A stretch of 64,000 nucleotides of DNA from Achromobacter deleyi (GTDB lineage Bacteria > Pseudomonadota > Gammaproteobacteria > Burkholderiales > Burkholderiaceae_B), in assembly GCF_016127315.1 (NCBI RefSeq), contig NZ_CP065997.1, forward strand, positions 3,038,001-3,102,000, read 5' to 3'. The position numbers and the translations under genes were made by a program. Position 1 is the first letter of the stretch, and each line of letters opens with the position of its first letter. Shown piece after piece: positions 1 through 64,000 of this stretch. The notes under the pieces were generated by a model. It saw only the letters and a program-made list of their open reading frames with translations. It was not told the origin of the DNA and searched no databases.

Positions 1-81
1 GATGATGCCTTCGTTCAAGCCTGCGATGATCCGTTGCAGGTGTTGGCGGTGGGCTTGCGGAGCGGCGTTGCTGGCGGTCAC
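1..81 (-). CDS. N-terminus of an unidentified protein, cut by the left edge (possible PAS-type sensor)
   Basis: A minus-strand frame opens with GTG at 81 and runs open for 27 codons to the window edge, preceded on its strand by a purine-rich AAGAGG. The visible end of the peptide, LQRIIAGLNEGII, resembles the start of a PAS domain as found in sensor kinases and diguanylate cyclases. Only this fragment is visible, so both the start and the family are tentative. The gene reads away from the tRNA cluster, whose last terminator lies about 120 bases upstream of it. Confidence 0.35.
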   Translation of the reverse strand, partial: MTASNAAPQAHRQHLQRIIAGLNEGII

Positions 82-200
82 GTGGGCCTCTTGGCTTGGC
101 TGGCACAAGCGCACAGGATGCGTTGCGCGGCGCGGCCTGTCCAGAGGATAAACGGACGAGACGGGGAAGGGGCGGCACGGCGCTTGCTGCCGCGCAAAGC

Positions 201-227
201 AAAAAAGCTCCGGAATCCGGAGCTTTT
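201..227 (-). terminator. Rho-independent terminator of the promoter-distal tRNA triplet
   Basis: Read on the minus strand this is a perfect GC-rich hairpin (arms AGCTCCGG and CCGGAGCT) followed by a run of T. It lies about 85 bases downstream of the last tRNA-Asp and ends the tRNA transcription unit. The rest of 82-309 shows no convincing gene. Confidence 0.8.
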
Positions 228-309
228 GGCGGGCGCCTTCTGGCGCAGTGCAGGAAGACTCCTGCGGAACGACTGGTCTTGCGGCTTGCTGGGATGCACA
301 CAAGATGCT

Positions 310-386
310 TGGCGGAGCGGACGGGACTCGAACCCGCGACCCCCGGCGTGACAGGCCGGTATTCTAACCAACTGAACTACCGCTCC
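310..386 (-). tRNA. tRNA-Asp (anticodon GTC), copy 2
   Basis: A complete 77-base cloverleaf with encoded CCA on the minus strand. The acceptor stem is GGAGCGG paired with CCGCTCC, the anticodon loop is CTGTCAC, and the T arm carries GGTTCGAGTCC. It is the last gene of the downstream Ala-Glu-Asp triplet and is identical or almost identical to the copy at 766-842. Confidence 0.97.
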
Positions 387-465
387 GCAGCGGTTTACAA
401 CAACACTTGGCAGCACATCATCTTGTCAGGACGACTTTGCAGATCCGGTCGGCGAGCCAGCGAAC

Positions 466-541
466 TGGCGTCCCCTAGGGGATTCGAACCCCTGTACTCA
501 CCGTGAAAGGGTGATGTCCTAGGCCTCTAGACGAAGGGGAC
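466..541 (-). tRNA. tRNA-Glu (anticodon TTC), copy 2
   Basis: A 76-base tRNA with encoded CCA. The anticodon loop is CTTTCAC, the acceptor stem begins GTCCCC, and the T arm carries GGTTCGAATCC. It is the middle member of the downstream triplet, a repeat of the gene at 918-993. Confidence 0.97.
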
Positions 542-586
542 CGGAACTTGCAACTGCACAAACTACTGTACTACTTACTGCTTTAC

Positions 587-662
<76 letters not shown>

Positions 663-715
663 CAGATTCCCTGCTGTTCCAACCTGTAAACAACAAGGCT
701 TACACCCTATAAATG

Positions 716-741
716 CAAAAAGCTCCAGGGACGGAGCTCTT
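716..741 (-). terminator. Terminator-like hairpin between the two tRNA triplets
   Basis: On the minus strand AGCTCC and GGAGCT form a short hairpin followed by TTTTT. It resembles the terminator at 201-227 in stem sequence and sits 25 bases after the first tRNA-Asp. If functional, it should attenuate transcription into the second triplet or mark a processing point. I found no clear separate promoter for the second triplet. Confidence 0.6.
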
Positions 742-765
742 GAAAGGCACTGCGTAGAGCGCTTT

Positions 766-842
766 TGGCGGAGCGGACGGGGCTCGAACCCGCGACCCCC
801 GGCGTGACAGGCCGGTATTCTAACCAACTGAACTACCGCTCC
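766..842 (-). tRNA. tRNA-Asp (anticodon GTC), copy 1
   Basis: A 77-base tRNA with encoded CCA, the same structure as the gene at 310-386. It is the last gene of the promoter-proximal triplet and is followed by the hairpin at 716-741. Confidence 0.97.
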
Positions 843-917
843 GCAGCGGCTTACTCAACTACTGTGTCACTTCAACTGCATTCGGTACTGAATACTTCTG
901 TACTGCAACCAGTAAAC

Positions 918-993
918 TGGCGTCCCCTAGGGGATTCGAACCCCTGTACTCACCGTGAAAGGGTGATGTCCTAGGCCTCTAGACGAAGGGGAC
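918..993 (-). tRNA. tRNA-Glu (anticodon TTC), copy 1
   Basis: A 76-base tRNA with encoded CCA, a repeat of the gene at 466-541, and the middle gene of the promoter-proximal triplet. The spacers between the tRNAs differ between the two triplets while the tRNA bodies are conserved. Confidence 0.97.
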
Positions 994-1050
994 TTGGACT
1001 TGCTGTTTTTACTGCGAGTTTTACTGCTGTACTACTTCTTCGCTTTGGAC

Positions 1051-1126
<76 letters not shown>

Positions 1127-1234
1127 GTTCTTCTAATCAATTCCTGCCACGTTTTACGTTTTTTCGATCACTTTCGTGGCCGTTTTTCGTATCTCGTTGC
1201 CGGTTTTGTTTAGTGCCGTTGGCGAAGAAACGAG

Positions 1235-1263
1235 ATTATGCACGAACTAATTTCGGCGTGCAA
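1235..1263 (-). promoter_or_regulatory. Near-consensus sigma-70 promoter of the tRNA operon
   Basis: On the minus strand TTGCAC (1258-1263) and CATAAT (1235-1240) are separated by exactly 17 bases, which fits a strong housekeeping promoter. Transcription would start near 1228 and run into tRNA-Ala. The region upstream of the -35 is rich in A/T tracts, as is common for stable-RNA promoters. Apart from this promoter and the palindrome at 1296-1311, the 362-base gap 1127-1488 shows nothing I recognise. Confidence 0.75.
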
Positions 1264-1295
1264 GTCGGTTGGGTGCAAAAACTGAAAAAGTTGCG

Positions 1296-1311
1296 TTGAA
1301 ATCGCTTTCAA
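1296..1311. promoter_or_regulatory. Palindrome of LacI/GalR-operator type
   Basis: TTGAAA and TTTCAA flank a central TCGC. The core fits the general LacI-family operator pattern TGNAANCGNTTNCA. It lies upstream of the tRNA promoter on one side and 178 bases before the aldo/keto reductase start on the other. No LacI-family gene is visible nearby, so its role is unknown. Confidence 0.35.
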
Positions 1312-1488
1312 GGGGACGCATGCGTGGCCGCGGGGGCCCCGCGGCGAGGGCGCCGGCCGCGTCTGGAGCGCCGCGCGCCAGGCGCACAATGCCGGAAAAT
1401 CAAAGGCTTGGACGAGTGCTATCGTGACTGTTGCGTGGACCCGGGCGGGATCCGCCATGACGCTTTGCCGGCAGGAGATTTTTTTCGC

Positions 1489-2544
1489 ATGAGCACCCCG
1501 ACTTCTTTCCCGACGCGCCCGCTGGGGCGCAGCGATATGTCGATCACGCGCATCGGCCTGGGCGCCTGGGCGATGGGCGGCAATGCCTGGGCCATCGGCT
1601 GGGGGCCGCAGGACGACGCCGATTCGATCGCCGCGATCCGCCTCGCGGTCGATCGCGGCATCAACTGGATCGACACCGCCGCCGTCTACGGCCTGGGCCA
1701 CGCCGAAGCGGTGGTGGGCCGCGCGCTGGCGCAGATGAGCCCCGGTGAACGGCCCTACGTCTTCACCAAATGCGGCCTGACCTGGTCGCCCGAGCAGCCG
1801 CAGGCGACCCCGCGGCGCAACGGCGCGCCGGCCAGCATCCGCCGCGAAATCGAGGCATCGCTGCGCCGCCTGGGCGTCGAGCGCATCGATCTATACCAGA
1901 TGCACTGGCCGGCCGGCGACGGCACGCCGCTGGAGGCCTATTGGCAGGAATTGCTGGACCTCAAGCGGGAGGGCAAGGTGCGCGCGGTCGGCCTGTCCAA
2001 CCACAACCTGGCGCAATTGCAGGACGCCGAGGCGCTGGGACACGTGGAGTCGCTGCAGCCGCCGTTCTCGGCGATCCAGCGCGGCGCCGGCGCCGACCTG
2101 ATTCCGTGGTGCGCGCAGAACGGCACCGGCGTCATCGTCTACAGCCCGATGCAATCGGGCCTGCTCAGCGGCGGCTTCTCGGTCGAGCGGGCGCAGGCCC
2201 TGCGCGCGGACGACTGGCGTTCGCGCAACGCGGAATTCCAGCCGCCCTGCCTGGCGCGCAATCTGGCCCTGGCCGAAGCGCTCAAGCCCATCGCCGAACG
2301 CCACGGCACGACCCAGGCGGCGGTCGCCATCGCCTGGACCCTGGCGTGGCCGGGCGTCACCGGAGCCATTGTCGGCATGCGCAACGTGGCGCAGGTCGAC
2401 GGCGTGCTGGGCGCGGCGGAATTGGAGCTGGACGGCGATGACATGGCGCGCATCGCGGACGCGATCGAACTGACGGGCGCGGGGGTGGGGCCGCTGCTGC
2501 CGGTCGATGACAGCGGCGCGCTGCCCGCCAACCTGTTGCGCTAG
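1489..2544 (+). CDS. Aldo/keto reductase
   Basis: A 351-residue NAD(P)H-dependent oxidoreductase of the aldo/keto reductase superfamily, cytoplasmic, substrate unknown. The ATG at 1489 is chosen because AGGAG sits about 10 bases before it; the open frame extends further upstream without a ribosome site. The N-terminus shows LGRSDMSITRIGLGAWAMGG. The catalytic tetrad is visible as Asp and Tyr in WIDTAAVYGLGHAE, Lys in FTKCG and His in YQMHWP. The late SNHN and VGMRN segments match cofactor-binding positions of the family. The gene stands alone, facing the end of lnt; a short hairpin (CCAGGC/GCCTGG, 2581-2595) lies between the convergent genes. Confidence 0.9.
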   Translation: MSTPTSFPTRPLGRSDMSITRIGLGAWAMGGNAWAIGWGPQDDADSIAAIRLAVDRGINWIDTAAVYGLGHAEAVVGRALAQMSPGERPYVFTKCGLTWSPEQPQATPRRNGAPASIRREIEASLRRLGVERIDLYQMHWPAGDGTPLEAYWQELLDLKREGKVRAVGLSNHNLAQLQDAEALGHVESLQPPFSAIQRGAGADLIPWCAQNGTGVIVYSPMQSGLLSGGFSVERAQALRADDWRSRNAEFQPPCLARNLALAEALKPIAERHGTTQAAVAIAWTLAWPGVTGAIVGMRNVAQVDGVLGAAELELDGDDMARIADAIELTGAGVGPLLPVDDSGALPANLLR

Positions 2545-2607
2545 GGCCCGGCCAGGAAGGCCCGGCCGCAAAGCGCCGGACCAGGCAAGGCCTGGCCCGG
2601 TTCAGGC

Positions 2608-4239
2608 TCAGCGGCGACGCGGGCGGCTGATGCCGAAGGCGGCGATCAGCGCCAGGCCGATCAGCGCCAGCGCCGACTTGTCGCCAAAGCGGGCATAGGG
2701 CGTCAGGCCCGCCATGCCCTGCACCGAGACCGGCAGCACGCCGGGCTGCAGCGGCGCCAGCTGGGCCGCGACATGGCCCTTGGCGTCGATGGCTGCGGTG
2801 ATGCCGGTGTTGGTGGCGGTCAGCATGGGGCGCGCGGTTTCGATGGTGCGCAGGCGCCCGATCTGCAGGTGTTGGCGCAAGGCCCAGGTATCGCCGAACC
2901 AGCCCAGATTGCTGACGTTCACCAGGATGGTGGCGCCCGGTTCGCCGTTGGGGCCGGGCTGCAGCGCGGGCAGCAGGTCGGGGCCGAACAGGTCTTCGTA
3001 GCAGATGTTGAAGGCGATGTGCTGGCCGCCCACCGCGAACGGCGTCTGGCGCTCGGCGCCGCGGTCGAAATCGCCCAGCGGGATGTTCAGCATGTCGACG
3101 AACCAGTGGAAGCCCGGCGGCACGTATTCGCCCCAGGGCACCAGGTGGCGCTTGTCGTAGCGCATCGCGGTGCTGCCGCCGGTGAGCTGTTCCAGCGGCG
3201 TCTGGCCGTCGAAGCCCATGACGCTGTTGGTGTAGCGGTCGCGGCCGTCGCGCACGTCGTGCAGGGGCACGCCCATGGCGATCACGGCGTTCTGCCGCGC
3301 CGCCACCTGGCGCCAGACGTCCCACACGCGCGGGTCGAGCTGGTCCTGGAATATCGGCAGCACGGTTTCCGGCAGGATCACCATCTGCGGCGGCGGCACG
3401 CCCGGCGCCGACGGCATGGCCGCCAGTTCCAGGTGGCGGCGCAGGCTCTGGTCGAGCAGCGCCGGATCGAATTTCTGCGACTGCTCGATGTTGCCCTGGA
3501 CCAGACGCACGTTCAGCGGCTCGCCGCTGGGGGCCGACCAGTCGATGCGCGACAGCGGCCAGCCGGCGGCGGCCAGCGCCAGCGCCACGCCGGCAGCCAG
3601 CGCGTGGCGGCCGTCGCGCGGCTGCTTCTGCTGGCCCGCGGGACGCCACAGGCTGGCGATGGCGGCGGCGGCGAAGGCCGACAGCAGGGCCATGCCGTGC
3701 ACGCCCAGCAGCGGCGCCCAGCCGGCGATGGGGCTGTCGACCTGCGCGTAGCCGATGTTGAGCCACGGGAAACCGGTCAGCAGCACCGCGCGGATCCATT
3801 CGAAGCCGGCCCACAGCGCGCCCCAGGCCAGCGTGGCCGACAGCACGCGTCCCGGCGTGGAATCGGCCGCCAGCGGTGTGTAGCGCCGCGCCAGCGCGCC
3901 GGCCGTGGCCGGGAACAACGCCAGGAAGGCCGACAGCGCCAGGACCGCGGCCACGGCCAGCGGCGCGGCCAGGTCGCCGTAGCGGTGCAGGCTGATGAAG
4001 ATCCAGTACAGCCCCAGCGCATAAGTGGCGAAGCTGAACAGCCAGCCGCGCAGCCATGCCTGGCGCGCCGACGGCGCGTACAGGGTGACGCGGGCGGCCA
4101 CCGCCAGCGCCAGGATCTGCGTGATGGCCAGGGCCCAGTCCGGCAGCGGGCCGGGGGCGAAGGTGAGGGCGTGGACGGCGCCGGCCAGCGTCAGGCCGGC
4201 CGCGCCCAGCAGGAACGGACCGCGGGAGGCGCGGCTCAT
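2608..4239 (-). CDS. lnt: Apolipoprotein N-acyltransferase
   Basis: A 543-residue inner-membrane enzyme that adds the third acyl chain to the N-terminal cysteine of lipoproteins, allowing their export by Lol. The N-terminal half is a series of hydrophobic segments. The C-terminal half is a nitrilase-like domain in which the catalytic triad is recognisable: Glu in LPETVLPIF, Lys in [12 protein letters not shown] and Cys in NICYEDLFG. The start codon overlaps the corC stop (ATGA), indicating translational coupling. It is the last gene of the miaB-ybeZ-ybeY-corC-lnt cluster, the usual order in betaproteobacteria. Confidence 0.96.
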
Positions 4240-5126
4240 GCGTCGGTGTTGGGCGGGACGCCGCGCGACGGCGCGACGCGCTTGACGCGCAGCCAGATGG
4301 CGCGGCGGGCATCGCCGCGCGCCACTTCCAGTTTCAGGCCGTCGATCTCGGCGACGTCGCCGCGGCGCGGAATGCGGCCGAGCTGGCCGCCCATCCAGCC
4401 GCCGACGCTGTCGTACTCGTCGTCGGGCAGATGGCAGCCGAACACGTCATTGAAGTGCGAGATGTCGGTGGCGGCCAGCACGCGCCACTGGTTCTCGCCC
4501 TCGGGGAAGATCGAGTCTTCCTCGGTTTCGTCGAATTCGTCCTCGATGTCGCCGACGATCTGTTCCAGCACGTCTTCCATCGTGACAAGGCCGGAGATGC
4601 CGCCGTGCTCGTCGATGACGATGGCCTGGTGGTTGCGGCTGGCGCGGAACTCGTGCAGCAGCACGTTCAGGCGCTTGGATTCGGGGATGAACACGGCCGG
4701 GCGCACCAGCGTGCGCACCTCGATGCCGGGCTCCAGCATGCAGCGCAGCAGATCCTTGGCGAGCAGGATGCCGATGATGTTGTCGCGGTCGCCTTCGTAG
4801 ACCGGGAACCGCGAGTGCGCGGTTTCGATCACGTTGGCCACCAGATAGGGGATGGGCTGCGTGACGTCGAGCAGGTCCATGCGCGAACGCGGGACCATGA
4901 TGTCGCCGACGGTGCCTTCGGACACGGCCAGCGCGCCCTTGATCATCTTGTAGGACTCCGCGTCCAGCAGGTCGCGGTCATGCGCGGCTTCGAGAACGGC
5001 CTTGATGCCTTCACGGTCCTCGGGCTCGCGGCGCACAAGGGAAAGCAGGCGGTCTAGAAGGGATTTGGTGGCGGGTTTGGATGAGCGAGCGGGAGTCGCT
5101 TCGGGAGCAGGGTAGGGGTCAGACAT
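4236..5126 (-). CDS. corC: CorC/YbeX family protein, paired CBS domains with CorC/HlyC domain
   Basis: A 296-residue cytoplasmic protein associated in other bacteria with magnesium/cobalt efflux and, as YbeX, with ribosome and rRNA metabolism. After a proline-rich N-terminus, two CBS domains span about residues 65-190 (motifs [10 protein letters not shown] and [14 protein letters not shown], later [20 protein letters not shown]). The C-terminal transporter-associated domain covers about residues 205-285. The start at 5126 (MSDPYP) is favoured because the upstream extension in frame is not family-like, although no good Shine-Dalgarno is seen. It is separated from ybeY by about 170 bases and overlaps lnt by four bases. 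Confidence 0.93.
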
Positions 5127-5294
5127 CGTCCGGGAGGACAAGTTATGGAGGGGCCAGCATAACCGAATCTGGCGCTCAATTTGTAACGCCGTCCCGGAAA
5201 ATGGGTCCAACCGACGCGATCTGCGCCTTGCAGGACGCCATTTTGCGCCGATTGCTCAGGGTTCACCCCAGGGCCGCGGACCAGGCCTCGAGGA

Positions 5295-5768
5295 TCAGGC
5301 CTCGTTGTAGGGGTCGGCGATGCCCATGCGGGCCAGCGTGGCGGTCTCCAGCGCCTCCATGCGGCGGGCGTCGCGCGCCTTGATGTGGTCGTAGCCGAGC
5401 GAATGCAGCACGCCGTGCAGGGTCAGGTGGGCGGCGTGGTCGAGCAACGCCTTGCGCTGTTCGCGGGCCTCGCGCACCAGCACCGGCACGCACATCACGA
5501 TGTCGCCGCGCGCCACGCCCAGCGGGTCGACGCCGTATTCGAACGTCAGCACGTTGGTGGCGTAGTCGCGCTGACGAAAATCGCGGTTCAGGCGGCGCCC
5601 CTCGGCCGCGCCCACCAGGCGCAGGCTGAGCTCGGCGGCCGTGAAGTCCACCAGTCCGTCCTCGGCCGCAGCGGCCAGCGCCCGCTCGGCCCAGCGGCGC
5701 AGGCGCCAGCGCGGCAGGCGGGGTTCCTCGACGCCGTACTGGACGGAAAGGGACAGGTCAGGCGTCAT
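5295..5768 (-). CDS. ybeY: Endoribonuclease YbeY, rRNA maturation factor
   Basis: A 157-residue metal-dependent single-strand endoribonuclease needed for 16S rRNA 3'-end maturation and ribosome quality control. The family signature HGVLHSLGYDH, which supplies three zinc-binding histidines, lies near residue 118. The central DYATNVLTFEY segment is also typical. The start at 5768 overlaps the 3' end of ybeZ by 11 bases, matching the usual length and coupling. Longer upstream frames are shadows of ybeZ. Confidence 0.95.
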   Translation of the reverse strand: MTPDLSLSVQYGVEEPRLPRWRLRRWAERALAAAAEDGLVDFTAAELSLRLVGAAEGRRLNRDFRQRDYATNVLTFEYGVDPLGVARGDIVMCVPVLVREAREQRKALLDHAAHLTLHGVLHSLGYDHIKARDARRMEALETATLARMGIADPYNEA

Positions 5769-6783
5769 TTTCCGAGGCTCGGTCGTAGGCATCGACGATG
5801 CGGGCCACCAGCGGATGGCGCACCACGTCGCGGCTGGTGAAACGGGTGGTGGCGATGCCCTGCACCTCATCCAGCACCTTGACCGCATGCGCCAGGCCGC
5901 TTTCCTGGCCGCGCGGCAGGTCCACCTGCGACGGGTCGCCGGTGATGACGGCCTTGCTGCCGAAGCCGATGCGCGTCAGGAACATCTTCATCTGTTCCGG
6001 CGTGGTGTTCTGCGCTTCGTCCAGGATGACGAAGGCATGGTTCAGCGTGCGGCCGCGCATGTAGGCCAGCGGGGCGATCTCGATAGTCTGCTTCTCGAAC
6101 AGGCGCTGCACCTTCTCGAAGCCCATCAGGTCATAGAGGGCGTCGTACAGCGGGCGCAGGTACGGATCGACCTTCTGCGCCAGGTCGCCGGGCAGGAAGC
6201 CGAGCCGTTCGCCGGCCTCGACCGCCGGGCGCGTCAGCACCAGGCGCTGCACCGTGTCGCGTTCCATCGCGTCGATGGCGCAGGCCACCGCCAGCCAGGT
6301 CTTGCCGGTGCCGGCCGGGCCCACGCCGAAGGTGATGTCGTGCTTGAGGATGTTGTTCAGGTAGTCGCGCTGGCGCGGCGTGCGCGGACGCAGGTCGCTG
6401 CGCTTGGTGCGCAGGGCGATGGCGTCGCTGTCGTCGTCCAGCGCCGGCAACGGGTCGGCTTCGCGGGCCGGCGCATCCTGCGGCTTTTCTTCCTGGCGGC
6501 CGACGCCGATCTCGACCAGCCCGAGCTGGATGTCGTCGACCGACAGGGCGCGGTGCACGGCCTGCTCATGGAAGCGGCGCAGCACGCGGCCGGCCAGTTC
6601 GGCCTGTTCGCCTTCGATGGTGACGCGGCTGCCGCGACGCGACAGCTTGACGCCCATGCCATCGGCCAACTGGCGCAGGTTCTCGTCCAGCGGGCCGCAC
6701 AGGTTGGCCAGGTGGGTGTTGTCGCCGTCCAGGGTGACGACGGCGGGCATGCTGCGGCGGGCGCGGGGGCGGGATGTGGTCAT
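5758..6783 (-). CDS. ybeZ: PhoH-like ATPase YbeZ
   Basis: A 341-residue PhoH-family P-loop ATPase thought to work with YbeY in RNA metabolism. A KH-like N-terminal region is followed by Walker A GPAGTGKT at residues 155-162 and Walker B VILDEAQN further on, with GDPSQVDLP after it. Its ATG overlaps the miaB stop by four bases and its 3' end overlaps ybeY, so the three genes form a tightly coupled unit. Confidence 0.94.
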
Positions 6784-8207
6784 TCGGTCTCTTGGGCGTC
6801 GCGGTCGATGTCGGCCACCCGGGCGCGCAACGAGTTGGTGTGCGCTTCGGTGATGATGACGTCGACCATCTGGCCGATGAGCCGCGCGGGCGCGGCGAAA
6901 TTGACGATGCGGTTGTTCTCGGTGCGGCCCATCAGCTCGTTCGGGTCGCGCCGCGAGGGGCCTTCCACCAGCAGGCGCTGGCGGCTGCCGACCATATTGC
7001 GGGCGATGGTGGCGGCCTGCTCGTTGATCAGCGCCTGCAGGCGCTGCAGGCGGCGCAGCTTGACGTCCTGCGGCGTGTCGTCATGCAGGTCGGCGGCCGG
7101 CGTGCCGGGGCGGCGCGAGTAGACGAACGAGAACGAGGTGTCGAAGCCGACGTCCTCGATCAGCTTCATGGTCTTTTCGAAGTCTTCCTCGGTCTCGCCG
7201 GGGAAGCCGACGATGAAATCCGACGACAGCGTCAGGTCCGGACGCGCGGCGCGCAGGCGGCGCACCACCGACTTGAATTCCAGGGTGGTGTAGCCGCGCT
7301 TCATGGCCGCCAGCACGCGGTCGCTGCCGGCCTGCACCGGCAGGTGCAGGAACGACACCAGCTTGGGCAGGCGGGCGTAGGCGTCCACCATGCGCTGGGT
7401 CATTTCCTTGGGGTGCGAGGTGGTGTAGCGGATGCGCTCGATGCCGGGAATCTCGTGCACGTATTCCAGCAGCATGGCGAAATCGGCGATCTCGTCGCTG
7501 TCGGTCATGCGGCCGCGGTAGGCGTTGACGTTCTGGCCCAGCAGGGTGACTTCCTTGACGCCCTGGTCGGCCAGGTCGGCCACTTCGATCAGCACGTCGT
7601 CGAACGGGCGCGAGACTTCCTCGCCGCGCGTGTAGGGCACGACACAGAAGCTGCAGTACTTGCTACAGCCTTCCATGATCGAGACGAAGGCGGTGGCGCC
7701 GTCGACGCGCGGCGGCGGCATGTTGTCGAACTTTTCGATCTCCGGGAAGCTGATGTCGACCTGCGAGCGGCCCTCGGCGCGGCGGCGCTGGATCAGGTCG
7801 GGCAGGCGGTGCAGGGTCTGCGGGCCGAACACCACGTCCACGTAGGGCGCGCGCTTGACGATGGCCTCGCCTTCCTGGCTGGCCACACAGCCGCCCACGC
7901 CGATCACCAGGTTCGGGTTGGTCTTTTTCAGGTGCTGCACGCGGCCCAGGTCGGAAAAGACCTTTTCCTGGGCCTTTTCGCGCACCGAACAGGTGTTGAA
8001 CAGGATGACGTCGGCTTCTTCCGGGTTGTCGGTCAGCTCCAGCCCCTGGTCGCCACGCAGCACGTCGGCCATCTTGTCCGAGTCGTACTCGTTCATCTGG
8101 CAGCCGAAGGTGCGGATGTAGAGCTTGCGGGGGGAGCCGATGGCGGCGGACGGGACGGCGGCGCCGTCGGGCGCGGCCGAGGCGCGCTTCAGGGAGGTTT
8201 CTTGCAT
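6780..8207 (-). CDS. miaB: tRNA-2-methylthio-N6-dimethylallyladenosine synthase MiaB
   Basis: A 475-residue radical-SAM methylthiotransferase that converts i6A37 to ms2i6A37 in tRNAs reading UNN codons. The UPF0004 domain contributes three cluster-binding cysteines (C36 in TFGCQMN, C73 in FNTCSVRE, C107 in VGGCVAS). The radical SAM motif CSKYCSFC lies at 181-188, and a TRAM domain ends the protein. The start at 8207 (MQETSLKR) is chosen by family length; the upstream in-frame extension runs into the promoter region shared with the PAP2 gene. It is the first gene of the cluster. Confidence 0.95.
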
Positions 8208-8370
8208 GTTGGTCGCCGTGACGGGTGTAGATCCCGGGGGCAGAAGAGGGGAAAAGCGGGATTTTACCCCTTGCAGCAAATTTCCCACTTCAATCCGCAA
8301 TGCAGGGTTACGATAGCTCGCCTTCGCCAATGACCTTTCCGAGAACAAGACTCTTTACAAACCCGGTCCG

Positions 8371-9132
8371 ATGACGACGAATCTTCCTATTCCCCCGACT
8401 CGCACGCTTCCGGCGGGCGGCGTGGCCGCCTCAGCGGACGAGTTCCGCAACCCCTTGTCCACCACCGCGTGGGTAGTGGCGGGCCTGGCGCTGGCCGTGG
8501 TGGCGGGCGCCTGTGCGCTGTGGGTCGACCTGCCGCTGGCGATCTGGATCCGGCAGACGGTGTCCGAGGGCGTCAACGAATCGTTCGAGTGGATCGGCGA
8601 AATGGGCGAAAGCGGCCGCTACATCGGCGTGGCGCTGGCGTTCTACATCGTCGGCCTGGTCGGCCTGGCGCGCGGCTGGCGCAATCCGGTGCGCATGAGC
8701 TACGCCAGCATGGCGCGCGGCAGCCTGCTGATGCTGTCGACCATGGCGGTGGGCGGCCTGGTGGTGCTGGTGCTCAAGCGTTCGGTGGCGCGGGCGCGTC
8801 CGGAGCTGTTCTTCGACAAGGGCATCTACGGGCTGGGCGAGGCCTTTTCGCGCGCCAATCAGTTCAATTCCTTTCCCTCCAGCCATACCTACGCCGCCTT
8901 CGCGGTGGCGGTGACGCTCGGCATCCTGGCGCCGCGCTGGCGTTGGGCGTTCCTGTCGCTGGCCGTGCTGGTCGCCGTCAGTCGCCTGGTCAACCTGGAT
9001 CACTATCTGTCGGACGTCATGACCGCCGCCGGCATCGCCATCGCGGTCGGCCACCTGCTGGCCCCGCGCGTGCTGTGCAGCAAGTACCAGTGGCCGCTGC
9101 GGGCGCCGTGGCGCTGGTGGAAGAAAAGCTGA
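8371..9132 (+). CDS. PAP2-family membrane phosphatase
   Basis: A 253-residue integral membrane protein of the type-2 phosphatidic acid phosphatase family. Such enzymes dephosphorylate undecaprenyl-pyrophosphate or other lipid phosphates. The three family motifs are seen in order: KRSVARARPE near residue 130, PSSHTYAAF near 170 and SRLVNLDHYLSDV near 205. Five to six hydrophobic segments surround them. The exact substrate cannot be deduced. It is divergent from miaB and ends at a bidirectional terminator. Confidence 0.88.
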   Translation: MTTNLPIPPTRTLPAGGVAASADEFRNPLSTTAWVVAGLALAVVAGACALWVDLPLAIWIRQTVSEGVNESFEWIGEMGESGRYIGVALAFYIVGLVGLARGWRNPVRMSYASMARGSLLMLSTMAVGGLVVLVLKRSVARARPELFFDKGIYGLGEAFSRANQFNSFPSSHTYAAFAVAVTLGILAPRWRWAFLSLAVLVAVSRLVNLDHYLSDVMTAAGIAIAVGHLLAPRVLCSKYQWPLRAPWRWWKKS

Positions 9133-9161
9133 GGACGCCGGCGCCAGGCGTTCCGACGAAC

Positions 9162-9189
9162 AAAAAGGCCGCCCCGAGGGTGGCCTTTT
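9162..9189. terminator. Bidirectional Rho-independent terminator
   Basis: A 12-bp stem (AAAAGGCCGCCC with GGGTGGCCTTTT, one G-T pair) around a CGA loop, with A and T runs on the two sides. It sits between the convergent PAP2 gene and the alanyl-tRNA editing gene and can serve both. Confidence 0.85.
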
Positions 9190-9204
9190 GCATGGCGGGC
9201 CGGC

Positions 9205-9918
9205 TCAGGCGAAGGCCACCACCACGCGGCGGTTGGTGCGGCTTTTCTTCTCGATCTTGGTGACCGTGACCGGGCCGATCTCGCCGGTGTTGGCCACGTG
9301 CGTGCCGCCACAGGGCTGGCGGTCCACCCCGGGGATCTCGATGATGCGGATGCGCGCCGTGCCGCCGGGCGGCGCCGCGCCGACCGTGCGCACCAGGTCC
9401 GGCTGCGCCGCCAGTTCCTGCGGCGTGATGGTGTTGACGGTGACGTCGGTGCGGGCCTGGATCAGCGCGTTCAGGCGCTCCGTCAGGTCGGCCTTGTCGA
9501 GGGTCGACTCGGGCAGGTCGAAGTCGATGCGCGCCGAGTCGGGCGAAATGCTGCAGCCGGTGACGGGCGCCGGCACCAGCGAACCGAGCAGGTGCAGACA
9601 GGTGTGCAGGCGCATCAGCCGGTGGCGGCGCGGCCAGTCGAGGCGCACGGTGACGCGGTCGCCGACCTGCGGCGCCGCGGCGCCCTCGGCCAGCACGTGC
9701 AGGATGCGGCTGCGGTCGTCGGCGTAGACGGTATCGGCCAGGGCCAGCGCGCGGCCGTCGGCCAGCGTCAGCGTGCCGCTGTCGCCGGCCTGGCCGCCGC
9801 TGCGGGCGTAGCAGATGGTCTGGTCCAGCTCGACGCCGTCGGCGCGCACGGCGATGACGGTGGCTTCGCACTGCTGTTCGTAGGGCGCGTCGTCGAAGCG
9901 CTTGAGGGTGACGCTCAT
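9205..9918 (-). CDS. Alanyl-tRNA editing protein (AlaX-type)
   Basis: A 237-residue free-standing homologue of the editing domain of alanyl-tRNA synthetase, which hydrolyses mischarged tRNA-Ala. Zinc ligands are visible as HTCLH (HxxxH) near residue 100 and in CGGTHVANTGEIG near residue 205. The start at 9918 has GGAGA about ten bases upstream. It is preceded by the glyoxalase-like gene with a 28-base gap and probably shares its transcript. Confidence 0.92.
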   Translation of the reverse strand: MSVTLKRFDDAPYEQQCEATVIAVRADGVELDQTICYARSGGQAGDSGTLTLADGRALALADTVYADDRSRILHVLAEGAAAPQVGDRVTVRLDWPRRHRLMRLHTCLHLLGSLVPAPVTGCSISPDSARIDFDLPESTLDKADLTERLNALIQARTDVTVNTITPQELAAQPDLVRTVGAAPPGGTARIRIIEIPGVDRQPCGGTHVANTGEIGPVTVTKIEKKSRTNRRVVVAFA

Positions 9919-9946
9919 GGGATGTCTCCGTTTTCTTGTGGTCGGG

Positions 9947-10624
9947 TCAGGCCAGGGTCTTGATGCCCTGGGCGGTCTCGATGGCGGCGCGCAGGCGCGG
10001 CGGGCCGTCGGCCTGTTCGATGGCGATGAGGGCGTCCGCGCCCAGCCAGGCCAGCCCCTGGCGCAGCAGCGCGGCATGCGGATGGCTGCCGCTCAGGGCG
10101 CGCAGCGCCAACGGCTGGCGCGGCAGGCTGACGCCCGGATAGGCCGGCACGTCCCACTGGATCAGCGTCGGCAGCAGGCCGCCGCCGGCCGCCTGGCCAT
10201 CCTCGCGCCAGGCGGGCAGGGCGCCATCGTCCGGCACGGTGAGCCGCCAGCGCAGGTCGCCGCGGGTCATGGGAATGGCCGGGGCGATGCGGTCCGGGTG
10301 GCGCGCCTGCCATGCGCTCAGGTCGTCGGGCGCCGAGACGCGCGCGGCCCAGTGCGCCAGGAAAGGTCCCTCGGCCAGGCGCGCCCGCATGGCCGGCTGG
10401 TCCAGCCCGAACCAGCGCGGCCGCTGCGGCGCCGGTGCGTCCGGGTCGATGGCGATCACTTCCAGGTACACGCCGTCGGCCATGCCCAGCACGCGGTTGT
10501 GGGTGCCCATGCGCGGATGCGCGCCGCCGCCCATGGGCGCGATGCCCAGCAGGTCGGCCACGTGGCGGGTGCCGCTGTCCAGGTCCGCGGCGGCGACGAC
10601 GAGATGATCGAGAGCGAGTTTCAT
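9947..10624 (-). CDS. Glyoxalase-like (VOC superfamily) protein
   Basis: A 225-residue protein beginning MKLALDHLVVAAADLDS, which is typical of the Glyoxalase_3-like branch of the vicinal-oxygen-chelate fold. A His near residue 7 and Glu in YLEVIAIDP fit metal-binding positions. Two repeats of the fold seem to be present, the second around LRWRLTVPDDG. The substrate is unknown. The gene lies directly before the alanyl-tRNA editing gene. Confidence 0.8.
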   Translation of the reverse strand: MKLALDHLVVAAADLDSGTRHVADLLGIAPMGGGAHPRMGTHNRVLGMADGVYLEVIAIDPDAPAPQRPRWFGLDQPAMRARLAEGPFLAHWAARVSAPDDLSAWQARHPDRIAPAIPMTRGDLRWRLTVPDDGALPAWREDGQAAGGGLLPTLIQWDVPAYPGVSLPRQPLALRALSGSHPHAALLRQGLAWLGADALIAIEQADGPPRLRAAIETAQGIKTLA

Positions 10625-10712
10625 GAGGCCTATGGTAGCGAATACGGGGGCGGCCGTACCCGTACACCTGGCGGGCGGGGCGTCGGTACAGTGCGGGGAA
10701 GGGACGCCAGTG

Positions 10713-11024
10713 CTAGCCCGTGACGCTGATCCCGGCGGTGTCGGGTTGCCTTGCCTTGCGCACGCGTATCTCCACGTGCTGGTCCAGCGCGACCAGGGCG
10801 CGCATCAGCCGCTCCAGCGAGATGTTCTGCAACTGGTAACGGCGTATCTGGGAGACCTTGGGCTGGGTCATGCCGGTCAGGGCGGCAACCTGGGCCTGGG
10901 TGAGCTGGCGCTGGTCGATCAGATCGTTGAGCTTGATGGCGAGCTGTGCCTGGACGGTGAGGTCGGCGGCGTCTTCAAGGCCGAGGTCATACAGAACATT
11001 CAGGGTGCCGGTAGTTCGCGTCAT
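10713..11024 (-). CDS. XRE-family antitoxin (HigA-like)
   Basis: A 103-residue DNA-binding protein with a helix-turn-helix in QRQLTQAQVAALTGMTQPKVSQIRR (about residues 38-62). This is the type found in antitoxins that pair with Gp49/RelE-like toxins. The ATG overlaps the toxin stop codon (ATGA), giving the reversed toxin-first order of higBA modules. It probably neutralises the toxin and represses the pair. Base composition of the pair looks less GC-rich than the neighbours, suggesting horizontal transfer. Confidence 0.88.
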   Translation of the reverse strand: MTRTTGTLNVLYDLGLEDAADLTVQAQLAIKLNDLIDQRQLTQAQVAALTGMTQPKVSQIRRYQLQNISLERLMRALVALDQHVEIRVRKARQPDTAGISVTG

Positions 11025-11389
11025 GGTTGTCTCTTGTGGGGCCCATAGCGGGCCTGAATCTGTTTGAGCCGCCGGGAGATCAAGGCAATGTCGGGCCGCG
11101 GCGTGGAAATACCCGATTTGGACTTCTTCTGGAATGCATGCAGTACATGCACTCCGTTGCCGATGCGTATCAGGTAGACGGCGCGGAACGTATCGCCCCG
11201 ATGATCGTCGACCAGTTCAAACACGCCCGGCCCGAGTCCGTGCCATGGCTTGGACGCGGCCGGCTGCCTGCCCGACTGCACGATGAACAGACTCATCCCC
11301 AAGTGTTTCTGAACGGCCAGCGGAAAGGTCTGGAAGTCCTTTTTCGAGGAGCCTTCCCAATACAGGGGACGAGGGAGTTCGATAAACAT
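11021..11389 (-). CDS. Gp49/RelE-like toxin (HigB-like)
   Basis: A 122-residue protein of the phage-derived Gp49-like family of ribosome-dependent mRNA interferases. Typical segments are YWEGSSKKDFQTFP near the N-terminus and FRAVYLIRIGNGVHVLHAFQ followed by KKSKSG. The start at 11389 (MFIELPRPLY) is preferred for its length and AGGT before it. A 12-residue longer start at 11425 is possible because a promoter-like sequence overlaps the shorter start. It overlaps the antitoxin gene by four bases. Confidence 0.85.
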   Translation of the reverse strand: MFIELPRPLYWEGSSKKDFQTFPLAVQKHLGMSLFIVQSGRQPAASKPWHGLGPGVFELVDDHRGDTFRAVYLIRIGNGVHVLHAFQKKSKSGISTPRPDIALISRRLKQIQARYGPHKRQP

Positions 11390-11390
11390 G

Positions 11391-11418
11391 AATATACCTG
11401 TTCGGATATAACTGTCAA
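11391..11418 (-). promoter_or_regulatory. Promoter-like sequence of the toxin-antitoxin module
   Basis: On the minus strand TTGACA (11413-11418, perfect) and TATATT (11391-11396) are spaced by 16 bases. The -10 lies only one base before the preferred toxin ATG, so transcription from it would start inside the first codons. The spacer holds an imperfect dyad (ATATCC/GGTATAT) that could be an operator for the antitoxin. Confidence 0.5.
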
Positions 11419-11513
11419 CCTCCATGGCGACGGCTATGGCGAAGGTATCCGCATGTAGGACGGGGCGCTATTCGTGGTGACCGAGGGGCCTGCGCAAGAA
11501 TCGTCCGCGCATA

Positions 11514-11542
11514 AAAAAACCCGCCACGACGGACGGGTTTTC
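11514..11542 (-). terminator. Rho-independent terminator after secF
   Basis: On the minus strand AAAACCCG and CGGGTTTT form a hairpin around a ten-base loop, followed by a T run. It ends 17 bases after the secF stop codon and closes the yajC-secD-secF unit. Confidence 0.85.
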
Positions 11543-11558
11543 CGGAGCGGGAAACGAC

Positions 11559-12494
11559 TCAGGCGACTTCGCCTTCCTCGCCTTCCTTCTTGACCGGCTT
11601 GACCAGGTCTTCGCGCTTGACGCCCATCCACATGGCCAGCGCGGCGGCGACGAACACCGACGAGTAGATGCCGAACCAGATGCCGATGGTCAGGGCCATG
11701 GCGAAGTAGTGCAGGGTGGGGCCGCCGAAGAACAGCATGGCCAGCACCATCATCTGGGTCGAGCCGTGGGTGATGATGGTGCGCGAGATGGTCTGGGTGA
11801 TGGCGCTGTTGATGACTTCCTGCACGTCCGCCTTGCGGTACTTGCGGAAGTTCTCGCGGATCCGGTCCATGATGACCACGGATTCGTTCACCGAGTAGCC
11901 CAGCACCGCCAGCACGCCCGCCAGCACCGACAGCGAGAATTCCCACTGGAAGAAGGCGAAGAAGCCCAGGATGATGACCACGTCGTGCAGGTTGGCGATC
12001 ACGCCGGCCACGGCGAACTTCCATTCGAAGCGGAAGCCCAGGTAGACCATGATGCCGATGACCACCACCAGCAGGGCCATCAGGCCGTTGTGCAGCAGTT
12101 CCTGGCCCACCTGCGGGCCGACGAACTCGACGCGGCGCAGTTCCACGCCCTGGTCGGCGGTCTTGAGCGCGGCCATGACGGTTTCGCTCTGGGTGGCCGA
12201 CGTCTGGCCTTCCTGCAGCGGCAGGCGGATCATGACGTCGTGCGAAGTGCCGAAGTTCTGCACCTGGAAGTCGGTGTAGCCCAGCTTCGAGACCACGCCG
12301 CGCACGCTCTCAAGCTGCGCCGTCTGCGCGTAGTTGACTTCCATGACCGTGCCGCCGGTGAATTCGATCGACAGGTGGAAGCCGCGCGTGAGGATGAAGA
12401 AGACCGCCGCCACGAAGGTGACGAGGCTGATGATGTTCAGCACCAGCGCGTGGCGCATGAACGGGATGGTGCGGTGAATCCGGAAAAATTCCAT
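11559..12494 (-). CDS. secF: Protein translocase subunit SecF
   Basis: A 311-residue inner-membrane component of the SecDF complex, which uses the proton gradient to drive late steps of protein export through SecYEG. One N-terminal membrane segment (VLNIISLVTFVAAVFFILT) is followed by a periplasmic domain starting SIEFTGGTVMEV. Five C-terminal segments follow, with GYSVNESVVIMDRIREN as the family motif. It follows secD by about 50 bases. Confidence 0.96.
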   Translation of the reverse strand: MEFFRIHRTIPFMRHALVLNIISLVTFVAAVFFILTRGFHLSIEFTGGTVMEVNYAQTAQLESVRGVVSKLGYTDFQVQNFGTSHDVMIRLPLQEGQTSATQSETVMAALKTADQGVELRRVEFVGPQVGQELLHNGLMALLVVVIGIMVYLGFRFEWKFAVAGVIANLHDVVIILGFFAFFQWEFSLSVLAGVLAVLGYSVNESVVIMDRIRENFRKYRKADVQEVINSAITQTISRTIITHGSTQMMVLAMLFFGGPTLHYFAMALTIGIWFGIYSSVFVAAALAMWMGVKREDLVKPVKKEGEEGEVA

Positions 12495-12545
12495 TTTTTG
12501 CCCTGGCTATTCGGTGGCGGGCGGCGTTGCCGCCCGCGCACATGT

Positions 12546-14426
12546 TCAGTTGGTCTTCGGCTTCCAGACTTCGCCGATGGAGATGGACGTGAGCTTCTTT
12601 TTGCGGCCGTACCAGAGGTTGGCCAGCGCGCGCACGCCCACGACGGACGAGAACATCGAGGTCAGGATGCCCAGGCAATGGACCACCGCGAAGCCGCGGA
12701 TCGGGCCGGAACCGAATGCCAGCAGGGCCAGGCCGACAATCAGCGTGGTGAGGTTGGAGTCGAGAATCGTGCCCCAGGCGCGCTCGAAGCCATGGTGGAT
12801 GGCCTGCTGTGGCGACGCCCCGTTGCGCAGTTCTTCCCGTATCCGCTCGTTGATCAGCACGTTCGAGTCGATCGCCATGCCCAGTGTCAGCGCGATGGCC
12901 GCGATGCCCGGCAGCGTCAATGTGGCCTGCAGCATCGACAGCAGGGCCAGCAGCAGCAGCACGTTCAGGGTCAGGCCGACGGTCGAGAACACGCCGAACA
13001 GGTGGTAGTAGATGATGATGAAGACGGCGATCGCCAGGAAGCCGTACAGCGTCGAATGGAAGCCCTTCGAGATGTTGTCGGCGCCCAGGCTCGGGCCGAT
13101 GGTGCGTTCCTCGATGATCGACATCGGCGCGGCCAGCGCGCCGGCGCGCAGCAGCAGGGCGGTGTCGGCGGCTTCCTCGGAGCTCATGCTGCCCGAGATC
13201 TGCACCTGGCCGCCGGCGATTTCGCTGCGGATGACCGGGGCCGTGACCACTTCGCCCTTGCCGTTCTCGAACAGCAGGATGGCCATGCGCTTGCCGATGT
13301 TGTCGCGGGTGACGTCGCGGAAGATGCGCGCGCCCTTGGAGTCCAGCGTCAGGTGGACGGCGGCCTGCTGGGTCTGCGAATCGCGGCCGGGCTGAGCGTC
13401 CTGCAGGTTTTCACCGGTCAGGACCACTTGGCGGCGCACCAGGATCGGGCGGCCGTCGCGGTCGGCGTAGCGCTCCAGGCCGAACGGCACGGTGCCGCCC
13501 AGCAGCGCGGCCTGCGCGGCGGGCGAGTCGTCGACCATGCGGATTTCGAGGGTGGCGGTGCGGCCCAGCAGTTCCTTGGCCTTGGCCACGTCCTGCACGC
13601 CGGGCAGCTGCACCACGATGCGGTCCGAACCCTGTTGCTGGATGACCGGTTCGGCCACGCCCAGTTCGTTGATCCGGTTGTGCAGCGTGTTGATGTTCTG
13701 CTTGAGGGCCGAGTCCTGCACGCGGGTGACCGCGGCCGGGTTCAGCGCGCCCAGCAGCAGCAGCTTGCCGTTTTCTTCGCTTTCGGTGAATTCCAGGTCG
13801 GGCAGGCGGCTGCGCAGCGTCGAGATGGCGCGGTCGCGGTCCTGCGCGCTGGCGAAGGTGGCGGCCACGCTCATGCCCGAGCGTTCGACGCCGGCCACGT
13901 TGACCTTCTGGTCGCGCAGCACCGAGCGCACGTCGGCGGCCAGCGAGTCGTAGCGGGCGGTCAGGGCGCCCTGCATGTCCACTTGCAGCAGGAAGTGCAC
14001 GCCGCCGCGCAGGTCCAGGCCCAGGTACATGGGCTTGGGGGCGAACCAGCCCATCGCGCGCATCCAGGTGGGCGAGGCCGGCAGCAGGTTCAGCGCCACG
14101 GTGTAGTGCGGGTCGCCCTGGACGGTATTGAGGGATTTGTCGATGAGGTCGCGCGCCTGCAGTTGCAGGTCGGTCGACGTGAAGCGGGCGCGCACGGTGC
14201 CGAGCGTGCCGTTCTGTTCGTAGTAGACCCCTTCATTGGGGATCTTGGCGTCGGTCAGTATCTGCTCGACCCGTTCCAGCATGGCCGGATCCACCTTGAT
14301 GGTGGCCTTGGCGCTGGAAACCTGGACGGCGGGCGACTCGCCGTAGAAATTGGGAAGCGTATACAGCAGGCCGATAAAGACCGCGATCAGGACCGTAATG
14401 TACTTCCAGAGGGGATAGCGGTTCAT
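12546..14426 (-). CDS. secD: Protein translocase subunit SecD
   Basis: A 626-residue RND-like partner of SecF. An N-terminal membrane anchor (WKYITVLIAVFIGLLYTLPN) precedes the large periplasmic P1 domain with LGLDLRGGVHFLLQVD near residue 135. A C-terminal six-helix bundle carries TLTLPGIAAIALTLGMAID and NVLINERIREELR. Length and order match the family. It lies between yajC and secF on one transcript. Confidence 0.97.
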   Translation of the reverse strand: MNRYPLWKYITVLIAVFIGLLYTLPNFYGESPAVQVSSAKATIKVDPAMLERVEQILTDAKIPNEGVYYEQNGTLGTVRARFTSTDLQLQARDLIDKSLNTVQGDPHYTVALNLLPASPTWMRAMGWFAPKPMYLGLDLRGGVHFLLQVDMQGALTARYDSLAADVRSVLRDQKVNVAGVERSGMSVAATFASAQDRDRAISTLRSRLPDLEFTESEENGKLLLLGALNPAAVTRVQDSALKQNINTLHNRINELGVAEPVIQQQGSDRIVVQLPGVQDVAKAKELLGRTATLEIRMVDDSPAAQAALLGGTVPFGLERYADRDGRPILVRRQVVLTGENLQDAQPGRDSQTQQAAVHLTLDSKGARIFRDVTRDNIGKRMAILLFENGKGEVVTAPVIRSEIAGGQVQISGSMSSEEAADTALLLRAGALAAPMSIIEERTIGPSLGADNISKGFHSTLYGFLAIAVFIIIYYHLFGVFSTVGLTLNVLLLLALLSMLQATLTLPGIAAIALTLGMAIDSNVLINERIREELRNGASPQQAIHHGFERAWGTILDSNLTTLIVGLALLAFGSGPIRGFAVVHCLGILTSMFSSVVGVRALANLWYGRKKKLTSISIGEVWKPKTN

Positions 14427-14540
14427 TGCCGGCTACGTCATGTAAGAGTGGAGAAAAGGCCGCCCGGGCGGCTGGCGCGACGGGCGGCGGGGCGGCTGCC
14501 GCCGGACCCGGGGCCCGGCGGCGGAGCTCCTATGGGACGC

Positions 14541-14882
14541 TTACAGGGCCTTGATGGTTCCCTTGGGCAGAACGGTCGACACCGACGACTTCTGCATGAT
14601 GACCTCGACCGGCTTGTCGGCCAGTTCCGAGACTTCGACGGTGACGTAGCTGTCGTTCACCTTGGTGACCTTGCCCAGCATGCCGCCGGCGGTCACGACT
14701 TCGTCGCCCTTGGCCAGGGCGGCGATCAGGTTGCGGTGTTCCTTCTGGCGCTTCATCTGGGGACGGATCATCAGGAAGTAGAGGATCACGAACATCAGGA
14801 TGATGGGCAGCATGCCCATCAGCGCGTTGCCTTCGGGGGCGGCCTGGGCCACGACGAGGCTGGCGGTATCGATAACGGACAT
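14541..14882 (-). CDS. yajC: Sec translocon accessory subunit YajC
   Basis: A 113-residue single-span inner-membrane protein that associates with SecDF. The membrane helix (LPIILMFVILYFLMIRPQMKR) is followed by a short cytoplasmic domain with GDEVVTAGGMLGKV. AGGAG is correctly spaced before the ATG at 14882. The 225-base spacer to tgt contains a TACAAT -10-like hexamer on the minus strand (14987-14992) but no good -35, so it is unclear whether the sec genes share the queA-tgt transcript. Confidence 0.95.
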   Translation of the reverse strand: MSVIDTASLVVAQAAPEGNALMGMLPIILMFVILYFLMIRPQMKRQKEHRNLIAALAKGDEVVTAGGMLGKVTKVNDSYVTVEVSELADKPVEVIMQKSSVSTVLPKGTIKAL

Positions 14883-15107
14883 GTAATTCTCCTGCGTGTA
14901 GTCTATTTGGGTTTGTTTATATCGTGCTGTCGCCGATCTTGTTCTGCGCCCATCCCCGCGCGAGCCATGGATAGGGCAAGCCGACTATTGTAGCGAGGTT
15001 ATTTCCCGCCACCAGTCACGGCCTGTGCGCAGTAATGGGGGCGGATTTCCAAATAAAAAGCCCCCGGCGCTCTCGTGGTTTTCACTAGGTCGGCCGGCGC
15101 CGTCCCG

Positions 15108-17296
<2,189 letters not shown>

Positions 17297-17365
17297 GCGG
17301 ATATCGGTATCAGGGGCGGGCGCGGCCAGGGCCGGCCGCCGGGCCGCCGGCAAGGGGCGGGCGGC

Positions 17366-17399
17366 AAAAAAAGCGAGCCGGACCCGACGGGTTGGCTCT
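17366..17399 (-). terminator. Terminator-like hairpin between the IclR gene and queA
   Basis: On the minus strand GAGCC pairs with GGCTC and ACCC with GGGT, followed by seven T. It may end the IclR transcript 150 bases earlier, or act as a leader terminator for queA. A TACAAT hexamer at 17412-17417 lies just upstream. An overlapping alternative pairing, AGCGAGC with GCTCGCT, encloses the hairpin. Confidence 0.6.
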
Positions 17400-17545
17400 G
17401 GACAGCTCGCTATTGTAAAGGGGCCGGCGAAAAGGGCGGCCGGACCGCCGCGATCGCCGTTGCCGGCCCACGGGTGGCGAAGCCCGCAAGGAGGCCGGCG
17501 CCGCAGTGTCCGCCGCCCGGTGGCGTCAGGGACGGGGTGGCGCCT

Positions 17546-18402
17546 TCAGCGCCCGCCGCGCCAGCCGAGCCGGCGCGAGCAGTCGGCCGCGGCGGCCGTC
17601 AGGGCCCGCAGCGGCGCGCCGTTCGGGGCGAGGTCGAAGCCGCCGTGCAGCCCCAGGCCGGTGATCGCTCCGGCCAACTGGCCCTGGGCGTCCAGCACCG
17701 GCAGCGCGGCCGAGTCGATGCCATGCAGCAGATGGCCGCTGACGCAGGCGTAGCCGCGTTCCCGCGTGGCCTGCCAGCGCGCCCGCAGCGCGGCGGCGGG
17801 GTCGGCCGGATCGATGGGTGGGGGCTTGCCGGCCGCATCCGGCGGCTGGCCGGGGCGGGATCGTCCAGCAACTGCGCGGCGTCGGCGCCCTGGCGCCGCG
17901 CCGTGTCCCATTCGGCCAGCGCGCGCGGCAGCGCCAGCGCTTCCGGCAGCCAGGCCGCGAAGACCCGCCCGGTGGCGCTGTTCAGCAGGGGCAGCACCGA
18001 GCCGACGCGCACGTTGACCGTGACCGGCAGCCGCGCGTCGCGCCACTGGACGATGGTGGGACCGTGCTGGCCCCAGACCGAGATGAAGACGGTCTGGCCG
18101 ATGGCGGCGCTCAGGTCTTCCAGGCAGCCGGCCGCCAGTTTGACGAAATCCACCTCGGCCAGCGCCGCCAGCCCGGTGTGCAGGGCCTGCGGCCCCAGCC
18201 GGTAGCGGGCGCTGGCCGGATCCTGCTCGACGTAGCCGCGCCGCTCCAGCGACACCAGGTAGCGGTGCGCCTTGGCGCGCGGCATGTCCAGGCTGCGGCC
18301 CAGTTCCGACACCGACACGGCGCCGCCCAGTTCGGCCAGCCGGGTCAGGACGTCCAGGGCGATCTCGGCGGACTGGATACCGGTGCTGCTCTCTGTTGAC
18401 AT
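17546..18402 (-). pseudogene. IclR-family transcriptional regulator, frameshifted
   Basis: The ATG at 18402 (MSTESSTGIQ) opens an IclR-type winged helix (SVSELGRSLDMPRAKAHRYL) and the first part of the effector domain, in frame to Asp181 at 17862. Downstream, the family-like C-terminal half (RARWQATRERGYACVSGHLL, then SAALPVLDAQGQLAGAITGL) continues in a different frame and stops at 17546. The switch fits loss of one base in the C-run (17852-17855 GGGG on the plus strand). As written, translation continues into a scrambled tail ending at 17599, about 267 residues. It is divergent from the flavin monooxygenase operon and presumably its regulator. A sequencing error in the homopolymer is the main alternative. 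Confidence 0.85.
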
Positions 18403-18416
18403 CAGTTCGTCTCTTA

Positions 18417-18437
18417 TTAGAATACGTGTATCACTAA
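18417..18437. promoter_or_regulatory. Dyad in the IclR-monooxygenase divergent region
   Basis: ATAC and GTAT arms around GT (18422-18431), with outer TTAG and CTAA, lie in an AT-rich patch between the two divergent start codons. It is a plausible IclR operator and promoter element. The two dyads are half a base out of register, so this is tentative. Confidence 0.35.
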
Positions 18438-18522
18438 AAAATACATCAGCGTGCCGTGGCGGACAAATCCCCGTGCCGGATGACCGGCCCGGGGCGCAGG
18501 CGGACAAAGACGGAGACAAGCA

Positions 18523-19536
18523 ATGAAGATGTCCATCTTCTCGGTGCAGGACCACTACCCCGACCAGCCTCGCAGCCTGGGTCAGCTCTACAGCCAGGTG
18601 CTGGAGCAGGCGCGCCGCGCCGAACAGCTGGGCTACGACACCTTCTGGGTGGCCGAGCACCACTTCCATGAATACGGCGCGGTGCCCAATCCGGCGGTGT
18701 TCCTGGCGGCGCTGTCGCAGCAGACGACGCGGCTGCGGCTGGGCACGGCGATCTCGATCCTGACCTTCCACAACCCGCTGACGGTGGCCGAAAACTATGC
18801 CCTGGTGGACCAGCTTTCGCAAGGCAGGCTGTCGCTGGGTGTGGGCTCGGGCTATCTGAAGCACGAGTTCGAGGGCTACGACGTCGATCCGGCCACCAAG
18901 CGCGAGCGCTTCGACGAGAACCTGATGCTGGTCGAGCGCCTGCTGGCCGGCGAGCGCATCAGCCACGAAGGCAAGTTCAACCGCATCCACGAGGTGCGCC
19001 TGAATGTGCAGCCGCTGCAGCAGCCGGTGCCCGTCTACGTGGCGATCCTGCGCCGCGAAGCCGCGTACCACGTCGGCCGCCAGGGCCGCCGCATGCTGTT
19101 CGTGCCGTACGCGGCGGTGGACAACTTCGAAGAGATCGGCCTGATGATGCAGGACTACCGCCGCGGCCTGGCCGAGGCCGGCATCGAGGACGCCAGCGGC
19201 ATGGCGGCGGTGGCGCTGCACACCCACGTGGCCGAGACCGACGCGCAGGCCCGCGAGCGCGCCGCCCGCGCCTTCGACCTGTACGTGGAGACCCGCCTGT
19301 ATGCGCGCAAGCAGGTCTACGACGACATCATCGCCAGCGGCCTGTCGCTGTTCGGCTCGGCCCGCACCGTGGCCGACAAGCTGGCGCGGCTGGCCGACAT
19401 GGGCCTGGACCACGTCATGAGCCTGCACAACTTCGGCCTGATGCCGCAGGACCAGGTGCTGGACTCGATGCAGCGGCTGATGGCCGAGGCCCTGCCGCTG
19501 TCGGGCGTGCGCCCGGCCAACGCGGTGCCGGCCTGA
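18523..19536 (+). CDS. LLM-class flavin-dependent oxidoreductase
   Basis: A 337-residue luciferase-like monooxygenase that would use reduced FMN and oxygen on an unknown organic substrate. Family features include GYDTFWVAEHHFHEYG near residue 38, LRLGTAISILTFHNPL and the glycine-rich LSLGVGSGYLKHEF. The start has GACAAGC rather than a strong ribosome site. The next gene is a flavin reductase, so the two form a two-component monooxygenase, and a solute-binding protein completes the operon. Confidence 0.9.
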   Translation: MKMSIFSVQDHYPDQPRSLGQLYSQVLEQARRAEQLGYDTFWVAEHHFHEYGAVPNPAVFLAALSQQTTRLRLGTAISILTFHNPLTVAENYALVDQLSQGRLSLGVGSGYLKHEFEGYDVDPATKRERFDENLMLVERLLAGERISHEGKFNRIHEVRLNVQPLQQPVPVYVAILRREAAYHVGRQGRRMLFVPYAAVDNFEEIGLMMQDYRRGLAEAGIEDASGMAAVALHTHVAETDAQARERAARAFDLYVETRLYARKQVYDDIIASGLSLFGSARTVADKLARLADMGLDHVMSLHNFGLMPQDQVLDSMQRLMAEALPLSGVRPANAVPA

Positions 19537-19559
19537 CCGTCCGCCCCCGGGGAGCCGCC

Positions 19560-20063
19560 ATGAGCGCCAGCCACGACCTCAGCCCGGCCCATCTGCGCCG
19601 GGCGCTGGGGCGCTACGCCACCGGCGTCACGGTGGTGACCGCCGCCGGCGCCGACGGGCCGATCGGCCTGACCGTCAATTCCTTCGCCCCGGTCTCGCTG
19701 GAGCCGCCGCTGGTGCTCTGGAGCCTGCGCCGCGCCAGCATCCACTATGCCGACTTCACCGGCCGCGGCGGCTTCGCCATCCACGTGCTGGCGGCGCCGC
19801 AGCGCGACCTGGCGCGGGTGTTCTCGCAGCCGGTGGCCGACCGCTACGCCGGGCTGGACTGGTACGCCACCGAGGACGGCATTCCCGTGTTCGACGAATG
19901 CGCCGCCCGCTTCGAGTGCGCCACCCGCCAGGTGCTGGAGGTGGGCGACCACGCCGTGCTGATCGGCGAGGTGCGGCGCCTGCATGCCCCGGACGACCAC
20001 GGCGGCGCCCTGGTTTTCCATAATGGATCCTTCCTGTCGCACCTGGGGGATCCCGTCGTATAA
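19560..20063 (+). CDS. Flavin reductase family protein
   Basis: A 167-residue FMN-binding split-barrel protein (HpaC/NtaB-like) that supplies reduced flavin to the adjacent monooxygenase. Typical segments are ALGRYATGVTVVTA, GLTVNSFAPVSLEPPLVLW and a late LVFHNGSF. It starts 23 bases after the monooxygenase with GGGGAGCC in front of the ATG. Confidence 0.92.
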   Translation: MSASHDLSPAHLRRALGRYATGVTVVTAAGADGPIGLTVNSFAPVSLEPPLVLWSLRRASIHYADFTGRGGFAIHVLAAPQRDLARVFSQPVADRYAGLDWYATEDGIPVFDECAARFECATRQVLEVGDHAVLIGEVRRLHAPDDHGGALVFHNGSFLSHLGDPVV

Positions 20064-20129
20064 CGCTTTCTACGCCGTAGCGGATCGGCAAGACGCATAA
20101 CGATATCCGCGCCCCAAAGGAGACACCGC

Positions 20130-21281
20130 ATGACCCCTCGTAGCACTCTGACGGCCGCGCTGGCGGCCCTGCTGGTCGCGGGCGCCGCGCCCGCGCTGGC
20201 GCAGGTGAAGATCGGCGCCACCCTGTCCACCACCGGTCCCCAGGCCTCGCTGGGCATTCCCGAACGCAACACCATCAGCCTGCTGCCCACCGAGATCGGC
20301 GGCGCCAAGGTCGAATACGTGGTGCTGGACGACGCCTCCGACACCACCCGCGCGGTCAGCAATTCGCACAAGCTGATCTCGGAAAACCAGGTCGACCTCA
20401 TCATCGGCTCGACCACCACTCCCAACACCATGGCCATGCTGGACACGGTGGCCAGCGGCGCCACCCCGGTCATCACGCTGGCCTCGTCGGCGCGCCTGAT
20501 CGATCCGGTGGACGACAAGCGCCGCTGGGTCTTCAAGACGCCGCACTCCGATTCGCTGATGGCCGAGGGCATCGCCCGCCACGCCGCCGCCAACGGCGTC
20601 AAGAAGCTGGCCTTCATCGGCTTCAACAACGCCCTGGGCGAGACCTTCTGGGTGGAAGTGGAAAAGGCCGCCAAGCAGCACGGCATCGAGATCGTCGGCA
20701 AGGAAAGCTTCGCGCCCACCGATACCTCGGCGGTGGCGCAGACGCTGAAGCTGGTCGGCGCCGCTCCCGACGCCGTGGTGGTGGGCGCCTCCGGCACGCC
20801 GGCGGCGATGCCGGCGCGGGCGCTGCGCGAACGCGGCTTCAAGGGCAAGATCTACTTCAACCACGGCGTGGCCAACAACGACTTCCTGCGCGTCTGCGGC
20901 CCGGCCTGCGACGGCGCCTGGGTGCCGGTGGGGCCGGTGATGGTGGCCGACCTGCTGCCGGACACCCATCCCGTCAAGGCCACGGCCCAGGCGTTCGCCA
21001 GGAAGTACGAGGCCGCCAACGGCCCGGGCAGCGTGTCGCTGTTCGCCGCCTACACCTGGGACATCGGCCTGCTGCTGCAGCAAGCCGTGCCGGTGGCGCT
21101 GAAGAAAGCCAAGCCCGGCACCCCGGAATTCCGCGCGGCCCTGCGCGACGCCCTGGAGAGCGTCAAGAACCTGCCGACCGCCACCGGCGTGGTCAACATG
21201 AGCCCGACCGACCACAACGGCCTGGACGAGCGCGCGCTGGTCATGGCCACCGTGGCCGGCGGCAAGTGGAAACTGCAGTAG
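20130..21281 (+). CDS. Branched-chain amino acid-type ABC transporter solute-binding protein
   Basis: A 383-residue periplasmic receptor of the LivJ/LivK type I fold. The signal peptide ends after residue 24 (PALA|QVKIG). Conserved segments are KIGATLSTTGPQASLG, NQVDLIIGSTTTPNT and FIGFNNALGETFW. AAAGGAG precedes the start. No permease or ATPase genes follow, so it must use a transporter encoded elsewhere or act in sensing. It probably binds the compound oxidised by the monooxygenase; this is inference from position. Confidence 0.9.
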   Translation: MTPRSTLTAALAALLVAGAAPALAQVKIGATLSTTGPQASLGIPERNTISLLPTEIGGAKVEYVVLDDASDTTRAVSNSHKLISENQVDLIIGSTTTPNTMAMLDTVASGATPVITLASSARLIDPVDDKRRWVFKTPHSDSLMAEGIARHAAANGVKKLAFIGFNNALGETFWVEVEKAAKQHGIEIVGKESFAPTDTSAVAQTLKLVGAAPDAVVVGASGTPAAMPARALRERGFKGKIYFNHGVANNDFLRVCGPACDGAWVPVGPVMVADLLPDTHPVKATAQAFARKYEAANGPGSVSLFAAYTWDIGLLLQQAVPVALKKAKPGTPEFRAALRDALESVKNLPTATGVVNMSPTDHNGLDERALVMATVAGGKWKLQ

Positions 21282-21395
21282 CGGCTCCCTGGCGACGGCG
21301 GCCGGCGCGCGCTTTCGGCGGGCGCCGCCGCCCGTAACCGTCCCAGGTTTTGTATGCTCACGGTTTTGCAGGACGAGCAACCGGGTGGACAGGGC

Positions 21396-22844
21396 ATGAC
21401 GGGACTAGGGAAAAAGCGTGTAGGCGGGCCGCGGCAATGGCTGGCCGGTGGACTGCTGGCCCTGGCGGCCGGCACGGCCTGCGCCCAGGTGCAGGGCCTG
21501 CCGCCGAGCGTGGTCAACGCCTGGAAGGCCAGCAAACTGCCTGACAGCTCCCTGTCGCTGGTGGTGCAGGAAGTCGGCGGTCCGCGCCTGGCGACGCTGA
21601 ACGCCAAGGAAGCGCGCAACCCGGCGTCGGTGATGAAGCTGGTCACCACCTGGGCGGCGCTGTCCGAACTGGGCCCCAACTACGTCTGGCGCACCGCCTT
21701 CATGACCGAGCCGGGCGCCCGGCCCGACGCCAAGGGCGTGCTGTCCGGGCCGCTCTACCTGCGCGCCGGCGGCGATCCGCAATTCCTGATGCAGGACCTG
21801 TGGGTGCTGCTGCGCGAACTGCGCCTGCGCGGCGTCAAGCAGATCAATGACCTGGTGATCGACCGCAGCATCTTCGGCCAGGTCGCCACCGACCCCGGCG
21901 CCTTCGACGGCGCCCCCGACCGCGCCTACAACGCCAGCCCCGACGCGCTGATGGTGGGCTTTGGCGCGGTGCGCATCCTGTTCACCCCCGACCCGTCCGC
22001 CAACAAGTGGGTGCCGCTGATCGACCCGCCGCTGCCCGGCCTGAAGATCGAGGGCCGGGTCGAATGGAGCGACGCGCGCTGTCCGGGCGCGCCCGTGGTC
22101 AACACCGACCCGGTCATCACCCAGCAGGGCATCACCCTGCGCGTCAGCGGCAAGGTGGCCGGTTCCTGCGGCGAATTCGACCTGTACCGGCTGGCGCTGT
22201 CGCAGACCGATTTCGCCACCGAGGTCTTCCGCCTGCTGTGGAAGGAACTGGGCGGCACCTTCAAGGGCCAGGTGCGTGCCGGCATGGTGCCAGGCGACGC
22301 CGTGGTGCTGGCCTCGCACGACTCGCCGACGCTGGCGGAGGTGATCCGCCAGATCAACAAGCGCAGCAACAACGTCATGGCGCGCACGCTGCTGCTGACC
22401 CTGGGCGCGGAAAAGGGCCGCCGGCCGGCCACCGTGGCCAGCAGCGGCGCCGTGGCCAAGGGCCTGCTGGCCAAGCAAGGCCTGGACATGCCCGAGCTGG
22501 TGATCGACAACGGCGCCGGCCTGTCGCGCGACGCCCGGGTGTCGGCCGACAGCCTGGCGTCGATGCTGACCGTGGCCTGGAATTCCCCCGTCATGCCGGA
22601 GTACATTTCATCCCTCGCGATCGCGGGGGTCGACGGCACCGTGCGGCGCCGCATGAAAGGCGACGGCACGCTCGGCATGGCCCACCTGAAAACCGGGTCG
22701 CTGCGCGACGTGCGCTCGATCGCCGGTTACGTGCTGGGCGCCAGCGGCAAGCGCTACGTGGTGGTCAGCATCGTCAACCACGAGCAGGCCGGCGCCGTGC
22801 GGGCCTTCGACGACGCCCTGATCGCCTGGCTGGCCGAGCAATAA
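21396..22844 (+). CDS. dacB: D-alanyl-D-alanine carboxypeptidase/endopeptidase (PBP4 type)
   Basis: A 482-residue periplasmic low-molecular-mass penicillin-binding protein, class C, that trims or cleaves peptidoglycan cross-links. A signal peptide occupies the first 30 residues. The active-site motifs are SVMK (S78-K81), SNN in NKRSNNVMAR and KTG in HLKTGSLRDV. The start at 21396 (MTGLGKKR) is chosen as a normal signal peptide start; an in-frame ATG at 21354 is also possible. It stands as a single gene. Confidence 0.92.
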   Translation: MTGLGKKRVGGPRQWLAGGLLALAAGTACAQVQGLPPSVVNAWKASKLPDSSLSLVVQEVGGPRLATLNAKEARNPASVMKLVTTWAALSELGPNYVWRTAFMTEPGARPDAKGVLSGPLYLRAGGDPQFLMQDLWVLLRELRLRGVKQINDLVIDRSIFGQVATDPGAFDGAPDRAYNASPDALMVGFGAVRILFTPDPSANKWVPLIDPPLPGLKIEGRVEWSDARCPGAPVVNTDPVITQQGITLRVSGKVAGSCGEFDLYRLALSQTDFATEVFRLLWKELGGTFKGQVRAGMVPGDAVVLASHDSPTLAEVIRQINKRSNNVMARTLLLTLGAEKGRRPATVASSGAVAKGLLAKQGLDMPELVIDNGAGLSRDARVSADSLASMLTVAWNSPVMPEYISSLAIAGVDGTVRRRMKGDGTLGMAHLKTGSLRDVRSIAGYVLGASGKRYVVVSIVNHEQAGAVRAFDDALIAWLAEQ

Positions 22845-22967
22845 AGGTTGACGCGGCCCCCTGCATCCACCCGGTAAACCGATTACGATTCTCGGGCGCG
22901 CGCCGTATTTCCGGCGGCGCCTGAGGCGAACAACCCTGTCTATCAATAATTCTGGAGATTTACGCAC

Positions 22968-23606
22968 ATGCCCGTGCACGAAATCCGCCATCCGCTGATC
23001 CGCCACAAGCTCGGGATCATGCGTCGCGCCGACCTCAGCACCAAGAGCTTCCGTGAACTGTCGCAGGAAGTGGGCGCGCTGCTCACGTACGAAGCGTCCA
23101 AGGACCTGCCGCTGGCGCCCGCCACCGTCGAAGGCTGGTGTGGCGCCGTGCAGGTCGAGAAGATCGCCGGCAAGAAAGTCACCGTGGTGCCCATCCTGCG
23201 CGCCGGCATCGGCATGCTGGACGGCGTGCTCAGCCTGATCCCGGGCGCCAAGGTCAGCGTGGTGGGCGTGGCCCGCAACGAAGAGACGCTGGAAGCCCAC
23301 ACCTACCTGGAACGCCTGGTGGGCGAACTGGACCAGCGCCTGGCGCTGATCGTCGATCCGATGCTGGCCACCGGCGGCTCCATGGTCGCCGCCATCGACC
23401 TGCTCAAGCGCGCCGGCTGCAAGGAAATCCGCGCGCTGGTGCTGGTGGCCGCGCCGGTCGGCATCGACGCGGTGCTGTCCAAGCACCCGGACGTCCACAT
23501 CTATACCGCGTCCATCGACGACGGCCTGAACGAGCATGGCTACATCATGCCGGGCCTGGGCGACGCGGGCGACCGCATCTTCGGCACCACCCAGAAGACC
23601 GACTGA
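22968..23606 (+). CDS. upp: Uracil phosphoribosyltransferase
   Basis: A 212-residue pyrimidine salvage enzyme that makes UMP from uracil and PRPP. The PRPP-binding loop is seen in [13 protein letters not shown] near residue 130. The uracil-binding C-terminus [16 protein letters not shown] is intact, as is [11 protein letters not shown]. The length is normal. It converges on cysG. Confidence 0.97.
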
Positions 23607-23675
23607 GGCCTTCCCCCGGGCGACGTGGCCCGGGCCCGCCGGCGGCGGCCATCTCCAGGCCGCGCCGGACGGGCG

Positions 23676-25094
23676 CTACGCCGCCAGTCTCTGCGGCGCG
23701 CCTTCCAGGTGTTCGCCGAACCAATGCAATGACTGCGCCAGTCCCGCTACCTCGCCCACGATCAGCAGGGCGGGGGAGCGGATGGCGTGCGCCCGCGCCA
23801 AACGCGGCAGGTCTTCCAGCGTGCCGGACAGCACCCGCTGTTCGGGCCGGCTGCCGTTCTCGATCAGCGCGAACGGGGTGGCGGCGGCGCGGCCATGGCG
23901 GATCAGCCGCTGCGTCAGCAGTTCCAGCTGGCCCACGCCCATGTAGAACGCCAGCGTCTGGCGTTCGCGCGCCAGCGCCGGCCAGTCCAGGTTGTCCTCG
24001 TCCTCGCGGCAGTGCGCCGTCACCAGGCGCACCGATTGCGCATGCTCGCGGTGCGTCAGCGGAATGCCGGCATAGGCCGCACAGGCCAGCGCCGCGGTGA
24101 TACCGGGCACCACCTCATAGCGCACGTCGTGCGCGCGCAGGTGTTCCAGTTCCTCGCCGCCGCGGCCGAAGATGAAGGCGTCGCCGCCCTTCAGGCGCAC
24201 CACGCGGCGGCCCAGGCGGGCGTGCTCGACCAGCAGGGCGTGGATGCGCGCCTGGGTGGCGTGATGGTCCTCGCCCGGCAGCTTGCCCACCGCGATGCGT
24301 TCGGCGTCGCGGCGCGCCAGCGACATGATGTCGTCGCTGACCAGCCGGTCGTACAGGATCACGTCGGCCTCGTTCAGCGCGCGCAGCGCCTTCAGCGTCA
24401 GCAGGCCCGGATCGCCGGGGCCGGCGCCGACCAGCACCACGCTGCCCTCGGCCGGCGCCAGCGGCTGGGCCAGGGCGGCTTGCAGCGCGGCTTCGGCGTC
24501 CTGCGGGCGCTGCTGGCGCAGCAGGCCGGCCACCGGACCGTCCAGCAGCCAGTCATAGAAGCGGCGCCGCGCGCCCAGGTCGGGGTGGCCGGCGCGGATG
24601 CGCTGGCGATAGCGTTCGGCCAGGCCGGCCAGGCGGCCCAGGCTGTGGTCGAACAGGGATTCGATGCGTTCGCGCAGGCGCCGCGCCAGCACCGGCGCCA
24701 CCCCCGACGAGGAAATGGCGACGATGACCGGCGAGCGGTCGACGATGGACGGCACCTGGAACGACGACAGTTCGGGGTCGTCCACCACATTGCTGAAGAT
24801 GCGGCGCGCCTGCGCGGCGTCGGAGACCGCCGCGTTGACGCCGCGGTCATCGGTGGCGGCCACCGCCAGCCACGCGCCATCGAGCCAGGCGGGGTCGAAA
24901 CGGCCCGCCAGGTGGCGGATGCGGCCCGCCGCCAGCAGGTCCGCCAGCGCCGGCGTCAGTTCGGGGGCGCCAACGGCGACATCGGCATGGGCTTCGAGCA
25001 GCGCGAGCGTCTTGCGCTCGGCCACCGCGCCACCGCCCACGACCAGCACGGGCCGGTCTTTCAGATCGGCAAAAATCGGGAAAAGCTTCATCAC
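23676..25094 (-). CDS. cysG: Siroheme synthase
   Basis: A 472-residue trifunctional enzyme: uroporphyrinogen-III methyltransferase plus precorrin-2 dehydrogenase and sirohydrochlorin ferrochelatase. The N-terminal Rossmann domain begins [20 protein letters not shown] near residue 14. The methyltransferase domain starts [16 protein letters not shown] near residue 218, with [15 protein letters not shown] further on. Siroheme is the cofactor of nitrite and sulfite reductases. The gene is divergent from a nitrate-type ABC transporter, which makes a link to nitrate assimilation likely. Confidence 0.96.
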
Positions 25095-25371
25095 GCAGCC
25101 TCGGGCGCACCCGGCAGAAGGTCAAACGATCATAGGGACCGGGTTTCATCCCCACAACTTCCGATTTCTTGAATCCATATAGCCACAACTTATTTGGCGA
25201 AGCCCGCTTGCGGGTTGCGCCCGCTCAACTCATGCAAGTTCCATGCCCGCACAGTGGCGCCGGCCAGCCCTGTAAAGAAGCGCATCGGGCAGCGCCCACC
25301 AGGGCGAGGACGCCCGGCGGCAGGGTTGCGGTGCGGGCAGGCCGCCGGATTCGAAGCCGCGGGGGCCGCCC

Positions 25372-25386
25372 GCACATCGATGGTGC
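25372..25386. promoter_or_regulatory. NtrC-type binding site, distal
   Basis: GCAC-N7-GTGC in the NtrC pattern GCACCA-N3-TGGTGC. The right half TGGTGC is perfect and the left half has two mismatches. Its centre lies 33 bases from the second site, about three helical turns. Confidence 0.6.
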
Positions 25387-25404
25387 GCCGCCGCATTCGT
25401 TTAC

Positions 25405-25419
25405 GCACCAAGTTGGATC
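25405..25419. promoter_or_regulatory. NtrC-type binding site, proximal
   Basis: The left half GCACCA is perfect and the right half TGGATC has two mismatches to TGGTGC, again with three bases between halves. It is about 155 bases upstream of the predicted sigma-54 start, a normal enhancer distance. The tandem arrangement resembles that of glnA enhancers. Confidence 0.6.
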
Positions 25420-25541
25420 GCGAAACGCGCCGGCCATCTTCGGGCGCGGCTCCCGGCCCGGCCGCGCACAGCGCCGCGGATCGCCGCAAACCCAGTGGGC
25501 GCGCGGGGGCGCGGCGCCCGCGCAGGGCACGCCAGGCGACT

Positions 25542-25557
25542 TGGCACGCCGCTTGCT
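25542..25557 (+). promoter_or_regulatory. Sigma-54 (-24/-12) promoter of the nitrate transporter operon
   Basis: TGGCACG, four bases, then TTGCT: an exact match to the sigma-54 consensus, with GG (25543-25544) and GC (25555-25556) ten bases apart. Transcription should start near 25567. This predicts a leader of about 130 bases before nrtA. Together with the NtrC-like sites it indicates induction under nitrogen limitation. Confidence 0.85.
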
Positions 25558-25618
25558 TAACCGTTGATGGACGGGCCGCGCGCGGTCCGACCACGCCAAG
25601 CGCCGCGATCCGCGGCAG

Positions 25619-25682
25619 GGAACAACGACGTTCCGCAGCGCCAACGGGTTGTTCCCGATCGGCGCGCGGGACGTTTTTTTTT
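25619..25682 (+). promoter_or_regulatory. Leader with competing structures and an intrinsic terminator before nrtA
   Basis: The arm CGTTCCGC (25629-25636) pairs with GCGGGACG (25666-25673), with inner CGCC/GGCG and CGGG/CCCG stems, and nine T follow (25674-25682), 3 bases before the ribosome site. Two alternatives exclude this terminator. One is the hairpin GGAAC-AACGAC-GTTCC (25619-25634), whose six-base loop fits the AxxGxx loop recognised by ANTAR proteins such as NasR/NasT. The other is a 9-bp pairing of GGGAACAAC (25618-25626) with GTTGTTCCC (25648-25656). A further stable hairpin lies at 25573-25588. I did not find the second AxxGxx hairpin expected of a full ANTAR target. Confidence 0.65.
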
Positions 25683-25696
25683 GCCAGGAGCCTCGT

Positions 25697-26992
25697 ATGA
25701 CGCCAGTGAAACCCCGCCTTCCCGCCGCCACGGGTCCGGATTCGACCACCGACGCCAGCCGCCGCAAGTGGCTGGCCGGCACCGCGCGCGCCGTGGCCGG
25801 CGCCGGCCTGCTGTCGCTGGTCGACCCGCTGGTGCGCGCCGGCGCCTGGGCCGCGGGCAGCGACGCCCCCGAGAAGACCGAGGTGAAGATCGGCTTCATT
25901 CCGCTGACCGACTGCGCTTCGGTCGTCATGGCCTCGGTGCTGGGCATCGACAAGAAATACGGCGTCACCATCACGCCGTCCAAGGAGGCGTCCTGGGCTG
26001 CGGTGCGCGACAAGTTGCTCAATGGCGAACTGGACATGGCCCACGTGCTGTACGGCCTGATCTACGGCGTGCAGATGGGCGTGGGCGGGCCGAAGAAGGA
26101 CATGGCCGTGCTGATGAACCTGAACCAGAACGGCCAGGCCATCACCCTGTCGAACAAGCTGCTGCAGGCCGGCGCCCGCGACGGCGAGTCGCTTGCCAAG
26201 TTGATGGCGTCCGAGAAGCGCGAATACACCTTCGCCCAGACCTTTCCCACCGGCACCCACGCCATGTGGCTGTACTACTGGCTGGCCGCGTACGGCATCG
26301 ACCCGATGAAGGACGCCAAGGTCATCACCGTGCCGCCGCCGCAGATGGTGGCGAACATGCGCGTGGGCAACATGGACGGCTTCTGCGTCGGCGAACCGTG
26401 GGGCGCGCGCGCCATCCTCGACAAGATCGGCTTCACCGCCGTGACCACCCAGGCCATCTGGACCGATCATCCCGAGAAGGTGCTGGGCACCAGCGCCGAC
26501 TTCGTGACGCGCAATCCGAACACCGCGCGCGCCGTGACCGCCGCCATCCTGGAGGCGGGCAAGTGGATCGACGCCTCGCCCGAGAACCGCCGCAAGACCG
26601 CCGAGACCATCGCCGCCAAGTCGTACGTCAACACCGACGCCAGCGGCATCATCGACCGCATGCTGGGCCAGTACGACGACGGCCTGGGCAAGCGCTGGAC
26701 CGATGCGCACGCGATGCGCTTCTCGGGCGACGGCGCGGCCAATTTCCCCTACCTGAGCGACGGCATGTGGTTCCTGACCCAGCACAAGCGCTGGGGCCTG
26801 CTCAAGGAACATCCCGACTACCTGGCCACGGCGCGCCAGGTCAACCGCATCGACATCTACAAGCAGGCCGCGCAGGCCGCCGGCATCGCCTTGCCCGCCA
26901 GCGAGATGCGCAGTTCCAGGCTGGTCGACGGCGTGGTCTGGGATGGCAGCAACCCGGCGGCCTATGCCGACGGTTTCAAGGTCAAGGCCTGA
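25697..26992 (+). CDS. nrtA: Nitrate/nitrite-type ABC transporter substrate-binding protein
   Basis: A 431-residue periplasmic receptor of the NrtA/CmpA family. The N-terminus holds a twin-arginine-like signal (SRRKWLAGTARAVAG). The mature part starts near KTEVKIGFIPLTDCASVVMA. Family segments include NGQAITLSNKLL, HAMWLYYWLAAYGIDP and GNMDGFCVGEPWGARAI. AGGAG precedes the ATG at 25697. It heads nrtA-nrtB-nrtD behind a sigma-54 promoter and terminator leader. Bicarbonate or another small anion as ligand cannot be excluded from sequence alone. Confidence 0.9.
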   Translation: MTPVKPRLPAATGPDSTTDASRRKWLAGTARAVAGAGLLSLVDPLVRAGAWAAGSDAPEKTEVKIGFIPLTDCASVVMASVLGIDKKYGVTITPSKEASWAAVRDKLLNGELDMAHVLYGLIYGVQMGVGGPKKDMAVLMNLNQNGQAITLSNKLLQAGARDGESLAKLMASEKREYTFAQTFPTGTHAMWLYYWLAAYGIDPMKDAKVITVPPPQMVANMRVGNMDGFCVGEPWGARAILDKIGFTAVTTQAIWTDHPEKVLGTSADFVTRNPNTARAVTAAILEAGKWIDASPENRRKTAETIAAKSYVNTDASGIIDRMLGQYDDGLGKRWTDAHAMRFSGDGAANFPYLSDGMWFLTQHKRWGLLKEHPDYLATARQVNRIDIYKQAAQAAGIALPASEMRSSRLVDGVVWDGSNPAAYADGFKVKA

Positions 26993-27020
26993 GCGCCGCT
27001 TTGCACAGGAGAGACTCGCG

Positions 27021-27890
27021 ATGTCTACCGTAACGAGTATGGAACGGACCTCCCCCGTGTCCGCGCCCCCCGCCGCGGCGCCACAGGCCGCGCCCTGGAC
27101 CGATGCCTGGCGCGAGCGGCTGGAAGCGGCGCTGCGCGCCGTGGTCGGCCCCGTGGCCGGCTTCGCGCTGTTCGTATTGGTCTGGCAGGTGGTGGCCATG
27201 CGCATCCCCGAGATCCCCACCCCGGGCGTGACCTGGCGCGCGGCAGTGGAACTGTTCGCGGATCCGTTCTACGACAACGGCCCCAACGACAAGGGCATCG
27301 GCTGGAACCTGCTGGCCTCGCTGCAGCGGGTCGGCATCGGCTTCGGCCTGGCGGCGCTGGTGGGCATCCCGGTGGGGTTCGCCATCGGCCGCTACGCGCC
27401 GGTGCGGGCGATGTTCTCGCCCATCGTCAGCCTGCTGCGGCCGGTGTCGCCGCTGGCCTGGCTGCCGCTCGGCCTGCTGCTGTTCAAGGCCGCCAACCCG
27501 GCCGCGATCTGGGCGATCTTCATCTGTTCGATCTGGCCCATGATCATCAACACGGCGGTCGGCGTGTCGCGCGTGCCGCAGGACTACCTGAACGTGGCGC
27601 GGGTGCTGAACCTGTCGGAATGGAAGGTCACCACCAAGGTGCTGCTGCCGGCCGTGCTGCCCTACATGCTGACCGGCGTGCGGCTGTCGATCGGCACCGC
27701 CTGGCTGGTGATCGTCGCGGCCGAGATGCTGACCGGCGGCACCGGCATCGGCTTCTGGCTGTGGGACGAGTGGAACAACCTGAAGGTCGAGCACATCGTC
27801 ATTGCCATTTTCGTGATCGGCATCGTCGGCCTGATCCTGGAAACGCTGCTGGTCGCGCTGGCCCGCCGCTTCACCTACACCGAGGAGTAG
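27021..27890 (+). CDS. nrtB: Nitrate-type ABC transporter permease
   Basis: A 289-residue inner-membrane permease of the NrtB/SsuC type with about six hydrophobic segments. The ABC-interacting EAA-like loop is seen in the segment LNVARVLNLSEWKVTTKVLLP near residue 190. AGGAGA lies before the ATG at 27021; an upstream frame extension overlaps nrtA and is not used. It forms the channel for the receptor and ATPase of the same operon. Confidence 0.92.
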   Translation: MSTVTSMERTSPVSAPPAAAPQAAPWTDAWRERLEAALRAVVGPVAGFALFVLVWQVVAMRIPEIPTPGVTWRAAVELFADPFYDNGPNDKGIGWNLLASLQRVGIGFGLAALVGIPVGFAIGRYAPVRAMFSPIVSLLRPVSPLAWLPLGLLLFKAANPAAIWAIFICSIWPMIINTAVGVSRVPQDYLNVARVLNLSEWKVTTKVLLPAVLPYMLTGVRLSIGTAWLVIVAAEMLTGGTGIGFWLWDEWNNLKVEHIVIAIFVIGIVGLILETLLVALARRFTYTEE

Positions 27891-27894
27891 CGCC

Positions 27895-28767
27895 ATGAAG
27901 AAATTCGTACGCATCGAACGCGTGGGCCAGACCTTCGCCACCCGCAAGGGCGCCTTCGTGGCGCTGCGCGACATCGACCTGACGGTGGAGCAGGGCGAGT
28001 TCATCACCCTGATCGGCCATTCCGGCTGCGGCAAGTCCACCCTGCTGAACCTGATCGCCGGCCTGACCCGTCCGACCAGCGGCGTGCTGCTGTGCGCCGA
28101 GCGCGAGATCACCGGCCCCGGCCCGGACCGCGCCGTGGTGTTCCAGAACCACTCGCTGCTGCCCTGGCTGACCTGCTTTCAGAACGTGCACCTGGCGGTG
28201 GAACGGGTCTTCGGCGCGTCGGAGAAACGGGCCCAGCTGGCCGAGCGCACCCGCGCCGCGCTCGACCTGGTGGGCCTGCTGCCGGCGCAGAACAAGCTGC
28301 CGCGCGAGATCTCGGGCGGCATGAAGCAGCGCGTCGGCATCGCCCGCGCGCTGGCCATCGAGCCGGGCGTGCTGCTGATGGACGAGCCGTTCGGCGCGCT
28401 CGACGCGCTGACCCGCGCGCACCTGCAGGACGAACTGCTCAAGATCGTCGCCAAGACCCGCACCACCACCATCATGGTCACGCACGACGTGGACGAGGCG
28501 GTGCTGCTGTCCGACCGCATCGTCATGCTGACCAACGGACCGGCCGCGACCATCGGCGAGATCCTGCCGGTGCCGCTGGCGCGGCCGCGCGACCGGGTGC
28601 GGCTGGCCAATGACCCCATCTACCTGTCGTGCCGCGCCGCGGTGGTGGACTTCCTGCACCGGCGCCACGGCAACCCCGAGCGGACCCAGGCGCCCGTAGC
28701 CCTGGCGGCGGTGCCCGATGCCGACGCCGAGCCGGCGCAGGCCGAGGGCTCGCGCGCCGTGGCCTGA
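27895..28767 (+). CDS. nrtD: Nitrate-type ABC transporter ATP-binding protein
   Basis: A 290-residue ATPase. Walker A is GHSGCGKST near residue 42, the Q-loop VVFQNHSLLPWLT, the signature ISGGMKQRVGIARALA and Walker B VLLMDEPFGALDALT. The H-loop is MVTHDVDEA. It starts four bases after the permease stop. The C-terminal tail of about 40 residues is Ala/Pro rich and not conserved. No nitrate or nitrite reductase gene follows in this window. Confidence 0.93.
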   Translation: MKKFVRIERVGQTFATRKGAFVALRDIDLTVEQGEFITLIGHSGCGKSTLLNLIAGLTRPTSGVLLCAEREITGPGPDRAVVFQNHSLLPWLTCFQNVHLAVERVFGASEKRAQLAERTRAALDLVGLLPAQNKLPREISGGMKQRVGIARALAIEPGVLLMDEPFGALDALTRAHLQDELLKIVAKTRTTTIMVTHDVDEAVLLSDRIVMLTNGPAATIGEILPVPLARPRDRVRLANDPIYLSCRAAVVDFLHRRHGNPERTQAPVALAAVPDADAEPAQAEGSRAVA

Positions 28768-28912
28768 CGCCGGCAGACCCCGGGGCCGGCGCGGCATCGC
28801 GGCCGTCATCGTCCTGACACGTTCCGTCATGCGTGCGGTTTGCCAACCGGTGTAGTATCAAGCCAGCCGTGCGCGGACAGCGCCGGTGTGTCCTGGATTT
28901 CTGGAGTGGCTT

Positions 28913-29644
28913 GTGGCATTGCGAAAATTGGCATCCCTGGTTTTGGTGAGCGGCGCGCTGGGCGCGGCCGGCGTGGCGCAGGCCGGTGTCTGCGACGCGA
29001 AGTTCATGCACGAGGGCGGCGCGGTGCAACTGACCGGCTCGGGCAACATCGCCCTGGGCGCCGACCTGGCCTTCACCGAGGTTACGAAAAGCAATGGCGA
29101 CAACTGCCGCGCCCGCGTGCAGGGCGTGGCCCGCTTCAGCTACGCGGGCCTGCCCCCGGGCAAGTCCAAGCTCGATTACCTGATGACCGTGAAGGGCGGC
29201 CAGGCCACCTTCCTCAAGTACGCCAGCGCCGGCGAGGCGCCGCAGCCGTCCGAGGGCCAGTTCGACCTGCGCATGCTGGGCCTGTTTGCCTACGACGGCA
29301 AGCTCAACCCGGGCCAGAAGCTGCCCGGCTCGTCGTTCCGCCTGAAGATCGGCAAGGAAGCGCCGGTCGGCGGCCAGCCCAGCACCACGGTGCGCATCGG
29401 CGAGAAGACCGTCGGCCGCGCCACCAGCATCGGCACCGCGCTGGGCCAGCAGGCCTGCCATCCGGTCACGTACACGCGCAATTCCGATCCCACCATGGCC
29501 ACCTTCCAGGGGCTGACCATTCCGATTCCCGGCATGAACACCACCGTCACCGACTGGTACTGCCCGTCGGTCAATCTGGTCATGAAGCAGGACATCGACC
29601 AGGGCGGCGTGAAATCCGCCGTTGAGATTACGCAAATCAAGTAG
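28913..29644 (+). CDS. Secreted protein of unknown function
   Basis: A 243-residue protein with a clear Sec signal peptide cleaved after residue 24 (VAQA|GVCDAKF). The GTG at 28913 is chosen because GGAG sits six bases before it. The mature part is polar and contains several cysteines (for instance GVCDAK, NGDNCRAR, QQACHPVT and WYCPSVN) that could form periplasmic disulfides. It ends with alternating beta-like segments (VKSAVEITQIK). I do not recognise a family. It stands between nrtD and the YqjD-like gene. Confidence 0.75.
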   Translation: MALRKLASLVLVSGALGAAGVAQAGVCDAKFMHEGGAVQLTGSGNIALGADLAFTEVTKSNGDNCRARVQGVARFSYAGLPPGKSKLDYLMTVKGGQATFLKYASAGEAPQPSEGQFDLRMLGLFAYDGKLNPGQKLPGSSFRLKIGKEAPVGGQPSTTVRIGEKTVGRATSIGTALGQQACHPVTYTRNSDPTMATFQGLTIPIPGMNTTVTDWYCPSVNLVMKQDIDQGGVKSAVEITQIK

Positions 29645-29726
29645 CACACGGTAGCAAGCCGGCCGGGCCCATCGCGGAGCGGCTGGTATGATGGTTTCGT
29701 CATAGACACACACAGGAGCTCAAAAC

Positions 29727-30044
29727 ATGGCCACGAGAAAATCCGAAGACGTCGCAAAAGAAAAACTCATCGACAGTGTCAAGACCAGCCTGAATGACGC
29801 TGAAAGCCTGCTGCGCGAAGCCGCCAGCAGCACGGGCGACAAGGCCACCGAACTGCGCGAACGCGCCATGACCTCGCTCAAGCGCACCCGCGAAGCCCTG
29901 TACGAAGCCCAGGACGCGGTGTTCGAACGCGGTCGCAAGGCGGCGCGCGCCACCGACGACTACGTGCACGACAATCCCTGGCAAGCCATCGGCATCGCGG
30001 GCGTGACCGGCCTGCTGCTCGGCTTGCTGATCAGCCGCCGCTGA
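29727..30044 (+). CDS. YqjD/ElaB-type protein (DUF883)
   Basis: A 105-residue protein with a helical, charged body and a C-terminal membrane anchor (AIGIAGVTGLLLGLLISRR). Members of this family tether inactive ribosomes to the inner membrane in stationary phase in E. coli. The end NPWQAIGIAGVTGLLLG is characteristic. CAGGAGCTC precedes the ATG. It is followed by YqjE- and YqjK-like genes, the conserved order. Confidence 0.92.
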   Translation: MATRKSEDVAKEKLIDSVKTSLNDAESLLREAASSTGDKATELRERAMTSLKRTREALYEAQDAVFERGRKAARATDDYVHDNPWQAIGIAGVTGLLLGLLISRR

Positions 30045-30112
30045 TAAGGCAGGACTTCCGGGCGGGCGGCGCCGGCGTTTCGCCGCGTCCCCCGCCCGGC
30101 GTCCTTTTTGCC

Positions 30113-30526
30113 ATGGGTCTACGCAAATCTGTTTTTGGCGTGGCGTCCAGCCTGGTCGGGCTGGCGCGCACGCGCCTCGAGCTGCTGGCGCTGGAAGCGG
30201 CGGGCGAGAAGGCGCGCCTGCTCAAGCTGCTGGGCATGGCGTTCGCCGCCTTGCTGTTCCTGACGCTGGCGGTGCTGGTGTTCACCATCACGGTCGCGGT
30301 GGCCTTCTGGCCGACCGAAGACCGCTATCTGGCATTGGGCCTGCTGGCGGCCTTCTATCTGGTGGTCGGCGTGGTGCTGCTGCTGGTGGTGCGCCACGGC
30401 CTGGTCTACGGTCCGGCGCCGTTCGCGGCCACGCTGGAAGAGCTCGGCCGCGACGCCGAACTGCTCGAACGCGTGCGCGACGCGCAGGACGATGACGACC
30501 GGGCGCGCCGGCGCGAGGAGGACTGA
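30113..30526 (+). CDS. YqjE-type membrane protein (phage holin 3-6 family)
   Basis: A 137-residue protein with two hydrophobic segments (LLGMAFAALLFLTLAVLVF and ALGLLAAFYLVVGVVLLLV) between charged ends. This layout is typical of YqjE, often named holin-like although a lytic role is not established. The gene lies between the DUF883 and YqjK-like genes and ends four bases before the latter. Confidence 0.88.
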   Translation: MGLRKSVFGVASSLVGLARTRLELLALEAAGEKARLLKLLGMAFAALLFLTLAVLVFTITVAVAFWPTEDRYLALGLLAAFYLVVGVVLLLVVRHGLVYGPAPFAATLEELGRDAELLERVRDAQDDDDRARRREED

Positions 30527-30529
30527 ACC

Positions 30530-30889
30530 ATGACGAAACGGTCTCCCGCCGTCGATCGCGCCGTGCGCATCGAACTGCTGCGCGCCCGCGCTGCCATCGA
30601 ACGCGAGTCGCTGGCGCAGGGCATCGTGTCGGCCGGGCGCAAGCTCGAGCCGGCCGCGCTGCTCAAGAGCTTCCTGCCGGGCATGGCGTCCGGCGGCGCG
30701 TCGCGCTGGGCCATGCAGGCCATCGGCCTGGCGCGGCGCTATCCCCTCATCAGCTCGTCGCTGTCCGCCATGTTCATGCGTGGCGGCGGCAAGTCCAAGC
30801 TGCTCAAGCTGGCCGGCGGCGCGCTGGTGGGCTGGCAGCTGTTCAAGGTCTGGCGCGATTCGCGCGACGATCACGACGACGCGCGCTGA
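30530..30889 (+). CDS. YqjK-like protein
   Basis: A 119-residue basic protein, start ATG three bases after the previous stop codon. The middle part is rich in Arg and Ala, and the end has a short hydrophobic stretch (LLKLAGGALVGWQLFKVW). Similarity to YqjK is inferred from position and size. A strong terminator follows at 30917-30947. Confidence 0.75.
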   Translation: MTKRSPAVDRAVRIELLRARAAIERESLAQGIVSAGRKLEPAALLKSFLPGMASGGASRWAMQAIGLARRYPLISSSLSAMFMRGGGKSKLLKLAGGALVGWQLFKVWRDSRDDHDDAR

Positions 30890-30916
30890 TCCCGGTCTTC
30901 GCGTCCGTCCAAAAGA

Positions 30917-30947
30917 AAACCCCGCCGGGACACGGCGGGGTTTTTTT
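30917..30947. terminator. Strong bidirectional terminator
   Basis: CCCCGCCG and CGGCGGGG form an 8-bp GC stem, preceded by an A-rich stretch and followed by seven T. It separates the YqjK-like gene from the convergent MFS exporter. Confidence 0.9.
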
Positions 30948-30955
30948 CATCGTGA

Positions 30956-32479
30956 TCAGGCAGGCCGTTTTACCCTGCCCAGGAGCATGAACACCAGGAT
31001 GGCCGTCCCGGCCGCGGCGCCGGCCAGAACGAGAAGCTGGAACCGAAATGCGCTTTCGTATGCCTGCAACAGCAGCGATCGCCCCGCCGTCGGCAGATGC
31101 GCCAGCGCATTCTGCAGATCGCTCATGGCCAGCCGGTTCGATGCTTGCACCAGATCCGCATCGGCCGCCAACCCACTGGGTACTGACGCCGCCAGCCCCG
31201 AGAGAATGTTGGCGGACAACATGGCCCCCACGACGGCAATGGCCATGCCGTCGCCGGCCAGCCGTACCGCGTTGAAGATGCCCGTCGCCATGCCGGCCCG
31301 TTCCTTGGGCACCACGCTCACCGCCAACCCGTCCATCAGCCCCCAGGGCAGACCGATCCCGACGCCGATCGCCAGCATCGCCAACAAACGCCCGTGGCGT
31401 GCATCACCGGACAGCGTCAACCCCAGCCAGGCGAGTCCGGCAGCCGCAATGGCGAGGCCGATGCCGGATAGCACGCCGACATTGATCCAGCGCGCCAGAA
31501 GCGCGGCGATGAACGGCACCACCAGCAGCGGCGCCGATAGCGCGATCATCATCTGGCCGGCGGCCAGTGCGCTGTATCCTTCCACGCCGATGAACCGAGC
31601 TGGCAGCACGACCAGCAGCACGATGTACGCATAGGCCGGCGCGATCGCCAGCACCTGTACCCCCGCGAACCGCGCGTTGGCGAACAATGAAAGGTCAAGC
31701 ATGGGGTTGGCCTGCCGGCGTTCGATGAAGACGAAGGCGGCCAGCAGCATGGCGGCGCCCATCAGGCAACCCAGTACCGAGGCATCGCTCCAGTGCCGCT
31801 CGGGGGCAAGGATGATGCCGTACGTCAGCAGGGCCAGCCCGGTGGTAAAGCTGATGGCGCCAGGCCAGTCCAGTCCCGTGGCGCCGGGGTCGCGCGTTTC
31901 CCGGGCAAATGGCGCAATGAGCGCGGCAGCCAGCAAGGCAACCAACGCCGGCAGATAGAACACCCATTGCCATCCCAGCGTGTCGATCAGCAGTCCTGCC
32001 AGGAATGGGCCGAACGCCGCGCCGGCGCCGAACGTCGTGCCGATCAGGCTGAATACGCGCGTGCGGGCGTACCCGTCGAATTCCTGGGTCAGTGCCGCCA
32101 TTGCGCCCGCGAAGGCGGCGGCCGCACCGAGGCCCTGGATGAGCCGCAGGATGTCGATCCAGAACACGGACGGCATGAGGGGAATGGCCGCCGTTATCAA
32201 AGCGAACAACAGCATGCCCGACAGCCAGGTGCGTTTGCGTCCATAGGTGTCGGCCAAACTGCCCGCCGCGAGCGTCGCGCTGCCGTAGGTCAGGATGTAG
32301 GCGTTGATGATCCAGGTCAGCTCGACTGCGCTGCCGCCCAGCGCCTGATTGATGGAGGGCACGACCACGGCGGGGCCGGCGATGCTCAACGGAATGACGG
32401 CGGCCGTCAGGCAGCCGGTCACGATCAGAGGGGCTCTGCGAACCGTCGCGTCCGGCGCGGATGCGGGGGTGGCACTCAT
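30956..32479 (-). CDS. MFS drug-efflux type transporter (DHA2, 14-span)
   Basis: A 507-residue inner-membrane proton antiporter of the EmrB/QacA branch. Signature elements are LTWIINAYILTYGSATLAAGSLADTYGRKR, with motif A at GSLADTYGRKR, and the antiporter-type motif C region around GTTFGAGAAFGPFLAGLL. About 14 hydrophobic segments are visible. It is divergent from a LysR regulator that probably controls it. Codon and base composition look less GC-rich than the flanking housekeeping genes. Confidence 0.9.
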   Translation of the reverse strand: MSATPASAPDATVRRAPLIVTGCLTAAVIPLSIAGPAVVVPSINQALGGSAVELTWIINAYILTYGSATLAAGSLADTYGRKRTWLSGMLLFALITAAIPLMPSVFWIDILRLIQGLGAAAAFAGAMAALTQEFDGYARTRVFSLIGTTFGAGAAFGPFLAGLLIDTLGWQWVFYLPALVALLAAALIAPFARETRDPGATGLDWPGAISFTTGLALLTYGIILAPERHWSDASVLGCLMGAAMLLAAFVFIERRQANPMLDLSLFANARFAGVQVLAIAPAYAYIVLLVVLPARFIGVEGYSALAAGQMMIALSAPLLVVPFIAALLARWINVGVLSGIGLAIAAAGLAWLGLTLSGDARHGRLLAMLAIGVGIGLPWGLMDGLAVSVVPKERAGMATGIFNAVRLAGDGMAIAVVGAMLSANILSGLAASVPSGLAADADLVQASNRLAMSDLQNALAHLPTAGRSLLLQAYESAFRFQLLVLAGAAAGTAILVFMLLGRVKRPA

Positions 32480-32572
32480 TGGATATTCCTTAATGACAGC
32501 GGGCCGCGCGGGCCCTGCGGATTCTTGGCTGTAGCGACAAGGCCATTCGGTCTTGCCCGCTAAGAAATTGAT

Positions 32573-32590
32573 GATAATTTCGAACTAATC
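32573..32590. promoter_or_regulatory. Imperfect dyad in the MFS-LysR intergenic region
   Basis: An 18-base imperfect palindrome centred on TTCGAA (GAT...ATC ends, two mismatched pairs). It lies about 93 bases upstream of the MFS start. It is a candidate LysR-type recognition site. Confidence 0.4.
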
Positions 32591-32621
32591 GTGGAAAAAT
32601 AGTCTTTGAATCAGCATTGAG

Positions 32622-32637
32622 ATGACATTTATGTCAT
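32622..32637. promoter_or_regulatory. Perfect palindrome before the LysR gene
   Basis: ATGACAT and ATGTCAT flank TT. It ends 15 bases before the LysR start codon and probably serves autoregulation. Confidence 0.5.
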
Positions 32638-32652
32638 GAATTGGAGCGACGA

Positions 32653-33549
32653 ATGGATGGCTACGGAGGATTGGCGATCTTTGTGCAGGTGGCCGAGTCG
32701 CGCAGTTTCGCGATCGCGGGACGGCAGTTGGGCATCTCGGCGTCGGCGGTGAGCAAGGGCGTGGCGCGGCTGGAGCACAAGCTTGGCGTGCGCCTGTTTC
32801 AGCGCAGCACCCGAAGCGTCAGCCTCACGGCCGAAGGCGCACTGTTCCTCGATCGCTCCCGGCGCATCCTTTCAGAGATCGCGGCGGCCGAGAATGAACT
32901 GGCCAGCACCAAGGCGGCCCCGCAGGGACGATTGCGGGTAAGCCTGCCGTTGGTCAGCGGATTGATGTGGCCGGTGTTGTCGGCCTTTGCGAGCCGCTAT
33001 CCGCAGATCGAGCTCGATCTGGATTTCAGCGATCGCCTGGTGGACGTCGTGGAGGAAGGATTCGATGCGGTGGTGCGCACCGGAGAGCTGAGCGATTCCC
33101 GCCTGATGAGCAAACGCCTGGGTGTCAGCCGCTTTTGCTGCGTGGGCGCGCCCGACTATTTCCAGCGGCATGGCACGCCTGGACGGCCCGAGGACATCGC
33201 CCGGCATGCCTGTCTGCTGCATCGCGTTCCCAGCACCGGCATGCTGGAAAAATGGCGCTTGCGCCGCGGCGACGAGGACGCCGATGCGCGCCCTGCGGCA
33301 AGCATGACCAGCAACCACCTGGAGACCCTGCGGCATATGGCCATCCAGGGACTCGGCATCGCCTACCTGCCGGACTTCGCGGTCAACGGGGCCCTCGAGC
33401 GGGGGGAACTGGTGAGGGTGCTGGACGAATGGGCGGGTTCGCCCAGCACCTTCTGGGTACTGTGGCCGTCAAACCGGCAATTGCTGCCCCGGGTACGGGC
33501 ATTCGTCGACTTCATGGCCAAACACCTGTTCCCGGCGGCATCCCCATAA
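32653..33549 (+). CDS. LysR-family transcriptional regulator
   Basis: A 298-residue regulator. The winged helix lies in residues 1-60 (FVQVAESRSFAIAGRQLGIS, then SAVSKGVARLEHKLGVRLFQRSTRSVSLT), followed by an inducer-binding domain (GRLRVSLPLVSGLMWPVL). The ATG at 32653 has GGAG six bases in front; the TTG at 32641 is less likely. It is divergent from the MFS gene and ends close to the convergent ubiD. Confidence 0.92.
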   Translation: MDGYGGLAIFVQVAESRSFAIAGRQLGISASAVSKGVARLEHKLGVRLFQRSTRSVSLTAEGALFLDRSRRILSEIAAAENELASTKAAPQGRLRVSLPLVSGLMWPVLSAFASRYPQIELDLDFSDRLVDVVEEGFDAVVRTGELSDSRLMSKRLGVSRFCCVGAPDYFQRHGTPGRPEDIARHACLLHRVPSTGMLEKWRLRRGDEDADARPAASMTSNHLETLRHMAIQGLGIAYLPDFAVNGALERGELVRVLDEWAGSPSTFWVLWPSNRQLLPRVRAFVDFMAKHLFPAASP

Positions 33550-33572
33550 CGGAAGGAGCAAGGCCACCTGGC

Positions 33573-35117
33573 CTACAGGCCCAACTGCCCCCAGATGTCG
33601 TCCACCCGCTTCTTGACGTCGGCGTCCATGGTGATGGGCGTGCCCCATTCGCGCTGGGTCTCGCCGGGCCACTTGTTGGTGGCGTCCAGGCCCATCTTGC
33701 CGCCCAGGCCGGACACCGGCGAGGCGAAGTCCAGGTAGTCGATGGGCGTGTTCTCCACCAGCAGCGTGTCGCGCACCGGGTCCATGCGCGTGGTCATGGC
33801 CCACACCACTTCCTTCCAGTCGCGCGGGTTGATGTCTTCGTCCACCACCACGATGAATTTGGTGTACATGAACTGGCGCAGGATGCTCCACAGCCCGAAC
33901 ATGACGCGCTTGGCATGGCCGGCGTACTGCTTGCGGATCGACACCACCGCCAGGCGGTAGCTGCAGCCCTCGGGCGGCAGGTAGAAGTCGACGATTTCCG
34001 GCAGCTGGCGCCGCAGCAGCGGCACGAACACCTCGTTGAGCGCCACGCCCAGCACGGCGGGCTCGTCGGGCGGCTTGCCGGTGTAGGTGGAGTGATAGAT
34101 CGGATTGCGGCGCATGGTGATGCGCTCGACCGTGAACACCGGGAACCAGTCCTGTTCGTTGTAGTAGCCGGTGTGGTCGCCGTAGGGGCCTTCCAGCGCC
34201 ATCTCGTAGTCGCTGTTGGGCGGCGGGTTGACGCCGTCCGGCACCACCGGCGCGATGGCGCGCGGATCGGACGACGGCAGCAGGTGGCCTTCCAGCACGA
34301 TCTCGGCCCAGGCCGGCACCGACAGGTTGCTGCCCAGCGCCTGCGCCACCTCGGTGCGCGAGCCGCGCAGCAGGCCGGCGAACTGGTATTCGGACAGGCT
34401 GTCCGGCACCGGCGTGACCGCGCCCAGCGTGGTGGCCGGGTCGGCGCCCAGCGCCACGGCGATGGGGAAGGGCGTGCCCGGATGGGCCAGCGCGTGGTCG
34501 CGGAAATCGAGCGCGCCGCCGCGGTGCGACAGCCAGCGCATGATGAGCTTGTTCGGCCCCAGCAGCTGCTGGCGGTAGATGCCCAGGTTCTGGCGGCGGG
34601 CGTTGGGGCCGCGCGTGATGACCAGACCCCAGGTCAAGAGCGGCGCCACGTCGCCAGGCCAGCAGGTCTGGATCGGCAGACGCGTCAGGTCCACGTCCTT
34701 GCCTTCCCAGACGATCTCCTGGCAGGCCGGACTCTTGACGTTCTTGGGGCTCATGTCCCACAGGGCCGACTTCAGCATCGACACCTTGGCCAGCGCGTCG
34801 CGAAAGCCCTTGGGCGCTTCGGGCTCGCGCAGCGAGGCCAGTAGTTCGCCGATGTCGCGCAGCGCGCTGACGTCGTCGGCGCCCATGCCGCGGGCCACGC
34901 GCGAGGGCGTGCCGAACAGGTTGGCCAGCACCGGCATCTCGGCCGGCTTGCCGTCGTGCTGGGCCTTTTCGAACAGCAGGGCGGGGCCCTCGGCGCGCAG
35001 CACGCGGTCGGAAATCTCGGTCATTTCCAGGCGCGTCGAGACCGGCGCGGCGATGCGTTTGAGCTCGCCCATGCGTTCGAGTTGAGCGAGGAAGTCTCTA
35101 AGGTCGCGGTATTTCAC
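33573..35117 (-). CDS. ubiD: 3-octaprenyl-4-hydroxybenzoate decarboxylase
   Basis: A 514-residue prenylated-FMN-dependent decarboxylase of ubiquinone synthesis. The N-terminus [22 protein letters not shown] is standard. Conserved segments are [35 protein letters not shown], containing the active-site Glu region, and [18 protein letters not shown]. The length is normal. A short palindrome (AGGCCA/TGGCCT) separates it from the LysR gene. Confidence 0.96.
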
Positions 35118-35199
35118 TACAGATCCCGGCTATTTGGTTACATCTTGGGGAGAAAGAGAGGTTAACATTGACTCCCTCTTTTTCCACGCAGGAGGTTTT

Positions 35200-36018
35200 A
35201 TGCCCGATGCGTCAGTGGCCAGCCTGTTCAGGAACATGGCCCAAGGAGTGCACCAATATCTTGCCGAATCGCTGCGCATCTGCTCCGTCTACCTGGGCAT
35301 CGCGGTGATCGTGACGGTAAGCATGGGATTCGCCCTGCCTGGTTTGCGCGACCAGGCATTGCAAGTGCACAAAGCCTTGTTGACCGCCCTCGCGCCTTCA
35401 TCCATGCAGACCGGCGTCGAATCCGAAGCCGGATCCGAATTCGGCGTCGATACTTCGTCGGCGATTGCCATGGCCGTGCCCACCGCGCCGTCCAGCAATG
35501 CGACCGGCATGCTGGGGCCTGCCCGCGCCGCGCCCGCGACGCCCAAGAAGCCTGCCATGGTCGCCACCGGCCCGCAGGCCGAAGCCTTGCGCAACTACAT
35601 TTCGCGCAAGTACAAGGTCGCCTATGACGCGACCGGCCCGCTCCTGAACACCGTATACAAGGTGGGCCGCGAGAAGCAGCTGGATCCGCTCCTGCTGCTG
35701 GCCGTGATCGCCATCGAGTCGCGCTACAACCCGCTGGCCGAGAGCCACGTCGGCGCGCAGGGCCTGATGCAGGTGATGACCAGCGTGCACCAGGACAAGT
35801 TCGATGCCGTGGGCAAGAATCCGCTGGACCCGGGCGCCAACATCGCCGTCGGGGCGACGATCCTGAGGGACTGCATCAACCGGCGCGGCTCGGTCGATGG
35901 CGGCCTGGCGTGTTATGTCGGCTCGACCGGGCCGGATGACAACGGCTACGGCGCCAAGGTGCAGGCCGAGCGCCGCCGCCTGGCGCTGGCGTCGGGCATC
36001 GCGTTGGCCCGGGATTGA
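35200..36018 (+). CDS. Lytic transglycosylase, SLT domain, membrane-anchored
   Basis: A 272-residue protein with a membrane anchor near residues 26-46 and a C-terminal SLT domain. The catalytic Glu lies in LLAVIAIESRYNPLAESHVGAQGLMQVM, and the ending NGYGAKVQAERRRL is typical. A proline/alanine linker separates the parts. AGGAGG is well placed before the ATG at 35200. It cleaves peptidoglycan glycan strands. It is divergent from ubiD and probably monocistronic. Confidence 0.9.
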   Translation: MPDASVASLFRNMAQGVHQYLAESLRICSVYLGIAVIVTVSMGFALPGLRDQALQVHKALLTALAPSSMQTGVESEAGSEFGVDTSSAIAMAVPTAPSSNATGMLGPARAAPATPKKPAMVATGPQAEALRNYISRKYKVAYDATGPLLNTVYKVGREKQLDPLLLLAVIAIESRYNPLAESHVGAQGLMQVMTSVHQDKFDAVGKNPLDPGANIAVGATILRDCINRRGSVDGGLACYVGSTGPDDNGYGAKVQAERRRLALASGIALARD

Positions 36019-36066
36019 CCCTGGCCCAATGTGGTGGCCTGAGGTGGCGGCCGCCGGCCGCTTGGC

Positions 36067-36086
36067 GCGCCGGCTAGCGCCGGCGC
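36067..36086. repeat. GC-rich hairpin between convergent genes
   Basis: GCGCCGGC and GCCGGCGC form a perfect 8-bp stem around TAGC. It lacks a T run but sits between the transglycosylase and fimbrial genes and may stop or stabilise both transcripts. Confidence 0.5.
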
Positions 36087-36091
36087 CGCCC

Positions 36092-37198
36092 TCATTGGAA
36101 TGTCACCAGGATGGTGACCTGCTGGCGGAATGCCCCCGACACCAGCGTCGTTCCCGTCTTCACCAGTTCCGCCGAGTAAGACAGATTCCTGGGGTGCAGG
36201 CTGGTGGTCAACGATTCGCTGTCATGCCAGGCGTTGAAGGTGATCGGCGTGACGCCGTTTTGCTTGATCTGCAGCGCGAGGCCATTTGGCGCCCCATCGG
36301 TGTTTTTCAGTTCTATGCCCAGGCCCAGGGACGTCAGCGCGGTGTTGCCCTCGGGTTCGAATTTGATCCGCAGGGGAACCACCATGCTGCCCAGGTCGAG
36401 GACGTTGAAACCGCCATCGCAGGCCGTGTCGAAATCCGCGACGATGGTGAACTGCTGCGGCGCGGGCAGGGGAAGATTGCTCGCGCGGTACGCCCGGCCC
36501 AGGTAGACCGAATCCGGCGTAGAGATCTTCGCGATGCAGGTCGGGACGAGGCTGATGGCCGTGGCGTTGTTCGAACCGATTTCGATGTGATTGGTGTGGA
36601 TGAATCCGTAATGTATCCTGACGAGGTCGGCGTACGGGGGGAAGTAGGCCCTGACGGGTCGAGTCGGAGGCGTGACGGTGACCAGCCGCAGCCTGCCGAG
36701 CAGCAACCCGTTTGCCGTCAACGTACTGTCCGTGGCGGACTTGGGGGCGTAGCTCTCTTGGCTCAAGGGGAATCTGTCGTCCGTCGTGTTGCCCGTCGGC
36801 TCCCAGTCCGGATATCCATTGATCTGAAGGACGAGTTTCAGTCCGGCCTTGCGCAACTCGTTTATGACCGGCGTCAAGTTTGCGCCCGGCACCAGGAACG
36901 GCGTCCTGGTTGTTGAGTTGCTGACGCACACCCATGGCACGGGTGGCATAGGGGCGTCATAGACGACCGTGCCTGGCGGATTGGACTTGTCCAGCGTCAG
37001 TAGCGCTGGCGCGAATTGTCCGGGCGCGGCCTGTATCCCTTTGTCTTCGATGTAGTTGCCGGCCCGCGTCGGATCGAGCTGGCACCCCGGCCCGGCCGCA
37101 TGGGCCGGCAGCGGCAGCAGGCAGGCGATGATCCATCCCGCCGCCGCCAGCGCGCCACGCCGCGGGCGGCGGATCCTTGTCGTGTTCCGCTTGAACAT
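36092..37198 (-). CDS. Fimbrial adhesin-like protein, orphan
   Basis: A 368-residue secreted protein with a long basic N-region and a signal peptide ending after residue 34 (PAHA|AGPGC). The C-terminal part, from about residue 220, looks like a type-1 fimbrial (pilin-fold) domain: VPTCIAKISTPDSVYLG, FDTACDGGFNVLDLG and an alternating hydrophobic C-terminus (SGAFRQQVTILVTFQ), the usual donor-strand-accepting end. The first part would be a receptor-binding region. No chaperone, usher or major pilin gene is nearby. Base composition seems lower in GC than the flanks. The start at 37198 has no strong ribosome site. The 284 bases upstream show no clear promoter or C-tract. Confidence 0.75.
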   Translation of the reverse strand: MFKRNTTRIRRPRRGALAAAGWIIACLLPLPAHAAGPGCQLDPTRAGNYIEDKGIQAAPGQFAPALLTLDKSNPPGTVVYDAPMPPVPWVCVSNSTTRTPFLVPGANLTPVINELRKAGLKLVLQINGYPDWEPTGNTTDDRFPLSQESYAPKSATDSTLTANGLLLGRLRLVTVTPPTRPVRAYFPPYADLVRIHYGFIHTNHIEIGSNNATAISLVPTCIAKISTPDSVYLGRAYRASNLPLPAPQQFTIVADFDTACDGGFNVLDLGSMVVPLRIKFEPEGNTALTSLGLGIELKNTDGAPNGLALQIKQNGVTPITFNAWHDSESLTTSLHPRNLSYSAELVKTGTTLVSGAFRQQVTILVTFQ

Positions 37199-37482
37199 GA
37201 TGTATTGACTCTTGAAAAAGGGAAAGGCGGCCCGGTGCCGGTTGCCGCCCCGGAAAATATAGGTGGCCCGGGCCGGCAATGGCCGCGCCGCCATAGGCTT
37301 GGCTATTGCGTCCGCCCGGCGATTTTGCATGGCAAGGATTATCTGAACGTTAAGGCTTCGTCAGACGGAAAGGCGGGCCGGCGCGCGGCCGCCCGACCAG
37401 TGTATCGGCGCGTCCCGCCCGTGGCAGGCGCCCGCGCCGATATGGCGGCCCGGTCCGAGGCGGCCGGGCCGACGGGCGCGCC

Positions 37483-38643
37483 TCAGCGGCCCAGCAGCCT
37501 GCCCAGGCGGGCCACGGCTTCTTCCAGCCGGTCCAGGCCGGTGGCGTAGGAAAAGCGCATGGTGTGGTGGCCATGGGCCGGGCCGAAGTCCAGGCCGGGC
37601 ACGGCGGCGATGCCGGCTTCCAGCAGCAGGCGTTGCGAGAAGCTGGCGCTGTCGGTGCCGAAGTCGCTGATGTCGGCGTAGATGTAGAAGGCGCCGTCGG
37701 GCTTGACCGGCACCTTCAGGCGGAGGCGGTCGAATTCGGGCAGCAGGTAGTCGCGGCGCTGCTTGAAGGCTTCGCGGCGGTGTTCGAAAGTGCGCAAGGC
37801 GTCGGAGGTGAAGCAGGCCAGGGCGGCATGCTGCGCCAGGGTGGGGGCGCAGATGGCCAGGCTGCCGGCGATCTTCTCCACCGGGGCCACCATGTCCTCG
37901 GGCACGATCATCCAGCCCAGGCGCCAGCCGGTCATGTGGAAATACTTCGAGAAGCTGTTGATGACGATGATGTCGTCGTCCAGCGTCAGCGCGGATCGCG
38001 GCTGGCCTTCATAGGACAGGCCCAGGTAGATTTCGTCGACGATGGCGAAGCCATGGCGGGCGCGGACCTCGCCCAGCAGCCGGGCCAGCTCGCCGTGGTC
38101 GATGGAGGTGCCGGTGGGGTTGCTGGGCGAGGCCACCAGCACGCCCTGGGCGGCCTCGGTCCAATGGTGCGCCACGTCCTGGGCCGACAGCTGGAAGCGC
38201 TTGTCGGCGGAGCTGGGGATCAGGCGCGGCCGGCCGCCGGCGGCGAGTACGAAGTTGCTGTTGGCGGGGTAGGACGGGTCCGGCATCAGGACTTCGCCGC
38301 CGGGGTTGACCAGGGCGGCGCAGGCCAGGGTCAGGGCGCCGGAGGCGCCGGCCGTGACGATGACGCGCCGCGGGTTGATCGTGGCGCCGAACTGGTCGTG
38401 GTAGAACTGGGCGATCGCCTCGCGCAGCGGCATCAGGCCGGCGGGGGCGCTGTAGCCGCTCTGGCCGGCCTGGGCCGCGCGCTGCAGCGCTTCCACGACC
38501 TGGGGCGGCGCGGTAAAGTCCGGTTCGCCGATGCCCAGGCTGATGATGTCCTTGCCCGCCGCCTGCAGCGCTTGCGCCTGCTTGAACAGTTCGACGACCT
38601 GGAAGGTCAGGAATTCGTTGGTACGGGCGGCAAGGCGGGGCAT
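37483..38643 (-). CDS. Pyridoxal-phosphate aminotransferase, class I/II
   Basis: A 386-residue fold-type I aminotransferase. Key segments are ISLGIGEPDFTAPP near residue 35, YSAPAGLMPLREAIA, TAGASGALTLACAAL, SPSNPTGTSI and the PLP lysine in NSFSKYFHMTGWRLGW near residue 232. The start at 38643 (MPRLAART) is preferred; an ATG at 38691 would add 16 residues and lie back to back with the divergent gene. The amino-acid substrate is not determined; related enzymes use aspartate, alanine or aromatic amino acids. Confidence 0.92.
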   Translation of the reverse strand: MPRLAARTNEFLTFQVVELFKQAQALQAAGKDIISLGIGEPDFTAPPQVVEALQRAAQAGQSGYSAPAGLMPLREAIAQFYHDQFGATINPRRVIVTAGASGALTLACAALVNPGGEVLMPDPSYPANSNFVLAAGGRPRLIPSSADKRFQLSAQDVAHHWTEAAQGVLVASPSNPTGTSIDHGELARLLGEVRARHGFAIVDEIYLGLSYEGQPRSALTLDDDIIVINSFSKYFHMTGWRLGWMIVPEDMVAPVEKIAGSLAICAPTLAQHAALACFTSDALRTFEHRREAFKQRRDYLLPEFDRLRLKVPVKPDGAFYIYADISDFGTDSASFSQRLLLEAGIAAVPGLDFGPAHGHHTMRFSYATGLDRLEEAVARLGRLLGR

Positions 38644-38689
38644 CGGGCTCTCGAAGGCTACTTGAAGCGGAATAAAGGGAATTGTAGTC

Positions 38690-39634
38690 ATGCAGCCATC
38701 ACGGCGCGCTTTCCTCCTGGGCCGGCGGCCCGTCCAGACGCCCTGGGCCACTTTCCTGCAACGGCTGGGGCTGTTGTGCCAGGGGACGTTGCGCGACCTG
38801 GGCGAGACGGCGGGCCAGGGGCCGCGCGCGCTGCTGACGCCGTCGCGCGAGGGCGACGTGGTGCATGCGCGCGCGCTGTGCGCCGAATATGGCGTGGTGC
38901 TGGCGCTGGACGATGCCGACGGGCCGTTCGCGCCGGTCGATGGCCCGCTGCTGCGGATCGATCCCGGCCGCCTGGCGGGCCTGGCACGGCTGGCCGGGGC
39001 GCCGCCGCGCTGGCGCGCCCAGCCCGGCGTGCCGCTGGCGGCGCTGGCGCAGGCCGGGCTGCGGCAATTCGCGGGTCTGCCGGGCGCCATGACCCTGGCC
39101 CAATGGCTGGCCGCGCCGGCCGCCTGGCCGGCCGGGGACTGCGCGGCGTCGGGCGTGCTGGCCGTGGACCTGCTGCTGGCGGACGGTGTCGAGGAATCCC
39201 TGGGGCCGTTTGGCGCCGACGACCTGCAGCCGTTGCGGTCGGCGACGGTGCAGCGACTGGTGCCGGCGCTGTTCCAGCTGGTGAACGGGGACCTGGCCGC
39301 CGCCTGCCGTGACGGGGACGCCTGGCTGGCGCGCTACCGGCTCGACGCCCTGGCGCCGCGGGCGCCGGCGACGGTCAACCTGGCGCATCTGATGCTCGGG
39401 CAGGGCGGCACGCTGGCGTGGGTGCAGGGGGTGACGCTGGCGGACTGCCCGCCCGTCGCCGATGCCGGGGCTGCCCCCGCGCCGCAGGCCGGCGCCCTGG
39501 CGCCGCGCGATGCCGGAACGGCCGCTGCGGCGCCGAGGCAGGCCGCCGCGCTGCAGGCGCGCATCAAGGCGCTGTTCGACCCGTATGGGCGTTTTCCCGA
39601 ATTCACGCCGCCGCCGAATAGCGACAGCTTGTAA
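38690..39634 (+). CDS. Degenerate FAD-linked oxidase-like protein
   Basis: A 314-residue protein with a twin-arginine-like N-terminus (SRRAFLLGRRP). The middle (LLRIDPGRLAGLARL, WRAQPGVPLAALAQAG) resembles the FAD-binding region of GlcD/VAO-type oxidases. The ending QARIKALFDPYGRFPEF matches the C-terminus of that family. The family is usually much longer, and no clear covalent flavin site is seen. It is likely a shortened paralogue. It is divergent from the aminotransferase and precedes maeB. Confidence 0.55.
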   Translation: MQPSRRAFLLGRRPVQTPWATFLQRLGLLCQGTLRDLGETAGQGPRALLTPSREGDVVHARALCAEYGVVLALDDADGPFAPVDGPLLRIDPGRLAGLARLAGAPPRWRAQPGVPLAALAQAGLRQFAGLPGAMTLAQWLAAPAAWPAGDCAASGVLAVDLLLADGVEESLGPFGADDLQPLRSATVQRLVPALFQLVNGDLAAACRDGDAWLARYRLDALAPRAPATVNLAHLMLGQGGTLAWVQGVTLADCPPVADAGAAPAPQAGALAPRDAGTAAAAPRQAAALQARIKALFDPYGRFPEFTPPPNSDSL

Positions 39635-39775
39635 GCCGGGGGTAAGATGGGCGGCGCCCGCGGCCTGGCCGGGGATGCGCGCCCCGGGGGCCGCGCAGGG
39701 AACGTTTCGCGCGCTCCGCCATCGGAATAGAATTGCCCCCTTTCGTGTTCCTCACTCTAGCCAGTAGCCGCCCCT

Positions 39776-42064
39776 ATGGATGCCAACCTCCGCAAAGCCG
39801 CCCTTGAATACCACGAGCACGGCCGTCCCGGCAAAATCTCGGTCACGCCGACCAAGCAGCTCACCAACCAACGCGACCTGGCCCTGGCGTACTCGCCCGG
39901 CGTGGCGGCGGCCTGTGAGGAAATCGTGGCGGATCCGGCCAACGTGTTCCGCTACACCGCGCGCGGCAACCTGGTCGGCGTGATCACCAACGGCACCGCG
40001 GTGCTGGGCCTGGGCAACATCGGCGCGCTGGCCTCCAAGCCGGTGATGGAAGGCAAGGCGGTGCTGTTCAAGAAGTTCGCCGGCCTGGACGTGTTCGACA
40101 TCGAGATCAACGAAACCGACCCGGACAAGCTGGTCGAGATCATCGCCGGCCTGGAAGCCACCTTCGGCGGCATCAACCTTGAAGACATCAAGGCGCCCGA
40201 GTGCTTCACGGTCGAGCGCAAGCTGCGCGAGCGCATGAAGATCCCCGTCTTCCACGACGACCAGCATGGCACCGCGATTTGCGTGTCGGCGGCCTTCATC
40301 AACGGCCTGAAGGTCGTCGGCAAGCAGATCGACAAGGTCAAAGTCGTCACGTCCGGCGCCGGCGCGGCCGCGCTGGCCTGCCTGGACCTGATGGTGGACC
40401 TGGGGCTGCCGCTGGAAAACATCTGGGTCACCGACATCGAGGGCGTGGTCTACGAAGGCCGCACCGTGCTGATGGATCCGGACAAGGCGCGCTTCATGCA
40501 GAAGACCGACGCCCGCAAGCTGGCCGAAGTGATCGACGGCGCGGACGTGTTCCTGGGCCTGTCGGCCGGCGGCGTGCTCAAGCCCGAGATGGTCGCCACC
40601 ATGGGTCCGCGTCCGCTGATCCTGGCGCTGGCCAACCCGACGCCGGAAATCCTGCCCGAGCTGGCCCATTCGGTGCGCGACGACGTTGTCATGGCGACCG
40701 GCCGTTCGGATTATCCGAACCAGGTCAACAACGTGCTGTGCTTCCCGTACATCTTCCGTGGCGCGCTGGACGTGGGCGCCACGACCATCACGCGCGAGAT
40801 GGAAAAGGCGGCGGTGTACGCCATCGCCGAGCTGGCCGAGGAAGAGCAGAACGAAGTGGTGGCCGCGGCCTACGGCACCTTCGATATCTCGTTCGGCCCC
40901 GAATACCTGATCCCCAAGCCGTTCGATCCGCGCCTGATCGTGCGCATCGCGCCGGCGGTGGCCAAGGCCGCCATGGAAGGCGGCGTGGCCACGCGCCCGC
41001 TGGCCGACCTGGAAGCCTACGAAGAGCAGCTGCAGCAGTTCGTGTACCACTCCGGCGCCTTCATGAAGCCGCTGTTCTCGGCCGCCAAGCGCATCGTGCG
41101 CGAAGGCGGCCCGGCCCGCATCGTGTTCGCGGAAGGCGAAGACGAGCGCGTGCTGCGCGCGGTGCAGGTGGTGGTGGACGAAGGCCTGGCCCGTCCCATC
41201 CTGGTGGGCCGTCCGTCGGTGCTGCTGACCCGCATCGAGAAGCTGGGCCTGCGCCTGCGGCTGGGTGAAGACGTCGAGGTCACCAACCCGGAATACGACG
41301 AGCGCTTCCACCAGTACTGGACCACCTACTGGGAACGCATGTGCCGCCGCGGCATCACCAAGGAAATGGCGCGCGTGGAAATGCGCCGCCGCATGACGCT
41401 GATCGGCGCGATGATGGTGCACCTGGGCGATGCCGACGGCATGGTCTGCGGTTCGGTCGGCGCGTACCACGACCACCTGCGCTTCATCGACGAAGTGATC
41501 GGCCGCCGGCCGGGCCGCAACGTCTATGCCGCCATGAACATCCTGCTGCTCAACGAGCGCACGGTGGTGCTGGTGGACACGCACGTCAACGACGAGCCCA
41601 CGGCCGAGCAGATCGCCGAATTCACCATCGCGGCGGCCAAGGAAATGCAGCGCATGTTCCTGGCGCCGAAGGTGGCGCTGCTGTCGCGCTCGAACTTCGG
41701 TTCGGGCAGCTCGGCTTCCGGCGCCAAGATGCGCCGCGCGCTGGAGCTGGTGCGCGAAGCCGAGCCGGAACTGGAGATCGACGGCGAGATGCACGGCGAC
41801 TGCGCGCTGGACGAGGCGCTGCGCATGCGGATCCTGCCGTCGTCGACCCTCAAGGGCCAGGCCAACCTGCTGGTGTGCCCGAACGTGGACGCCGGCAACA
41901 TCGCCTACAACCTGCTCAAGACGGCGGCGGGCGGCAACGTGGCGGTCGGCCCGTTCCTGCTGGGCGCCAACGCGCCGGTGCACATCCTGACCTCCAGCTC
42001 GACCGTGCGCCGCATCGTCAACATGACCGCGATGACGGTGGTGGATGCCAATACCCCGCGTTGA
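39776..42064 (+). CDS. maeB: NADP-dependent malic enzyme with phosphotransacetylase-like domain
   Basis: A 762-residue protein that decarboxylates malate to pyruvate with NADP. The malic domain contains [14 protein letters not shown] and [17 protein letters not shown], and the nucleotide-binding domain [16 protein letters not shown]. The C-terminal 330 residues, from about residue 430, form a phosphate acetyltransferase-like domain ([16 protein letters not shown]) typical of the large bacterial malic enzymes and used for acetyl-CoA control. Its end overlaps the next gene by 20 bases. Confidence 0.96.
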
Positions 42065-43277
42065 AGTCACCAACGGCGGTCCGGCGTGCCCGCGCACGCC
42101 GACCGGCCTGGTCCTGACCGGAGGCGGCGCCCGCGCCGCCTATCAGGTGGGCGTGCTCAGCGCCATCATGGAGCTGCTGGACCCCGACTGGCATTCGCGT
42201 TTCAAGAATCCCTTCGACATCATCTGCGGCACCTCCGCCGGCGCCATCAACGCCGCCGCGCTGGCCTGCCGCGCCGAGCGGCCGCACCTGGGAGTTCGCC
42301 GCATCCGCCGCCTGTGGTCGTCGCTCAATACCGACATGATCTACCGGGCCGACGCGCCCGGCCTGATCCGCACCGGCGTGCGCTGGCTGGGCCTGCTGTC
42401 GCTGGGCTGGATGTATTCCGGCCTGACGCGCAAGCGGCCGCAGTCGCTGCTGGACAACAGCCCGATGCAGGAGCTGCTGGGCCGGGTGCTGGATTTCGGC
42501 CACCTGCAATCGAATCTGGAGAGCGGCGCGCTGTCGGCGCTGGCGATCACGGCCTCGGGCTACACCAGCGGCGAGCACCTGACGTTCTACCAGGCGCATG
42601 CGCCGATCGAGCCCTGGCACCGCTACCTGCGGCTGGCGATTCCCACGCCGATCACGGTCGACCACCTGATGGCCTCGTCCGCGATTCCCTTCGTCTTTCC
42701 CGCCCGCCAGATCACGGTGCACGGCAAGGGCGAATGGTGCGGCGACGGCTCCATGCGGCAACTGGCGCCGATCAGCCCGGCCATCCACCTGGGCGCGCAC
42801 CGGGTGCTGGTGATCGGCACCGGGTTCCGCGATGACACCCACCCCGAGCACCGCGAGGCCGCGCCGCCATACCCTTCGCTGGCCCAGGTGGGCGGCCATG
42901 CCCTGTCCAGCATTTTCCTGGACGGCCTGTCGATGGACGTCGAGCGCCTGGAGCGGATGAACTACCTGGTCGACCACGCCGCGCCGCGGGAGGGCGACGA
43001 GGTCGCCGTGCGCCGCATCCAGGTGCTGGCGATCACCCCCAGCCGCTCCCTGGACTCCCTGGCGCTGGAACACCTGGGCGACATGCCGGCCCAGGCCCGT
43101 GCCCTTTTTCGCGTACTCGGTGTATCGTCCGACCCAAGCCGCCCCGGGGGCGGTGCGCTGATGTCCTACCTGTTGTTCGAGTCCAGCTACACCAAGCGAT
43201 TGATTGAACTGGGTTATGCCGATACGATGCAGCGTAACGATGAAGTGATCGCCTTTTTCAAGGAGGCACAGGCATGA
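42045..43277 (+). CDS. Patatin-like phospholipase
   Basis: A 410-residue protein with the patatin elements: oxyanion motif TGGGARAAYQVGVL near residue 25, nucleophile serine in ICGTSAGAIN (GTSAG) and the catalytic Asp in GDGSMRQ (DGS), so a Ser-Asp dyad is complete. Patatin proteins hydrolyse membrane lipids. The start at 42045 overlaps maeB by 20 bases, and the end overlaps the barstar-like gene by four. No signal peptide is visible, so it appears cytoplasmic. Confidence 0.9.
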   Translation: MPIPRVEVTNGGPACPRTPTGLVLTGGGARAAYQVGVLSAIMELLDPDWHSRFKNPFDIICGTSAGAINAAALACRAERPHLGVRRIRRLWSSLNTDMIYRADAPGLIRTGVRWLGLLSLGWMYSGLTRKRPQSLLDNSPMQELLGRVLDFGHLQSNLESGALSALAITASGYTSGEHLTFYQAHAPIEPWHRYLRLAIPTPITVDHLMASSAIPFVFPARQITVHGKGEWCGDGSMRQLAPISPAIHLGAHRVLVIGTGFRDDTHPEHREAAPPYPSLAQVGGHALSSIFLDGLSMDVERLERMNYLVDHAAPREGDEVAVRRIQVLAITPSRSLDSLALEHLGDMPAQARALFRVLGVSSDPSRPGGGALMSYLLFESSYTKRLIELGYADTMQRNDEVIAFFKEAQA

Positions 43278-43741
43278 CGCGCAATGCCCAATCTACCCTG
43301 CAGAAGCAGTTGAAGCGAGGTGGAGCGCTGGCCCATGACGGGCTGGACAAAAAGGCCGTGGTCGACGCCGCGCATGAGCTCGGCCTGGCACTGTTTGTGG
43401 CCAATTGCGACCCGGCCCGCAGCCGCTCCGCGGTGCTGCGCGCCATCGTCAAGGCGGTGGATTTCCCCGAGTATTTCGGCGGCAACCTCGACGCGCTGTA
43501 CGACTGTCTGTGCGATACCGTGCTGGATCACAAGACCGGCGTGGTGCTGTGGCTGTACAAGCTGCATTCGGGGGATCCGGCGCTGGAGGAAGACGCCGCC
43601 CGCATCGAGTCGGTCTGCGCCGACGCCGCGGAATTCGCCCACGAGAATGGCCGCACGTTTGCGTATGTGGTGGAACACGCGGGCAAGCACCCGGACCCCG
43701 AGCCCGGCGTGGCCGCGGCGCCCTACGGCGAACACGACTGA
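43274..43741 (+). CDS. Barstar-family protein
   Basis: A 155-residue acidic protein whose middle contains the barstar fold signature ALFVANCDPARSRSAVLRA followed by FPEYFGGNLDALYDCL. Barstar binds and inhibits the RNase barnase; homologues also occur alone or guard other RNases. The gene overlaps the patatin stop (ATGA). No barnase-like RNase is visible in the window. The tail beyond residue 135 is acidic and not conserved. Confidence 0.85.
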   Translation: MTRNAQSTLQKQLKRGGALAHDGLDKKAVVDAAHELGLALFVANCDPARSRSAVLRAIVKAVDFPEYFGGNLDALYDCLCDTVLDHKTGVVLWLYKLHSGDPALEEDAARIESVCADAAEFAHENGRTFAYVVEHAGKHPDPEPGVAAAPYGEHD

Positions 43742-43826
43742 CGGCGCTGTCAGGCGGCATTGGCGGCGCTCACGCCCCCCTCGCGCCAGCCATCTGCCTG
43801 TCATGCCCCAAGCGCGGGGCGCTTCA

Positions 43827-44558
43827 TTACCAGCCGAGCAATGCCCCAGCGGCTGAAATCAAGGCCAGGCCAGCCGTTTCCGTGCGCAGCACCCGCGGGC
43901 CGAACCTGACGGCCTGAACGCCCGCTTCGCGCGCCTGGGCCAATTCCTTGTCCGACCAGCCGCCCTCGGGGCCGACCAGCAGCGTCAGTGACGCCAGGCC
44001 GGGCGTGGCGCCGAGCAGGCCGGCCAGGTCGGTGTCGGCCTCCGGGTGGCACAGCAGGCGCAGGCCATCGGCGGGCTGCGCCAGCCAGTCGGCCAGCGCC
44101 ACGGGCGCGTCGACCGCCATCAGGCGGTTGCGGCCGCATTGTTCGGCGGCCGACTGGGCGATGCGCTGCCAGTGGGCCACCCGTTTTTCGAGTCGTGGGC
44201 CGGCCAGTTGCAGCACGCTGCGCTGCGCCGCGATCGGGCTGACCCGGGCGGCGCCCAGTTCCACGGCCTTTTCCACCACCCAGTCCATCTTGTCGCCGGC
44301 GGGCAGGCCCTGCACCAGCGTGATGCGGCCGGCCAGCTCGGCTTCGCGCGGATCGAACGCGCCCAACTGGGCGAAACCGGCCTTGCCCTCGATTTCCAGC
44401 ACCGCCGGGTATTCGCCGCCCTGGCCGTTGAACAGCGCCACGGTTTCCCCCGCGCGCAGCCGCAACACCCGGATGGCGTGGTGCGCCAGGGCCTCCGGCA
44501 GGGCGATGCGGGCGCCGGCGGACAGGGGAGCGTCGCAGAAGAAGCGGGGAGCGGACAT
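43827..44558 (-). CDS. rsmE: 16S rRNA (uracil-1498-N3)-methyltransferase
   Basis: A 243-residue SPOUT methyltransferase of the small subunit. The PUA-like N-terminus begins MSAPRFFCDAPLSAGARIAL and the SAM-binding knot shows LLVGPEGGWSDKELAQA and FGPRVLRTETAGLALISA. The length is normal. It converges on the barstar-like gene. Confidence 0.95.
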   Translation of the reverse strand: MSAPRFFCDAPLSAGARIALPEALAHHAIRVLRLRAGETVALFNGQGGEYPAVLEIEGKAGFAQLGAFDPREAELAGRITLVQGLPAGDKMDWVVEKAVELGAARVSPIAAQRSVLQLAGPRLEKRVAHWQRIAQSAAEQCGRNRLMAVDAPVALADWLAQPADGLRLLCHPEADTDLAGLLGATPGLASLTLLVGPEGGWSDKELAQAREAGVQAVRFGPRVLRTETAGLALISAAGALLGW

Positions 44559-44662
44559 GGGTGATGCGGTAATGGACGGACGGCGGACGTGGGGCCGGGC
44601 GCAGACCCGGGGCGCGGCACCGGGCAGCGGCCCGGAGACTTAGGGGCGGGCCGGTGGCCCGG

Positions 44663-45136
44663 TCACCTGAGCGCGTAGCCTACCACCTTGGTGCCCCAGT
44701 CGATCAGGTTGGGGGCGCTGGACGCCAGTTGCAGCGTCAGCAGGGTCAGGAAGCCGACCGTCATTTTCTTGTCCAGGCGCAGGAGGTCGTGGCGCACCTC
44801 GGCCAGGTCTTCGTGGGTGGCGAAGCGCTTGAGTTCCTCGCGAGTGGGCAGTTGCGCGACGACTTCGACGAGTCTGTCGAATTGGTCCTGGGCGGCGCGC
44901 CTGGCGATGTCGCGTTCGAGTTCAGCCCTTTCGCGGGCGTAGTCGACCCGTGACAGGGCATAGGCGTGGAGTTCGGCGCGCGCCTCGTCCTGCGAGCGCT
45001 TGAGCAGATCGGCCTCGCCCTGCAGGCGGGCTTGTTCCAGCGCCTGCGCCACCGCGATGGCGCGTTCCTCGCCCAGCGCGTTGCGCAAGGCCAGGATGCC
45101 GGCGGCGGGAATGGTGAAGCTCAACATGGCAATCAT
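44663..45136 (-). CDS. Small coiled-coil membrane protein (DUF1640/CCDC90-like)
   Basis: A 157-residue protein. A hydrophobic N-terminus (SFTIPAAGILALRNALG) is followed by a long charged helical region rich in Glu, Arg and Ala (about residues 30-125), then a C-terminal hydrophobic segment (VGFLTLLTLQLASSAPNLI). This resembles the DUF1640/CCDC90 layout of membrane-attached coiled coils. The start at 45136 is chosen, with 45127 as an alternative. The function is unknown. It is divergent from tkt; the 260-base space contains a TAAAAT hexamer but no clear promoter. Confidence 0.65.
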   Translation of the reverse strand: MIAMLSFTIPAAGILALRNALGEERAIAVAQALEQARLQGEADLLKRSQDEARAELHAYALSRVDYARERAELERDIARRAAQDQFDRLVEVVAQLPTREELKRFATHEDLAEVRHDLLRLDKKMTVGFLTLLTLQLASSAPNLIDWGTKVVGYALR

Positions 45137-45396
45137 GATACGGATTCCAACAAGGGGCTGTGCCAAGCCATCATGAATGTCGGACCGGCCCGCCGCAATT
45201 GTGGCAACTACGCCATGACATTGCGGTCTCCCCCCGGGGGCCGCCACGATTTCCCCCAGGAGCATCGTCCATCTGGCGGACCCCGCCGCCTGTCGCCGGA
45301 CGGGTCATCCCCAGGTGTTAAAATCGTCTGCTTCGCAACCTACTCAACTGGCCCCCATTTCCTGCGTGGGCGCGCCAGCCTCAAAGAGCCTTCCGA

Positions 45397-47433
45397 ATGA
45401 GCAATCCGACCGCCCCTAAACTTGCCTTGGCGGATGCCATCCGCGCCCTCGCGATGGATGCCGTGCAACAAGCGAACTCCGGGCACCCGGGTGCTCCCAT
45501 GGGCATGGCGGAAATCGCCCAGGCCCTCTGGATCGGCAACCTGCGCCACAACCCCAAGGATCCCGCCTGGGCCAACCGCGACCGCTTCGTGCTGTCCAAC
45601 GGCCACGGCTCGATGCTGATCTACGCGCTGCTGCACCTGACCGGCTACGACCTGCCGATCGAAGAACTGAAGAATTTCCGCCAGCTGCATTCCAAGACGC
45701 CGGGCCACCCCGAAGTAGGCATCACCCCGGGCGTGGAAACCACCACCGGCCCGCTGGGCCAGGGCCTGGGCAACGCCGTCGGCATGGCGCTGGCCGAAGC
45801 GCTGCTGGCCGCCGAGTTCAACAAGCCCGGCCACGCCATCGTCGACCATCACACCTACGCCTTCACCGGCGACGGCTGCCTGATGGAAGGCATCTCGCAC
45901 GAAGTGTGCTCGCTGGCCGGCACGCTCAAGCTGTCCAAGCTGGTGGTGCTGTATGACGACAACGGCATCTCGATCGACGGCCACGTCGAGCACTGGTTCG
46001 CCGACGACACCGCCAAGCGCTTCGAAGGCTACGGCTGGAACGTCATCCGCGGCATCGACGGCCACGACGCCGCCGCCGTGGACGCCGCCATCAAGGCCGC
46101 CCGCGCGCAATCGGACAAGCCCACGCTGATCGTCTGCCGCACCGTCATCGGCAAGGGTTCGCCCAACATGGCCGGCACCCACAACGTGCACGGCGCCCCG
46201 CTGGGCAAGGACGAGATCGCCGCCACCCGCGCCGCGCTGGGCTGGTCGGCCGAGCCGTTCCAGATCCCGCAGGACATCTACGACGGCTGGGACGGCCGCA
46301 AGACCGGCGCCGCCGCGCAGGCCGAATGGCAGTCGGCGTTCAACGCCTACGCCGCCGAATTCCCGGCCGAGGCCGCCGAGTTCACCCGCCGCATGAAGGG
46401 CGAGCTGCCCGCCGGCTACGCCGACCAGTTCCAGGCGTTCCTGAACGCCACGCTGGAAAAGGCCGAGACCGTCGCCACCCGCAAGGCCTCGCAGTTCGCG
46501 ATCACGGCGCTGGCCGCCGCGCTGCCGGAAATGCTGGGCGGCTCGGCCGACCTGACCGGTTCCAACTTCACCGACTGGAAGGGCGTCGCCGCCGTCCGCG
46601 CGGGCGACAAGGGCATCCAGTTTGGCCGCCACATCAACTACGGCGTGCGCGAATTCGGCATGGCCGCCATCATGAACGGCGTGGCGCTGCACGGCGGCTA
46701 CCTGCCGTTCGGCGGCACCTTCCTGACGTTCTCGGACTACTCGCGCAACGCCATCCGCATGGCCGCGCTGATGAAGCAGCGCGTGGTGCACGTGTTCACG
46801 CACGACTCCATCGGCCTGGGCGAAGACGGCCCGACCCACCAGTCGATCGAGCACGCCTCCAGCCTGCGCCTGATCCCCAATCTGTCGCTCTGGCGTCCCT
46901 GCGACACGGCCGAAACCGCCGTGGCCTGGAACGTCGCCGTGACGCGTCCGGCCAGCATCGGCATGGACGTGCATGACGGCGGCCCGACGGCCCTGCTGCT
47001 GTCGCGCCAGAACCTGCCGTTCGTGCCGCGCGATGCCGCCACCGTGGACGCCATCGCCCGCGGCGGCTACGTGCTGCGCGACGCCGACGGCGCCCGCGCC
47101 GTGATCATCGCCACCGGTTCCGAAGTCGCCATCGCCCTGGATGCGCAAGCCCAGCTGGCCAAGGACGGCATCGCGGTGCGCGTGGTGTCCATGCCGAGCA
47201 CCGACGTGTTCGACAAGCAGGACGCCGCCTGGAAGCAATCGGTGCTGCCCAAGGGCCTGCCGCGCGTGGCCGTCGAGGCCGGCGTGACCGCCTTCTGGCA
47301 CAAGTACGTGGGCCTGGAAGGCGCCGTGGTCGGCATCGACCGCTACGGCGAATCGGCCCCCGCGGGCGCGCTGTTCAAGTTCTTCGGGCTGACCGCCGAC
47401 AAGGTGGCCGAGACCGTCAAGCAAGTTCTGTAA
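45397..47433 (+). CDS. tkt: Transketolase
   Basis: A 678-residue thiamine-diphosphate enzyme of the pentose phosphate pathway and Calvin-type carbon exchange. Segments include [51 protein letters not shown] for the ThDP-binding motif and the pyrimidine-binding [18 protein letters not shown]. It is followed by gap after 15 bases and then pgk, an order common in beta- and gammaproteobacteria. Confidence 0.97.
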
Positions 47434-48459
<1,026 letters not shown>

Positions 48460-48474
48460 GCATCGCTGTCGAAC

Positions 48475-48528
48475 CGAAGGGGACGAACAGGTTTTCCGCC
48501 ACGGCGGAAAGCGGGTTCGTCCCCTTCG
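48475..48528. repeat. Nested palindrome between gap and pgk
   Basis: The outer arms CGAAGGGGACGAAC (48475-48488) and GTTCGTCCCCTTCG (48515-48528) are perfectly complementary over 14 bases. Inside, TTTCCGCC and GGCGGAAA (48493-48510) form an 8-bp stem around AC. The element lies in the 97-base gap between the two genes. It may stabilise or process the gap mRNA or attenuate pgk. It could also be a dispersed repeat. Confidence 0.7.
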
Positions 48529-48556
48529 TTCGCCAACTCTAGGGAAAGCAAAGCAT

Positions 48557-49750
48557 ATGTCCAAGGTCAATACCCTGTCCGCGCTGGCCAAGGCCGGCGC
48601 CCTGTCCGGCAAGCGCGTGTTCATCCGCGCCGATCTGAACGTGCCGTTCGATGACGCCGGCCGCATTTCCGAAGACACCCGCATCCGCGCCTCGGTGCCC
48701 GGCATCCGCCTGGCGCTGGACGCCGGCGCCGCGGTGATGGTTACCTCGCACCTGGGCCGTCCGAAAGAAGGCGAGCTGACCGAGGCCGATTCGCTGGCCA
48801 AGGTCGGCCAGCGCCTGTCCGAGCTGCTGGGCATGCCGGTGCCGCTGGTGCAGAACTGGGTCGACGGCGTCAAGGTCGAGCCGGGCCTGGTGGTGCTGCT
48901 GGAAAACTGCCGCGTCAACGTCGGCGAGAAGAAGGACGACGAGGCGCTGTCGCGCAAGATGGCGGCGCTGTGCGACGTCTACGTCAACGACGCTTTCGGC
49001 ACGGCGCACCGCGCCGAGGCCACCACGCACGGCATCGCGCGCTTCGCGCCGGTGGCCTGCGCCGGCCCGCTGCTGGAAGCCGAGCTGGACGCGCTGGGCC
49101 GCGCGCTGCATGAGCCCAAGCGCCCGCTGGTGGCGATCGTCGGCGGTTCCAAGGTGTCGACCAAGCTGTCGATCCTGCAATCGCTGGCCGACAAGGTCGA
49201 CCAGCTGGTGGTCGGTGGCGGCATCGCCAACACCTTCATGCTGGCGGCCGGGCTGTCGATCGGCAAGTCGCTGGCCGAGCCGGACCAGGTGGACCAGGCG
49301 CGCGCCGTGATCGAACTGATGAAGCAGCGCGGCGCGGATGTGCCGATCCCGGTGGATGTGGTGTGCGCCAAGGCGTTCGGCGCGGACGCCGAGGCCACCG
49401 TGAAGGCGGCCGATGAGGTCGCCGCCGACGACATGATCCTGGACATCGGCCCGCAGACCGCGCAGCAGCTGGCCGAGATCCTGAAGCAGGCCGGCACCAT
49501 CGTCTGGAACGGCCCGGTGGGCGTGTTCGAGTTCGACCAGTTCGCCAATGGCACCAAGGTGGTGGCGCAGGCGATCGCGGATTCCGAGGGCTTCTCGATC
49601 GCGGGCGGCGGCGACACGCTGGCGGCGATCGCCAAGTACGGCATCGGCGAGCAGGTCGGCTACATCTCGACCGGCGGCGGCGCGTTCCTGGAGTTCCTGG
49701 AAGGCAAGACGTTGCCGGCGGTGGCCGTGCTGCAAGAGCGGGCCCAGTAA
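48557..49750 (+). CDS. pgk: Phosphoglycerate kinase
   Basis: A 397-residue enzyme that makes ATP from 1,3-bisphosphoglycerate. Segments are [30 protein letters not shown] near residue 58, [17 protein letters not shown] and the nucleotide loop [26 protein letters not shown] precedes the start. It ends at a strong terminator. Confidence 0.97.
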
Positions 49751-49770
49751 GTCGCTGGCCAGGCTCGATG

Positions 49771-49799
49771 AAAAGCCGCTCCCTTGGGAGCGGCTTTTT
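49771..49799. terminator. Bidirectional terminator after pgk
   Basis: AAAAGCCGCTCCC and GGGAGCGGCTTTTT form a 13-bp stem around TT with A and T runs on either side. It ends the tkt-gap-pgk transcripts and the convergent Bug-family gene. Confidence 0.92.
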
Positions 49800-49851
49800 C
49801 ATGGGCGATTCGCGTGCGGCGGGGGCGGCCATCGCCGCCCCCGCGCCGTGG

Positions 49852-50832
49852 CTACTCCATCTTCGCGCCCGACAGCTTGACGATGCCGGCGTAGCGGTCG
49901 ATCTCGGCGCGCATGAAGTCGCCGAAGGCGGCGGGTGTCTGGGCCGCGGGGACGATGGCGCCCATGGATTCCATGCGCTGGCGCATGGCGGGGTCGGCGG
50001 TGATGGCGTTGATGTCGCGGTTCAGGCGCGCCACGATGTCGTCGGGCGTGCCGGCGGGGGCGACGATGCCGTACCAGGCGGAGGCGTGCATGTCGCTGAC
50101 GCCGGCCTCGGCGAAGGTGGGCACGTCCGGCAGGGCGGGCAGGCGCTGGCGCGAGGCGACGGCGAGGGCGCGCAGGGCGCCGGCCTGGACCTGGGCCAGC
50201 GAGCCGGTGTCGATCATCATGTCGACCTGGCCCGCAAGCAGGTCGGAGACCGCGGGGCCGCTGCCCTTGTAGGGGATGTGCAGGATGTCGACGCCGGTGC
50301 GGGCCTTGAACATGGCGCCCGCCAGGTGCTGGGACGAACCGACGCCGCCCGAGCCGTAGTTGAGCTTGCCGGGCGCGGCCTTGGCGGCGTCGACCAGCTG
50401 CTGCGCCGACTGGTAGGGCGACTGCTTGGGCACTTCGAGGATGTTGGGGATCTCGGCGACGAAGGCGACGGGCGTGAAGTCCTTGATCGGGTCGAAGCCC
50501 AGGCGCGCATACAGGTGCGGGTTGGCGGCGTTGGTCGAGCTGGTGGCGACCAGCAGGGTGTAGCCGTCGGGCTTCTCGCGCACGAAGGCGGCGGTGCCGA
50601 TGTTGCCGCCGGCGCCGGCCTTGTTGTCGACGATGACGGTCTGGCCCAGGCGTTCGGTCAGGCGCTGCGCGAGCATGCGGCCCAGGGCGTCGGTGGCGCC
50701 GCCGGGGGGCCACGGCACCACCAGCTTGATGGGGCGGTCGGGGTAGGCCTGGGCCTGCGACAGGGCGGGGGCGACGGCGAGCGCGGCCAGGGCGAGCGCG
50801 CTCGCGGCGCGGCGCAGGAATGCGTGGGGCAT
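49852..50832 (-). CDS. Bug-family solute receptor (tripartite tricarboxylate transporter type)
   Basis: A 326-residue periplasmic binding protein of the Bordetella uptake gene family. The signal peptide ends after residue 29 ([10 protein letters not shown]). Family segments are [36 protein letters not shown] and [20 protein letters not shown] precedes the start at 50832. No TctA/TctB membrane genes are adjacent, as is usual for this amplified family. The ligand is unknown. Confidence 0.94.
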
Positions 50833-50925
50833 GGAGTCTCCTGATGCGCGATCCGGCAAGCGGCCGCGTTTGTTGTGTCCAGGACTCTACGCAATCCCCC
50901 ACTTGATAAAAAGGGATAAATATTT

Positions 50926-50942
50926 AAGGAATTTCATTCCTT
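50926..50942. promoter_or_regulatory. Inverted repeat upstream of the Bug gene
   Basis: AAGGAAT and ATTCCTT flank TTC, with a further GGGAAT half-site at 50945-50950. It lies in an AT-rich patch about 95 bases upstream of the Bug start codon and is a candidate regulator site. Confidence 0.5.
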
Positions 50943-51082
50943 TTGGGAATGGTGTGCCTTGTCCAGACGCCCTGGCGGGGCGGTTTGATGTGCCATCGGT
51001 TTTGGGGACGTAGACTGGTGTAGGCTTGGCGCTCGCCCGCGCCCCGCGGTTTCCTCTCCCGTTTCCTCCGCTTCGCCGCTCC

Positions 51083-52774
51083 ATGAATCTACGATTTCTT
51101 CCTGGCCTGAACAATTTCCGGGGCATCACCCGGGAGTCCGCCGGCCGCGATATCGCCGCGGGGTTGAGCGTGGCCGCGGTGGCGCTGCCGGTGGGGCTGG
51201 CCTATGCGGCGATGATGGGGGTGCCGCCGGTGGCGGGGCTGTGGGCGGCGATCGCCGGCATGCTGGGCTACGCGCTGTTCGGCTCCTCGCGCACGCTGAT
51301 CGTGGGGCCGGACACGGCCACCTGCACGCTGATCGCGGCGACGCTGACGAGCATGGCGCTGACCACGCCCGAGGACCGCCTGGTGGCCGCCACCGGCATC
51401 GCGCTGACGGTCGGGGTGGGCTGCCTGATCGCGCGGCTGCTGCGCCTGGGCGTGCTGGCCAACCTGCTGTCGCGGCCGGTGCTGATCGGCTACATGGCGG
51501 GGGTGGCAGTGACGCTGGCGTTGTCGCAACTGAGCGGCCTGACCGGCGTGGGGCTGCGCAACAGCGGGCTGGTGCATCCGTTCCTGGAGTTGTCGCGGCG
51601 GGTGTCGGAGATCCGCATTCCGACGCTGTGCCTGGGGCTGGCGTCGTGCCTGCTGCTGGTGGCGATCAAGCGCTGGCGGCCGACCTGGCCGGGGCCGATC
51701 ATGCTGGTGGTGGGCGCCTGCCTGCTGTCGTGGCTGTTCGATTTTCCCCGCCTCGGCATTGCGGTGGTGGGCGAGGTGCCGGCGGGCCTGCCGGCGCTGC
51801 GCCTGCCGGTGCGGCTCGAAGGCGTGGACAACATCCTGCTGGGCGCGGCGGGCGTGCTGGTGGTGAGTTTTTCCAGCGGCATTGTGACGGCGCGCAGCTT
51901 TGCCGCGCGCACTGGCGAGCACGTGGATCCGAACCGCGAGCTGGTCGGCTTCGGCGCGGCCAACGTGGCCGCGGGGTTGTTCCAGGGGTTCGTGGTGACC
52001 GGGGCCGATTCGCGCACGGCGGTGGGGCTGGCGGCGGGCGGCTCGTCGCCGCTGGTCGGCGTCAGCGCGGCGGTGGCGCTGGCGCTGGTGGTGGGCCTGC
52101 TGAGCGCGCCGCTGTACTGGCTGCCGCAGGCGGTGCTGTCGGCGATCCTGCTGCTGGCGGCCGCCAGCCTGTTCGACGGCCAGGCCTTCATGCGGCTGGC
52201 GCGGATTTCGCGCATCGAGCTGGCCTTCGGCATCCTGGCGGCGGTGGGCGTGGTGGGCTTCGGCGTGCTGCAGGGCGTGGCGGTGTCGGTCGGCGCCACG
52301 CTGCTGTACGCCATGTATGTGTCGGGCAATCCGCGCGACGCGCTGCTGGGCCGGCTGCCGGGCGAGTCGGTGCTGGGCAAGATGCACCTGAACCCGCAGG
52401 CGCAGCCGGTGCCGGGCACGGTGATCTGGCTGTTCGAGTCGTCGGTGTGGTTCTTCAACGCCGATGCATTCCGGCGGCGCGCGCGCGAGATCATCGAGCA
52501 GGCTGGCGACGCCACCTGGTTCGTGCTGGACGCCGAGGCCATGACGCAGGCCGACGCCGACGCCATCGAGGCCTTGTACGAACTGCGGCGCGAGCTGCGC
52601 GACCGCGGCATGGTGCTGCTGGTGGCGGGCGGCCACGGCCAGTTCCGCATGGCGCTGGAGCGTTCAGGCCTGGCCGAACGCATCGGCCGCGACAAGATAT
52701 TCCCGTCGCCCGAGCAGGCGGTCGAGGCCATCGAGCGCTGGCGCCAGGGGCCGGCGCCTGCCACTTTGTCCTGA
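51083..52774 (+). CDS. SulP-family anion transporter with STAS domain
   Basis: A 563-residue inner-membrane permease of the sulfate/bicarbonate/dicarboxylate SulP family. It has about 10-12 hydrophobic segments (ISRIELAFGILAAVGVVGFG among the later ones) and a C-terminal STAS domain from about residue 440 (VIWLFESSVWFFNADAFRRR). Conserved early segments are AVALPVGLAYAAMMGVPPVAG and FGSSRTLIVGPD. The ATG at 51083 (MNLRFLPG) is chosen from the signal to first-helix spacing. The substrate is not determined. Confidence 0.92.
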   Translation: MNLRFLPGLNNFRGITRESAGRDIAAGLSVAAVALPVGLAYAAMMGVPPVAGLWAAIAGMLGYALFGSSRTLIVGPDTATCTLIAATLTSMALTTPEDRLVAATGIALTVGVGCLIARLLRLGVLANLLSRPVLIGYMAGVAVTLALSQLSGLTGVGLRNSGLVHPFLELSRRVSEIRIPTLCLGLASCLLLVAIKRWRPTWPGPIMLVVGACLLSWLFDFPRLGIAVVGEVPAGLPALRLPVRLEGVDNILLGAAGVLVVSFSSGIVTARSFAARTGEHVDPNRELVGFGAANVAAGLFQGFVVTGADSRTAVGLAAGGSSPLVGVSAAVALALVVGLLSAPLYWLPQAVLSAILLLAAASLFDGQAFMRLARISRIELAFGILAAVGVVGFGVLQGVAVSVGATLLYAMYVSGNPRDALLGRLPGESVLGKMHLNPQAQPVPGTVIWLFESSVWFFNADAFRRRAREIIEQAGDATWFVLDAEAMTQADADAIEALYELRRELRDRGMVLLVAGGHGQFRMALERSGLAERIGRDKIFPSPEQAVEAIERWRQGPAPATLS

Positions 52775-52851
52775 CCATGCTGGCGGACGACGCTGTCGCC
52801 GCGCCATCCGTCCATGCCGATCCGTGCAAGCGACCGGGCCGCGGGCGGTCC

Positions 52852-53625
52852 TCAGTCGATGATGTGATAACCGCCGTCGATGTATAGCGTCTGCCCGGTC
52901 ATGCGGCGGGCGGCGTCGGTGGCGAGCCAGGCGGTGGCTTCGCCGACGTCGTCGATCGACACCAGGCTGCGCGCCGGCGCCTTGGCCTGGGCGCGGTCGA
53001 GCAGCGCGTCGAATTCGGCGATGCCCGAGGCCGCGCGGGTCTTGAGCGGCCCGGGTGAAATGGCGTGCACGCGGATGCCCTGCGGGCCGAGTTCGGCGGC
53101 CAGGTAGCGGGTGGCCGATTCCAGCGCGGCCTTTACCGGGCCCATCATGTTGTAGTGTTCGACCACCATCTGCGAGCCGTAATAGCTCATGCAGAACAGC
53201 GCGCCGCCACCGGGCATGAGCGGTTCGGCCAGCTTGGCCATGCGGATGAACGACCAGCACGACACGTCCATCGCCGTCAGGAAGCCGGCGCGCGAGCAGT
53301 CGGTGACGCGGCCATGCAGGTCGTCACGCGGGGCGAAGGCGATCGAGTGCAGCACGAAGTCCAGGCCGCCCCATTCGGCGGTGACGCGTTCGAACACGGC
53401 TTCCAGTTCACCCTCGCGCAGCAGGTCCAGCGGCATCAGCAGCGATGCGTCCACCTGGCGCGCCAGCGGCTCGACGTGCGGGCGCGCCTTGTCGTTCAGG
53501 TAGGTCACCGCCAGTTCCGCGCCCATGGCGCGGAATGCCTTGGCGCAGCCCCAGGCGATGGAGTCGGCGTTGGCGACGCCGGTGACCAGGCCGCGCTTGC
53601 CGGCAAGAGGCAGGGCGGCGTTCAT
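52852..53625 (-). CDS. fabI: Enoyl-ACP reductase FabI-type
   Basis: A 257-residue short-chain dehydrogenase of the FabI type that completes each cycle of fatty acid elongation. The nucleotide-binding GLVTGVANADSIAWGCAKA, the catalytic Tyr/Lys in YNMMGPVKAALE (Y-x6-K) and SYYGSQMV are conserved. Its start overlaps the ackA stop (ATGA). The link to pta-ackA is unusual for a housekeeping FabI, so it may be a second copy with a dedicated role. Confidence 0.93.
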   Translation of the reverse strand: MNAALPLAGKRGLVTGVANADSIAWGCAKAFRAMGAELAVTYLNDKARPHVEPLARQVDASLLMPLDLLREGELEAVFERVTAEWGGLDFVLHSIAFAPRDDLHGRVTDCSRAGFLTAMDVSCWSFIRMAKLAEPLMPGGGALFCMSYYGSQMVVEHYNMMGPVKAALESATRYLAAELGPQGIRVHAISPGPLKTRAASGIAEFDALLDRAQAKAPARSLVSIDDVGEATAWLATDAARRMTGQTLYIDGGYHIID

Positions 53626-54806
53626 CGTTGCTTCACCAGGGCCAGGGTGTGCTGGGCGATGATCAGCTCTTCATTGGTGCGCACCACGTACACGCCGATG
53701 CGGCTGTCGTCGCTGGAAATGCGCGGCCCGTGGTGCGCGTTGCGCTCGGGGTCGAGCTTGATGCCGAGCCAGCCCCAATGCTCGCTGATGGCCTGGCGGA
53801 TCTCGGCCGAGTTCTCGCCGACGCCGGCGGTGAAGACGATGCCGTCGATGCCGTTCATGGCGCAGCCCAGGCCGATCATGCCCTCGGCCACGCGCCAGGC
53901 GAAGTACTTGAGCGCCAGCCTGGCCGACGGCGCGTCGCTGGCCAGCAGTTCGCGCATGTCGTTGCTGATGCCGGACAGGCCCTTCATGCCGCAGTCGTGG
54001 TACAGCACGTGTTCGATGTCGTCGTGCGACATGCCTTGTTCCATCATCCACAGCACCACGCCGGCATCCAGGCGGCCCGGCCGCGTGCCCATCGGCAGGC
54101 CCTCGAGCGCGGTGAAGCCCATGGTGCTGTCGACGCTCTTGCCCTGGTGCATGGCGCAGGCCGACACGCCCGACCCCAGGTGCGCGGCGATGATCTTGCC
54201 CATCGCGATCTCGGGCAGCGCCTGGCGCAGCCGCTGCGCGATGTACTCGTACGACAGGCCGTGAAAGCCATAGCGCCGCACGCCTTGTTGGTACAGATGT
54301 TCGGGCAGGGCGTAGCGGTCGGCCACGTCCGAATGGCTGCGATGGAAGGCGGTGTCGAAGCACGCCACCTGCGGAATCCACGGACGGCGCTCGCGGATCA
54401 CGCGGATCGGCGCCAGGTTGTTGGGCTGGTGCAGCGGCGCCAGCGGCGTGAAGGTGTCGAGCTTGGCCAGGATGGCGTCGTCGATCAGCACCGGCTCGGA
54501 CAGGTCGGGGCCGCCATGCACCACGCGGTGGCCCACGGCCAGCGGCGCGCCGCCCAGGTGGCCGCTGAGCCAGGTGCCGACCACTTCCTGGCCGTTGGGC
54601 ACGTCGGGCGCGTGGCTGGGCGCGATGTCGCGTTCCACCAGCGTCTGGCCGGCGGCGTCGCGCACCCGCAGGCGCGGATGGCTGGTGCCGATGCCTTCGA
54701 GCTGGCCGCCCAGGCGCGGCGCCAGGGCCTGCTTGTCGTCGATGTCGTACAGGTAGAACTTGATGCTGGAACTGCCGGCGTTGATGACGAGAATGGTGTC
54801 GGACAT
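53622..54806 (-). CDS. ackA: Acetate kinase
   Basis: A 394-residue enzyme that interconverts acetate and ATP with acetyl-phosphate. Conserved segments are ILVINAGSSSIKFYLYD at the N-terminus, CFDTAFHRS near residue 155, KIIAAHLGSGVSACA and FTAGVGENSAEIR. The start at 54806 (MSDTILVIN) is chosen; an in-frame ATG at 54830 lacks a ribosome site. It is downstream of pta by 54 bases and overlaps fabI by four. Confidence 0.96.
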   Translation of the reverse strand: MSDTILVINAGSSSIKFYLYDIDDKQALAPRLGGQLEGIGTSHPRLRVRDAAGQTLVERDIAPSHAPDVPNGQEVVGTWLSGHLGGAPLAVGHRVVHGGPDLSEPVLIDDAILAKLDTFTPLAPLHQPNNLAPIRVIRERRPWIPQVACFDTAFHRSHSDVADRYALPEHLYQQGVRRYGFHGLSYEYIAQRLRQALPEIAMGKIIAAHLGSGVSACAMHQGKSVDSTMGFTALEGLPMGTRPGRLDAGVVLWMMEQGMSHDDIEHVLYHDCGMKGLSGISNDMRELLASDAPSARLALKYFAWRVAEGMIGLGCAMNGIDGIVFTAGVGENSAEIRQAISEHWGWLGIKLDPERNAHHGPRISSDDSRIGVYVVRTNEELIIAQHTLALVKQR

Positions 54807-54860
54807 GGAGTCGATCGCCTCTTGATGCAACGGACAAGGCGGGGCCTCGGCCCCGCCGCT

Positions 54861-55805
54861 TCAGGCCAGCGGACGCGCCTGCTGCGTGGCCAGGTGGTGC
54901 GCGTAGATCGCCGCTACCGCGCACGATGCCAGGCGCGAGCGCGGGCTGTCGGCGCGGCTGGTCAGGATGATCGGCACGCGCGCCCCCAGCACGATGCCGG
55001 CGGCCTCGGCATTGGCCAGGAACGTCAGGTTCTTGGCCAGCATGTTGCCGGCTTCCAGGTCGGGCACCACCAGCACCTGGGCCACGCCCGCCACCAGCGA
55101 GCGGATGCCCTTGATGCGGGCGGCGTCGGGGCTGATGGCGTTGTCCAGCGCCAACGGGCCGTCGAGCACGCCGCCGGCGATCTGGCCGCGGTCGGCCATC
55201 TTGCACAGCGCGGCGGCCTCGATGGTGCTGGGGATGCTGGGCGTGACCTGCTCCACCGCCGACAGGATCGCCACGCGCGGCTCGCCCAGGCCCAGGCCGT
55301 GGTGCAGGTCGATCACGTTGCGGATGATGTCGGCCTTGGTTTCGAGGTCGGGGAAGATGTTGATGGCCGCGTCGGTGATGAACAGCGGCTCGGCGTAGGT
55401 CGGCACTTCCATGATGAAGACATGGCTGATGCGCCGGCCGCTGCGCAGGCCGGTGGCGCGCGCCACGACTTCGTGCATCAGTTCGTCGGTGTGCAGGCTG
55501 CCCTTCATCAGCAGCGAGGCCTCGCCGCCGCGCACCAGGGCCACGGCGGTCTCGGCCGCGGCATGGCTGTGCGGCGCGTCGACGATGCGGGCGTCGCCCA
55601 GGTTCAGCTTGTGCTGCGCGGCGGTGTCGCGGATCTTGAGTTCCGGCCCCACCAGGATGGGACGCAGCAGCCCGAGGTCACGCGCTTCCAGCGCCGCCGA
55701 CAGCGACGGCTCGTCGCAGGGATGGGCGATGGCGCAGGCCGCGGGCGCCAGGGTCTGGGCGCGCGCGATGAGTTTGTCGTAGTGCGTGGAGGTGGGCAGG
55801 CTCAT
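54861..55805 (-). CDS. pta: Phosphate acetyltransferase, short type
   Basis: A 314-residue enzyme of the phosphate acetyl/butyryltransferase family that makes acetyl-phosphate from acetyl-CoA. Motifs are ILVGPELKIRDTA, SLLMKGSLHTDELMHEVV and VLVVPDLEAGNMLAKNLTFL. It is much shorter than the 700-residue E. coli Pta and lacks the N-terminal regulatory part. The start overlaps the DUF3141 gene stop (ATGA). Confidence 0.92.
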   Translation of the reverse strand: MSLPTSTHYDKLIARAQTLAPAACAIAHPCDEPSLSAALEARDLGLLRPILVGPELKIRDTAAQHKLNLGDARIVDAPHSHAAAETAVALVRGGEASLLMKGSLHTDELMHEVVARATGLRSGRRISHVFIMEVPTYAEPLFITDAAINIFPDLETKADIIRNVIDLHHGLGLGEPRVAILSAVEQVTPSIPSTIEAAALCKMADRGQIAGGVLDGPLALDNAISPDAARIKGIRSLVAGVAQVLVVPDLEAGNMLAKNLTFLANAEAAGIVLGARVPIILTSRADSPRSRLASCAVAAIYAHHLATQQARPLA

Positions 55806-58267
55806 TCCGGTTTGGCCTTGGCGGTGACGGGTTTGCGGACGCGCACGGGCGCGGCTGCTTTCTTGCGGGCGGCGGCCTTGACGGCCGCTTGCGGCGCGGA
55901 CTTGGCGGCGGCGGCCGCGGCGGCGCGGCGCGGGCGGGCGGCGGGCGCCGCGGTTTCCGCCGATGGCGCGGCGCCGCGTTTTGCCGCGGCCGGCTTGCGG
56001 CCGGCGGCTTGCGCCGGGGCCGACGGTTCCAGTTTCGCGGCCGCGGCGCGCACCGCCTTGCGCGCGCTCGGCGCCGGTTCATCTTTCTGCGCGCGGCGCG
56101 CGGCGGTCTCGAAGATCTGTTCCATCTCGGCCAGGCTGGCGCGCGCGGCGGGGCTCAAGGGCTGGGCCGCCTCCAGCACGTGCTTCATGGTCTCCAGCGC
56201 CTCGCGGATGGCGGCCGGCGACGAGCCTTCAAGCAGCTTGGGCATGGTCTGCAGCACGGCGGCCGAGTCCAGCCGCATCATCATGGCCTGGTCGCGGGTG
56301 ATGTCCTTGAATTCCTGCAGCGTCATGGCGTTGCCGGCCTCGGCGCGCATCTTGCGGATCAGCGCGAAGCTACGCTCGTCCAGGCCGCCCTCGGCGCCGG
56401 CCACGTACAGCAGCATGCGGATGGCCGCGACGCGCAGGCCGCCTTCCTGCAGCAGCGAACGCAGCTCGGCGGCGCGTTCTTCCATGAAGCGGCGGTGTTC
56501 TGGCGACACGCCGGGGTGGCGGCGCGGCTGGCTGTCCTTGCCGCCCAGGCCGGCCAGGTCCTGCACCAGCGGCGAGCCGTAGACGCCCATGAAGGTGCGC
56601 TCGTCGGCCGAGTCGCGCAGTTCCTGGAAGATGTTCAGGCTGGTCTCGATCAGCTTCGAGAACATTTCCTGCGCCTGCAGGAACGGGTTGTCGGCGGACA
56701 CCGGCTGGCGCTGCTCGCGCACCTGCTCGGCCACTTGGGCGATGGGCGCGATCAGCGGGTTGCGGTCGGACACCAGCTCATAGGGCAGGCGTAGCGGATG
56801 CAGGCGCTGGCTCCATTCGGCCGACTGCGGCGTCACCAGGGCGCGCACCCAGGGCTGCACGAAGCTGCGGTACATGCCCAGGTTGATGTCGGAGATGCGG
56901 GCCACGGCGGCAAAGCGCAGGTCGTCGTCTTCCTTGCGCTCGACGATGGCGCGCACGTCGTCCATGCGGCGCTGCTCGAACGACAGCACGTAGTTGCCGT
57001 AGGCCAGGTCGGCGTTGGGCGTGTCCGGCGTCTTGTCGGCGATCTCGGCCTGGTAGATGCCCGGCGGCAGCACATCGATCATGTCGATGTTGGAAGTGAA
57101 TTCCTGGTGTTCCTTGCGCGCCACGCTGCCGGACACGAAGATGCCCAGGTGGCCGATGCTTTCATGCACGGCGTAGACGATGGTCTGGTCGTGCGCCAGC
57201 ACCTCGGCGTCGTCCTGGTACAGGTCGGGGATCCAGCCCAGCGCCTGCGGCGGCGGGGTGATGTTGTCGCCCTTGGAGCAGAACACCACGATCGGCGAGC
57301 GGATGTTGCGCAGGTCGATGCGGATGCCGTCGGACGTGACCAGCCCGGCGGTCGACAGGCGGTTGCCGACGAACAGGTTGTCGACGATGTACTGGATTTC
57401 CGGCCCGTTCAGGAAGACGTGGCCGCCCCACCATTTCTCGAAGCTCAGGTAGCGGCCGGCCTCGGTGTCGACCTTGGAATACAGGTTGTACTGCTTGGAC
57501 CAGAGCGTGTTGGCGGGGTTGAGGTTCTCGAAGTTCTGCACCAGCCAGGCGCCATCGAACTTGCCGTCGCCCAGATCGCTGGTCAGGGCGGTGAGCCAGC
57601 TGCCGCCAAGCAGGCCGCCGGCGTAGCGCATCGGATTCATGCCGCGCCAGCCGGCCCAGTAGGACAGCGGCGCGCCGGCGATGATGATGGGGCCGAACAG
57701 CTCGGGACGCACGGCGGCGGTCATCATGATCTGCCAGCCGGCCTGGCAATTGGCCACCACCACCGGCTTGCCCTCGGCGTCGGGATGGCGGGCGATGATC
57801 TCTTCCAGGAAGTGGGCCTCGGCCATCATCACGTCTTCGACGGTCTGGGTCGGCACCGGCTGCGGCAGGAAGGTGGCGAAATAGCAGGGATGGCCGGCGC
57901 GTACCGCCACGCCGATCTCGCTCTCGGGCTTGAAGCCGCCGATGCCGGGGCCGTGGCCGGCGCGCGGATCGACCACCAGGAAGGGGCGCTTGATCGGATC
58001 GACCGTCACGCCTTCCGGCGGCTTGATGCGCAGCAGGCCGTAGTTGACCGGACGCGGCAGCTCGCGGCCGTCCAGCACCAGCTCGTACTCCATGCTGAGC
58101 ACATTGGGGGCCCGCTTGGCCATGTGGTCATGGTACTGGTTGCCGCGCTGGCGCATCACGTCGGCGAACAGGACGCCGCGCTGCCAGGCATCCACGGCAT
58201 ATTCATAGGCGGCCGTCCAGGGATTGAAGGACGGGGCGGGGACGCGATCGTTGCCGGATCCGGCCAT
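55802..58267 (-). CDS. DUF3141 protein, PhaC-like alpha/beta hydrolase with histone-like tail
   Basis: An 821-residue protein. Residues 60-400 form an alpha/beta-hydrolase related to poly-hydroxyalkanoate synthases: DPRAGHGPGIGGFKPESEIG, the nucleophile elbow VANCQAGWQ with Cys174 (Cys rather than Ser, as in PhaC), and VYAVHESIGHLGIFVSG with a late His. The middle is helical. The last 90 residues, from about 735, are rich in Lys, Ala and Pro and resemble histone H1-like or phasin tails. It heads the overlapping DUF3141-pta-ackA-fabI operon. AGGAGA precedes the start. A role in polyhydroxyalkanoate or acyl-phosphate metabolism is inferred from these features. Confidence 0.88.
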   Translation of the reverse strand: MAGSGNDRVPAPSFNPWTAAYEYAVDAWQRGVLFADVMRQRGNQYHDHMAKRAPNVLSMEYELVLDGRELPRPVNYGLLRIKPPEGVTVDPIKRPFLVVDPRAGHGPGIGGFKPESEIGVAVRAGHPCYFATFLPQPVPTQTVEDVMMAEAHFLEEIIARHPDAEGKPVVVANCQAGWQIMMTAAVRPELFGPIIIAGAPLSYWAGWRGMNPMRYAGGLLGGSWLTALTSDLGDGKFDGAWLVQNFENLNPANTLWSKQYNLYSKVDTEAGRYLSFEKWWGGHVFLNGPEIQYIVDNLFVGNRLSTAGLVTSDGIRIDLRNIRSPIVVFCSKGDNITPPPQALGWIPDLYQDDAEVLAHDQTIVYAVHESIGHLGIFVSGSVARKEHQEFTSNIDMIDVLPPGIYQAEIADKTPDTPNADLAYGNYVLSFEQRRMDDVRAIVERKEDDDLRFAAVARISDINLGMYRSFVQPWVRALVTPQSAEWSQRLHPLRLPYELVSDRNPLIAPIAQVAEQVREQRQPVSADNPFLQAQEMFSKLIETSLNIFQELRDSADERTFMGVYGSPLVQDLAGLGGKDSQPRRHPGVSPEHRRFMEERAAELRSLLQEGGLRVAAIRMLLYVAGAEGGLDERSFALIRKMRAEAGNAMTLQEFKDITRDQAMMMRLDSAAVLQTMPKLLEGSSPAAIREALETMKHVLEAAQPLSPAARASLAEMEQIFETAARRAQKDEPAPSARKAVRAAAAKLEPSAPAQAAGRKPAAAKRGAAPSAETAAPAARPRRAAAAAAAKSAPQAAVKAAARKKAAAPVRVRKPVTAKAKPE

Positions 58268-58281
58268 GGCGATCTCCTGTA

Positions 58282-58330
58282 GGTAGCTCCCGGCAGCGGG
58301 TGCTACCGGACCGGTTCCTCAAGTGGAACC
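58282..58330 (-). promoter_or_regulatory. Two hairpins in the leader of the DUF3141 operon
   Basis: GGTAGC/GCTACC (58282-58307) and GGTTCC/GGAACC around a six-base loop (58313-58330) form stable stems between the predicted start and the ribosome site. They may protect the 5' end or regulate translation. Confidence 0.45.
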
Positions 58331-58348
58331 AGCTGACTTGACCCCCCC

Positions 58349-58380
58349 ATTACACCTGATTGGATGTTGCATCGCAACAT
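58349..58380 (-). promoter_or_regulatory. Promoter of the DUF3141-pta-ackA-fabI operon with overlapping palindrome
   Basis: On the minus strand TTGCGA (58372-58377) and TGTAAT (58349-58354) are 17 bases apart. The perfect palindrome ATGTTGC-ATC-GCAACAT (58364-58380) covers the -35, so a repressor or activator is likely. Transcription would start near 58342. A PhaR-like polyester regulator is one guess from the TGC/GCA half-sites. Confidence 0.6.
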
Positions 58381-58388
58381 GGGGACGG

Positions 58389-58402
58389 TTGATGCAAGTC
58401 AA
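58389..58402. promoter_or_regulatory. FNR/ANR-like box upstream of the DUF3141 operon
   Basis: TTGAT-GCAA-GTCAA matches the FNR/ANR pattern TTGATNNNNATCAA except for one base. Its centre is about 53 bases upstream of the predicted start, which is not one of the best class I or II distances. Oxygen control of pta-ackA would make biological sense. Confidence 0.5.
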
Positions 58403-58451
58403 ACGCCCGGGACTATCCGTCCCTTCTTGATTGCCGCGTCCATGTCGGGCC

Positions 58452-58853
58452 TCATGCGGCGTCGTGGCAGACGGCTTCGATGCGGTTGCCCGACGGGTCC
58501 GACAGGAAGGCGGCGTAGTAATGCGGATGATAGTGCGGCCGCAGGCCCGGGGCGCCGGCATCCTGTCCGCCGTGGGCCAGGCCGGCAGCGTGGAAGGCGT
58601 CCACGGCGGCGCGGCTGGCGGCCTTGAAGCACCAGTGGCGGCGCGCCGGCGGCGTCGGCGACGCGGCGGGATCGGCCTGGATGCTCAGGTAGGTATGGCC
58701 GGCATCGCCGGGGCGGCAGCGTTCGCCATAGCCCAGGGCGTCGGCGTGGTCGTAGACCTTGGCCGCGCCCAGGGCCGCCATGACGGCGTCGTAGAACGGC
58801 CGGGCGCTGTCGAGCCCGGCGACGCTGATGGAGACGTGATCCAGCAATTGCAT
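58452..58853 (-). CDS. Glyoxalase/VOC-superfamily protein
   Basis: A 133-residue single-fold VOC protein. The N-terminal LDHVSISVAGLDSARPFYDAVM and C-terminal YAAFLSDPSGNRIEAVCH carry the metal-binding His and Glu. Similar proteins act as lyases or dioxygenases. The start at 58853 (MQLLDHV) is chosen from the family start. It follows the glutathione transferase gene by 20 bases and is probably on its transcript. Confidence 0.88.
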   Translation of the reverse strand: MQLLDHVSISVAGLDSARPFYDAVMAALGAAKVYDHADALGYGERCRPGDAGHTYLSIQADPAASPTPPARRHWCFKAASRAAVDAFHAAGLAHGGQDAGAPGLRPHYHPHYYAAFLSDPSGNRIEAVCHDAA

Positions 58854-58872
58854 GGCGGCTCCGGGGCAGGGC

Positions 58873-59514
58873 TCAGGCGCGGGCCGCCGCGTTGTGCTCC
58901 AGCCATTTGCGGACCGAGGGACGCTGCCACTGGGTCTCGGCATAGTCGCGCAGCGGATCGGGCAGGCCGTCCAGCCACAGGCGGCGCAACGCCACCGCCA
59001 GGTCCAGGTCGGCCAGGCACCATTCGTCGAACAGGGTCGACTGGCCCGCGCCGATCAGCGCGCCGGCCACGTGGATCAGCTTGGCCGCGGCCGAATGGCC
59101 GGCGTCCGACAGCGGCTCGCCGGCGCAGTCGTAGAAGACCGTTTCGGTCGGGCGTTCCTGGCGCAGGGCGCCCAGGTCGCTGCGCAGCCAGGCCTGCAGC
59201 TGGCGGGCGCGGGCGCGCTCGCGCGGCTGGGCCGGATACAGCGCGGTACAGGCCGGCGCCGGGTGCAGGTCTTCCAGGTACTCCGCGATCGCGGTGGACT
59301 CGGTCAGATTGAAGTCGCCGTGCGTCAGGGCCGGCACGCGCGCGGTCAGGGCGCGGCATTGGTACGGCTGCATGCGCTGTTCGCCCGCGTCGAGGTCGAT
59401 CATGCGGACCTCGAACGGCAGCTGTTTCTCGGTCAGCGCCACATAGGCCGACATGGCGTAGGGGCTGAGGAATTGGGAATCGACGAACAACGTAAACGGG
59501 GCGCCCAAGTGCAT
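58873..59514 (-). CDS. Glutathione S-transferase, YfcF-like
   Basis: A 213-residue protein of the thioredoxin-fold glutathione transferases. The N-terminal domain has LFVDSQFLSPYAMSAYVALTE and the glutathione-binding NLTESTAIAEYLED; a helical domain follows. Length and the SPYAMSAY start match the YfcF group, linked to peroxide resistance in E. coli. It lies before the VOC gene. Confidence 0.88.
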   Translation of the reverse strand: MHLGAPFTLFVDSQFLSPYAMSAYVALTEKQLPFEVRMIDLDAGEQRMQPYQCRALTARVPALTHGDFNLTESTAIAEYLEDLHPAPACTALYPAQPRERARARQLQAWLRSDLGALRQERPTETVFYDCAGEPLSDAGHSAAAKLIHVAGALIGAGQSTLFDEWCLADLDLAVALRRLWLDGLPDPLRDYAETQWQRPSVRKWLEHNAAARA

Positions 59515-59593
59515 CTCCGGTCAGGCGGTGGATAAATGGGGTCTATGACGCAAAGCGTAACGCAATTGAAATTTCGCGTGTCGCGCCGATGCG

Positions 59594-59923
59594 TCAGTCG
59601 ACGATGAAGAGCTTGGCGCCGACGGCGGTGGACGAGCGGTGCGGCTCGGCCTGGTCGGCCACCTGGTAGCTCATGCCCGGGGTCAGCACGAAGGTGCGGC
59701 CGTCTTCCAGCTCGGTGTGCAGCTCGCCTTCCAGGCAGAACAGGATATGGCCCTTGCTGCACCAGTGGTCGGCCAGGTAGCCGGGCGTGTATTCGACCAT
59801 GCGCACGCGCAGGTCGCCGAACTGGCGGGTGCGCCAGTAGGCCTTGCCGGTGTCGCCGGGATGCTCGGTGGGTTCGACCTCGGACCAGTCGGTGGTGCCG
59901 AAGGGGATGTTGCTCATCTTCAT
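59594..59923 (-). CDS. DHCW-motif cupin protein
   Basis: A 109-residue small cupin. The motif ADHWCSKGHILFCLEGEL near residue 51 gives the family its name. The end SYQVADQAEPHRSS supplies further metal ligands. The reaction is unknown. The start at 59923 is used; a second ATG six bases later is possible. It is separate from the neighbours on the minus strand. Confidence 0.88.
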   Translation of the reverse strand: MKMSNIPFGTTDWSEVEPTEHPGDTGKAYWRTRQFGDLRVRMVEYTPGYLADHWCSKGHILFCLEGELHTELEDGRTFVLTPGMSYQVADQAEPHRSSTAVGAKLFIVD

Positions 59924-59978
59924 GGTGGTGTTTCCCTTGGGGGCGGCGCGCCCCGCGCGCAGCGAAAAAGTGGAGGGC

Positions 59979-60464
59979 TCAGGCGGCCAGTTTCTTCTGC
60001 CAGAACATGGCGCGGCCGGTGTCCTCGTCCAGCGAGTAGCCTTCGTAACCCAGCTTGCGGTACAGGCCCTGGGCGACGTCGTTGCCTTCCAGCACTTCCA
60101 GCGTGATCTTGCAGCAGTCGAGCTGGCGGGCGCGGTCTTCCAGCGCGGCCAGCAGCTGCTTGCCCACGCCCTGGCCCTGGAAGCGCGGCGACACGGCCAG
60201 ATCGTGCAGGTTCACCAGCGGGCGGCAGGCGAAGGTCGAGAAACCCTCGAGGTAGATGGCCACGCCGGCCGCGGCGCCGTCGACCCGCGCCAGCAGGGCG
60301 CGCGCCGTCGGCCGCTTGGCCAGTTCCGCGATCAGGTTGCGCTGCGCGTACTCGGGCAGGGGCGTGCTGCCGCCCATGGGGCCGCTGGCGTATTCGTTGA
60401 GCATGGCCAGCACCTGCTGGCCGTGTTCCGGGTTGTTGAAGTCGACGTCGATGATTTCCAGCAC
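59979..60464 (-). CDS. GNAT-family N-acetyltransferase
   Basis: A 161-residue acetyltransferase. The acetyl-CoA loop is LAVSPRFQGQGVGKQLLAAL near residue 90 (R/Q-x-x-G-x-G/A), followed by ITLEVLEGNDVAQGLYRKLGY. The GTG at 60464 with AGGA in front is preferred; a TTG at 60521 is the longest alternative. The acceptor molecule is unknown. It is divergent from cbpA. Confidence 0.88.
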   Translation of the reverse strand: MLEIIDVDFNNPEHGQQVLAMLNEYASGPMGGSTPLPEYAQRNLIAELAKRPTARALLARVDGAAAGVAIYLEGFSTFACRPLVNLHDLAVSPRFQGQGVGKQLLAALEDRARQLDCCKITLEVLEGNDVAQGLYRKLGYEGYSLDEDTGRAMFWQKKLAA

Positions 60465-60555
60465 GATCGGTTCCTGTTCAGGGGCGGCCCCGCCCGTGGC
60501 GGCGGGTGGCGCGACCGTCAATTATGCGCGAAGCCGCGCGACGGGTCGAAGCGCA

Positions 60556-60581
60556 TTGAAAAATCGCGCCATAGCCCCTAT
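60556..60581 (+). promoter_or_regulatory. Sigma-32-type promoter of cbpA
   Basis: TTGAAA (60556-60561), 13 bases, then CCCCTAT (60575-60581) fits the heat-shock pattern CTTGAAA-N13-CCCCATNT with one or two differences. It lies about 70 bases before cbpA, consistent with heat control of this J-domain chaperone. Confidence 0.65.
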
Positions 60582-60653
60582 CTTCTCTCTGTTCAGGGCC
60601 GAATCCGGCGCGAGCCGCCGCCTTTGGCTGCAACCCTCACCATGGGCTGGAAA

Positions 60654-61601
60654 ATGGAGTTCAAGGACTACTACAGCATTCTTGGGGTGGAGCGCGGCGC
60701 CTCCGAAGACGACATCCGGCGCTCCTACCGCAAACTCGCCCGCAAGTACCACCCCGACGTCAGCAAGGAAAGCGACGCCGAGGCCCGCATGCGCGACGTC
60801 AACGAAGCCTACGACGTGCTGCGCGACAAGGAAAAGCGCGAGGCCTACGACAACCTCGCCGCCGGCGTCTCGCCCGGGGGCGGATTCCAGCCGCCGCCCG
60901 GCTGGGACGAAGGGTTCGAGTTCCATCGCGGCGCCGCCTCCGGCGAGGAGGCGCAGTTCAGCGAGTTCTTCTCGTCGCTGTTCGGCGGCCGCGGCCGCCG
61001 CGCGCAGGGCGCGGGGCGCGAACAGGAATTCCGCGCCCGCGGCGACGACCACCACGCGGCCATCGAGGTCGATCTCGAGGACGCGCTGCAAGGCGCCACC
61101 CGTGACATCAGCCTGCGCTCCATGACGGTCGACGACCAGGGCCGCCCGCAGGTGCAGACGCGCACGCTCAGCGTGCGGATCCCGCCGGGCGTGCGCGAGG
61201 GCCAGTTCATCCGCCTGGCCGGGCAGGGCATGCCGGGCTATGGCGGCGGCGAGAACGGCGACCTGTACCTGGAGGTGCGCTTCAAGCCCCATGCGCGCTA
61301 CCGCGCCGAGGGCCGCGACCTGTACATGACGCTGCCGGTGGCGCCCTGGGAAGCGGCGCTGGGCGCCCAGGTCAACGCCCCCACGCCGGGCGGCACGGTC
61401 GAGGTCTCGGTGCCGGCCGGGTCCGGCAACGGCCGCAAGCTGCGGCTGCGCGGCCGCGGCATTCCGGGCGACCCGCCCGGCGATCTGTACCTGGTGCTGG
61501 AGCTGGCGCTGCCGCCGGCCGACAGCGACGCGGCCAAGGCGGCCTACCGCAAGATGCAGCAAGACCTGCCGTTCAATCCGCGGCGCCACCTGGGGGTCTG
61601 A
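60654..61601 (+). CDS. cbpA: Curved-DNA-binding J-domain protein
   Basis: A 315-residue DnaJ-type cochaperone lacking the zinc finger. The J domain is residues 4-70 with the HPD motif in YHPDVSKESD, followed by a Gly/Phe linker and two C-terminal beta-domains (LSVRIPPGVREGQFIRLAGQG). It stimulates DnaK and binds curved DNA. The ATG at 60654 (MEFKDYY) is chosen; one four codons upstream is possible. cbpM follows after two bases. Confidence 0.95.
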   Translation: MEFKDYYSILGVERGASEDDIRRSYRKLARKYHPDVSKESDAEARMRDVNEAYDVLRDKEKREAYDNLAAGVSPGGGFQPPPGWDEGFEFHRGAASGEEAQFSEFFSSLFGGRGRRAQGAGREQEFRARGDDHHAAIEVDLEDALQGATRDISLRSMTVDDQGRPQVQTRTLSVRIPPGVREGQFIRLAGQGMPGYGGGENGDLYLEVRFKPHARYRAEGRDLYMTLPVAPWEAALGAQVNAPTPGGTVEVSVPAGSGNGRKLRLRGRGIPGDPPGDLYLVLELALPPADSDAAKAAYRKMQQDLPFNPRRHLGV

Positions 61602-61603
61602 TC

Positions 61604-61918
61604 ATGAAGAAAGTCGTCATCAGCAGCGCCACCGTGGTGGGCAAATCGCAACCGCTCAGTGCCGACGACCTGGCCCGCGCCTGCGGGGCCGAGGTCGACT
61701 GGGTGGTGCAGCTGGTCGAGGTCGGCATCGTCGACGCCAGCGGCCCGGGCCCGGCGGAATGGCGCTTCTACAGCCTGGACCTGCAACGCGCGCTGGACGC
61801 GCGCCGCCTGGAGCGCGATTTCGGCGCCGGCCTCGATGCCGTGGCGCTGATCCTGGACCTGAGCCAGGAGGTGCGCCGCCTGAAGGCGCAACTGCGCGCG
61901 CTGGGCGCCGACGAATAA
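61604..61918 (+). CDS. cbpM: Chaperone modulator CbpM
   Basis: A 104-residue helical MerR-like protein that binds the J domain of CbpA and blocks its activity. Characteristic parts are the winged-helix-like LSADDLARACGAEVDWVVQL and a C-terminal coiled coil LDLSQEVRRLKAQLRAL. Its place directly after cbpA is diagnostic. Confidence 0.92.
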   Translation: MKKVVISSATVVGKSQPLSADDLARACGAEVDWVVQLVEVGIVDASGPGPAEWRFYSLDLQRALDARRLERDFGAGLDAVALILDLSQEVRRLKAQLRALGADE

Positions 61919-61929
61919 GGAGACAGACC

Positions 61930-62544
61930 ATGCTGACCCTCTATCACGCGCCGCGCTCGCGTTCGTTCCGGATTCTCTGGTTGCTGGAAGAGCTGGGCGT
62001 GCCCTACGACACCGAGATGGTGTCGATTCGCCGCCGCGACGGATCCGGCCATATCGCTCCCGACTACATCGACATCCACCCGCACGGCAAGGTGCCGGCG
62101 CTGGTGCACGACGGCGTGCCGGTGTTCGAGACCCCGGCCATCGCGCTGTACCTGACCGATCTCCATCCCGAGGCCGGCCTGGGGCCCGTCGTGGGCGATC
62201 CGCAGCGCGGCCCCTACCTGACCTGGCTGTCGTATTCCACCGGCGTGTTCGAGCCGGCCATGACCGAGCGCGCCTTCAAGACGCCGCACCAGCACGGCAC
62301 GATGGGCTGGGGCTCGGCCGACGAGGTCGAGCAGGTCGTGACCCGCGTGCTGCAATCGCGCCCGTATTTCCTGGGCGAGCATTTCAGCGCGGTCGACATC
62401 GTGCTGGGCGGCACCTTGCAGTTCATGATGCAGGTCAAGCTGATTCCCGAGAACCCGGTGTTCTCGGGCTATGCCGAACGGCTGGCGGCGCGTCCGGCGA
62501 TGCACCGCGCGCTGCAGCGCGAGGGCGACATCGGCGAGTCCTGA
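61930..62544 (+). CDS. Glutathione S-transferase
   Basis: A 204-residue glutathione transferase. The N-terminal domain has LYHAPRSRSFRILWLLEELG with the catalytic Ser in the family position, HGKVPALVHDGVPVFETPAI and a helical C-domain with FLGEHFSAVDIVLGGTL. AAGGAGACAG precedes the ATG at 61930; the longer frame is a shadow. It starts 11 bases after cbpM and may share its transcript. Confidence 0.93.
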   Translation: MLTLYHAPRSRSFRILWLLEELGVPYDTEMVSIRRRDGSGHIAPDYIDIHPHGKVPALVHDGVPVFETPAIALYLTDLHPEAGLGPVVGDPQRGPYLTWLSYSTGVFEPAMTERAFKTPHQHGTMGWGSADEVEQVVTRVLQSRPYFLGEHFSAVDIVLGGTLQFMMQVKLIPENPVFSGYAERLAARPAMHRALQREGDIGES

Positions 62545-63195
62545 TTACCTGAGGCGTTCGCGCAGGTCCGCCTGCCATTGCGACGGGCGGCCCAGGTAGC
62601 GGCCCGGTTCGAGCACGCTGAAGGCGCCGTCGCGTTCCAGCGCCAGCGTCGGGAAGCCCGAGCCGCGCAGGCGCTCCAGCAGCGCGCGGCTTTGCGCGAT
62701 GTGGCGATCGGTGGCGTCGCCGGCCGTGGCGTCATAGGCGGCCTGGAAAGCCGCGCCGTCCAGGCCGATATCCTCGGCCAGGCGGCGCAGTTCGGCGGGA
62801 TCGGCGATGCGCAGGCCCTGCACGTAGTGCGCGCGTTGCAGGCGCTGCAGCATGTCCAGGCCACGTCCATCCAGGGCCTGGGCGGCCAGGATCGCGGTGG
62901 TGGGCGGGGCCGAATCGAACACCGCGCCGCTGTCGCGCAGCAAGCCGTCGAAGTAGTCCGGGCCGAACACCTGGCCGGTCAGGCCGGCAATGCGTTCATC
63001 GTGCGGCATGACATAGCGGCGCAGCGCGTCGGTGACCGGCTGGCGGTTGCCGCCGGTCATCATGCCGCCGCCGTGCAGCGCGATGGCCAGGCCGTCGATG
63101 CCGCGGGCGGCCTGCACCAGCGGCGCGGCGCCGTAGCACCAGCCGCACAGCGGGTCGTGGATGTAATGCAGGGTGGGAAGGGAAGAGGTAGCCAT
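62545..63195 (-). CDS. DsbA-family thioredoxin-fold protein
   Basis: A 216-residue cytoplasmic protein with a thioredoxin fold and redox motif CGWC in HDPLCGWCYGAAPL near residue 15. The helical insertion and the late PTLALERDG (cis-Pro) are typical of the FrnE/DsbA-like group. No signal peptide is present, so it should act in the cytoplasm. Its stop codon abuts that of the convergent glutathione transferase. Confidence 0.9.
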   Translation of the reverse strand: MATSSLPTLHYIHDPLCGWCYGAAPLVQAARGIDGLAIALHGGGMMTGGNRQPVTDALRRYVMPHDERIAGLTGQVFGPDYFDGLLRDSGAVFDSAPPTTAILAAQALDGRGLDMLQRLQRAHYVQGLRIADPAELRRLAEDIGLDGAAFQAAYDATAGDATDRHIAQSRALLERLRGSGFPTLALERDGAFSVLEPGRYLGRPSQWQADLRERLR

Positions 63196-63295
63196 GGCGC
63201 CATGGTAGAGGCGCGTGCGCGCCGGAACTAGCCCGGCGCGGTAGCCACAGTGTTGCGCCGGCCGTGCAGATGATCCGCGCGGCCGGGGCGGGGCG

Positions 63296-64000
63296 TCAGC
63301 CCGCGATCTGCACGCCGATCCAGAACAGGCCGGCCGCCAGCAGCATCGAGGCGGGCAGGGTCAGGATCCAGGCCAGCAGGATGTTGCGCACCGTGCCGCC
63401 CTGCAGGCCGCTCTTGTTGGCGATCATGGTGCCGGCCACGCCGGACGACAGCACGTGGGTGGTGGACACCGGCAGGCTGAAGACGTTGGCCAGGCCGATG
63501 GCGCCGACCGCGGTCAGCTGCGCCGACATGCCCTGTGCGTAGGTCATGCCCTGCTTGCCGATCTTTTCGCCCACCGTCAGCACCACGCGGCGCCAGCCGA
63601 CCATGGTGCCGGCGCCCAGCGCCAGCGCCACCGCCACGATCACCCAGAAGGGCGCGTATTCGGTGGTGGCGGTCAGGTCGGCGCGCAGGCGCTGCAGGTC
63701 GGTGCGTTCGCGCGCGGGCAGGCCTTCGATGCGCGCCACCTTCTTGGCGGTGTCGTCCAGGCACAGCAGGTAGCGGCGCACGTCGATGCGCTTGGCCGCC
63801 GACAGGTCGGCGTAGTTGCTGACGCCGTGCAGGTCGGCCTGCAGCGCGTCGATGGTGGCCAGGGTCAGTTCGGGATCGCAGCGGAAGGTGCGCGGCAGGT
63901 CCGAGGCCGAGCCGGTGCGCTTGAGCGCCAGGAAGTCGCCCAGCATGGCTTCGTTGCGCTGGTAGAACGCGCTCAGGTGGGTGGCGGCGTCGCGTGTGCG
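63296..64000 (-). CDS. Inorganic phosphate transporter (Pit family), C-terminal part
   Basis: The open frame runs from the stop at 63296 to the right window edge without a start, so the N-terminus is missing. The visible 234 residues contain hydrophobic segments and the Pit signature GLANVFSLPVSTTHVLSSGVAG (GxxNxxSxPVSTTH), with membrane helices at the end. A cytoplasmic helical stretch (about residues 20-90 of the visible part) precedes them. It is a low-affinity proton- or metal-phosphate symporter. Confidence 0.93.
   Translation of the reverse strand, partial: RTRDAATHLSAFYQRNEAMLGDFLALKRTGSASDLPRTFRCDPELTLATIDALQADLHGVSNYADLSAAKRIDVRRYLLCLDDTAKKVARIEGLPARERTDLQRLRADLTATTEYAPFWVIVAVALALGAGTMVGWRRVVLTVGEKIGKQGMTYAQGMSAQLTAVGAIGLANVFSLPVSTTHVLSSGVAGTMIANKSGLQGGTVRNILLAWILTLPASMLLAAGLFWIGVQIAG

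Follow-up and report, generated by a model that had tools for sequence, protein, structure and literature searches.

A putative sigma-54-dependent ANTAR leader with one AxxGxx hexaloop upstream of the nitrate transporter operon nrtABC of Achromobacter deleyi

The window, that is, the whole analysed stretch of 64,000 nucleotides of Achromobacter deleyi DNA, belongs to a genome assembled as a single contig of 6.99 Mb. It contains a nitrate transport operon nrtABC. The siroheme synthase gene cysG is divergent from nrtA, and this neighbour fits nitrite reduction. The features of the locus are listed below in window positions.

23676-25094, minus strand: siroheme synthase gene cysG (NF007922, 610 bits against a cut-off of 400)
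25372-25386: NtrC-like enhancer site 1, GCACATCGATGGTGC, 9 of 10 half-site bases
25405-25419: NtrC-like enhancer site 2, GCACCAAGTTGGATC, 8 of 10 half-site bases, 33 bp from site 1
25542-25557, plus strand: sigma-54 promoter, TGGCACGCCGCTTGCT, exact TGGCACN5TTGCT
25570-25591, plus strand: P1 hairpin, 7 of 8 drawn pairs form; loop GCGCGC at 25578-25583
25602-25616, plus strand: linker hairpin GCCGC...GCGGC between P1 and P2
25619-25634, plus strand: P2 antiterminator hairpin GGAAC-AACGAC-GTTCC, -6.6 kcal/mol
25628-25682, plus strand: intrinsic terminator, -31.7 kcal/mol, z -5.3, with nine T at 25674-25682
25697-26992, plus strand: gene of the nrtA-like nitrate-binding protein (PF13379; best solved match NrtA 2g29, E 6.6e-83)
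27021-27890, plus strand: permease gene nrtB (TIGR01183, 242.6 bits against a cut-off of 209), start picked by eye inside ORF 26943-27890
27895-28767, plus strand: ATP-binding protein gene nrtC (TIGR01184, 335.3 bits against a cut-off of 291.8)

These matches bear out the nitrate-type transporter proposed in an earlier sequence-only reading of the region. The nrtA-like protein has a twin-arginine-type signal, judged by eye, and no NCBIfam match at 1e-20; its closest named relatives are Achromobacter proteins, the best being from A. dolens (97%). At the gathering threshold, Rfam finds six tRNAs and nothing else across the window. The tRNA genes form a cluster on the minus strand (313-1126) with two equal-score pairs, possibly a tandem duplication. 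Rfam candidates for rdlD, ctRNA and P11 scored far under their thresholds and were rejected.

The sigma-54 element has its -24 GG at 25543-25544 and its -12 GC at 25555-25556, in the arrangement GG-N10-GC, and transcription of nrtA would start at about 25567. A loose form of the element is found upstream of nrtA at 42 of the 43 same-family loci and at 59 of 80 named loci. The consensus of NtrC sites is GCACC-N5-GGTGC, and a pair of sites was accepted at a spacing of 32-34 bp with a score of at least 16 out of 20. Such pairs are present in all 30 Achromobacter upstream regions (window included), where dinucleotide shuffles expect 0.13. Their spacing is 32-33 bp throughout, and the distance from site 1 to the promoter ranges from 145 to 170 bp. 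Conservation of the pair despite the varying distance supports NtrC binding, and NtrC would be the activator at these putative sites. Both the exact sigma-54 consensus and the two sites 33 bp apart had been read from the letters of the window, and both hold.

The terminator is conserved and far more stable than expected: none of 200 shuffles was equally stable, and 99.8% of alignment cells are paired across relatives. The leader is of the ANTAR type, with GGAAC-AACGAC-GTTCC as its P2 antiterminator hairpin. The P2 hexaloop AACGAC (25624-25629) has A1 and G4 in place, and the 3' arm of the hairpin (25630-25634) falls within the 5' arm of the terminator, as in ANTAR leaders of the nasF/eut type. 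The loop is unchanged in all 32 Achromobacter nrtA leaders, and the stem is paired in 100% of alignment cells. The nine-T terminator and the P2 hairpin sharing its arm had thus been correctly proposed from a single sequence, and both withstand comparison with related genomes. The linker hairpin is conserved as well: four of its five pairs are invariant in the same 32 leaders, and the fifth is GC in 31 and GU in one. The sequence-only reading had also suggested a 9-bp pairing of GGGAACAAC with GTTGTTCCC that would exclude the terminator. This pairing exists in the window but is present in only 5 of the 32 leaders, all from the window's own clade, and thus is not a conserved switch. The minimum free energy fold of the whole leader pairs the poly-U tract and so is uninformative about a co-transcriptional switch.

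The P1 hairpin has retained its stem, but its loop has lost A1 and G4. Other Achromobacter leaders have P1 hexaloops such as AACGGC or AACGAA; that of the window is GCGCGC. The second ANTAR hairpin that the earlier reading could not find is indeed missing, as the stretch from the inferred start site to P2 contains no AxxGxx hexaloop on a stem of at least 4 bp. Across relatives 88.6% of P1 stem cells at nrtA are paired, and four of the eight pairs show changes on both sides; in the window G-C is swapped for C-G in columns 6-23 and 7-22. The P1 covariation scores at nrtA and nirB are above those of 500 out of 500 shuffles; these scores are inflated by related alignment rows. The count of covarying pairs was matched by 5 of 500 shuffles and, in other alignments, by 41 of 500.

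Three ANTAR genes were found in the genome of the window: one NIT-ANTAR gene, encoding NasR (NIT 157 bits, ANTAR 62 bits), and two of the AmiR type. A nitrate-sensing ANTAR protein is therefore encoded, and no NasT-like match was observed among the three. The NasR gene is located 3' of nirB and of a nirD-like frame, named by eye; the presumed nirD stretch has no Pfam match. The AmiR-type genes adjoin receptor-like ORFs of the AmiC/UrtA kind, again by eye. A pattern combining the sigma-54 element, 40-70 nt and the P2 core has exactly three matches in the 6.99 Mb, and the reversed-pattern control has none. The three leaders precede nrtA, nirB and a divergent nasC-like gene, the latter named by eye from its ORF. 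NasR would be the protein acting on the nrtA leader, and nitrate the signal at elongation.

The sample of the genus consisted of 43 Achromobacter genomes, 33 of them with nrtA, and 32 leaders were read (G173 was excluded at a contig end). A NasT-like gene was called beside nrtA when no more than about 1.2 kb separated the nrtA start from an ANTAR match of at least 61 bits; that of locus L161, which has no NCBIfam match, was assigned by eye. In 23 other Achromobacter genomes a NasT-like gene adjoins nrtA. The P1 loop has A1 and G4 in all 23 leaders with this neighbour, and neither base is found in any of the 9 without it. An automatic rule requiring a 4-bp stem finds the P1 hexaloop in 21 of 23 versus 0 of 9, with chance expectations of 1.09 and 0.55. 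In the nine leaders without the AxxGxx P1 loop 12 of 22 P1 columns are variable, compared with 0 of 10 in the 5' arm and loop of P2. However, leaders that keep the loop have about equally variable P1 columns (10 of 22), so this variability alone proves nothing. The nine losses may represent one event. NasR was confirmed by protein search in two of these nine genomes (G000, G098). The other seven probably carry it too, judging from a strong ANTAR match in a long frame, which adjoins nirB where nirB is on the same contig. At L161 (644) and L162 (671) a separate sigma-54-like element lies immediately before the start of the NasT-like gene, which is divergent from nrtA.

A wider search covered 151 genomes of the family. 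An nrtA match reached 1e-60 in 58 of them and was close, with E no higher than 6e-174, in 44. Upstream regions were obtained for 43 of the 44 (in G114 the contig begins inside the gene) and 42 leaders were judged, G031 having no visible promoter in the stretch taken. NasR and ANTAR matches were sought in 45 genomes: the 42, G031, and the Achromobacter genomes G118 and G045, which lack a close nrtA. A NasT-like gene was here an ANTAR match of at least 60 bits that is not a NasR match, the cut being chosen post hoc from the AmiR-type scores of the window's own genome; weaker matches (e.g. in G026 and G061) were counted as AmiR-type by score alone. An ANTAR leader precedes nrtA in 28 of the 42, and 27 of these 28 carry a NasR or NasT-like gene. 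The exception, G012, has no ANTAR match. The promoter without an ANTAR leader was observed in the remaining 14, one of which (G087) has NasR. The association of leader with regulator has a Fisher p of 7e-9 with relatedness ignored. The promoter-only loci are L025-L027, L029-L033, L035, L036, L038 and L042-L044; 13 of them have neither a NasR nor a NasT-like match. Such relatives show the elongation layer absent beneath a retained sigma-54 promoter.

The P1 loop at nrtA was also lost in five genomes of two other genera (G068, and G077, G139, G120 and G100). All five have NasR and no NasT-like match. Conversely, the loop is present in all 14 other family genomes that have both a NasT-like match and a leader, G011 among them having NasR as well. 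A strict rule that NasR targets never have the P1 loop does not hold. At nrtA it is broken by G009, G005 and G008, which keep P1 AxxGxx with NasR and no NasT-like match, and by four Comamonadaceae-type genomes (G194, G219, G223, G235) whose only ANTAR match is NasR; at nirB it is broken by G011 and G008. The rule that NasT always goes with P1 has possible exceptions in G047 (at nirB) and in G188, which has no P1 loop and whose single ANTAR gene has no NasR match at 1e-30.

In Achromobacter, nirB was found in 42 of the 43 genomes, and 30 leaders were taken. All 30 have the P2 AxxGxx loop and none has a P1 hexaloop on a 4-bp stem between the start site and P2. The nearest cases are an AGCGAC hexaloop on a 3-bp stem in G164 and a 4-bp ACCGGC hexaloop in G163 that overlaps P2 itself. 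The place of P1 is occupied by a covarying hairpin with changes on both sides in three of four pairs and a loop that is often GCAA or GCGA; over 42 nirB leaders the folds of this region gain little stability over shuffles (mean z -0.95). Fifteen nirB leaders were considered outside the genus. Eleven come from NasR genomes, and two of these have the P1 hexaloop (G011, G008). Among the four from genomes without a NasR match, the hexaloop is found in G096 and G116 but not in G047, and G135 has no such leader.

When 21 NasR proteins of 20 genomes were placed in a midpoint-rooted tree, the window's NasR fell into a group of 14 (support 97/96). None of the 13 nirB leaders read from these genomes (all but G045) has a P1 hexaloop. 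The nearest branches outside the group are those of G011 and G008 (its first NasR, G008a), whose nirB leaders do have it; in the other NasR clade (G194, G219, G223, G235 and the second copy, G008b) the nrtA leaders of the genomes keep P1. This distribution suggests a single origin of the one-hexaloop nirB leaders in the window's NasR lineage. NasR of G009 and G005 belongs to the 14, yet the AxxGxx P1 is kept at their nrtA. Residue differences in the ANTAR domain do not cleanly separate the NasR groups by eye. The window's NasR (L034:14192-15442) is 62-66% identical to NasR of G003, G075, G118 and G137, while NirB is 86-87% identical to NirB of the same genomes. Either a fast change or an exchange of the regulator may account for this divergence.

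The leader resembles several known systems. As in nasF of Klebsiella oxytoca, there is a nitrate assimilation operon with general nitrogen control, a NIT-ANTAR regulator and a P2 AxxGxx hairpin overlapping the terminator. However, in Klebsiella the P1 stem and A1 and G4 of its loop are described as essential for NasR (passages of PMC3369936), whereas here the P1 loop is GCGCGC. According to parts of PMC7496416, NasR is a constitutive dimer and binds P1P2 at about 1 uM and P2 alone at about 12 uM, that is, about 12-fold more weakly. The leader is also the counterpart of the 23 NasT-neighboured Achromobacter leaders in its sigma-54 element, P1 stem, P2 and terminator; it differs from NasS-NasT leaders in that the genome lacks a NasT-like match and the P1 loop is changed. 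In Paracoccus, NasT binds the nasA leader bearing a hairpin (PMC3795266, in part). The principle of the P2 antiterminator is shared with the dual-hexaloop eut leaders of Enterococcus EutV, where two-component signalling operates and both loops are required (PMC3369931 and PMC8934654, in excerpts). According to PMC8934654, termination is prevented only if both hexaloops are contacted in turn by an ANTAR dimer; the same work gives one hexaloop as the minimal binding unit and states that extension of the linker abolishes antitermination.

We consider it rather probable that a nitrate uptake operon is controlled here in two layers and that the one P2 hexaloop suffices for this NasR lineage. When nitrogen is limiting, NtrC would bind the conserved sites 120-170 bp upstream and activate the sigma-54 polymerase at the promoter. 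The transcript would then stop at the terminator unless an ANTAR protein stabilises P2, which is built from the first arm of the terminator; here conservation supports the structure, and the function is presumed. The protein would be NasR, the sole NIT-ANTAR protein among the three ANTAR proteins found in the genome, activated by nitrate or nitrite. The single hexaloop of P2 would be enough, with P1 merely a hairpin. The ancestral nrtA leader presumably had both loops, as it does where the NasT-like gene persists, and the P1 loop would have been lost under NasR alone. The two layers postulated by the sequence-only reading are supported by the conserved sites, P2 and the NasR gene. Their combination, which it had singled out, is not in itself new: general nitrogen control together with pathway-specific control by NasR or NasT is already described for nas operons (PMC3795266, in part). 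The new part is the P1 variant.

The altered P1 admits other explanations. One possibility, somewhat unlikely in our opinion, is that the leader still works with two hairpins, P1 being a docking site that NasR recognizes independently of loop sequence, so that only the base contact in P1 has changed. The covariation that maintains the stem in nrtA and nirB leaders agrees with this, as does the EutV structure, in which many contacts involve the RNA backbone and only that to G4 is base-specific (PMC8934654, in part). However, at the place of P1 the nirB leaders have tetraloop-like loops or loops of other sizes, which the ANTAR domain may exclude (same source, in part), and the Klebsiella requirement for A1 and G4 speaks against a sequence-independent contact. 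Decay of the nitrate layer is less likely still. It would mean that the P1 loop eroded after loss of the NasT-like gene, leaving mainly an attenuator with a weak nitrate response or none, and that control by NasR is confined to nirB and the nasC-like gene. The loss of the loop does coincide with the absence of the NasT-like gene, and in the window it is cysG, not nasT, that diverges from nrtA. But erosion is at odds with the compensatory changes in the P1 stem, with the invariant 5' arm and loop of P2 in the nine leaders with a variable P1, and with the same single-hexaloop layout in the nirB and nasC-like leaders near NasR.

Two further explanations do not depend on P1 and both seem very improbable. 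An AmiR-type protein could act on the nrtA leader instead of NasR, since the genome has two such genes; but all three leaders precede nitrate or nitrite genes, NasR is encoded just 3' of nirB, and the AmiR-type genes have receptor-like neighbours of their own. Alternatively, the operon could simply be driven by NtrC and sigma-54 and have a leader terminator that is not regulated, a simplicity for which the 14 promoter-only relatives provide a precedent. Against this, leader and regulator are nearly always present or absent together in the 42 family genomes judged, and the 5' arm of P2 is conserved though it lies outside the terminator stem. A generalisation of the preferred reading, sufficiency of the P2 hexaloop, can be offered tentatively: the NasR lineage of Achromobacter and relatives may antiterminate via a single hexaloop, contrary to the two-hexaloop rule, the P1 loop serving as a regulator code carried by NasT targets and not by those of this NasR. 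If so, the code would allow both nitrate antiterminators to operate together in one cell. In the literature searched, with most subscription papers outside its coverage, no description of naturally occurring NasR leaders with a single hexaloop was found, and none of Achromobacter nitrate leaders at the level of titles and abstracts. Conserved natural one-hexaloop leaders linked to NasR make the two-hexaloop rule directly testable, and Achromobacter offers natural paired variants of one gene, which differ within the genus in the presence of the P1 loop and of the NasT-like gene.

The Rfam family narK RNA (RF03032) has the consensus, by eye, GGCAC-N5-UUGCU, a hairpin with an AACGGC loop and CGAC-AAAGAC-GUCG. 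It looks like a sigma-54 promoter followed by ANTAR P1 and P2 hexaloop hairpins, and our finding thus suggests an identity for this RNA. Among 15 loci scanned, two matched the model at E 0.01: the nrtA leader L008 of A. animicus (1292-1355), with 44.8 bits against a gathering threshold of 43.2, and L073, with 38.9 bits, below the cut-off. The window at 25543-25606 scored 19.6 bits, under the threshold, the P1 loop being among the unmatched positions. A search of the window's own genome gave 17 matches at E values of 10 or less, the best at 0.18. None passed the cut-off, and matches were likewise obtained in 13 of 14 control genomes. This search was therefore unusable for the regulon, and the sigma-54 plus P2 pattern was used instead.

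In several nrtA leaders of the wider collection the terminator is preceded by three AxxGxx hexaloop hairpins, not two (L055, L076, L084, L101, L111, L113, L122, L125). Many of these are from Comamonadaceae.
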